Shown piece after piece: positions 1 through 32,985 of a stretch of 32,985 nt of DNA. The notes under the pieces were generated by a model. The model made no database searches. It was not told where the DNA came from and saw only the letters and a program-made list of their open reading frames with translations. How positions within the stretch are numbered: position 1 is the first letter of the stretch; the number at the start of each line of letters is the position of its first letter. The DNA is from Sulfurimonas sp. (GTDB taxonomy: Bacteria; Campylobacterota; Campylobacteria; Campylobacterales; Sulfurimonadaceae), in assembly GCF_019429335.1 (NCBI RefSeq), contig NZ_JAHYJB010000017.1:1-32985 (forward strand), in the 5' to 3' direction. The translations under genes were made by a program, and so were the position numbers.

Positions 1-2
1 AA

Positions 3-215
3 GATAGTAAAAACAAAGCTTTAACCTTCAAAAGCGAAGTAGATAACAAAATCAACAACTTAGCAAACTTTCCACATAAATTTCGACCATCCGTTCATAA
101 TGAAGATGAGAATGTTAGAGATATGATTTTCAAGGGTTATACAATAATTTATCTAGTAGAGCTAGACGAAAATAAAATTTCCATATTAGACATTTTTAAA
201 TGGATTGATAAATAA
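3..215 (+). CDS. RelE/ParE-type toxin, C-terminal part (cut by window edge)
   Basis: An open frame enters from the left edge and stops at 213-215. The 70 visible residues contain the pattern FPHKFRPS..., then VRDMIFKGYTIIYLVE, then ILDIFKWID. This resembles the C-terminal beta-sheet of RelE/ParE (plasmid stabilisation) toxins, where a conserved Arg lies before a 'GYxIIY' strand and the protein ends in an aromatic or basic tail. Such toxins cleave ribosome-bound mRNA (RelE) or inhibit gyrase (ParE). The antitoxin would be expected just upstream, outside the window. The stop codon lies inside a 13-bp tandem repeat. The family call is moderately sure; the subfamily cannot be decided from this fragment. 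Confidence 0.6.
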   Translation, partial: DSKNKALTFKSEVDNKINNLANFPHKFRPSVHNEDENVRDMIFKGYTIIYLVELDENKISILDIFKWIDK

Positions 216-235
216 AGCACTTAAATAAAGCACTT
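210..235. repeat. Perfect 13-bp tandem duplication at the toxin stop codon
   Basis: AAATAAAGCACTT occurs at 210-222 and again, directly adjacent, at 223-235. The first copy contains the TAA stop of the upstream toxin frame. It looks like a slipped-strand duplication and does not alter the protein. Confidence 0.85.
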
Positions 236-276
236 AATAATGTCTCAGGCTTCGCGACTACTTTTGCGCCCACATA

Positions 277-765
277 CTACACCCCAACTTTTACAACAGC
301 CTTTACAACTTTTACGCTCTCCTTGAGTTTTGTACACGGCATATGCGCATCTTGCGGATAAAAAATAGCGACATCACCCGCTTTTAAAACGATAGACGAA
401 CACTCTTTTTTATCTTCATACTTTATATAGTCAAGCTCCTCGTTGTAAACCAAAGTCACTGCTAAAAGATTTGTGTCTGAAACCTCTATAATCTCTTCGC
501 CGTCAAGAATGAACTGCACGTCGATATATTTTCTGTGAGACTCAAAAAAACACTCCTCTCTATCTTTTGAGCTGTATGCCTGCTCCAGCACAAAACTATG
601 CTCATCGAGCTCTATTTTTTTGCAAACACCCAAAGGACTCTCCATAACTCTTTTATGCTCAACACTCTTTTTATCAAGCAATCTCTCAAGATAGAGAAAT
701 GCTGTTTTAAACTTCTCTCTCTCAGCCTGATTTTTCACAACTTCTAACGCTCCAAAGAGTGCCAT
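277..765 (-). CDS. YhcH/YjgK/YiaL family protein (TabA-like, DUF386)
   Basis: The 162-residue product matches the usual length of this cupin-fold family. Visible hallmarks are the segment SHRKYIDVQFIL(D)GEE, with the family's HxxxID core in the middle, and AIFYPQDAHMP near the end, which supplies the second metal-binding His. E. coli members include TabA (biofilm, toxin-antitoxin response) and YiaL/NanQ-like proteins linked to sugar metabolism; the true substrate of this member is unknown. The ATG is preceded by AGGAG at good spacing. It lies 16 bp downstream of yaeQ on the same strand, so the two are probably co-transcribed. It has no obvious link to the mtn operon further right. Confidence 0.8.
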   Translation of the reverse strand: MALFGALEVVKNQAEREKFKTAFLYLERLLDKKSVEHKRVMESPLGVCKKIELDEHSFVLEQAYSSKDREECFFESHRKYIDVQFILDGEEIIEVSDTNLLAVTLVYNEELDYIKYEDKKECSSIVLKAGDVAIFYPQDAHMPCTKLKESVKVVKAVVKVGV

Positions 766-781
766 TTTCTCTCCTTCTATC

Positions 782-1312
782 CTATTTCCATATCTCTTGA
801 TTGACGGCTATACTCTTGTCACCCTCAATTACGCTAAGCTCGCGATCACTTATGTTGCACTGCAAATCCATTGCTCTTTTGGCTAAAAGCTCCATATCTC
901 CATCAATCTTCAGGTAACGAACAGAGAGATTTTTAAAACGTCCAAGAGTACTTTGCATCTGTTTCCACCACGCAAAAGCACTTCCCTCTTGGTACATGTA
1001 GATAATAACTTTCTCAGAGCGTCCGCACGCTTTTCGAATCCGCTTTTCATCGGGCTGACCCAAATCTATCCAGAGTTTTATATCGCCATTTAGTGCTTTT
1101 TGCCATAAATCAGGCTCATCATCTTGTGAAATTCCTTTGGTAAAGAGCAGTTCTTCATCCGCATTTAACATAAATGCGACCAGCTTTATCATTAAGCGCA
1201 AATCTGTCTCGGATGGGTGTTTGGCAAGAGTGAAGTTATGCTCTGCATAGTAATTGCGATCCATATCCGCTATGTTTAGCGAAGCTTTGTAGATGGTTGC
1301 TTTAATAGCCAT
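782..1312 (-). CDS. yaeQ: YaeQ family protein
   Basis: The 176-residue protein shows the YaeQ signature throughout: an N-terminal MAIKATIYKA strand, HPSETDLRLMIKLVAF, then DEPDLWQK and LWIDLGQPDEKRIRKACGRS. The last two correspond to the degenerate PD-(D/E)XK nuclease-like core (acidic residues plus Gln/Lys). E. coli YaeQ was found as a suppressor of rfaH loss; no biochemical activity is firmly established. The start follows AAGGA. It is divergent from the plus-strand gene at 1441, leaving a 128-bp shared upstream region. Full length, no anomalies seen. Confidence 0.9.
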   Translation of the reverse strand: MAIKATIYKASLNIADMDRNYYAEHNFTLAKHPSETDLRLMIKLVAFMLNADEELLFTKGISQDDEPDLWQKALNGDIKLWIDLGQPDEKRIRKACGRSEKVIIYMYQEGSAFAWWKQMQSTLGRFKNLSVRYLKIDGDMELLAKRAMDLQCNISDRELSVIEGDKSIAVNQEIWK

Positions 1313-1440
1313 TATTTTCCTTGTATCTGCTCTTTTTATAAGCGAGAGTATACAACAATAGGCGTGCTAATTCTATTTTTTTAGTAAAAATATGTGACAA
1401 TGCCGAGATAAATAAAAGCAGATAAAATTTAAGGCAAACT

Positions 1441-1740
1441 ATGAAATCAGCTCGTAAAAATAAGATAAAAACAGCTCCTAAAAACAAAGTTTTGGATACG
1501 GCTCCAAAAAATGAGGTTAAAGAGATGTTTATGAAATGGTTTAAAAAGAACAGCAGTGCAGGTCAGGTTATGACAAAGCGTGACGTGGTTGAAAACATCA
1601 TAGCCAAACTAGATGCAAAGCAAAACGATGCCCTTGAAAAAGCGATGAATGAGCTTAGACGTGAGGGCTTTATAGAGGTAAAAGAGGATGGTGTGACACT
1701 GGTTTTAACGCAGAAGGGCGCCGATTCTCTAAACAACTAA
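1441..1740 (+). CDS. Small protein with a probable winged-helix C-terminal half
   Basis: 99 residues. The first about 40 residues are very Lys-rich and include the imperfect repeat TAPKNKV / TAPKNEV. The rest (from about residue 45) reads as a compact helical domain ending in the beta-wing-like pattern GFIEVKEDGVTLVLTQKGADSL, typical of small winged-helix DNA-binding folds. I do not recognise a named family. ATG is preceded by AAGG. The basic tail plus winged helix suggests nucleic-acid binding, but this is inference. It is followed 35 bp later by another small unknown gene on the same strand. Confidence 0.55.
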   Translation: MKSARKNKIKTAPKNKVLDTAPKNEVKEMFMKWFKKNSSAGQVMTKRDVVENIIAKLDAKQNDALEKAMNELRREGFIEVKEDGVTLVLTQKGADSLNN

Positions 1741-1775
1741 GTTGCGTTATACTTTTACACTTTGAAAGGATTTAC

Positions 1776-2219
1776 ATGTCAGCTTATTTTAAAGATATAC
1801 AGCCAGATATTGTTGCGTACAGAGAGAAACTAGACAAAAACAATGTCACTATTGACAAGACAAATCTGATGTTTCTAAACCTTATTCTAGATATTTTAAA
1901 CTATTTGGGCACAGAAGATGCAGAAAAACTCGATGAGCTGTGTGAATACAACATTATGACTATGAAAAGTGAGTTTGAGGGCGTTATATACGGCAATGCA
2001 GTTGATGAAAAAGCCCAATCAGTACTGCTTACATTTTTTCTGCGCATTGCAAAAGAGATGGAGATAAAATATAAAAAGATAGAGAATGAGCATCTAAAAA
2101 AGCTCTATGAGATTATGACTTCAAAAGATTTTAAATACCCAAGCTACATCAAGAGCCAGAAAAACTTCGCCCTTGAAAATATGCCAGACAACATCAAAAG
2201 GATGCTCTGGCTTAAATAG
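1776..2219 (+). CDS. Hypothetical helical protein
   Basis: 147 residues with a good ribosome site (GAAAGG) 7 bases before the ATG. The sequence appears all-alpha, soluble and highly charged, with no signal peptide, Cys cluster or motif I can assign. The spacing after the 1441 gene (35 bp) allows co-transcription. Its stop lies 2 bp from the stop of the convergent aldolase gene, so no terminator separates them. Function unknown. Confidence 0.5.
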   Translation: MSAYFKDIQPDIVAYREKLDKNNVTIDKTNLMFLNLILDILNYLGTEDAEKLDELCEYNIMTMKSEFEGVIYGNAVDEKAQSVLLTFFLRIAKEMEIKYKKIENEHLKKLYEIMTSKDFKYPSYIKSQKNFALENMPDNIKRMLWLK

Positions 2220-2221
2220 AG

Positions 2222-4216
2222 CTAGATTATCCTGTCGCTTCCGCCGTCTATTGCGACTTGGGAGCCTGTTGTTTTTGCAAACGCTCTTCCCGCCATCGCA
2301 CATACAAGCTCCGCAACATCGTCTGATTTTATCTCAGTTTTAAGCACATTGTTTGTTTTGTACTCCTCAACGCTCATGTTATAGGCTTTTGCACGATTAG
2401 CCAAAACTTCATCACTCCATATAGCCGTGTCAAATACAGCGTGCGGGTGAAGTGTGTTTACGCGCACTCCAAACTCTCCAAGCTCTAACGCGGCAATACG
2501 TGCAAGCTGTGTCTGTCCTGCTTTTGCAACAGAGTAAGCCGCCGCACCTTTTCCGGGAGCTGGAAAGTTTTTAGAAGCGACCATGATTACCGTTGCATCA
2601 ACGCCAAGCTTTAAAAACGGAGCCGTATATTTGAGCAGTTTTTGGTGCGAAGTAAGATTTATATCCATACTTCTTTGCCAATTCTCATCGCTTAAACTAT
2701 CAAGATTTTCACTTGGCGTAAAGATGCCTGCATTGCTTACAACTATGTCGATACCGCCAAAACTCTTAACCGCTCTCTCTATTGCATTTTTAATATCATT
2801 ACTACATGTTAAATCACATTTAACGCCGATTGCATCGCTCTTTGCAAAGATTTTCTCAACTTCTGGGTTGATGTCAAGAGCCACAATTGCAGCACCTCTT
2901 GAGTTTAACATCTTTGCGATTGCAAGCCCTATTCCGCTTGCCGCTCCAGTTATAAGGGCAACTTTTCCGCTAAACTCAGGCGCATTTGCGCCCCCTTTTA
3001 GCTTTGCCTGTTCAAGCGACCAGTACTCAACTTCAAAGATATGTTGTGCGCTCAGAGCTTTGTAACCGCCTAGTTTTTCGGCTTTTAAAATAGCCTCAAA
3101 GGTGTGGTCGTTTATATCTTTTATGATGTTTGCCTCTTTTGCATTTGCACCAAAAGAGAGAGTTCCCTGCCCTTTTAATATAGCAAAATTCGGAGCGGGA
3201 TTTAAAAGAGTCTCCGTAGTTCTGTTTGCTTCAAAATACTCTTTATACTCTTTTACAAAATCTGCCAAATCTGCTCTGAAGTCATCTCCCAAAATCGCAG
3301 GAACTCTTTTTGTTCTTATAACATGGTCGGGCGTAAGCGGACCTTGTGTGGCGATTTTTTCAATATTTTGCTTTGAAAAGTACAGAGCCAAATCGCTGTC
3401 ATTATAGATTGAAACGGTTGCCCTGCCTTTTAAGCTTGAGACCTCTTTTCTTATCTTTGCAAGGGTTAAAAGTTCTACATGCGCTGTGAGGAACGAGGAA
3501 GTACTCTTGGGGTGTGAAGTCTCTTTTTCTACATGTAGATTTGCGCCCTTAGTCTCAAGATACCTCTCTGCCCTCTCCACAAGCTCTATCGTCTTCTCGT
3601 AAGATTTTTTTGCATCATCATTGAATGTAAAAAGACCGTGGTTCATAAGAACCATCCCCTCCAACTTGCTCCAATCAACATCTCTTGTCATATCATAGAT
3701 AAGTTTTGCAAGAACAAATCCCGGCATAATGTATGGAATAACCAAAACAGTCTCACCGTAAAGCTCTTTTATCTTCTCTTCGCCGCTCTGGGTATTTGTG
3801 ATGGTTACAACAGCGTCGGTATGGGTATGGTCAACAAATTTAAAAGGGATAATGGCATGCAGTATCGCTTCAACGGATGGGTTTGGAGCAGATGGATTTG
3901 TCATAGCAAGGCGCTGATATTTAACCATATCGGTATCACTCAGCTCTTTTAACTCCGCCATTTTTAAAAGCATATCCATCTTTACGGGTGCGAATCCCTC
4001 CGCCTCGATGGTTGCCAAATCCCAGCCGCTCCCTTTGACATAAAGAATCTCTTCAATCTCTCCAAAAAGGTTTGTAGCAGTTGATTTTACAGATGTGTTT
4101 CCGCCGCCGTGAAGAACCAAAGAGGCATCACGCCCAAGCAGTCTTGAGGTGTAAACCCTTAAATCCAAATCTGTTTTAAACTCATTTGCCTCTTTGTCGC
4201 TGTATAAACTTCTCAT
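2222..4216 (-). CDS. Bifunctional class II aldolase / short-chain dehydrogenase fusion
   Basis: 664 residues in two domains. Residues 1 to about 400 form a class II (AraD/FucA/RhaD-like) aldolase, with LHGGGNTSVK near the N terminus, the zinc site DHTHTDAV and a third ligand in MNHGLFTF. Residues from about 425 to the end form an SDR with TGAASGIG, NAGI and the catalytic S...YSVAK set. Known relatives of this fusion are rhamnulose-1-phosphate aldolase/lactaldehyde dehydrogenases, giving DHAP plus an oxidised aldehyde. Here it is the third gene after mtnK and mtnA, joined by a TAATG stop/start overlap. The likely substrate is therefore 5-methylthioribulose-1-phosphate or 5-deoxyribulose-1-phosphate, cleaved to DHAP plus (methylthio)acetaldehyde or acetaldehyde that the SDR then reduces or oxidises. 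Domain calls are sure; substrate is inferred from context. Confidence 0.9.
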   Translation of the reverse strand: MRSLYSDKEANEFKTDLDLRVYTSRLLGRDASLVLHGGGNTSVKSTATNLFGEIEEILYVKGSGWDLATIEAEGFAPVKMDMLLKMAELKELSDTDMVKYQRLAMTNPSAPNPSVEAILHAIIPFKFVDHTHTDAVVTITNTQSGEEKIKELYGETVLVIPYIMPGFVLAKLIYDMTRDVDWSKLEGMVLMNHGLFTFNDDAKKSYEKTIELVERAERYLETKGANLHVEKETSHPKSTSSFLTAHVELLTLAKIRKEVSSLKGRATVSIYNDSDLALYFSKQNIEKIATQGPLTPDHVIRTKRVPAILGDDFRADLADFVKEYKEYFEANRTTETLLNPAPNFAILKGQGTLSFGANAKEANIIKDINDHTFEAILKAEKLGGYKALSAQHIFEVEYWSLEQAKLKGGANAPEFSGKVALITGAASGIGLAIAKMLNSRGAAIVALDINPEVEKIFAKSDAIGVKCDLTCSNDIKNAIERAVKSFGGIDIVVSNAGIFTPSENLDSLSDENWQRSMDINLTSHQKLLKYTAPFLKLGVDATVIMVASKNFPAPGKGAAAYSVAKAGQTQLARIAALELGEFGVRVNTLHPHAVFDTAIWSDEVLANRAKAYNMSVEEYKTNNVLKTEIKSDDVAELVCAMAGRAFAKTTGSQVAIDGGSDRII

Positions 4217-5301
4217 TAATTGCTCTTTTTAAATTTTTCTTGAATTTTATCGAAATCTGCCTCGCAAACTCCTCTGTTTGTTATAAGTCCTGTTATAAGT
4301 CTTGCCGGAGTTACATCAAAACCGTAGTTTATAGCAGGAGAATCCTCAGGAGTTATACGCACTTCACGCACCACTCCTTCGCTATCCACTCCTTTTATAA
4401 ATCTAACCTCATCAGCGCTTCTCTCTTCGATGGGAATCCCTTTTACGCCGTCTCTGATTTCAAAGTCAAAAGTTGATGTCGGAATTGCCACATAAAAAGG
4501 GACGTTGTTATCGTGTGCAGCGAGTGCCTTTAGGTAAGTTCCTATCTTGTTTGCCACATCACCGTTGGCACTTACTCTGTCCGCCCCGACAATCACCATA
4601 TCCACCATTCCGTGCTGCATAAGATGTCCGCCCGTATTGTCGGCTATGATTGTATGCTTTATGCCGCTTTGAGAGAGTTCCCATGCGGTGAGTGAGGCTC
4701 CCTGATTTCTAGGTCTTGTTTCATCAACCCACACATGAACATCTATTCCTCTTCTCTTTGCCTCATAGATCGGTGCGAGCGCTGTTCCCTCATCTATAAC
4801 TGCCAACCAGCCTGCATTGCAGTGAGTTAAGATATTTATCTCTGTTTTGCCGCTCTTTTTTAAAATATCTTCAATGATGTTACAGCCATACTCTGCTATT
4901 TTTTGGCTCTCAAGTGCCTCTTCGTCATTTAGCTCTATAGCAAATCTTCTTGCATCATCTACTAAATCATCCGAATCTTTTAAAAGCTCCATCATCTTAT
5001 CAACTGCCCACATAAGGTTAACCGCTGTAGGGCGGGACTCTCTTATCAATACCGCTTTCTCTTTTAGAGCTTCGTAATCTCCCTCGACCTCAATCGCGGC
5101 TATATAGATCCCAAATGCTGCAACACTCCCGATAACTCCCGCACCGCGAACTGTCATATTTTTTATCGCATTTACGACTTCCTCGGTATTTGTAAGGTGT
5201 CTTGTGTCATAAACAAACGGAAGCTGCCTCTGGTCGATCACCTCAAGACACTCGTCAAAAAGGTCATCGTTTAGCCATAACGCTTTGTAGTTACCCTGCA
5301 T
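4216..5301 (-). CDS. mtnA: S-methyl-5-thioribose-1-phosphate isomerase MtnA
   Basis: 361 residues, normal length. It converts (5-methylthio)ribose-1-phosphate to the ribulose-1-phosphate form and belongs to the eIF2B-alpha-like isomerases. Visible signatures are MTVRGAGVIG, the catalytic Cys in LTHCNAGWLA, DETRPRNQGASLTAWEL, and the catalytic Asp in VGADRVSANGDVANKIGT. It overlaps the upstream mtnK by 11 bp and the downstream aldolase start by one base, so translation of the three is probably coupled. MtnA enzymes are known to accept 5-deoxyribose-1-phosphate too. No mtnB, mtnC or mtnD is visible nearby, so the classical return to methionine is not supported by this locus. Confidence 0.95.
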   Translation of the reverse strand: MQGNYKALWLNDDLFDECLEVIDQRQLPFVYDTRHLTNTEEVVNAIKNMTVRGAGVIGSVAAFGIYIAAIEVEGDYEALKEKAVLIRESRPTAVNLMWAVDKMMELLKDSDDLVDDARRFAIELNDEEALESQKIAEYGCNIIEDILKKSGKTEINILTHCNAGWLAVIDEGTALAPIYEAKRRGIDVHVWVDETRPRNQGASLTAWELSQSGIKHTIIADNTGGHLMQHGMVDMVIVGADRVSANGDVANKIGTYLKALAAHDNNVPFYVAIPTSTFDFEIRDGVKGIPIEERSADEVRFIKGVDSEGVVREVRITPEDSPAINYGFDVTPARLITGLITNRGVCEADFDKIQEKFKKSN

Positions 5302-6517
5302 TTTTCATTATCTCCAATATCTCATCTATGCTCTCAATCTTGTCGTACTTTATTACAAACTCTCTGGCAATTTTTAGAGCCATCCTCTCGGCATCGGCTC
5401 TAAGAGCCTCATCCTCGATCCCTCTTATCTCCTCTACTCCCGCAACGCCGTAAACTCTTCTAGCCATCTTACAGCCTGCAAATCCGACACTATCTCTTAA
5501 AATATTTTTTACAAATCTCTCTTTGTAATTTTTCAGTGACACCTCATCAAGGTAGCCATCTACAAGTAGAGCGGACTCTTTTGATTCGCTCCAAAAGCTT
5601 AAAAACTTCTCGCTAAACTTCTCTAAAATATCTTTAATGGTTAGCAAAAGCCAGCTCTTGTAATCCTCATCTTTTGTAACAACACTGTGATGGATGTAGT
5701 TGTTCACCAAGTTAGCCAAAAGAGCTCCGACATCAAAACCAAACGGTCCTACAAACGCGAATTCAGGGTCTATTATGTAGGTATCATTCTCATTTATCAT
5801 AATGGAGCCTGTATGCAGATCTCCATGAAGCAGCGCGTCACTTTGCGTCATAAATTTATATTTGAGCTCCAACACCTTCTCTTTAAACTCCATGTCCGAA
5901 AAAAGTTTTTGTGCATCAGGATTGTTCTCTACGTTCTCATTATCGTTTGTCTCATGCTCCATAAAGGGAAAACTAAAAACAAGATCTTCGGTCAGTTTGC
6001 ACAGCTCCCTGTTGCCGTTGAATCTCTCTACGAGCTCTCTTTTTTGAGCACTGCTAAGGTATAGAGATGAAGTGTAGTAGAGCGTAGCCGCCATATATGT
6101 TGAGATATGCCCACTGAAATTTTTATATTTCACTCCTCCGATAAGCCCTTTTCTCATGATTATGTGGCTGCCTAGATAATCCATAACAACCAGACTCATC
6201 TCTTCGCTTGCATGATGGATTTTAGGGACAAAACTCGGAAAAATAGTATAAAATTTCTGCAATGCCCTTATCTCGTAGATCATTCTCTCTCTACTAAGAG
6301 GAAAATCCTCGCCTACACATCTGAGAAACGGTACTGCCTGCTTTGCAATAAGAGCTTTTTGAGGATTTTTTACGGAGCTTATTTTGTAGACATAGTTCAG
6401 ATTGCCATCACCTATCTCATCGGCTCTTATTTCATCGGAGCCAAAATAGTTCATAACGCTCTTTATGTTTGAAATATAATCGATAATAGTCTCTACATTC
6501 AGTACTCTGTAATTCAT
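5291..6517 (-). CDS. mtnK: S-methyl-5-thioribose kinase MtnK
   Basis: 408 residues. It has an aminoglycoside-phosphotransferase/choline-kinase fold, with the catalytic-loop motif LLHGDLHTGSIMIN and the metal-binding IDPEFAFVGPFGFDVG, both characteristic of MtnK. It phosphorylates 5-methylthioribose at C1 with ATP and may also act on 5-deoxyribose. It is the first gene of the operon; AAAGGAG precedes the ATG at 6517, and a TACAAT -10-like hexamer lies on the minus strand at 6548-6543. An MTA/SAH/5'-deoxyadenosine nucleosidase would be needed upstream in the pathway and is not in the window. Confidence 0.93.
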   Translation of the reverse strand: MNYRVLNVETIIDYISNIKSVMNYFGSDEIRADEIGDGNLNYVYKISSVKNPQKALIAKQAVPFLRCVGEDFPLSRERMIYEIRALQKFYTIFPSFVPKIHHASEEMSLVVMDYLGSHIIMRKGLIGGVKYKNFSGHISTYMAATLYYTSSLYLSSAQKRELVERFNGNRELCKLTEDLVFSFPFMEHETNDNENVENNPDAQKLFSDMEFKEKVLELKYKFMTQSDALLHGDLHTGSIMINENDTYIIDPEFAFVGPFGFDVGALLANLVNNYIHHSVVTKDEDYKSWLLLTIKDILEKFSEKFLSFWSESKESALLVDGYLDEVSLKNYKERFVKNILRDSVGFAGCKMARRVYGVAGVEEIRGIEDEALRADAERMALKIAREFVIKYDKIESIDEILEIMKNAG

Positions 6518-6542
6518 CTCTTCATACTCCTTTATTTAAAAA

Positions 6543-6548
6543 ATTGTA
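6543..6548 (-). promoter_or_regulatory. Candidate -10 element for mtnK operon
   Basis: On the minus strand TACAAT lies 25-30 bp before the mtnK ATG, next to an AT-rich leader. I see no convincing -35 at 16-18 bp (AATAAA at best), so this is a weak prediction. The structured element at 6594-6660 would lie upstream of this start, outside the mtnK leader. Confidence 0.4.
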
Positions 6549-6593
6549 GCATAATTCAATATTATTTTATTTAACTTTTTCCATAATCATATG

Positions 6594-6660
6594 AAGCGAA
6601 CGATTCTGCAACGGAAGGGTCAAATCTAGCGAGACTATATTTGGGAAACCCACCGTGAAG
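6594..6660 (+). ncRNA. Candidate structured leader RNA (long interrupted hairpin)
   Basis: Four nested complementary pairs are visible: CGG 6612-6614 with CCG 6653-6655, GGGT 6617-6620 with ACCC 6648-6651, CAAAT 6621-6625 with ATTTG 6639-6643, and TAG 6627-6629 with CTA 6635-6637. They are separated by short purine-rich internal loops (AA, GGAA, and terminal CGAGA). A CATAAT -10-like hexamer at 6582-6587 would start transcription near 6594. It ends about 55 bp before the likely start of the Cys-rich gene, so it may be a 5' leader element. I could not match it to any riboswitch class I know; it is not followed by a U-run, so it is not a plain terminator. Confidence 0.45.
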
Positions 6661-6713
6661 CCTTAGTGAGTGAGTATGAATTATTAAAAAATCTATTAAA
6701 AATGGGGCTTATT

Positions 6714-6914
6714 ATGGGCTGGACTTGCCAACATGATTATAAAGGTTACTGCAAACTCGTAAAAAAGGAGTGTGTTCCAGGAACGAAAGGGTGCATCTTA
6801 AAGAGTAGCGACTACACTTTTAGTACCGGCAGTTTTGAAGAGGATAAGAAAGCCATTGATGAGAAAAAAGAGACCCAAGAGATTGATTTTGCGGCACTAG
6901 TAAGAAGTCATTAG
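6714..6914 (+). CDS. Small cysteine-rich protein (MGWTC type)
   Basis: From the ATG at 6714 the product is 66 residues beginning MGWTCQHDYKGYCKLVKKEC and continuing VPGTKGCIL. Four Cys spaced C-x7-C-x6-C-x6-C suggest a metal or Fe-S site. A GTG at 6666 and an ATG at 6702 give longer versions in the same frame, but neither has a ribosome site, whereas GGGG lies 6 bases before 6714. I recall similar short Cys-rich proteins of unknown function in Campylobacterota, which supports the MGWTC start. The stop overlaps the stop of the convergent gene by 3 bp. A strong RNA-like hairpin lies just upstream. Function unknown. Confidence 0.6.
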   Translation: MGWTCQHDYKGYCKLVKKECVPGTKGCILKSSDYTFSTGSFEEDKKAIDEKKETQEIDFAALVRSH

Positions 6915-7600
6915 TCCCAAAACTCAAGCGGATTTGGGTGCAAAAAAGTATAGTTAAGCTCTTTAATCACCTTCTGTGAAGAGACTCTGCGCTTTGAAAA
7001 TCCCTCAAACTTTCCAATCTCCGAGCCTGCCTTTTGGCTGTTTTTTCTGTGTATCTCCTGCCTTGATGGATGAAGCGGAGCAACAAGGTTGTATATGCCG
7101 AAATTTACGATATTTTCAACCATCTTTTTGATGATATTTATCACATCATCCTTATGAATGTAATTGACAAAGCCGTCACTAAAATCAACAGCGCTCTTCC
7201 ATCTCCCGGCTACCCTGTCATCCCCCATAAGTCCGCCAAGCCTTAGGATAATAACATTTTCTCGCAGGCTAAGAACCAAATCCTCCGCCTCTTTTATTAA
7301 CGATGGCTGCGTTATCTCAAAACTCTCATCTACATCCTCGTCAAACTCCCTGTAGATGGATATTGAACTCATTAAAAAAATATTACATGCAGGTTTTGTA
7401 AGCGTAGCTATTTTTCGCAGTGTCTCTAGGTAGTTCTCTTTTGTGTTTATTGCAATAATTACGATATCGCTTTGCCAAAAATGGGAATTATCTTTAGTTG
7501 TTTCTCTGCAGAAACAATCTACATGTAGATTTTTAGAGAGCTCATGGGCAAGAGGTTTGCCCAGCCAGCCGCATCCGATTACACCAACGCTCTTTTGCAT
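6911..7600 (-). CDS. NAD(P)-binding extended-SDR-like protein
   Basis: 229 residues. The N terminus VGVIGCGWLGKPLA is a Rossmann GxGWLG nucleotide-binding loop of the YeeZ-like atypical SDR type. It is followed by VIIAINTKENY, SSISIYREF (active-site Ser region) and ILRLGGLMGDDR. No clear YxxxK catalytic pair is seen, as is common in atypical SDRs. It is the last gene of the nirDL operon, 2 bp after the 97-residue membrane protein. The link to heme d1 is only positional; the substrate is unknown. Confidence 0.7.
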   Translation of the reverse strand: MQKSVGVIGCGWLGKPLAHELSKNLHVDCFCRETTKDNSHFWQSDIVIIAINTKENYLETLRKIATLTKPACNIFLMSSISIYREFDEDVDESFEITQPSLIKEAEDLVLSLRENVIILRLGGLMGDDRVAGRWKSAVDFSDGFVNYIHKDDVINIIKKMVENIVNFGIYNLVAPLHPSRQEIHRKNSQKAGSEIGKFEGFSKRRVSSQKVIKELNYTFLHPNPLEFWD

Positions 7601-7602
7601 AC

Positions 7603-7896
7603 TTATTTTTTATGCTTGTTGATATTGTAACTTTTTTTAATTGCCAGCATCTCATAAATTGAAACCTCAGGCATTGCCTCTTCTATGAGTTTATCAGTAT
7701 CGCTAAACTGACCCTTTATCTTCTCAATATCTTTATAGCCCTTTGGCTTTATTTCGCTCATTGCCATATTTATTCCAGCTGCCCAAAAAAGAATAATCAT
7801 CAGCCATACGGTTTTTTTAGCCCCCGCATAGACGCCCACAAAGTGAAATACAATACTAAGCGCAATGGCTACCGTAAGAATAACTGTTAAACTCAT
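7603..7896 (-). CDS. Small membrane protein, nirDL operon
   Basis: 97 residues with two predicted transmembrane helices in the first half (about residues 4-24 and 30-46) and a charged soluble tail. Its ATG overlaps the stop of the 53-residue gene (ATGA). I do not recognise the family. Because it is embedded in the FNR-boxed nirDL operon it may serve denitrification or heme d1 trafficking, but that is inference. Confidence 0.6.
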   Translation of the reverse strand: MSLTVILTVAIALSIVFHFVGVYAGAKKTVWLMIILFWAAGINMAMSEIKPKGYKDIEKIKGQFSDTDKLIEEAMPEVSIYEMLAIKKSYNINKHKK

Positions 7897-8054
7897 CTTG
7901 CCAAATTCTCCCCTCTTGGTTTCATCTCTATATTGGCACCCTCAATCATCTTATCCCCCAAAAGCCTGACGCCTATGGTTCCTAGAATCATCAATCCAAA
8001 CACTATAAACAAAAAAAATAGTGCCAAAGAGTAGCGTCTAAGCCTCTCTCTCAT
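7893..8054 (-). CDS. 53-residue single-pass membrane protein, nirDL operon
   Basis: A short frame from ATG 8054 to TGA 7893 fills the space between two neighbours exactly: its ATG follows the stop of the 133-residue gene directly and its TGA overlaps the next ATG (ATGA). The protein starts MRERLRRYSLALFFL, with a basic N terminus and a helix of about 22 hydrophobic residues (9-31), and ends in a soluble tail MKPRGENLAR. The perfect fit into the operon is the main evidence that it is real. Family unknown. Confidence 0.7.
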   Translation of the reverse strand: MRERLRRYSLALFFLFIVFGLMILGTIGVRLLGDKMIEGANIEMKPRGENLAR

Positions 8055-8456
8055 CTACTGTTTTTTCTCCTCTATATCAGGCTCAACGCCAATCCACTCA
8101 ACACATCTTGACGTATGAAAATCTCTCTCATAATCACTGTTTTTAAAGAGGTTGTCCTCAAGCTTCCAGCCCATCTTCTGAGATATCAACACCGATCTTG
8201 AAGCAGTTCTGCGCATTTTGTTTTCACAAATAACAGTCTCCCCCGCAGTAAAAAGAGCCTGAACCTCTTCCATTCTTGATGTTGTCATATTATAGTGAAA
8301 AGCTATCATCAAAGATACCATCACCACGACAGATATCATCCCTTTTTTAAATGCGCCCTTTGGCACAAAATCCCTTGTAGTCACGATTGCCGTGACGACC
8401 AATATGAAAACAGCGATTACTATATACGCGCCCTCTAATTCTAAAAAAAGTTCCAT
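8055..8456 (-). CDS. Membrane protein with Cys-containing extracytoplasmic domain, nirDL operon
   Basis: 133 residues. Two hydrophobic helices (about 9-27 and 40-55) are followed by a soluble domain of about 75 residues containing two Cys, in VICENK and SRCVEWIG. These could form a disulfide or bind a cofactor. It starts 9 bp after the nirDL stop and is the second gene of that operon. No family recognised; I cannot say whether the tail is periplasmic without topology prediction. Confidence 0.65.
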   Translation of the reverse strand: MELFLELEGAYIVIAVFILVVTAIVTTRDFVPKGAFKKGMISVVVMVSLMIAFHYNMTTSRMEEVQALFTAGETVICENKMRRTASRSVLISQKMGWKLEDNLFKNSDYERDFHTSRCVEWIGVEPDIEEKKQ

Positions 8457-8465
8457 GTTTATTCC

Positions 8466-9464
8466 TTAATTGCCATATTGTTCTTCCCAAGCTTCAAACT
8501 CGGGAGTGAAGTACTCTATTCTTACTTTTTTAAACTCTCTTGAGCTGTAAAGCGGCATGTGGCTTTTTGAATCTATCTCCAGAGCCATCTCCTCTATAAT
8601 TGCATTTGTCTCCTCAGTGCTCTTTCCGTGAACCATTGTAAAGAGATTATACTGCCAATTCTCATACTTCGGGCGAAGGTAACAGTGGCTTACAGCGCTA
8701 AAAGCAGCCGCTTTTTCGCCTATCTCCTCTCCGTTTGCTTCATCAACATCCCATACAACCATGGCATTTGCACCAAAGCCTGCTTTTCTGTGGTTTAGGA
8801 TTGAGGCAAATCTTCTCATGACCCCTGCCCCTTGAAGTTCGTTTAATACATCAAAAAAAGTATTATAGTCAATATTCAGAGTATCTACAATATTCTTGAA
8901 AGGCTCCCTTACCATCTCTATATCGTTTTGTGCATATCTAATGATAGCGTGATGCAGAGGAGTAAGCTCAATATCTGTATGCGTTACTCTCTTTACCTCC
9001 TCTTTTTTCTGATCTTTTCCGGTAGTGTCTAGTTTTACGTTGATTTTAAAAAGCTTAAGAGTTGGAAGAGTGATATAATCCTCAGCGCCCGTAGCCTCTG
9101 CTAAAAATCCTACGGTTTTTTCCAGTCCGAGCTTGGACGTAGGTGAAACAGCAACGGTAAACCAGATGTTAAAGTCATGGTTTCTCTCATAATTATGCGA
9201 TATTCCCGGATGCGAATTTATAATCTTAACCGCATCACTTATCTTCTGCGGGGGAATTTTAAAAGCAACAAGAGATGATATATACCCCAATCGTTTAGTG
9301 TCAAATATCGCGGATGTCTGACGTATGATATTGCTTTTTTTCTGCTCTTGCAAAATCTCAAGAACCTCATCTTCACTCATATCCAATTCATCCGCTATCA
9401 CTTTAAACGGTCTTGCAACCAAAGGAAACTTCTTCTGAATACGTGATAAAATTTCGTCTTTCAT
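8466..9464 (-). CDS. nirDL: Siroheme decarboxylase, fused NirD-NirL (AsnC/Lrp-like)
   Basis: 332 residues made of two similar halves, each an N-terminal HTH followed by an AsnC-like ligand domain. The first half carries GISHNYERNHDFNIWFTV (about residues 87-104); the second carries SHCYLRPKYENWQYNLFTMVHG. These are the conserved His/Arg stretches of NirD/NirL/AhbA/AhbB siroheme decarboxylases, which convert siroheme to 12,18-didecarboxysiroheme. Fusion of the two subunits as NirDL is known in some denitrifiers. It is the first gene of a five-gene minus-strand operon; an FNR-type box with a matching TACAAT -10 lies upstream. SD GGAG is placed 10 bases before the ATG. Confidence 0.93.
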   Translation of the reverse strand: MKDEILSRIQKKFPLVARPFKVIADELDMSEDEVLEILQEQKKSNIIRQTSAIFDTKRLGYISSLVAFKIPPQKISDAVKIINSHPGISHNYERNHDFNIWFTVAVSPTSKLGLEKTVGFLAEATGAEDYITLPTLKLFKINVKLDTTGKDQKKEEVKRVTHTDIELTPLHHAIIRYAQNDIEMVREPFKNIVDTLNIDYNTFFDVLNELQGAGVMRRFASILNHRKAGFGANAMVVWDVDEANGEEIGEKAAAFSAVSHCYLRPKYENWQYNLFTMVHGKSTEETNAIIEEMALEIDSKSHMPLYSSREFKKVRIEYFTPEFEAWEEQYGN

Positions 9465-9504
9465 CTTCTTGTTACTCCGTCCATGCTTTTATTTTATTTT
9501 ATTA

Positions 9505-9510
9505 ATTGTA
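9505..9510 (-). promoter_or_regulatory. -10 element of nirDL promoter
   Basis: TACAAT on the minus strand. The centre of the FNR-type palindrome (9539.5) is 41.5 bp from the start site this -10 implies (about 9498), the classic class II activator geometry. Confidence 0.65.
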
Positions 9511-9532
9511 ATCTAATTTCAAGTGACACAAG

Positions 9533-9546
9533 TTGATTTTTATCAA
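9533..9546. promoter_or_regulatory. Perfect FNR/CRP-family box between nirDL and siroheme synthase gene
   Basis: TTGATTTTTATCAA is an exact match to the FNR consensus TTGAT-N4-ATCAA. It lies in a 141-bp divergent intergenic region. Both flanking promoters have a -10 hexamer at the distance expected for a site centred at -41.5: TACAAT (9510-9505, minus) and TATTAT (9569-9574, plus). The regulator could be an FNR, DNR or NssR-like protein; the box does not tell which. Confidence 0.8.
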
Positions 9547-9548
9547 TA

Positions 9549-9566
9549 ATAGTTTTTAAAAACTAT
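9549..9566. promoter_or_regulatory. 18-bp perfect palindrome overlapping the siroheme-side promoter
   Basis: ATAGTTTTTAAAAACTAT is self-complementary over 18 bp. It lies between the FNR box and the plus-strand -10, covering about -32 to -15 of the siroheme-synthase promoter. That is a repressor-like position; for nirDL it is upstream of the activator site. It may be an operator for a second regulator. Confidence 0.5.
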
Positions 9567-9568
9567 GA

Positions 9569-9574
9569 TATTAT
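9569..9574 (+). promoter_or_regulatory. -10 element of precorrin-2 dehydrogenase promoter
   Basis: TATTAT (5/6 to consensus) at the distance that puts the FNR box at -41.5 from a start near 9581; the gene begins 25 bp further at a TTG. Confidence 0.65.
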
Positions 9575-9605
9575 GTCGTATAAAAACAGATGAAAAGAGG
9601 CATAC

Positions 9606-10175
9606 TTGAGTTATTTTCCAGCCTTCTTAAAATTAGATAACAAAAAGATTCTAATCGTAGGCGGAGGCTGTATAGCCTTTGAAAAACTTGAACATCTCTT
9701 GGATTTTACTTCTGACATCTCCATAATAGCACTTAAGCTATCACCAGATATGAAAAGAGTTATAGAAGCCAGAGGTCTCTATTTTGAAAAAAGAGCCTAT
9801 AACGAAGGTGACATAAAAGATTTTGCCGTAGTTATTGTCGCCGTAGATGACATTGGACTTCAGGCACGGATATTCGCAGAATCCAAAAACTACAACTGCC
9901 TTTGCAACTCTGTGGATTCCGTAGATTATTGCGACTTTATTTTTCCATCTTACGTGAAAAAAGATGATCTTACCATTGCGATCTCCACCTCAGGAGCATC
10001 TCCGGCTGTTGCAAAACATCTGAGAAAATATCTTCAGAAGTTAATTCCCGCTAGCATCGGTGATTTTTTGCAAGAGATGAAAGAGTTAAGAAAAACCCTG
10101 CCAAAGGGCAAAGAGAGAATGAAAATGCTTGACAAAAAAGCAGAAGATTATATAAAAACATGGGATAAAAAATGA
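9606..10175 (+). CDS. Precorrin-2 dehydrogenase / sirohydrochlorin ferrochelatase (CysG N-domain/Met8 type)
   Basis: 189 residues. It oxidises precorrin-2 with NAD+ to sirohydrochlorin and inserts Fe2+ to give siroheme. Visible features are the Rossmann motif ILIVGGGCIAFEKLEHLL, the acidic VVIVAVDD region, CNSVDSVDYCDFIFP, and the conserved STSGASPAVAKHLRKYL helix. The start is TTG (reads MSYFPAFLKL) with AGAGG upstream; no ATG fits. In enterobacterial CysG this is fused to the methyltransferase; here the methyltransferase is a separate gene 11 kb away (21096). It overlaps the next gene by 4 bp (ATGA). Confidence 0.92.
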   Translation: MSYFPAFLKLDNKKILIVGGGCIAFEKLEHLLDFTSDISIIALKLSPDMKRVIEARGLYFEKRAYNEGDIKDFAVVIVAVDDIGLQARIFAESKNYNCLCNSVDSVDYCDFIFPSYVKKDDLTIAISTSGASPAVAKHLRKYLQKLIPASIGDFLQEMKELRKTLPKGKERMKMLDKKAEDYIKTWDKK

Positions 10176-10549
10176 ACATAAAAAAAGCTTTAATTTTCGG
10201 ATTTTTCACAGCCTTTTTAATACTGGGAGTAGTCACAATGAAAAGAGCGCTTCCTGAAGCAAAAGAGGAGCGTATATACACGGCTATAAAAGTTTACAGC
10301 CCTTACGTTGTAGAGAAAAAAGTAGGCGGACTAAATATCATTGACAAAAGAAACGGGGAAAAAGAGAGTCCTAGCTCTAAAGAAATTTTTCACAGACTTG
10401 ACGAACTTGACAAAAAGTGGGCAAAAGAGCACCTTAGAGTTGAAAACAACGAGATTATAATTATAGGTGAGAATAATCAGAGTGTTGCTAGAATCTTTAT
10501 TGAGACAGAAAAAGAGAGAGCGTTTGTTAAAAGATTTTACGGCATTTAA
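10172..10549 (+). CDS. Membrane-anchored unknown, coupled to siroheme synthesis gene
   Basis: 125 residues with one N-terminal helix (about residues 5-22) and a predicted soluble domain rich in charged residues and short beta-strands (VENNEIIIIGENNQSVARIFI). No Cys or His cluster. Its ATG overlaps the upstream stop, so it is under the same FNR-type promoter. Family not recognised; a role in siroheme or heme d1 handling at the membrane is only suggested by position. Confidence 0.6.
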   Translation: MNIKKALIFGFFTAFLILGVVTMKRALPEAKEERIYTAIKVYSPYVVEKKVGGLNIIDKRNGEKESPSSKEIFHRLDELDKKWAKEHLRVENNEIIIIGENNQSVARIFIETEKERAFVKRFYGI

Positions 10550-10565
10550 AATTATTTTACGCACT

Positions 10566-10585
10566 AAAACGAACGCGTCCGTTTT
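10566..10585. terminator. Bidirectional terminator-like hairpin
   Basis: AAAACG (10566-10571) pairs with CGTTTT (10580-10585), and ACG...CGT pairs inside with one A-C mismatch. The stem has an A-tract on one side and a T-tract on the other and sits between two convergent genes. Confidence 0.65.
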
Positions 10586-10590
10586 ATAAG

Positions 10591-11817
10591 TCAGTCTCTT
10601 AACTTAAAGGACAAGCAGAGTGCTGCAAAAAGCGTAAAGATTGCACTGCCATAAAGAACCGTATAGTTTAAGTAGTGCAAAATAACCCCTCCAATAATCG
10701 AGAAAAACATCCCCAAAGAGACTATATTCATCTGAAGAGCTATGTAGATAGGTCTTTTCTGAGCAGGTGCAATTTTAAGTATTAAGTTGCTTGAAGCTAT
10801 GCGGCTGCCGTCCATTGAAGCTCCTACCAAAAAGAAAATAGCAATGTACTCATAAAGCGATGAGGCATTAAAAGCCAAAACAATCGCCACCATCTGAAAA
10901 GATATCGAGAGTTTTGCAGTGAGTATGTTTCTGCCTCTTCCGCTGAGATTTCCCCACAAAAAATTGCTAAGCATCGCTCCGACCATTTGAGTGGTAATCA
11001 AAGAACCTATCGCAACACCCCCTAAGTCTATCTTCTGCTGGGCATCAAGTATTATAAAAGGCAGAGCTATAAGATATCCGTAAGCCAAAAAGAATGTCGT
11101 AACTTGAACCTGCAGATTTTTATCCGCCTTTAAAAGTGTCCATGAGTTTTTCAAAAACTCCATAAATGAGCTCTCCTTCTTTGAGACCTCCTCTTTTATT
11201 GGTTCCTCTACTAAAGAGAATGCAATATATCCAAGCCCCATAATAAACGAACTTATTATAAATAGATAGCCATAACTTTGCGGTGCTTCAAACGACTCCA
11301 GTATCCATGCAGCAAGTACTCCGCTGAGAAGTCCTCCTGCGCCGCTGAAAAACTGACGGTATGCCATCGTTTTGCCGCGAAACTTGTGGCTAAATATTTT
11401 AGCCATAATCTCCCTGAAGTAAATCGCGGCAAAACCCGCACTAAAAGAGAAGATAAATAGTCCAAAACCGATGGAAGCAAGGGTTACATTTGGATAATCT
11501 TCGCCAAAAAGGATAATTGCAACACCAATGAGAAACCATGAGAGAAATCTTACAAAAAATACTCTGCGAAGATATGGCATCATAACCATGTATGTCTGAG
11601 CGTGAAATGCGGCAAAGAGCTGAACTATAACGGCTCCGCCCCGAAGAAGCGCGGCAAAAAAACCGACAAGCATGGAGCTGCCGCCGAAGTAGTTTACGAT
11701 TAGCGGCAGGATTGTAGATGGTTCGGCGATAGTCGTGCCGATTGCCAGAAAAAAGCCATGCAGAATATTTTTCAGATGGCTTGAGAATTTATCTACTCTC
11801 TCTTTTTCATGACTCAT
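10591..11817 (-). CDS. MFS transporter
   Basis: 408 residues, about 12 hydrophobic helices with a charged central loop (EEPIKEEVSKKESSFMEF) dividing two six-helix halves, the standard MFS plan. Motif-A-like basic residues occur after helix 2 and in HKFRGKTMAYRQ after helix 4. The substrate cannot be told. Its ATG lies 2 bp after the stop of the TrpD2-like gene, so the two form an operon. Confidence 0.8.
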   Translation of the reverse strand: MSHEKERVDKFSSHLKNILHGFFLAIGTTIAEPSTILPLIVNYFGGSSMLVGFFAALLRGGAVIVQLFAAFHAQTYMVMMPYLRRVFFVRFLSWFLIGVAIILFGEDYPNVTLASIGFGLFIFSFSAGFAAIYFREIMAKIFSHKFRGKTMAYRQFFSGAGGLLSGVLAAWILESFEAPQSYGYLFIISSFIMGLGYIAFSLVEEPIKEEVSKKESSFMEFLKNSWTLLKADKNLQVQVTTFFLAYGYLIALPFIILDAQQKIDLGGVAIGSLITTQMVGAMLSNFLWGNLSGRGRNILTAKLSISFQMVAIVLAFNASSLYEYIAIFFLVGASMDGSRIASSNLILKIAPAQKRPIYIALQMNIVSLGMFFSIIGGVILHYLNYTVLYGSAIFTLFAALCLSFKLRD

Positions 11818-11819
11818 GT

Positions 11820-12725
11820 TTATGAAAGAGATTCGCTTAGTTTTTCGTATGCTTCATTAATAGTTGCGGCTTTTTGAGCAACAAAAAGATAAACTGCCGC
11901 ATTTAGACGTGCCAACTTTAAAAACTCTGCCGATGGGTTATTTACCTGCTCCAGCGACTCTTGCAGTGTTATTCTCTCCCAAGATTTCGTATAGTTTATA
12001 CCGTAATACTCAGGGTCGATAATAATCTCCTCTACGTCATTTCCGTCGGCAATCCATAAACGACCTTTACTAAAAAGCTCGGGCGTTCCTTCGTTTCCCT
12101 GTATAAGAGCAAGTCTTTTATATCTTGAAGCAAAGGTGTCAATATATTTTTGAACGAAAGGTTTGTGAAAAACACCCGTAATGGCATAGTCGCTATTAGC
12201 CACTTTTGTCAGCTTTTCAATAGTGTTTAGCCCTGTTCTAAGACCGAGCCTCATGCGAAGCGGCGTTAAATCATGCATCTCTTTGAAAAAATCTGCTCTG
12301 TCAAAATAGTGAAGATTTTTATTCAGCTCAATATTGGTAGCCACCTCTTTTAGAGTTATGCCCGCCTTTGCCGGCACCAAATCATCGCCCGCTACGACAA
12401 GATTTAGTTCAGAGTTTTCAAGAACTTTGGCAACAAGCGGAAATATAAACGGGTTGTTTGCTTTTCCGTCAAACGGGTAACCAAGCTCTATGGAGTTAGC
12501 AACTGCTCTTTTTTTGATAAAGAGATTACTCGCTTCAACAACCCCCCTAAACTCATCTGTTGTCTCGGGCTTAAGCCTCCATCCAAGCAAAAACGCAGCT
12601 ATCTGCTCATTATGAACATTTTGTTTTAAAATCTCCTCCATCATTGCTTTTGACTCTTCAAAAGTCAAATCCCTATTCCCCTTGACGCCCGTCCCCACTG
12701 CGTGTATATACTTAAAAAAATCCAT
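11820..12725 (-). CDS. TrpD2/YbiB-like glycosyltransferase family 3 protein
   Basis: 301 residues with the anthranilate phosphoribosyltransferase-like fold. The N-terminal helical domain (LTFEESKAMMEEIL...NEQIAAFLLGWRLKPETTDEF) and the GKANNPFIFPLVAKVLE segment are typical. The catalytic GTGGD loop of true TrpD is replaced by VAGDD, and the gene is not with other trp genes, which points to the TrpD2 (YbiB) group. E. coli YbiB binds nucleic acid and is linked to the SOS response. Cellular role here unknown. Confidence 0.75.
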   Translation of the reverse strand: MDFFKYIHAVGTGVKGNRDLTFEESKAMMEEILKQNVHNEQIAAFLLGWRLKPETTDEFRGVVEASNLFIKKRAVANSIELGYPFDGKANNPFIFPLVAKVLENSELNLVVAGDDLVPAKAGITLKEVATNIELNKNLHYFDRADFFKEMHDLTPLRMRLGLRTGLNTIEKLTKVANSDYAITGVFHKPFVQKYIDTFASRYKRLALIQGNEGTPELFSKGRLWIADGNDVEEIIIDPEYYGINYTKSWERITLQESLEQVNNPSAEFLKLARLNAAVYLFVAQKAATINEAYEKLSESLS

Positions 12726-12810
12726 TTTTTTTCTCTACTTTATGCAATTTTATTTATTTACTCGTATGATATAATCATTTTGTTAATATGATTCATAAAG
12801 AGAGATTTAC

Positions 12811-12953
12811 ATGTCAAAAGTGGTTTTAACAACAGGGGCAACGTCTGGGATGGGGGATTGTCGACTCTCTTAGATTTGAGACTCTTCCTTTTAGTATAAG
12901 AGTTAAGCGACATAGAGTTTGAAAGCAGGATTAAAGAGAGCTTCGGGATTTAA
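12811..12953 (+). pseudogene. Decayed short-chain dehydrogenase gene (N- and C-terminal scraps)
   Basis: An ATG at 12811 opens MSKVVLTTGATSGMG, the SDR cofactor loop TGxxxGxG, and stops after 20 codons. Shifting frame by one base at about 12856 gives VDSLRFETLPFSIRV, which matches the SDR region after the catalytic YxxxK (typically 'SDSLRxELxPFGIxV'). A third frame gives SDIEFESRIKESFGI and a stop at 12951-12953, resembling an SDR tail. So about 200 internal codons are missing: a gene eroded by internal deletions, still preceded by a TATAAT (12770-12775). Confidence 0.8.
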
Positions 12954-12957
12954 ATTC

Positions 12958-12990
12958 TTACTCTCCAGAGCCTTAAAGGTCGGAGAGTAA
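12958..12990. terminator. Long hairpin between converging units
   Basis: TTACTCTCC (12958-12966) pairs perfectly with GGAGAGTAA (12982-12990), and the loop contains a smaller CCT/AGG pair. There is no U-run. It is placed just after the SDR remnant and 13 bp before the stop of the convergent lipoprotein gene. Confidence 0.5.
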
Positions 12991-13003
12991 ACATAAGAAA
13001 AGC

Positions 13004-13387
13004 TTAGTGCTTCTCCTCTTTTTGCAGTTCTTCTACGATTGCGCCTCTAAGTTTTAAGAGCTCGTCCATCGGAGCATTTTTATTATCGCCGTAGATATGT
13101 TGATTATGATAGATTATAGTAGAAGATGCTGTCTCTCCGTTGAAAGACTTCTCAACCAATACCGCCTCACTCTTAAACTCTGTTACACGCCACCCCTCTT
13201 TTTTCGCCGCAGCTTTAACTGCCTTTAACACATCTTCACTTTTGTGATGACCGACATATATCGCAGTTTCAGGTATGCTCCCATTACTTTTTTCAATTTC
13301 TGGAGCCATCTCTAAAGACGACGCACAACCGCTCCCCAACACAAAAGCCGCTATGGATATAGCAACTATACTTAAGATTTTTCTCAT
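13004..13387 (-). CDS. Small lipoprotein
   Basis: 127 residues with a clear lipoprotein signal: MRKI, hydrophobic core, then lipobox LGSGCAS with Cys21. The mature part has a small alpha/beta domain (ETAIYVGHHKSEDVLKAVKAAAKKEGWRVTEF). No family recognised. GGGG ribosome site just before the ATG. Monocistronic; divergent from the 64-residue gene at 13508. Confidence 0.7.
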   Translation of the reverse strand: MRKILSIVAISIAAFVLGSGCASSLEMAPEIEKSNGSIPETAIYVGHHKSEDVLKAVKAAAKKEGWRVTEFKSEAVLVEKSFNGETASSTIIYHNQHIYGDNKNAPMDELLKLRGAIVEELQKEEKH

Positions 13388-13433
13388 CCCCTACCCCTTT
13401 TTTTGTATAAATTAAACGCAAAATTAATTTTAT

Positions 13434-13464
13434 TTGAAAAAAATTAATTAATCAATGATATAAT
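13434..13464 (+). promoter_or_regulatory. Candidate sigma70 promoter for the 64-residue gene
   Basis: TTGAAA (13434-13439) and TATAAT (13459-13464) with a long 19-bp spacer, 43 bp before the ATG. The -10 is perfect; the spacing makes the -35 uncertain. Confidence 0.45.
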
Positions 13465-13507
13465 AATCGAGATAAAATATAATTTAAATTTAAGAAAAGA
13501 GTATTAA

Positions 13508-13702
13508 ATGGTCTTTCAAGATTTTGTGATGGTTTGCGTTATGGCTGTTCCCATGCTAATGTTTTCAGTTTTTCCTGGCATTAAGCTAAGCGACTATCTT
13601 CAAGAGAAATACAACCTACAAGAGAAGCAAAAAAGAGCCGTTGCAATTTCGACTACACTGCTGTTTGCCCTTACTCTCTCATCCCTTCTGCACTTCATCT
13701 AA
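13508..13702 (+). CDS. Small two-helix membrane protein
   Basis: 64 residues: hydrophobic helix (about 5-24), a basic, Gln-rich hydrophilic link LSDYLQEKYNLQEKQKR, and a second helix (about 45-62). ATG with a weak AAGAG upstream. It lies before the nor operon but has its own promoter and a following hairpin, so it is probably a separate unit. Family not recognised. Confidence 0.55.
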   Translation: MVFQDFVMVCVMAVPMLMFSVFPGIKLSDYLQEKYNLQEKQKRAVAISTTLLFALTLSSLLHFI

Positions 13703-13728
13703 CTACGCTTAAATAAGCCATACTATAT

Positions 13729-13755
13729 TACTAAAGTTACCAACTTTCTTTAGTA
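13729..13755 (+). terminator. Hairpin after the 64-residue gene
   Basis: TACTAAAG (13729-13736) pairs with CTTTAGTA (13748-13755) across an 11-base loop; only a short, interrupted T stretch follows. Confidence 0.4.
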
Positions 13756-13815
13756 TGTTTCATATTGTTACACCGATAATAAAACAAACCTTAAATTTTA
13801 AATTAAGTAAAAAAA

Positions 13816-13829
13816 TTGATTTATGTCAA
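13816..13829 (+). promoter_or_regulatory. FNR-type box upstream of the nor operon
   Basis: TTGATTTATGTCAA differs from TTGAT-N4-ATCAA at one base. A TAAACT hexamer at 13852-13857 would be the -10 of a promoter starting near 13864, putting the box at -41.5. This is the same geometry as at the nirDL/siroheme intergenic region. Confidence 0.65.
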
Positions 13830-13899
13830 CTTGTTTAGAAATAAATAGGACTAAACTACTCTTGATTCTGAAAAATTTAGTAATTGAAGGAGAGACAAA

Positions 13900-14226
13900 A
13901 TGGTTGGTGGAATTTTGATGACACAGGATATTCATGTTGATGATTTCTTGACAATATTTGTATCTTCTACTCTTGTTTTAGTATTTGGAGGATTCTATGT
14001 TGGTATATATACAGCCGTTAAAGTAAAACTGCTTAAAAAATGGGCTATGTCCATTAGCTACCTTTTTTGGATGCTATGCGCTTACTGCATGTATCTGATG
14101 GGAAGTTTAATGCATGTAAATGATTTTACGGTCAAGGCGTTAGTTGTTGCTGCTATTGGATTATTTCTACTTCCTCATGCAGTTTATTACATGCAAGACC
14201 GTGTTCACGAAGAGAATGAACACTAA
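13900..14226 (+). CDS. Membrane protein, first gene of the nor operon
   Basis: 108 residues with three hydrophobic segments (about 17-40, 52-70 and 76-96) and a short charged C-terminal tail ending HEENEH. GGAG ribosome site before ATG 13900. It precedes norC by 38 bp under the FNR-type promoter. It is not NorD, NorE or NorQ by length or motif. Possibly a NOR assembly or accessory subunit; family not recognised. Confidence 0.6.
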   Translation: MVGGILMTQDIHVDDFLTIFVSSTLVLVFGGFYVGIYTAVKVKLLKKWAMSISYLFWMLCAYCMYLMGSLMHVNDFTVKALVVAAIGLFLLPHAVYYMQDRVHEENEH

Positions 14227-14264
14227 CTTATATATATTGACCCATAAATTTATAGGAGGGTACA

Positions 14265-14951
14265 GTGGCAAACAAGTCCGTATGGAGAGACAATCGTTTT
14301 TGGCAACGTTCAGCAGGATGGGTTACGGGAGTTGCAGCAGTTCTTTTGATGTGGCTAACATTCGATACGATACCGCAAATCACAATGGGCACAGATGCTG
14401 ATTTAGAAAAAGGCGTAACTAAGAGGGTTCCAGGACCTACGGTTATCAATTATAAAATTACCTATGAAATGGACAAAAAACGTCACCATGAAATACCGGT
14501 AATTGGTGGAGCAAATGCAGAAGGGACTTCTTCTTTTCAAGAGAAAGAGAAATTCTTCGGAAGAGATGACTGGACTGAAGAAGAGGCCGCTGAAATGCTT
14601 CACTTGGGAAAATTAGGTTCTCAGACTAAAAACTGTATGAACTGTCATACAATTCTTGGGAATGGCGCATATTATGCTCCAGACTTAACAAAAGCTTGGT
14701 TAGACCCTGCATGGGGGCCTGAGGGTTCGATGCAAGCTATGACAGGTAAGGATACAAAGGAAGAGGCGATGGCGGAATTTTTACAATTCCCATCTCAATA
14801 TCCTACTCACGCTCGTATGATGCCAAATCTTGGTATTACAGCTGAAGAGGCTAAAGGATTGGTTACTTTCCTAAAACATATGTCATCAATAGATACAAAT
14901 GGTTTCCCAAGAAACTTTGGAAAAATTCAAGGAGCGGTTCATGGCAAATAG
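14265..14951 (+). CDS. norC: Nitric oxide reductase cytochrome c subunit NorC
   Basis: 228 residues. One N-terminal anchor helix (about 18-35), a long linker, then a class I cytochrome c domain with heme motif C124-MN-C127-H128 (CMNCHTILGNGAYYAPDL) and the family's C-terminal MPNLGITAEEAKGLVTFL...SIDTNGFP. Heme c passes electrons from soluble donors to NorB. Start is GTG with AGGAGG. Classical NorC is about 150 residues with the heme near residue 60, so an extra stretch of about 60 residues lies between anchor and heme. It overlaps norB by 11 bp. Confidence 0.95.
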   Translation: MANKSVWRDNRFWQRSAGWVTGVAAVLLMWLTFDTIPQITMGTDADLEKGVTKRVPGPTVINYKITYEMDKKRHHEIPVIGGANAEGTSSFQEKEKFFGRDDWTEEEAAEMLHLGKLGSQTKNCMNCHTILGNGAYYAPDLTKAWLDPAWGPEGSMQAMTGKDTKEEAMAEFLQFPSQYPTHARMMPNLGITAEEAKGLVTFLKHMSSIDTNGFPRNFGKIQGAVHGK

Positions 14952-16365
14952 TTACTTAACATCTGAATCAAAAAGATTAGCAACTTGGTACTTTACCTTT
15001 GCTGCAATTATTTTTGGTGCACAACTACTTTTTGGTCTCGTAGCTGCCACTCAGTACGTAATGCCAAGCTTCTTGTTTGAAGTAGTTGACTTTTCTGTTG
15101 CAAGAATGATACATATCAATGCACTTATTGTATGGATGGTTTTTGCTATGTTTGGTTCCGTTTATTGGTTACTACCGGATGAAACTGGTATCGAAACAGT
15201 TGGTATTGGTTTAGGAAAACTTCTTTTCTGGGCTTTTGCTGCTGCTATCGTTGTTGTTGTGCTTGTTTATCTATTTATACAAGTTGGGCCTGCAGATGAG
15301 ACATCTATCTGGTTTATCCATGAGGGTCGCGAGTATATTGAAGCTCCGCGCTGGGCAGACTTTGCAATAGTTGTAGTTGTTCTTGGGTTTATTTCTAACC
15401 TTTATCTAACAGGAATGAAAGGTAACCGTTCTGGAATTGTAACTGTTCTTATGGCAGATATGATTGCATTTGCTGGTATCTACTTAGCCGGTATGTTCTT
15501 TACAGACAACGTCTCTGTGGATCAATTCTGGTGGTGGTGGGTTATTCACCTTTGGGTTGAAGCTACTTGGGAAGTTTTCGTTGGTTCACTTGCAGCTTAT
15601 GGTCTAATCACTATGATTGGTGCACACCGTAAAGTTGTTGAAATGTGGTTATGGATTGAAGTAGCAATGCTATTTGGTTCAGGTATCCTTGGTATGGGTC
15701 ACCACTACTTCTGGATCGGTACGCCTGAGTACTGGTGGGAAATTGGAGCACTCTTCTCTGCACTAGAGCCTCTACCGCTTGTTGCGATGTTTATCCACGT
15801 TCTTTATGACTGGGGAAAAATGCAAGGAGAGGAAGATGCAAAAGGTAAAGAGCACTCTGTTATAACTAACAAGCCTGCGTTTACATGGTTTATCTTAAAC
15901 GCGTTTGGTAACTTCTTGGGTGCAGGTATCTGGGGATTCTTCCACACACTGCCACAAGTTAACCTATATACGCACGGTACACAGTTTACATCGGCTCACG
16001 GGCACTTAGCGTTCTTTGGAGCTTATGCGACTATTCTTATCGGTATGATGTATCTTGGTGTTCAAGGTAAAAACGGTATCAAAGTTATGAACCATACTAA
16101 ATCTTCTATCTGGGCAACTTGTATGATATTTGGTGGTGTTCTTGGTATGACTATGGCGCTTACTGTCGCTGGATATGCAGACTTTATCATCTCTCGTGCA
16201 CAATGGGGTGCTACATGGGAAGGTTACTTTGCAGGTCAAGGCGGTATTTGGTATGCACAAGGTATGGGTTGGAGACTTATTATGGGTGTTATTACATTCA
16301 CAGGTTTCTTATTCTTAGTTAAAGACTTATTAAGCACAGGTAAAGCTGCTAATCACGTACGTTAA
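14941..16365 (+). CDS. norB: Nitric oxide reductase large subunit NorB
   Basis: 474 residues from the ATG at 14941, which has AAGGAG before it; longer in-frame starts lie inside norC and lack support. About 12 membrane helices. Ligands can be read by comparison with cNOR: H58 (MIHIN, low-spin heme), H203 with E207 in IHLWVEATWE, H254-H255 in GHHYFWIG (FeB), SALEPLP, and H353/H355 in SAHGHLAFFG (high-spin heme b3 and low-spin heme b). It reduces 2 NO to N2O at the heme b3-FeB centre in the inner membrane with NorC as donor. All key residues present. Codons favour GGT/CGT, suggesting high expression. Confidence 0.97.
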   Translation: MANSYLTSESKRLATWYFTFAAIIFGAQLLFGLVAATQYVMPSFLFEVVDFSVARMIHINALIVWMVFAMFGSVYWLLPDETGIETVGIGLGKLLFWAFAAAIVVVVLVYLFIQVGPADETSIWFIHEGREYIEAPRWADFAIVVVVLGFISNLYLTGMKGNRSGIVTVLMADMIAFAGIYLAGMFFTDNVSVDQFWWWWVIHLWVEATWEVFVGSLAAYGLITMIGAHRKVVEMWLWIEVAMLFGSGILGMGHHYFWIGTPEYWWEIGALFSALEPLPLVAMFIHVLYDWGKMQGEEDAKGKEHSVITNKPAFTWFILNAFGNFLGAGIWGFFHTLPQVNLYTHGTQFTSAHGHLAFFGAYATILIGMMYLGVQGKNGIKVMNHTKSSIWATCMIFGGVLGMTMALTVAGYADFIISRAQWGATWEGYFAGQGGIWYAQGMGWRLIMGVITFTGFLFLVKDLLSTGKAANHVR

Positions 16366-16376
16366 GGAGAGATGAA

Positions 16377-16538
16377 ATGAATGCAATGTTTGAACCATTT
16401 GTAGATGTAGTACCAAGCTTTTTTGGTACATTGGCTCAAGGTCCATTAACCTTAACTATCTTTTTACATGCTTTGATTGTACTTCCGATGATTTGGATTT
16501 ACAAACAAGAGAAAGCTCGCTTAGAGCAAGAGGGTTAA
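16377..16538 (+). CDS. 53-residue single-pass membrane protein after norB
   Basis: ATG at 16377 with AAGGAGAGATGAA upstream, 11 bp after the norB stop. Product begins MNAMFEPFVDVVPSFFG, has a hydrophobic helix (about 23-42, TLTIFLHALIVLPMIWIY) and a short basic/acidic tail. The strong ribosome site and norB-like codon use argue that it is real. Its size and position recall small extra subunits of heme-copper oxidases such as CcoQ, but sequence does not identify it. Confidence 0.75.
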   Translation: MNAMFEPFVDVVPSFFGTLAQGPLTLTIFLHALIVLPMIWIYKQEKARLEQEG

Positions 16539-16551
16539 TTGGTTGCTAGTT

Positions 16552-16574
16552 GTGCCGGGCCCTCGGGCCCGCAC
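16552..16574 (+). terminator. Very GC-rich hairpin between nor genes and nirS
   Basis: CGGGCCC (16556-16562) pairs with GGGCCCG (16565-16571), flanked by GTG/CAC with one bulged C. It is the strongest stem in the window and lies 28 bp before the nirS ATG. A loose T-rich stretch follows (GTTTATCTATTTT). It may be a terminator, partial attenuator or an RNA stability/processing stem; no separate nirS promoter is obvious. Confidence 0.6.
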
Positions 16575-16602
16575 GTTTATCTATTTTAGAAGGAGAAATA
16601 AA

Positions 16603-18246
16603 ATGAGATTAAATAAATTAGTTATGTCAGTTGCTGCTATGGCGGTTGTCGGTTCAGGTATGGTTGTCCAAGCGGCTAGCACGATGGATGTGGAAAAAGT
16701 TTTCGAAAAAGAGTGCCAAGGTTGTCACGGTCCTAACCTAGAGGGTGGTGTTGGATCTGATTTACGTCCTGCGGTTACTGCTAAGAAAAACGCTTATGAG
16801 CTTTCAGAGGTTATTTTAAATGGACGTGCCGGTACAGCTATGCCTCCATTTAAAGACAAGTTTGCTAAAGATGATGCTGATAAAATGGTTGATTATATTC
16901 AGCACTTTAAAGGCAGAGTAATCAAGCAGCTGACTCTTGACACTGTTAAAGCTGGATGGAAACCTCTTAACGACAGAATGGAGTTTTTCGCAAAATATCC
17001 AAATGCAGTTGATGTTAAGAAAAATACAGACATCTGTTTCGTAACAGAGCGTGATGCTGAGCGTGTTGCTTTCGTTGACGGTACAAACGGTAAGATTTTA
17101 TCTAAACACCCGGCTGGTTTTGCTGTTCACGTAACAGTTACAAACAAGCGTCAGCCTCGTTATGCTTACTCAATCTCTCGTTCAGGTTTAGTAACAATGT
17201 TCGACTTAAATACTCCTGGTCAGCAAAAAATTGCTGAGTGTCAAGTTGGTTCTGACTCTCGCGGTCTTGCGGTATCTCCGGATGGCAAGTTCCTAATGGC
17301 CGGTAACTACGTTCCAGGCGGTGCTGTACTTATGGATGCTATGACACTAGAGCCTCTAAAAGTTTACCCGACTTCAAGCGTTATCAAGCCAAACGGTGAC
17401 ATCGATTCATCTCGTGTAGCCGGTATCTTTGATACTCCGTATGGTCCTTATTTCGCATTTGCACTTAAAGACGGTGGTCACGTTTATATCGTAGATTACT
17501 CTAAACCTAACTTTCCAATCGTTGGAGATATTCCAAATATCGGTGATATCCTTCACGATGGTTTCCTAAATGAGGGTAAAGAGATTGGTCGTTACCTCTT
17601 CATCGCTTCTCAAGGAAGTGACGTTGTCGGTGTTGTAGACTTTAAAACTAAATCTTTAGTTACAAAAATCTATACAGGTCCTGCATCTAAGCCACACCCA
17701 GGTCAAGGTTCTTCTTGGTTCAATGAGGGTCTAGGTCAGCAACTTGGCGCTACTGTTAACATGAACTTAGGTCAGGTAACTATCTGGGACAGCAACTTTG
17801 ACGTTATTCGTCAGATTCCAATCGGCGGCGGTGGACTATTTATAGGTACATCTGAGCACACTCCATTCCTTTGGGCTGATAACGTTCTTGGTTCAAGCGA
17901 TGTTTGGAACAAAGTTCACTTAATCAACAAGCAGACTCTTGAAGTTGACAGAATTATCACTGTTGGTACAAAAGAAGGTACGGTAATAGATCCTGTAACT
18001 CACAAAATACTATACAAGTGGGATGTTCCAACTGTAAAAGATGATAAAGGCAATGCTGTAGTTCCTAGAATTCTTCACGCAGAACCTGCTAACCACGGTT
18101 ACTGGACTATGATTTCTGAGTGGAATGCCGGTCGTATCGGTATCTATGAAGCTAAAACAGGCAAGTTTGTTAAATATATCACTGGTTTAACAACTCCTAC
18201 GTTTACTTACTCTATCGAGCATAGACAAACTATTCCAGGTGCCTAA
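16603..18246 (+). CDS. nirS: Cytochrome cd1 nitrite reductase NirS
   Basis: 547 residues from ATG 16603 (AGAAGGAG upstream; an in-frame upstream ATG would run through the hairpin). Signal peptide with VQAAS cleavage region. Heme c motif C38-QG-C41-H42, then an eight-bladed d1 propeller: AVHVTVT (d1 proximal His), RGLAVSPDGKFLMAGNY, the active-site His in LHDGFL and in PHPGQGSSWF, and LHAEPANHGYWTMISEWN. It reduces nitrite to NO in the periplasm with heme d1. Length and motifs are normal. Arg codons are mainly CGT, as in highly expressed genes. Confidence 0.97.
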   Translation: MRLNKLVMSVAAMAVVGSGMVVQAASTMDVEKVFEKECQGCHGPNLEGGVGSDLRPAVTAKKNAYELSEVILNGRAGTAMPPFKDKFAKDDADKMVDYIQHFKGRVIKQLTLDTVKAGWKPLNDRMEFFAKYPNAVDVKKNTDICFVTERDAERVAFVDGTNGKILSKHPAGFAVHVTVTNKRQPRYAYSISRSGLVTMFDLNTPGQQKIAECQVGSDSRGLAVSPDGKFLMAGNYVPGGAVLMDAMTLEPLKVYPTSSVIKPNGDIDSSRVAGIFDTPYGPYFAFALKDGGHVYIVDYSKPNFPIVGDIPNIGDILHDGFLNEGKEIGRYLFIASQGSDVVGVVDFKTKSLVTKIYTGPASKPHPGQGSSWFNEGLGQQLGATVNMNLGQVTIWDSNFDVIRQIPIGGGGLFIGTSEHTPFLWADNVLGSSDVWNKVHLINKQTLEVDRIITVGTKEGTVIDPVTHKILYKWDVPTVKDDKGNAVVPRILHAEPANHGYWTMISEWNAGRIGIYEAKTGKFVKYITGLTTPTFTYSIEHRQTIPGA

Positions 18247-18254
18247 TAAGCACT

Positions 18255-18286
18255 TTTTTTCTCCCCTTGCGGAGAAAAAACTTTTT
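18255..18286 (+). terminator. Intrinsic terminator after nirS
   Basis: TTTTTTCTCC (18255-18264) pairs with GGAGAAAAAA (18271-18280) with a 6-base loop, followed by CTTTTT. It closes the nor-nirS unit. Confidence 0.85.
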
Positions 18287-18414
18287 AAGATCATTAAAAT
18301 ACTCAACTAAAAATAACCTAAAAATTATCATAATTATTTATAAAAACAACTATTCATAACTAAAAAATGCTTAATCTGTGCCATTTTTAAGCCATTATTG
18401 AAGCTTGGTTAGGT

Positions 18415-18420
18415 TAGAAT
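18415..18420 (+). promoter_or_regulatory. Weak -10 candidate for the heme d1 operon
   Basis: TAGAAT about 25 bp before the cytochrome c gene. I find no FNR-type box or good -35 in the 199-bp space between nirS and this operon, so its regulator may differ from the other two denitrification promoters. Confidence 0.3.
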
Positions 18421-18445
18421 AGTAAATTAAACGAAAGAAAAAAAG

Positions 18446-18751
18446 ATGAAAAAAACAGTATTAATAGCGCTCTTTGTAGCCTCAATTTTATCTGCTGATG
18501 AAGCTGATGGAAAAACAGTTTTTGAAACATATTGCTGGGGGTGTCATCATCAGACTGCGGTGGCTTTTGGACCTCCGTTCAATGAGATTGCGCAAAAGAG
18601 AACATACGAAGAGATTAAAGCTTATATCATAGACCCGGAGTCTATGTATAAGGCTTTTGGGTACAAACGAACTGTTATGACAAAGTTAAAATTAACAGAC
18701 AAAGAGAGAGAAGCGGTAGCTGCGTACGTTATCTCATATAAAGGCAAATAA
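18446..18751 (+). CDS. Small periplasmic cytochrome c (NirC/NirM-like)
   Basis: 101 residues: signal peptide (about 1-17), one heme c site C30-WG-C33-H34, and a likely Met ligand in the MYKAFGYKRTVMTKLKL stretch. Class I cytochromes of this size in nir operons (NirC, NirM) donate electrons to NirS or act in heme d1 maturation. Which of the two applies cannot be told. Its stop abuts the nirJ start (TAA then ATG). Confidence 0.85.
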   Translation: MKKTVLIALFVASILSADEADGKTVFETYCWGCHHQTAVAFGPPFNEIAQKRTYEEIKAYIIDPESMYKAFGYKRTVMTKLKLTDKEREAVAAYVISYKGK

Positions 18752-19891
18752 ATGTTTAGGCTATCAAATCTTATATCATCAGTAGTTGAAGGAAAAGCGG
18801 AGAGGGTTCTTGACGGCTCAATCGCTATATGGAACTTTACAAACCGCTGCAACCTTTCATGTCTGCACTGCTACTCAAAGTCAACGCTTGATGAAGTTGA
18901 CACGCTAACCACGGCGCAGATTAAAAAAACTATTCTGGAGATGAAAGAAAACGGCGTTAAGTTTATTATCTTCTCAGGCGGAGAACCATTAACAAGGAAA
19001 GATATCTTTGAAATAGCAGATTTTTGCAAAGCTAATGGGATTATCACCTACTTATCGAGCAACGGCCTGTACTTTACAAAAGGGAATGTGCAGAGAATAG
19101 TGGAGACATTCAACTATGTCGGCATAAGTATAGACGGTGATGAGCCTACGCACGACCACTTCCGAGGACTTAAAGGGGCATTTAGGGAGACTCTGAAAGC
19201 TGTACGCCTTGCAAATGAGAGCGGTGCAAAAGTTGGCATCCGTTTTACGATAACAAAAGAGACTATCAACTCTTTAGAGTATATTTTTGACCTTGCCGAA
19301 AAGGAGAATATCTCGAAAATATATATTTCTCACCTTGTCTATTCTGGGCGCGGGCTTGACAATCTGAAAATGGATTTGAGTAAAGAGCAAAGAAGAGAGT
19401 CTGTAGAGTATATTCTAGATAAAGCGTTTGAGTACTACGATAGAGGCAGAGAGATAGAGATAGTAACGGGAAATATGGAACAGGATGCAGTTCTGTTTTT
19501 AAACAGATTTGCTCTAAAGTACCCGCAGCTTAAAGATACGATGAGAAAACGTCTTGTTGCATGGGGAGGAAACAGTGCAGGACGCAAACTGCTAAACATA
19601 AACAGCGAGGGTGATGTAAGACCTGACCCGTTCTTTCCTCTTACGGTAGGAAATATTATAAAGCAGGATTTCGGCGATATCTGGCAAGGCGGCGAGTTGC
19701 TGGACCAGCTGAGAGTTCATCCAAGACGTCAAATAAGCGGAATTTGTGCGGAGTGTGAACAGATTGATATCTGTAACGGCGGTTCAAGAGCAAGAGCATA
19801 TGCAATTACAGGCGACTTGTGGAGCGAAGATCCGTCATGCTACCTAAGCGAGCAAGAGAGGAGTCAAAATGACTCCTCCCACCAAAGGTGA
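18752..19891 (+). CDS. nirJ: Heme d1 biosynthesis radical SAM protein NirJ
   Basis: 379 residues. Radical SAM cluster C33-xxx-C37-xx-C40 in FTNRCNLSCLHCYS, followed by SGGEPL and a C-terminal SPASM-like Cys region (GICAECEQIDICNGGSRARAYAITGDLWSEDPSCYL) for an auxiliary Fe-S cluster. NirJ replaces two propionates of 12,18-didecarboxysiroheme by oxo groups. The order cytochrome-nirJ-nirF-methyltransferase supports the assignment over AhbC/AhbD. Complete, no anomalies. Confidence 0.95.
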   Translation: MFRLSNLISSVVEGKAERVLDGSIAIWNFTNRCNLSCLHCYSKSTLDEVDTLTTAQIKKTILEMKENGVKFIIFSGGEPLTRKDIFEIADFCKANGIITYLSSNGLYFTKGNVQRIVETFNYVGISIDGDEPTHDHFRGLKGAFRETLKAVRLANESGAKVGIRFTITKETINSLEYIFDLAEKENISKIYISHLVYSGRGLDNLKMDLSKEQRRESVEYILDKAFEYYDRGREIEIVTGNMEQDAVLFLNRFALKYPQLKDTMRKRLVAWGGNSAGRKLLNINSEGDVRPDPFFPLTVGNIIKQDFGDIWQGGELLDQLRVHPRRQISGICAECEQIDICNGGSRARAYAITGDLWSEDPSCYLSEQERSQNDSSHQR

Positions 19892-19959
19892 AACTTTAGT
19901 GACTGAATATAATTTGGGCGTGTTCAAATTATATGAGATTTATTATCAAGGGGGAATTA

Positions 19960-21099
19960 ATGAAAACAGATAAGATATTGGCAAGTGCAGTTTTGATTGC
20001 ATCACTTTTTATAAATGCAAATGCTCAGGGTGTAAACCCTATATTTGCAATGCTAAGAGGCAACGATAAGCTCTTTATTGTTGAGAGGGAGAGTAGCTCT
20101 CTTGCAGTTGTTGCAGAGGGGATGACTAAGGGGCATATTGAGGGGATGCGAGATATGAACCACGGTGTTGTAAAGTTTTACGACAATGACGGCTATGTGA
20201 TTTCACGCGATGGATACATTATAAAATTTGACCCTCTAGAAGAGAAGATAATAAAAGAGCATAAAACAAGCGATAGCGCTATCGGTTTTACTGTTGAGAA
20301 AAATTATATCGCCGTTGCTAACTACGCTAAAAAAAGCGTTGATATCTTAGACAGAGACTTAAACCCGATTAAATCTTTTGAGACGGGCTCCAAAAACGTG
20401 GGTATCAAAAAATACAAAGATTATCTGATTTTTTCTCAGATGGACAACGACAAAATCACCGTACTAAAAGATAAAAATGGGGGCAAAGCTCTTCCTGATT
20501 TTGAGATATACAGAGAGTTTGAAGATGTCGGCGTAATGCCTTTTGATGCGATGATAAAAAACAACCATTTTATAACCGGATTTTTTAAAAGCGATTTTTT
20601 TGGCGTAGTTGACTTAGATACTATGACCTACTCAAAAATAGATATCCTTCTTGAAGACAGAAAGCCCGTGCTAAAAGTTCCTCATTTTGGTTTCTGGAGC
20701 ATAAGCGAAGGGCACATTTTTATACCTGCTGTCGGAAACAACAAAGTTTTAGTCTATACATCTGACTTTAAATTTGTTAAAAATATAGAGGTTGAGGGTA
20801 TGCCAGTTTTTACTGCACTAAGCCCTGACCAGAACTATATGGCCGTTACATTTAGCGGTGATAAGTTTCCTATTGTGCAGATTATAGATACGCAGACACT
20901 GGAGGTAATAAAAAGATTTGAGTTTGACGGAAAAGTTCTACATGTAAGATGGTCAAACCTTAGACCAAATCTCTACATATCCGTAAACGACACAAATAAG
21001 GTTGCGGTTATCAACACAAAAGAGTGGTATCTCTCACGCGAGATGTTTAATATCACAAAACCCTCAGGTATATTTATTTATGAAGAGGCCAACAAATGA
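19960..21099 (+). CDS. nirF: Heme d1 biosynthesis protein NirF
   Basis: 379 residues from ATG 19960 (GGGGG upstream; an ATG 27 bp earlier has no ribosome site and would spoil the signal peptide). Signal peptide ends near INANAQG. The rest is a beta-propeller like the NirS d1 domain without a cytochrome c part, which is the NirF plan: FIVERESSSLAVV, ALSPDQNYMAVTFSGD, VRWSNLRPNLYISVNDTNKVAV. NirF works late in heme d1 formation in the periplasm. A NirN would be a close relative but carries a cytochrome c domain, absent here. Confidence 0.9.
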   Translation: MKTDKILASAVLIASLFINANAQGVNPIFAMLRGNDKLFIVERESSSLAVVAEGMTKGHIEGMRDMNHGVVKFYDNDGYVISRDGYIIKFDPLEEKIIKEHKTSDSAIGFTVEKNYIAVANYAKKSVDILDRDLNPIKSFETGSKNVGIKKYKDYLIFSQMDNDKITVLKDKNGGKALPDFEIYREFEDVGVMPFDAMIKNNHFITGFFKSDFFGVVDLDTMTYSKIDILLEDRKPVLKVPHFGFWSISEGHIFIPAVGNNKVLVYTSDFKFVKNIEVEGMPVFTALSPDQNYMAVTFSGDKFPIVQIIDTQTLEVIKRFEFDGKVLHVRWSNLRPNLYISVNDTNKVAVINTKEWYLSREMFNITKPSGIFIYEEANK

Positions 21100-21836
21100 G
21101 CAAAGTTTATTTAACAGGTGCCGGTCCAGGCGATATTGAGTTATTAACCCTAAAAGCGCTTAGGGTAATTAAGGAGGCCGACGTAATCATATATGACCGC
21201 TTGGCAAATCCGGACATTTTAGATGAGGCAAAAAACGGATGTGAGTTTGTGTATGTGGGCAAAGAGGACGGCCGCCATATCATGCCTCAGGATGACATAA
21301 ACGAGGTTATCTACCAAAACGCTCTAAAGTACGAGAATGTGGTGCGTCTAAAGGGCGGTGACCCGTTTGTTTTTGGACGCGGCGGCGAAGAGGCTCAATA
21401 TCTCTATGAAAGAGGAGTTAAATTTGAAGTCATCCCCGGTATCACATCAGCTATCAGCGCTCCCGCGTATGCAGGAATTCCTGTAACTCACCGCGGTGTT
21501 GCGGTTAGTTTTAGGGTTGTAACGGGACATGAATCTCCGCATAAAAAAGAGTCTCAGATTCCTTGGGAGAACTTCAAAACTGATGATACCATAGTCTTTT
21601 TGATGGGACTGCACAATCTCTCAAAAATCTCTCAAAAACTCATAGAGATAGGCAAAGCGAAGGATTATCCGTGTGCGGTAATTTCAAAGGGAACCACTAA
21701 AGAGCAGAGCGTAGTGGTAGGAACTTTGGAAAATATCGTAGAAAAAGCTAAAGACGTCCCTACTCCCGCACTTATTGTAGTTGGAAAAGTGGTCGAACTT
21801 AGAGAACAGTTACAGTGGTTTGAGGGAAATGCCTAA
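21096..21836 (+). CDS. cobA: Uroporphyrinogen-III C-methyltransferase (SUMT/NirE)
   Basis: 246 residues, full length for a stand-alone SUMT. Motifs: LTGAGPGDIELLTLKA (residues 6-21), YDRLANPDIL, RLKGGDPFVFGRGGEE, PGITSAISAPAYAGIPVTHRG. It methylates uroporphyrinogen III twice with SAM to give precorrin-2, the entry to siroheme and heme d1. ATGA overlap with nirF. In a nir operon this is functionally NirE. It overlaps the start of the kinase gene by 8 bp. Confidence 0.95.
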   Translation: MSKVYLTGAGPGDIELLTLKALRVIKEADVIIYDRLANPDILDEAKNGCEFVYVGKEDGRHIMPQDDINEVIYQNALKYENVVRLKGGDPFVFGRGGEEAQYLYERGVKFEVIPGITSAISAPAYAGIPVTHRGVAVSFRVVTGHESPHKKESQIPWENFKTDDTIVFLMGLHNLSKISQKLIEIGKAKDYPCAVISKGTTKEQSVVVGTLENIVEKAKDVPTPALIVVGKVVELREQLQWFEGNA

Positions 21837-23355
21837 AAATCTCAATACATCCCAAGCGGTCCTAATCGCGCCAAACATCTATTGGGTTGGCATGCATCTA
21901 AAAAACGACCCGTTTCAGTGCCACCCATACCTCATCAAAAACGGCGATGAGTCTATTCTTATAGACCCAGGCTCGATGATTGAGTTTAGCGAGACGGTTA
22001 GAAAAGTAAAAAGCGTTATGGATATCGGCTCCATAAAATATATAATACTCCACCATCAAGACCCAGATCTGGCTGCGGCAGTTCCAGAGATAGAAAAGCT
22101 TATTAACAGAGATGACCTGCAAATTGTAACGCACTCAAGAATGTCTCTTTTGATAAAACACTATCTTGTAACATCAAGCTACTACGAGATAGACAAACAA
22201 GACAACCATCTTGTTACATCAAACGGATTTAGACTAGAGTTTTTAACAACCCCCTACTGTCACTCTCCGGGAGCTTTCGTAAGCTATGACCCAAACTCGA
22301 AGATTCTTTTTTCCGGCGATATTTTCGGAGGGATTGACGACTCTTGGGATTTTTACGCAGACGAGAGCTACTTTGACAAAGCAAAACAGTTTCATCAGGA
22401 GTATATGCCGAGCAAAGATATCTTCAACTACGCACTCGGCAAAATTGAGAAGCTTGATATAGATCTCATAGCTCCTCAGCACGGCTCCATGATAGAGAAG
22501 AGATACATTGGCAAGTTAATCAAAGATATGAAGAGCCTTGACTGCGGATTGTATATAGAAGAGAAATACAACCGTGAGCTTATGGACACGATAGATGAGC
22601 TGCAAAAAAAAGAGCATGCCCTAAAAGAGCGCAACCTGCTTCTCTTTGAACAGTCAAAAAGAGCAGAGATAGGAGAGATGATTGGAAATATTGCACATCA
22701 GTGGCGTCAGCCTCTGGCAATTATTAATACCTCTCTGGCGATTTTAAAAGAGAAAAACCAAGTTGATATGCTCACAAAAGATGAGATTGCCGACAAACTC
22801 GAGAAGATGGAGAGACGCATAACTTACTTGTCAGAGACGATAGAAGATTTTATGAACTACTACAGTCCAGACAAAGAAAAATCATGGTTTAGCGTTCATA
22901 CAGCAGTAGAAAAGGCGTTAGACATCGTCAACTTAGAACAAAATAACAGGGGCGTAAAAATAAATCTGCTGCTTAACAGCGAATATAAGATTTACGGTCT
23001 GATAAACGAATTCGTGCAGGTGCTTGTTTCAATCCTCTCTAACGCAAGTGATATTATAGTCACTAAAAAGCTCTCTAACGCAAATATTACTATTACGCTA
23101 TCCAGAAACACGGAGTTTACAGCCCTTTGCATCGCTGACAACTGTGGCGGGATAGGCGATGAGAATTTAAGCAAGATATTTGACCCATATTTTACCACTA
23201 AGCATAAATCTATAGGTACGGGGCTTGGTCTGCATATTGCCAAAATGATTATAGAAGAGAATATGGGCGGCTCTTTAAGAGCAAAAAATATATATGACGA
23301 CAACAACAAAAAGATTGGTGCCGAATTTATCATAAGGATACAAAATGAAAATTGA
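21829..23355 (+). CDS. Diiron (ODP-type metallo-beta-lactamase) sensor histidine kinase
   Basis: 508 residues from ATG 21829 (GAGGG upstream). Residues 1 to about 235 are a metallo-beta-lactamase fold with flavodiiron/ODP-like ligands: H76-Q-D78-P-D80, H145 (YCHSPG), D164 (FSGDIFGG) and H218 (PQHGSM). The second-iron His after D80 is Leu. A coiled-coil-like linker (about 245-275) leads to a kinase: phospho-acceptor H290 in AHQWRQPL, N-box SNASDII, DNCGGIG, FDPYFTTK and GTGLGLHIA. No membrane helix, so a cytoplasmic sensor, probably of O2 or NO. It overlaps both the methyltransferase and the response regulator genes, placing it in the heme d1 operon. Confidence 0.88.
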   Translation: MPKNLNTSQAVLIAPNIYWVGMHLKNDPFQCHPYLIKNGDESILIDPGSMIEFSETVRKVKSVMDIGSIKYIILHHQDPDLAAAVPEIEKLINRDDLQIVTHSRMSLLIKHYLVTSSYYEIDKQDNHLVTSNGFRLEFLTTPYCHSPGAFVSYDPNSKILFSGDIFGGIDDSWDFYADESYFDKAKQFHQEYMPSKDIFNYALGKIEKLDIDLIAPQHGSMIEKRYIGKLIKDMKSLDCGLYIEEKYNRELMDTIDELQKKEHALKERNLLLFEQSKRAEIGEMIGNIAHQWRQPLAIINTSLAILKEKNQVDMLTKDEIADKLEKMERRITYLSETIEDFMNYYSPDKEKSWFSVHTAVEKALDIVNLEQNNRGVKINLLLNSEYKIYGLINEFVQVLVSILSNASDIIVTKKLSNANITITLSRNTEFTALCIADNCGGIGDENLSKIFDPYFTTKHKSIGTGLGLHIAKMIIEENMGGSLRAKNIYDDNNKKIGAEFIIRIQNEN

Positions 23356-24034
23356 AAAAATCAGAGACATATCCATTTTATTGGCCGAAGACGAGATAGA
23401 GCTGCGCGAGATGCTGTGTGAATATCTAAATCTCTTTTTTAACAGGGTTTACTCTGCTTCCACAGGGAGTGAGGCGTACGATATCTATAAGCAGAAGAGG
23501 CCAAATATTATATTGACAGATATAAGTATGCCAAATCTTGACGGTCTTGATATGATTGCCAAAATAAGAAAGTGTGACAAAGATACGAAAATCATAATTA
23601 TGAGCGCGCACTCTGAACAGGAGAAGCTGCTTCACGCAATCAAACTTCGTCTTGAAACTTACCTGATAAAGCCGATAAAAACAGAACTACTAAAGAGCGT
23701 TTTGCTTGATGCGGTAGAGCTTATAAGAAAGACAACAAACCGCACCTATGTAAGCGATACAACCTATTGGGAGAATGAGATGAATACTCTGTGGGAAAAC
23801 GGCAGAGAGATTAAGCTAAGAAAGATGGAGCGCGTGCTCTTAAAACTACTCTTCTCCAAGCCAAACCAATGCTTTGGCGCAAAAGATATTTTTGAGCATC
23901 TGCATGACAGCAAAGAGCAGAAGGAGTTCTCTATTCACGCCATCACCTCTCTTATGAAGCGCTTGCGGGCGAAGCTGCCAAACGGTATTGTCCACAATGT
24001 CTACGGCTCAGGATATAAAATAGTTCCGATTTAA
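23345..24034 (+). CDS. OmpR-type response regulator
   Basis: 229 residues. Receiver domain with acidic pair E15-D16, phospho-acceptor D59 (ILTDISMPNLDGL) and the Lys in LIKPI. C-terminal winged helix (about 140-229) ends with HAITSLMKRLRAKL and VYGSGYKIV, the transcriptional regulatory (trans_reg_C) signature. It starts inside the kinase gene (11-bp overlap), so it is the cognate partner. Targets are unknown; the operon position suggests denitrification genes. Confidence 0.92.
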   Translation: MKIEKIRDISILLAEDEIELREMLCEYLNLFFNRVYSASTGSEAYDIYKQKRPNIILTDISMPNLDGLDMIAKIRKCDKDTKIIIMSAHSEQEKLLHAIKLRLETYLIKPIKTELLKSVLLDAVELIRKTTNRTYVSDTTYWENEMNTLWENGREIKLRKMERVLLKLLFSKPNQCFGAKDIFEHLHDSKEQKEFSIHAITSLMKRLRAKLPNGIVHNVYGSGYKIVPI

Positions 24035-24037
24035 TTG

Positions 24038-24739
24038 TCAATAGTTCGCAAGCTCATACTCTGCATATAGCACCTGAGCCTCTCTGTTTCCCATGTCGAT
24101 TGCTTTCTGAGCCCATTTTCTTGCTTTTTTAAACTCCTCTAGCTGACAATATATCTCCGCTAAAAAATAGTAGACACTGCTATCACCCTCTGCTGCACTC
24201 TTCTCAAACCACTTTGACGCCTCTTCAAACTTTAAAAGCTGCATATATACGCGACCGATATTTTGCTCAGCTATCTTATGCCCGCCAATAGCCGCACTCT
24301 CAAGCAGCTCGGCAGCTTTTGTCACATTTAAATCTACTCCATCGCCATTATAGTACATCAAAGATAGATTGTACTGTGCATTTGGATTGTTATGCTGGGC
24401 TGATTTATTTAAAAACTCAAAAGCTTTTTGCATATCCTTTTGTACATTATATCCGCCTAGATAGATCATTCCAAGGTCGTACTGTGCCGTAGCATTATCT
24501 CCATCGGCCGACTTCTGAAGCCAATAGATTGCTTTTTCTGAGTCCTGCTCAACTCCAAGCCCATTTGAGTATAGATAGCTAAGAGCGCTCTGCGCCTTAG
24601 TGTCGCCATCAAGCGCGCTCCTCTCGTATAGTTTAAAAGCACTCTTGTAATCTTTGTTTTTAAAAGCTTTTAACGCCTCATCACTGCTCGCCTCCAAACC
24701 AAAAACTGCCAGAAAACAAATCATTAAATACTTAAACAT
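24038..24739 (-). CDS. Exported Sel1-like repeat protein
   Basis: 233 residues. Signal peptide (MFKYLMICFLAVFGLEAS), then about five Sel1/TPR-like repeats of about 36 residues with the A-x4-G...YxxGxGV...KAxxWxxKSA pattern. Such proteins form alpha-solenoids for protein binding, commonly periplasmic in Campylobacterota. No Cys pairs of the beta-lactamase HcpA type are seen. AAGGA ribosome site; a TATAAT lies at 24771-24766 on the minus strand. Its stop is 3 bp from the stop of the convergent response regulator. Confidence 0.85.
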   Translation of the reverse strand: MFKYLMICFLAVFGLEASSDEALKAFKNKDYKSAFKLYERSALDGDTKAQSALSYLYSNGLGVEQDSEKAIYWLQKSADGDNATAQYDLGMIYLGGYNVQKDMQKAFEFLNKSAQHNNPNAQYNLSLMYYNGDGVDLNVTKAAELLESAAIGGHKIAEQNIGRVYMQLLKFEEASKWFEKSAAEGDSSVYYFLAEIYCQLEEFKKARKWAQKAIDMGNREAQVLYAEYELANY

Positions 24740-24765
24740 CTCTATCCTTGAAAAATTTATATCTT

Positions 24766-24771
24766 ATTATA
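24766..24771 (-). promoter_or_regulatory. -10 element for the Sel1-repeat gene
   Basis: Perfect TATAAT on the minus strand 27 bp before the start codon; no good -35 was found. Confidence 0.5.
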
Positions 24772-24820
24772 CATTAGAGCTATTGAGAAAAATTGATATA
24801 AATTAAGAGTTATCAAATTT

Positions 24821-26149
24821 TTAGAGCAGCATATATTTCGCAAGGGCTAAAAAGCTAAAAAATCCCACGACGTCTGTTACGGTTGTAAGTATAACGCTGC
24901 TGCCTATCGCCGGATCTACATCCATCTTCTTTAAAAAGAGCGGTATTGACGCACCAAATAGCCCCGCCATAAAAAGATTTATAATCATGCTCAGCGCAAT
25001 TACTGCGCCGAGCATTTTCATATCAAACCATATGGCGGCCACGATGCCCATTATTACAGCAAATATAATACCGTTCATAAGCGAGATAAGCACCTCTTTT
25101 TTTATAATCCTCATGGCATCGCCCTGAGAGATATCTCCAAGAGCAAGCTGTCTTACTACGACGGTCAAACTCTGAGTTCCTGCATTTCCGCCCATCGAAG
25201 CAACAATCGGCATCAAAACCGCTAGCGCTATAATACTCTGCATCGTGTCTGCAAAAAGCCCGATGACCAAAGAGGCAAATATTGCCGTAAAGAGATTTAT
25301 CCCAAGCCAGGAAGCTCTTTTTTTACCGGTTTTATAAATCTCGTCATACTCCTCGGCATCATCATCAAGACCGGCAAGATGATACATCTGCTCGGTTGCA
25401 TGCTCATTGATAATATCGTAGATATCATCCGAGGTTATACGCCCCAACAAAATTCCGTACGCATTTACTATCGGCATTACGGATAGGTCATACTCCTCAA
25501 AGTAGTGCACAACATCCCTGATATTCTCTCTGTCTTGCGCCTTTCTTGGCTCAAAACTATCTTCACTCTGCTCTATATTCTCTATCAGCGTCTTATTGAA
25601 ATCAAAGATAAGCAAATCATCCAAGCCGATTGCATAAAGAAGCTTTTTATCGCTGCTTGTTATAAAAAGATTCTGTATATTTTCAATGGTCTTTGCTTTT
25701 CTAAGATCCGCAAATCTTCCTATTACGTCGTGAACTATTTCATTCTTCTCTGCAGTAAAAAGCTCGAGCTGCATATATGCGCCAGCCTCATTGTCATTAT
25801 AGGTCTGAAGCTTTATAATCTCTTTTTTATCATCATCGTCAAGAGTGTCGAAGACTTGCGAAGCTATACTCTCGTCAATCTCTTCAAGACCATGCAAGAA
25901 GTCTACCTGATCATCGGACTCCAGCTCTGCCACTGCATGACTCAGCTCATCTATGCTCAGATTTTCTACGACATCGTCAAAATATCTATCCGGAAGCGCT
26001 AGAGCAACGTCACCGATTAGATCTTTTGGTACAAGTTTTAGAGCCGCCGCAAACTCATTATCATCGAGCTGTTTTAATATTTTTGCAATATCGGATGGGT
26101 GAACCTCGCTTAAATCATGAGCGCTTAAATACTCTTCTAACTTATTCAT
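24821..26149 (-). CDS. mgtE: Magnesium transporter MgtE
   Basis: 442 residues. N-terminal superhelical domain (HPSDIAKILKQLDDNEFAAAL), CBS region ending in YDLSVMPIVNAYGILLGRITSDDIYDII, then five helices with GNAGTQSLTVVVRQLALGDI, the MgtE pore and plug signature. It imports Mg2+ and is gated by Mg2+ at the cytoplasmic domains. It starts 41 bp after the YceI gene stop on the same strand; that gap contains the palindrome TCTACATGTAGA. No Mg-sensing M-box RNA is visible and there is no room for one. Confidence 0.94.
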   Translation of the reverse strand: MNKLEEYLSAHDLSEVHPSDIAKILKQLDDNEFAAALKLVPKDLIGDVALALPDRYFDDVVENLSIDELSHAVAELESDDQVDFLHGLEEIDESIASQVFDTLDDDDKKEIIKLQTYNDNEAGAYMQLELFTAEKNEIVHDVIGRFADLRKAKTIENIQNLFITSSDKKLLYAIGLDDLLIFDFNKTLIENIEQSEDSFEPRKAQDRENIRDVVHYFEEYDLSVMPIVNAYGILLGRITSDDIYDIINEHATEQMYHLAGLDDDAEEYDEIYKTGKKRASWLGINLFTAIFASLVIGLFADTMQSIIALAVLMPIVASMGGNAGTQSLTVVVRQLALGDISQGDAMRIIKKEVLISLMNGIIFAVIMGIVAAIWFDMKMLGAVIALSMIINLFMAGLFGASIPLFLKKMDVDPAIGSSVILTTVTDVVGFFSFLALAKYMLL

Positions 26150-26190
26150 ATATGCCTTTTTTTTCGCCTCAATTCTCTACATGTAGAAAA

Positions 26191-26715
26191 TTAGAAAGCC
26201 GCTTTTACTAAAAGATCTACTTGGTCGCGAACACACATAAACATCATGCACGGCATCTTTACGCCAAAATCGCTCATCAGTATCATAGTTTTAGCCTCTA
26301 TAGCAAGATTTCCGTCTATGTTCGTTATCTTTGCCTCTGCGCTAAGTGCCCTCTCTTGTCCTAAAAAATTTAAAGTGCCGTCTATCGTGTAGTTGTCTTC
26401 GCCTTCAATTTTCGTAACAGAGCTGATTGTGTATGCAGCAGATTTAAACTTGTCAACTTGAATCTCTTTGTACATGCTCTCATCTCTGTCGCTCTTGTCA
26501 CTTTTAAAGAGAGTCATCTCAACCCAAAATTTGCCCTTTATTGTCGTTATCTCATTGTTCTCTATGCTTATGTCGGCTTGAAGAGAGTTGTTTACAGGGT
26601 CAATCGTGCTATCCATCAGCATCTCGGTATGAGCCGCAACAGAACCGCTCTTTAACTCTAAATCGATAGCAATGAGCGGGAAAGCCAAGAGCAATCCCAC
26701 TAATATCTTTTTCAT
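26191..26715 (-). CDS. YceI-like periplasmic protein
   Basis: 174 residues with signal peptide (MKKILVGLLLAFPLIA) and the YceI lipocalin-like pattern: DLELKSGSVAAHTEMLMDSTIDPVN at the N terminus, later YTIDGTLNFLGQERALSAEAKI. YceI-family proteins bind isoprenoid or other lipidic molecules. Two Cys in MPCMMFMCVRD near the end are unusual for the family. Probably leads a two-gene unit with mgtE. Confidence 0.8.
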   Translation of the reverse strand: MKKILVGLLLAFPLIAIDLELKSGSVAAHTEMLMDSTIDPVNNSLQADISIENNEITTIKGKFWVEMTLFKSDKSDRDESMYKEIQVDKFKSAAYTISSVTKIEGEDNYTIDGTLNFLGQERALSAEAKITNIDGNLAIEAKTMILMSDFGVKMPCMMFMCVRDQVDLLVKAAF

Positions 26716-26740
26716 TATAAATCCTTCTTGTGTAAATTGA

Positions 26741-26755
26741 GTGTTATTTTAACAC
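26741..26755 (-). terminator. Weak hairpin between the HCO-like operon and the YceI gene
   Basis: GTGTTA (26741-26746) pairs with TAACAC (26750-26755) over a 3-base loop, just after the stop of the 302-residue membrane protein; no T-run follows on the minus strand. Confidence 0.3.
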
Positions 26756-26764
26756 ACATATCGC

Positions 26765-27673
26765 TTAATGGAGAATTCCAAAGAGTGCGATACTAAGACC
26801 AAGACCGGATGCTATCCAGCCGACAAAAATCATCATAAACGCAAGCTTTTTTACACTCATCTCTTTGCTTAGCGTAGTAAAAACAACAACGTTGTAGTAT
26901 GAGATGGTAAAAGGGTAAACAACTGCAAGGAGCAGCGGCTCTTCAAAATACGATAGAGCGTAACTGAGCGCAAAAATAAATGCTATAAAAATATGCTTTT
27001 TTGTTTTTGACATGTTGATAAAATATGCACCGATTAGTCCTAAGAGGTGAAATGCGATGATTGTAAAAGTGTATTCTGACCAGATATCTATGCCTTGGTG
27101 TCTTGAGAGAGTTTCAAAAAGATTTGAGTCTAAAAATATCCACAACATCAGAGGCAGATATTGAAGATATGGGTGTGAAACCTCTTTAGCCTCAGTCTCA
27201 ACCACGTAGTTTCTGAGAACAAACGCGCTAAGAAGCGCAATTGCGCTAAAGCCCACAGCCATATATACTCTGCCACCGGCATCATAGGTGAAAAAATATG
27301 TGCCGATTGTATATGCTATCGCGAGAGCTAAAAGGAGCTCTTTTTGCTGCTTAGCCTTAAAAAGATAGATGCCAAGCGGAGCCATAACGCCGACCGAGAG
27401 ACCAAGCAAAATAAATGTAAAAATGTTGTAGTGCGGATACATAAGTGACAACAAAAGCTGCAAAATAAGAGCAACAATTATCTTATGCATAGGATTGCTC
27501 ACCCGTCCCCATGAAAAACCGCCCAAAATGGTCCCCGCCACTCCGCCGACAAACATCGGGAAGAGCGTTATTATGTCGGAGTTGTAGTGCTCGGCAACAC
27601 CGGTTTGAACTATCAAAAGATAGTAGCAAAGCTCAAATCCTAGAAGTAAAACAAGCGCTAAAGAGTTAATCAT
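26765..27673 (-). CDS. Polytopic membrane protein, last gene of the HCO-like/ABC operon
   Basis: 302 residues with about 10 hydrophobic helices. The segment FVGGVAGTILGGFSWGRVSNP resembles an MFS motif A loop, so it may be a reduced MFS-type carrier, but typical MFS proteins are about 400 residues. ATGA overlap with the HCO-like gene means coupled translation. Substrate unknown. Confidence 0.65.
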   Translation of the reverse strand: MINSLALVLLLGFELCYYLLIVQTGVAEHYNSDIITLFPMFVGGVAGTILGGFSWGRVSNPMHKIIVALILQLLLSLMYPHYNIFTFILLGLSVGVMAPLGIYLFKAKQQKELLLALAIAYTIGTYFFTYDAGGRVYMAVGFSAIALLSAFVLRNYVVETEAKEVSHPYLQYLPLMLWIFLDSNLFETLSRHQGIDIWSEYTFTIIAFHLLGLIGAYFINMSKTKKHIFIAFIFALSYALSYFEEPLLLAVVYPFTISYYNVVVFTTLSKEMSVKKLAFMMIFVGWIASGLGLSIALFGILH

Positions 27674-29211
27674 AGACGGCTTCTAAAAATAAGATATATA
27701 AGAGCGTAGGAGATATCATAAAAACCCACAAGAAGCCCCAGCGCGTCTATCGTCCCAAGGTAAAAGAGAGATAAAAAAAGTGTTCCGGTAATAAGGCGCG
27801 CAATTGAAGTAAAATATGCCAAAAGATGCCCATCTTTGGTTATGCCGACAAGATGCAAAATTCCGACAAAACCCATAAAACCAAATACCAGATAGTAGTA
27901 AGGCGAGAAATGCAACCCTAAAAACTCAAACAGCATCGGAGCTGACAAAAGCAGTATCAAAGCGCCCAAACCATCGGAGGCAAAACCGTTTAGATGGTAT
28001 AGCCCAAGCAGAGAGGGTTTTGAAATCTTCATCTTTTTTACAATAAAATAGATAATTCCAATAACCGCTAAAATACCGCCCAAGAGGCGAATCTGCCACA
28101 TGGATATTACATCAATCGCAAAAACTCCAGCTTCATCAAAACCTGCCAGCGTGAGAGAGACAAAAATAACCCCGATAACAAGGAGCCAAAAGTGCATAAA
28201 CCTCTCGGGCAGTTTGTAGAAATACTTCAACACGCTAAGAGACATAAAAAATATTCCAAGCCCAATGGCGACATGAGCATGTGCTACTACCAAATCGTTT
28301 CTATGAAACGGCCAGCGGATTTCTGGGATAAATAGTATATTTCCCTGAATCATTACAAATAAAAAAGCCCAGATAGAGACGACCAGATATGGCGTAGATT
28401 TCAGAGTAAGCTTTGCATCACTGCACCACTTTATAAGCAGCGGAGCGTAGGCAAAAGTCAGCCACTGATAGACCCACTCCTCACCGTACGAAAGCTCCCC
28501 TCTAAATATACGCGTTGCAACAGAGATGGCGTATCCCACAAGCGGAAGAACCCAAAAGATGTGCCATTTAGCAACAAAGTTCTCTTTTGCATGCAGTTTT
28601 ATCATAAGGTAAAAAAGAGGGATAAGCGTAAAACTCATGCCGAGAGTATTGTCACCGTGAGGTCCTATAAGTGTTTTTTCAACCTGCCCGTAAGTGGGAT
28701 TCATTAAAACAATAAGCGCCAAAGGTGCCACAAAAAGAAGAGCTTTGGAAACTTTTACCCAAAGAGGCGTAACCTTATACTGCTTTATGATTTTAAAGAT
28801 TGCAACTATATAAAAAATGCCCGAGGCCGCAAGGATAAAATTTAGTTCATACGCAAAGTCATAAAAGGGCAGACCGCGTTGAACTCCCAATGAGATAGAG
28901 AGAACCGACATAAATAAAAAGAGATGCCAGAGCAAAAAGTAGTTCTTTAGCGGCTCTACCGCGTCACTTAAATCCAGCTTCTCTTTTGCAAATAGCGCAA
29001 ATGGAAGCAAAGAGAGAGCGAGCATAATCGGTCCGTAAAGCATCAGTGTAATATGAAGCGAGCGCGTAGTTGGAGCATTTAAAAGAGTGCTGTCCAAATA
29101 GGAAAATCCGAGCATCTGCGCTGCATATATGACACCTGCTACAATGGAACCTAAAAATATAAAAGCCCAAACAGGTATAATCTGCTCTACTAATTTATAA
29201 AATTTGTCCAT
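27670..29211 (-). CDS. Divergent heme-copper oxidase subunit I-like protein
   Basis: 513 residues, about 12-14 helices. Heme-type His positions seen in HCO/NOR subunit I are kept: H53 in SLHITLMLYGP (helix II) and H311/H313 in VVAHAHVAIG (helix X, high- and low-spin heme ligands). H185 in IGPHGDNTLGM aligns with the helix VI CuB/FeB His (cbb3 'YGHNAVGF' region). The His-His pair of helix VII (GHH or GPHH) is absent; that region reads ATRIFRGELSYGEEW with E239, E244 and E245. So it probably binds two b hemes but lacks a normal CuB site. It overlaps the ABC ATPase gene by 17 bp. Function unknown; not a standard oxidase or cNOR. Confidence 0.75.
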   Translation of the reverse strand: MDKFYKLVEQIIPVWAFIFLGSIVAGVIYAAQMLGFSYLDSTLLNAPTTRSLHITLMLYGPIMLALSLLPFALFAKEKLDLSDAVEPLKNYFLLWHLFLFMSVLSISLGVQRGLPFYDFAYELNFILAASGIFYIVAIFKIIKQYKVTPLWVKVSKALLFVAPLALIVLMNPTYGQVEKTLIGPHGDNTLGMSFTLIPLFYLMIKLHAKENFVAKWHIFWVLPLVGYAISVATRIFRGELSYGEEWVYQWLTFAYAPLLIKWCSDAKLTLKSTPYLVVSIWAFLFVMIQGNILFIPEIRWPFHRNDLVVAHAHVAIGLGIFFMSLSVLKYFYKLPERFMHFWLLVIGVIFVSLTLAGFDEAGVFAIDVISMWQIRLLGGILAVIGIIYFIVKKMKISKPSLLGLYHLNGFASDGLGALILLLSAPMLFEFLGLHFSPYYYLVFGFMGFVGILHLVGITKDGHLLAYFTSIARLITGTLFLSLFYLGTIDALGLLVGFYDISYALIYLIFRSRL

Positions 29212-29818
29212 CTTTTAGCCTGATAATTTGAGTTGCATAATTTTCTATTTGCATGTCATGAGATGCAACAACAACAGTCGTACCTCTTTTAACCGCCTCA
29301 GCCAAAAGGGAGTAGACGATTTGAGAGTTTTTTGAGTCAAGACTACCAGTGGGCTCATCCGCAAATATGATTTTTGGCTCGTTTACAAGAGCGCGGGCGA
29401 GTGCCACACGCTGCCTCTGCCCACCGGATATCTCGTTTGGATATCGAGAGGAGAGCTCTAAAATACCTAGTTCTTCAAGTATCTTCTCTATATTTTGTTT
29501 CTTATCTTCGAGTGCGGCAAGAGCTATGTTTTCATAGATGTTTAGATAGTTTATAAGATAGTGAAACTGAAAAACAAATCCTATCTTGCTTTGACGAAAA
29601 TAGTCTATATTTTTTATTTTCTCGACTGACTCGCCGTCTATCAGAAGCTCGCCGTTTGATGGTTTTAGCAGGGTTGAGAGGATAGAGAGAAGGGTTGATT
29701 TTCCGCTTCCGCTCTCTCCGCTTAAAAATAGAAATTCTCCGCTCTTAATCTCAAACGAGAGGTCAAAAAGAACCTGTTCTGCGCCGTAAAAATGAGAAAT
29801 ATTTGCTGCTTTTATCAT
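29195..29818 (-). CDS. LolD/MacB-type ABC transporter ATPase
   Basis: 207 residues. Walker [11 protein letters not shown]-loop FVFQFHYL, signature [15 protein letters not shown], Walker [13 protein letters not shown] and switch His VASHD: all intact. Closest in type to LolD/MacB/FtsE ATPases that power FtsX-fold permeases without moving substrate across the inner membrane. Overlaps the permease gene (ATGA) and the HCO-like gene. Confidence 0.93.
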
Positions 29819-30888
29819 GCAGATCCTTGATTTATAAGAAGTATCGGGTCTGTCTTAGAGGCAATCCATGCAGGTATCAGCGAGCCAAAAAGAGCCATGA
29901 AAAGTGTTGAAGCAAAAACATAAAGAGCAGTTGAGAGCGAAAGAGTGCCGTTTACATAACCATGGAGCATCTCAATGTGCGGCAGCATCGCCAAAATACC
30001 AAGACTAAGAAGAAACGCGAAAAGATAAGCCGAGACACTCATAATAAGCGTTTCAAAAAATAGATTTTTAATGATAAAAAGACGGCTCTTGCCGAGTGCT
30101 CGCATAATCCCGAACTCCTCTTTGCGAGAGTTTACAATCATGCTCATAACAGAGGCAATTCCCATAAGACCCATAGCAAAAGCAAGTGTTGAGACAACAA
30201 GAGATGAGTTCTCGATGATTTTAAACTGGTTATACTCTTTGACAAAATTCTGAGTAGTCTTTACCTCTATCTCATCATCAAGAAGGGCAATCTTTTTTAC
30301 GATATCATCCGTAGAGTTTGGCGAATCAGAAGTGACCAGAATAAAAGATGCGGAGCGATTAAAAAGCTTGCCCGCGTCCTCTATGTTCATAACAGCACCG
30401 CCATCTTCAAAACCTATTTCGCTGCTAAATACGCCTGAGATTCCAAAGCTCTTACTCCCTATATTTACACTCACCGTTGCAAACTGCTTAGCTAAATTTG
30501 CACCCAAAATCACCTCACCCTCTTTTGGATATTTGCCTTTAATGAGCTTGTAGTGCGACATGTGGTTTTGTGTTGTGCCGTAAATTCCGGCTATCGGAAT
30601 ATGCCCTATCGGAGAAGCGCCGACAATCATAGCGTAGCTTGAAGCGACATCTTGCAGAGCATCTATCTTTTGCATAAGAGCAATATCTACGTTTGAGAAG
30701 AATGTATCCGAGATCCCTTTTTGCGTTATGATAATATCGCCATCCGTCTTTATCATCTTTGAGTACATCCCGATTACGCCCTGAGATACGGAGCTTATAA
30801 GAAAAATCGCCATTACTGCAATGGTAATGGATGAGAATATCAAAAGAGTCTTAAAAGGGTTTTTGCCAAGTGCTTTAAGCGAAATCAC
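29815..30888 (-). CDS. MacB/FtsX-type ABC permease
   Basis: 357 residues: N-terminal helix (about 13-35), a large extracytoplasmic MacB_PCD-like domain (about 40-225), then three helices (about 232-256, 277-305, 325-345). The conserved cytoplasmic loop REEFGIMRALGKSRLFI follows the second helix. This is the mechanotransmission permease plan (LolC/E, MacB, FtsX). It works with the adjacent ATPase. Substrate not evident; the 156-residue exported protein encoded just upstream may be its partner. Confidence 0.88.
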   Translation of the reverse strand: MISLKALGKNPFKTLLIFSSITIAVMAIFLISSVSQGVIGMYSKMIKTDGDIIITQKGISDTFFSNVDIALMQKIDALQDVASSYAMIVGASPIGHIPIAGIYGTTQNHMSHYKLIKGKYPKEGEVILGANLAKQFATVSVNIGSKSFGISGVFSSEIGFEDGGAVMNIEDAGKLFNRSASFILVTSDSPNSTDDIVKKIALLDDEIEVKTTQNFVKEYNQFKIIENSSLVVSTLAFAMGLMGIASVMSMIVNSRKEEFGIMRALGKSRLFIIKNLFFETLIMSVSAYLFAFLLSLGILAMLPHIEMLHGYVNGTLSLSTALYVFASTLFMALFGSLIPAWIASKTDPILLINQGSA

Positions 30889-31355
30889 TTCTCAATCGCC
30901 GCTTTTAATTCTTGCTGAGTAGAGATAAAAGATATCTCTTTTATTTTTGAATCCTCTACGCGAAGCAGAGTGATTTTCTGCTCTTTGCTTGGAACTATGT
31001 TTTGAAACTTATCTCCATAATGCAGATATATAAGATGTTTATACTTTTGAAGTTTTGGCAGGGCAAACATGTTCGTAATAACCGATGGCATCTTGTTTAT
31101 GTCCGCTATAAAAACAGAGTTGTTTTTTGGCAGATAAAAAGGGTTTTGCGTATCGAGGTAGTCGTTTACCAAAGCTCCCGTGTCTTTTTCAAAAGATACT
31201 ATTACCAGCTTTGTCTTTTTTGGTATCTTCATCTCTCGTCCCGTCGGTGTTTCATATTTAAAACTATCCAACATGTTAAGAGAAGAGTCTACCTTAATAG
31301 GAGCTGCACCTAAAATCGCGACACTAAGAGTTAAAGCGGTGAAAAATCTGTTCAT
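30885..31355 (-). CDS. Exported protein of unknown function, first gene of the HCO-like operon
   Basis: 156 residues from ATG 31355, which has AAGGAAAAAA before it (an in-frame ATG 39 bp upstream lacks a ribosome site and a proper signal sequence). Signal peptide MNRFFTALTLSVAILGAAP. The mature part has alternating strands and helices (LVIVSFEKDTGALVNDYL, VFIADINKMPSVI, HLIYLHYGD) reminiscent of a thioredoxin-like fold but without a CxxC. Family not recognised. Overlaps the permease gene by 4 bp. TACAAT at 31387-31382 may be its -10. Confidence 0.6.
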   Translation of the reverse strand: MNRFFTALTLSVAILGAAPIKVDSSLNMLDSFKYETPTGREMKIPKKTKLVIVSFEKDTGALVNDYLDTQNPFYLPKNNSVFIADINKMPSVITNMFALPKLQKYKHLIYLHYGDKFQNIVPSKEQKITLLRVEDSKIKEISFISTQQELKAAIEK

Positions 31356-31398
31356 TTTTTTCCTTGAATTATTGAAATCAAATTGTACTACCAATATG

Positions 31399-32145
31399 TT
31401 AATTGATGATAAAAACCGGTATTTCGGATGTAACCCTGTATCTTATCTTAACACCCCAATATCCAAGCCCTCTACAGACATACAAAAGTGTATTTTTATA
31501 CCTGTAAAGTCCGGATATATATGGCTGAAAATATTTTACTACGATATTAAAAGGGTAAATCTGTCCGCCGTGTGTATGCCCGCTAAGCTGCAAATCTACG
31601 CGAAAACCATCAACATGTACTATATCTTTTGGCTGATGCGTAAGCAGTATGGTTGAGAGATTTGGATTTAAGTTGCTAAAAAGCTCTTTTATAGGCCTCT
31701 TTATCCCTCTCACAAAACTGTATCTGTCACTTAGCCCAACAAGCTGCAAAACAGAACCCCTCACTGCAATCTCTGCTATCTTGTTGTCAAGACAATGAAC
31801 TCCGACACTCTCCATAACCGACTCTAAACCTTTTGGACCATAAACAATATCATGATTGCCGGTCACATAGTAAGATGGCGCTTCAAGCTCACTAAAACAT
31901 TCCAGCTGCTCTTTTACATGCAGTGCCGAAGTTTGAAGTATATCTCCGCTAAATAAGACGATATCGGGATGGAGCGCGTTTATTTTTTTGACAAGATTTT
32001 CAAGGTAAGTTACATCAACACTCTTAGTAAGATGCAAGTCAGAGAGTTGAATAATGCGAAGTCCGTTTAAAGAGCTGCAAAAGCTCTCGCTCTCTATTGC
32101 TATCTCATCAAACGGAAAATAGTTCCAGCCTACCTGAAGAGACAC
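31399..32145 (-). CDS. Metallophosphoesterase (YkuE/YaeI-like)
   Basis: 248 residues with all calcineurin-type motifs: SDLHL (DxH), LFSGDIL (GD), VTGNHD (GNHD), LLTHQP and SGHTHGGQIYP (GHxH). These coordinate two metals. YaeI/YkuE-type members act on lipid-linked phosphates and often have an N-terminal membrane segment; here none is seen, so the protein may be cytoplasmic or N-terminally short. It lies 12 bp after the DUF3313-like lipoprotein gene stop, in the same direction. Confidence 0.88.
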   Translation of the reverse strand: MSLQVGWNYFPFDEIAIESESFCSSLNGLRIIQLSDLHLTKSVDVTYLENLVKKINALHPDIVLFSGDILQTSALHVKEQLECFSELEAPSYYVTGNHDIVYGPKGLESVMESVGVHCLDNKIAEIAVRGSVLQLVGLSDRYSFVRGIKRPIKELFSNLNPNLSTILLTHQPKDIVHVDGFRVDLQLSGHTHGGQIYPFNIVVKYFQPYISGLYRYKNTLLYVCRGLGYWGVKIRYRVTSEIPVFIIN

Positions 32146-32157
32146 TATTTGCCCAGC

Positions 32158-32817
32158 CTATCTGGCAAAATGGTTTTTTACCTGCTCTATCCATCTGTCA
32201 AGAGCGGGTTTAATGTTTTCAAACTCCAAAGATTCTCCATTTAAGAGGATTTTTTCATCTTTGATTATCTCCATGCTCTCAAACATCGTCTCTGGCGTTA
32301 CTGAGTCAAGAATGCGCTGCTCACCCAAAATCCTGACATTCTCATCGATGTAGGAGTTGTAGGAATTTACCGTTACATCCATAGCGATTGGTGAAAACTG
32401 ATTCCACTTCTCATCCTCAAAGTGCACCTCCACCGCTGATATCGCCGACTCCAAAACAACTGTATCGGCACCCTTTGCATCAACTAATATGTAGCCGCTT
32501 TTTGCAATCTCTTTTTTGTATCCATCCATTACATACTCTGCTATCTCGTTGTAAAGCTTCTTTTGCGACGCGCTCTGTTGTGCCTCCGGAACCGCTGAGA
32601 TTACCAAAACAGGAGAGATAAAAACAGCTTTATATTTTGACATGTCAAAATCTTTTGAAACTCTTTGTGCAGCGTAGCTGTTAGAACGCTCAAAGCTCCC
32701 ATACTCTTTAAAAAATCCGCTGTTTTTTGCATCCATGCTCTTGCTTGCACACCCGCTCATTAAAAGTGCAAAAACGCTCAAGCTTACGGCAAATATTGTT
32801 GAAATTTTCAAAATCAA
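32158..32817 (-). CDS. DUF3313-like lipoprotein
   Basis: 219 residues. Lipoprotein signal with lipobox LMSGCAS (Cys22). The mature part matches the DUF3313 pattern: a Tyr/Phe-rich start, KYKAVFISPVLV, then a helical VMDGYKKEIAKSGY and VVLESAISAVEV strand. Function of the family is unknown; probably outer-membrane associated. A good sigma70 promoter lies 37-65 bp upstream. Confidence 0.75.
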   Translation of the reverse strand: MILKISTIFAVSLSVFALLMSGCASKSMDAKNSGFFKEYGSFERSNSYAAQRVSKDFDMSKYKAVFISPVLVISAVPEAQQSASQKKLYNEIAEYVMDGYKKEIAKSGYILVDAKGADTVVLESAISAVEVHFEDEKWNQFSPIAMDVTVNSYNSYIDENVRILGEQRILDSVTPETMFESMEIIKDEKILLNGESLEFENIKPALDRWIEQVKNHFAR

Positions 32818-32853
32818 TCCTTTATCACGGCAAGCCGTTTCTCTTATTTTTTT

Positions 32854-32882
32854 ATAATAGAGCCACTTGCAAATTCAATCAA
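32854..32882 (-). promoter_or_regulatory. Sigma70-type promoter for the DUF3313-like lipoprotein
   Basis: On the minus strand TTGATT (32882-32877), a 17-bp spacer and TATTAT (32859-32854), followed 36 bp later by the ATG. Confidence 0.65.
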
Positions 32883-32925
32883 GCAACCAAGCCAACACCT
32901 TCTAACCTCAATTTTCTAACTTTTT

Positions 32926-32968
32926 AAAAAACTGATTTTAGCCATTGCCTGTAATTTTACAGTTTTTT
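32926..32968. terminator. Terminator-like nested palindromes near right edge
   Basis: CTGTAA (32949-32954) pairs with TTACAG (32957-32962), followed by TTTTTT (32963-32968), a plus-strand intrinsic terminator shape. Alternatively AAAAAACTG (32926-32934) pairs with CAGTTTTTT (32960-32968). Both foldings share the CAG, so they exclude each other. It could end a minus-strand gene lying beyond the window. Confidence 0.45.
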
Positions 32969-32985
32969 GGCTGATTTACTTTAAT

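Follow-up and report, generated by a model that had tools for sequence, protein, structure and literature searches.

One Crp/Fnr-type operator between divergent siroheme decarboxylase and precorrin-2 dehydrogenase genes in Sulfurimonas: a predicted two-way class II promoter conserved among relatives

Bidirectional promoter regions built around a single Crp/Fnr-family site have been described in several bacteria. In Dinoroseobacter shibae, a single Fnr/Dnr site is located between nirS and nosR2, at 39.5 bp from one transcription start and 41.5 bp from the other; lacZ fusions show dependence on DnrD/FnrL in both directions and mutation of the site abolishes nirS expression (PMC5398030). In the hemA3-dnrE region of the same organism, a single site is predicted at 41.5 and 39.5 bp from the respective starts (PMC5398030). 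For E. coli, 11 divergent pairs with a single CRP site have been listed (PMC3105977), and that paper cites a model study by El-Robh and Busby. Within the Campylobacterota, a review reports no FNR ortholog and describes Nss proteins that answer to nitrate, NO, and N2O (PMC6682613). The Nss regulators of Wolinella succinogenes and Nitrosophilus labii recognize a TTGA-N6-TCAA site and have nap, nor, and nos targets (PMC6682613, PMC11539149). In N. labii this site begins 48-49 nt before the predicted starts of napA, norE, and nosB (PMC11539149), which places its centre at -41.5/-42.5.

We analyzed a 32,985-nucleotide stretch of DNA (the window) from the sulfur-oxidizing genus Sulfurimonas, which belongs to an assembly of 2.06 Mb in 73 contigs. 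An earlier note on this DNA had described an FNR palindrome serving divergent genes for siroheme supply and decarboxylation, with promoters placed symmetrically on its two sides. Profile matches to AhbA/AhbB and to the cysG N-terminal/precorrin-2 dehydrogenase families confirmed the gene identities, i.e., nirDL on the left and precorrin-2 dehydrogenase (sirC) on the right. Re-reading of the sequence likewise located the perfect palindrome and both hexamers, TACAAT and TATTAT, where they had been claimed. The arithmetic of the symmetry also held, given that both predicted starts lie 7 nt past their -10 and 41.5 bp from the palindrome centre. The features are:

8466..9464, minus strand: fused siroheme decarboxylase (AhbA + AhbB in one chain, NirDL-like), 332 aa; NF040708 1.9e-79, NF040707 7.6e-74; PF17805, PF22451
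9498, minus strand: predicted nirDL transcription start, 7 nt past the -10; box centre at -41.5
9505..9510, minus strand: nirDL -10 TACAAT (plus strand ATTGTA), 29.5-34.5 bp from the box centre
9533..9546, either strand: common Crp/Fnr-type operator TTGATTTTTATCAA, centre 9539.5; perfect TTGAT-N4-ATCAA match
9569..9574, plus strand: sirC -10 TATTAT, hexamer 29.5 to 34.5 bp from the box centre
9581, plus strand: predicted sirC transcription start, 7 nt past the -10; box centre at -41.5
9606..10175, plus strand: precorrin-2 dehydrogenase (SirC/CysG N-terminal domain); TIGR01470 5.2e-36; PF13241, PF14824
13816..13829, plus strand: second box TTGATTTATGTCAA, with a TAAACT -10 at +29.5 (13852-13857)

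Residues 3-147 of the decarboxylase match AhbA and residues 174-318 match AhbB; its closest named relatives are from Sulfurimonas genomes, at up to 90 percent identity. The sirC gene starts with TTG, with AAGAGG upstream. A norCB-like pair, nirS, nirJ, a nirF-like gene, and cobA are also present in the window. As expected of genes for heme d1 synthesis, siroheme decarboxylase and precorrin-2 dehydrogenase thus have nirS/nirJ/nirF/cobA nearby, and the most likely role of the decarboxylase is in heme d1 supply. An ORF of 125 aa at 10172-10549 overlaps the end of sirC and matched no family. Its homologue (by eye) directly faces nirDL in the related locus L107, so this ORF seems linked to the pathway. 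Elsewhere in the window, 2222-6517 holds a row of genes for S-methyl-5-thioribose kinase, its isomerase (MtnA), and a class II aldolase fused to a short-chain dehydrogenase, an arrangement that resembles a compact operon for methylthioribose salvage (DHAP-shunt-like).

Perfect boxes occur 12 times in the 2.06 Mb genome, compared to 8 occurrences of the reversed control pattern, and at this density about 0.0008 would be expected by chance in the 141-bp nirDL-sirC gap. The sirC -10 is preceded by TGA, forming an extended -10 (TGnTATTAT, 9566-9574), and is overlapped by a second candidate, TATGAT at 9564-9569, with a start that would put the box at about -36.5. A -10 look-alike on its own is weak in such AT-rich DNA; its significance comes from an offset that is conserved among relatives.

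Two further sequences were considered as operators and rejected. The 18-bp perfect AT-rich palindrome ATAGTTTTTAAAAACTAT (9549-9566), between the box and the sirC -10, is absent from all relatives examined and is incidental. The nirDL -10 region resembles a degenerate second box, TTAATTGTAATCTA (9502-9515), which reaches 9 of 10 in L027, L030, L066, and L108. Many relatives have kept the -10 but no longer have the half of this sequence that adjoins the main box, and we therefore attribute the conservation of the segment to the -10.

We compared 73 distinct divergent nirDL-sirC intergenic regions, using the box type TTGAY-N4-RTCAA. A box was present in 72 regions, and 67 of these have a single operator common to the two promoters, the other five having two; the sole region lacking one among the 73 was L114, with a gap of 77 bp. 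Among the relatives with this region is a cultured strain, S. indica NW8N (L060). Register was then counted in 42 non-redundant regions (less than 80 percent alike) as the offset of TAnnnT from the box centre, with shuffled flanks as control. Offsets on the right were taken from the nearest box; anchoring on the best box picked the wrong box in the two-box loci and, together with 1-bp shifts in some loci, blurred the signal. On the nirDL side, TAnnnT stood at 29.5 in 39/42 relatives. On the sirC side it stood at 30.5 in 27 and at 29.5 in 9 (36/42 together), with offset 25.5 enriched too (16/42); these counts, like those of the boxes, come from relatives that share ancestry and are not independent. 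In shuffled flanks the best offset averaged approximately 5-6 (nirDL-side mean 5.1) and never exceeded 10. Box-anchored columns carried mostly 0.2-0.7 bits in the flanks, 1.5-2.0 bits at the nirDL -10, and 1.5-2 bits in the half-sites, the last partly since boxes were selected.

The locus thus has a TTGA-N6-TCAA site centred at about -41.5 from the predicted starts and a -10 in fixed register. From the offsets of 29.5 and mostly 30.5, the predicted geometry is -41.5 for nirDL throughout and usually -42.5 for sirC; on the sirC side the window belongs to the minority at -41.5. The mirror symmetry is therefore true of the window but is not the conserved state, given that the sirC side usually lies 1 bp further out. 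The broader proposal, that one dimer could act in class II fashion both ways, is well supported by comparative sequence on both sides and by the loci with two boxes.

These loci (L063, L067, L090, L094, and L101) carry two abutting boxes with centres 14 bp apart. In 5/5, each -10 keeps its register with the box on its own side, at 29.5 on the left and 30.5 on the right. In the decarboxylase tree, which comes from a quick search and has many open forks, the five form one group (support 94) inside the single-box loci; on this tree the single common box accordingly appears as the older state and the two-box clade as derived.

The left -10 is far stricter in its position than the right, with 39/42 at one offset compared to 27 and 9 at two. 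This would fit activation of nirDL only, with sirC having an ordinary promoter whose -10 falls near the box by coincidence, and L119 and L124 fit it as well, as their neighbour is (by eye) an unrelated ArsC/Spx-like gene and the box serves nirDL alone. We nevertheless consider such one-sided activation unlikely: the right -10 register is far above that of shuffles and tracks the second box throughout the two-box clade. Activation in both directions is the reading that we prefer. Neighbours are also replaced at other loci. In L113 and L116-L118, napA (identified by N-terminal sequence) takes the place of sirC, the nirDL box is kept, and another box lies on the napA side. In L107, where the gene facing nirDL is the homologue of the one that follows sirC in the window, a -10 lies at 29.5 on both sides (by eye).

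Searches with the PF13545 and PF00027 profiles found three Crp/Fnr proteins in the genome. The 4-Cys Fe-S motif of FNR was not found in any of the three, whose cysteines number 0, 2, and 2 and form no N-terminal cluster. Two of them, encoded at G000:C53:8991-9620 and G000:C65:85614-86282, are candidate regulators with a PETLSR recognition helix; these hold 0 and 2 cysteines, again with no cluster at the N-terminus. PETLSR carries E-x-x-S-R, which reads TTGAT in FNR. The genome hence encodes Crp/Fnr proteins that combine an FNR-like helix with the lack of an iron-sulfur cluster, as expected of the Nss/Dnr type. One candidate adjoins napA together with a PilJ-like sensor, and the other ends a nos-accessory operon that starts with a box. 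No candidate Crp/Fnr gene is adjacent to nirDL-sirC in this genome; 16/80 relatives have PETLSR Crp/Fnr genes no more than 5 kb from nirDL, and relatives of both candidates occur throughout the genus and order. The regulator is likely an Nss/Dnr-type protein that responds to nitrate, NO, or N2O, an assignment of the candidates made by neighbourhood and type only, and to name which of them binds the box would be a guess.

The earlier note had instead named FNR as the regulator. A true O2-sensing FNR, with anoxia as the signal, would suit the half-sites, which are the exact FNR consensus. This reading is barely credible, since the only three proteins of Crp/Fnr size have the cysteine content given above and the review reports no FNR ortholog in the phylum (PMC6682613).

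We consider it probable, from comparative sequence, that the nirDL-sirC region is a bidirectional, activator-dependent promoter under an Nss/Dnr-type Crp/Fnr dimer. The proposal builds on the observed box, -10s, geometry, conservation, gene identities, and suitable regulators; its steps of binding, activation, signal, and alternation are predictions. When nitrogen oxides are present, the dimer would bind the palindrome and, from about -41.5, bring RNA polymerase to the siroheme decarboxylase gene on the left. The same dimer would recruit polymerase in the opposite direction to the precorrin-2 dehydrogenase gene. The predicted starts are only approximately 83 bp apart, so two polymerases probably could not sit together and would alternate. 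At bidirectional promoters of E. coli, which differ from nirDL-sirC in geometry, one polymerase binding event blocks the other (PMC12825309). Siroheme formation and the decarboxylation that leads on to heme d1 would thereby be co-induced, as would the nor/nir cluster with its own box. We also propose tentatively, at somewhat less than even confidence, that the single Nss-type operator was the ancestral two-way switch for supplying and decarboxylating siroheme in Sulfurimonas and that one lineage duplicated it, relieving polymerase competition. If true, the duplicated abutting operators, each with its own -10 kept in register, would document how a common operator split in two in nature.

Crp/Fnr proteins can also repress. 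In N. labii, nosZ and one Crp/Fnr gene are negatively correlated (PMC11539149), so repression somewhere by such a protein is possible. It is nonetheless very unlikely that the bound dimer acts at nirDL-sirC as a roadblock to both genes: a centre at -41.5/-42.5 is where class II activators normally bind, since among the E. coli promoters that FNR activates and whose starts are known, 19/23 have their site at -41.5 +/- 4 (PMC3688515), and a fixed spacing to each -10 is required for activation, not for a roadblock. Activation from the common box thus remains our preferred model for both genes.

The second box in the window lies upstream of a 108-aa ORF and the norCB-nirS-nirJ-nirF-cobA cluster, 4.3 kb from the nirDL-sirC box, and is probably in the same regulon. 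Genome-wide, TTGAYN4RTCAA is in mild excess (20 vs 13 for the control), so position is evidence and the box alone is not. When the 20 boxes were sorted by a simple ORF rule into 10 intergenic and 10 intragenic ones, TAnnnT stood at exactly 29.5 on a side in 7/10 of the former vs 0/10 of the latter (hypergeometric ~0.0016). The intergenic boxes include the one before the nor/nir cluster, and others precede a NosL-like nos-accessory operon, a pair of NnrS-like genes, and an HPP-like membrane protein (these three named by eye); the box L126, before dnaG, looks fortuitous. At L139:8991-14089, a same-strand gene run follows a box that has TATGAT at offset 29.5, with the NosL-like gene first and a Crp/Fnr regulator last. 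It is possible that this regulator is autoregulated.

Through the nirDL-sirC region, a single operator would couple two successive steps in the supply of heme d1 in a widespread group of denitrifying chemolithoautotrophs that lack FNR. It also offers a compact testable case, in which one site serves two promoters that are probably mutually exclusive and relatives have the site doubled. Compared to the described systems, D. shibae nirS-nosR2 is alike in having one Fnr/Dnr-type site between divergent denitrification genes, but belongs to an Alphaproteobacterium with a true FnrL and three Dnr proteins and controls other genes. The hemA3-dnrE region shares a target in tetrapyrrole synthesis; however, the enzyme is a different one and its partner is a regulator gene. 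The E. coli single-CRP-site pairs likewise have one Crp-family dimer between divergent promoters, but respond to cAMP and mostly concern carbon metabolism. The Nss systems of W. succinogenes and N. labii are similar in phylum, in the TTGA-N6-TCAA site, and in the spacing of 48-49 nt between the beginning of the site and the predicted transcription start; the parts of these accounts considered here (PMC6682613, PMC11539149) describe no common divergent nirDL-sirC site. Bidirectional control from a single site is hence already known in kind from D. shibae nirS-nosR2, whereas the deeply conserved nirDL-sirC case is new. What sets nirDL-sirC apart from nirS-nosR2 is its deep conservation and the lineage with a split site; by sequence evidence it is a real, conserved two-way class II promoter.
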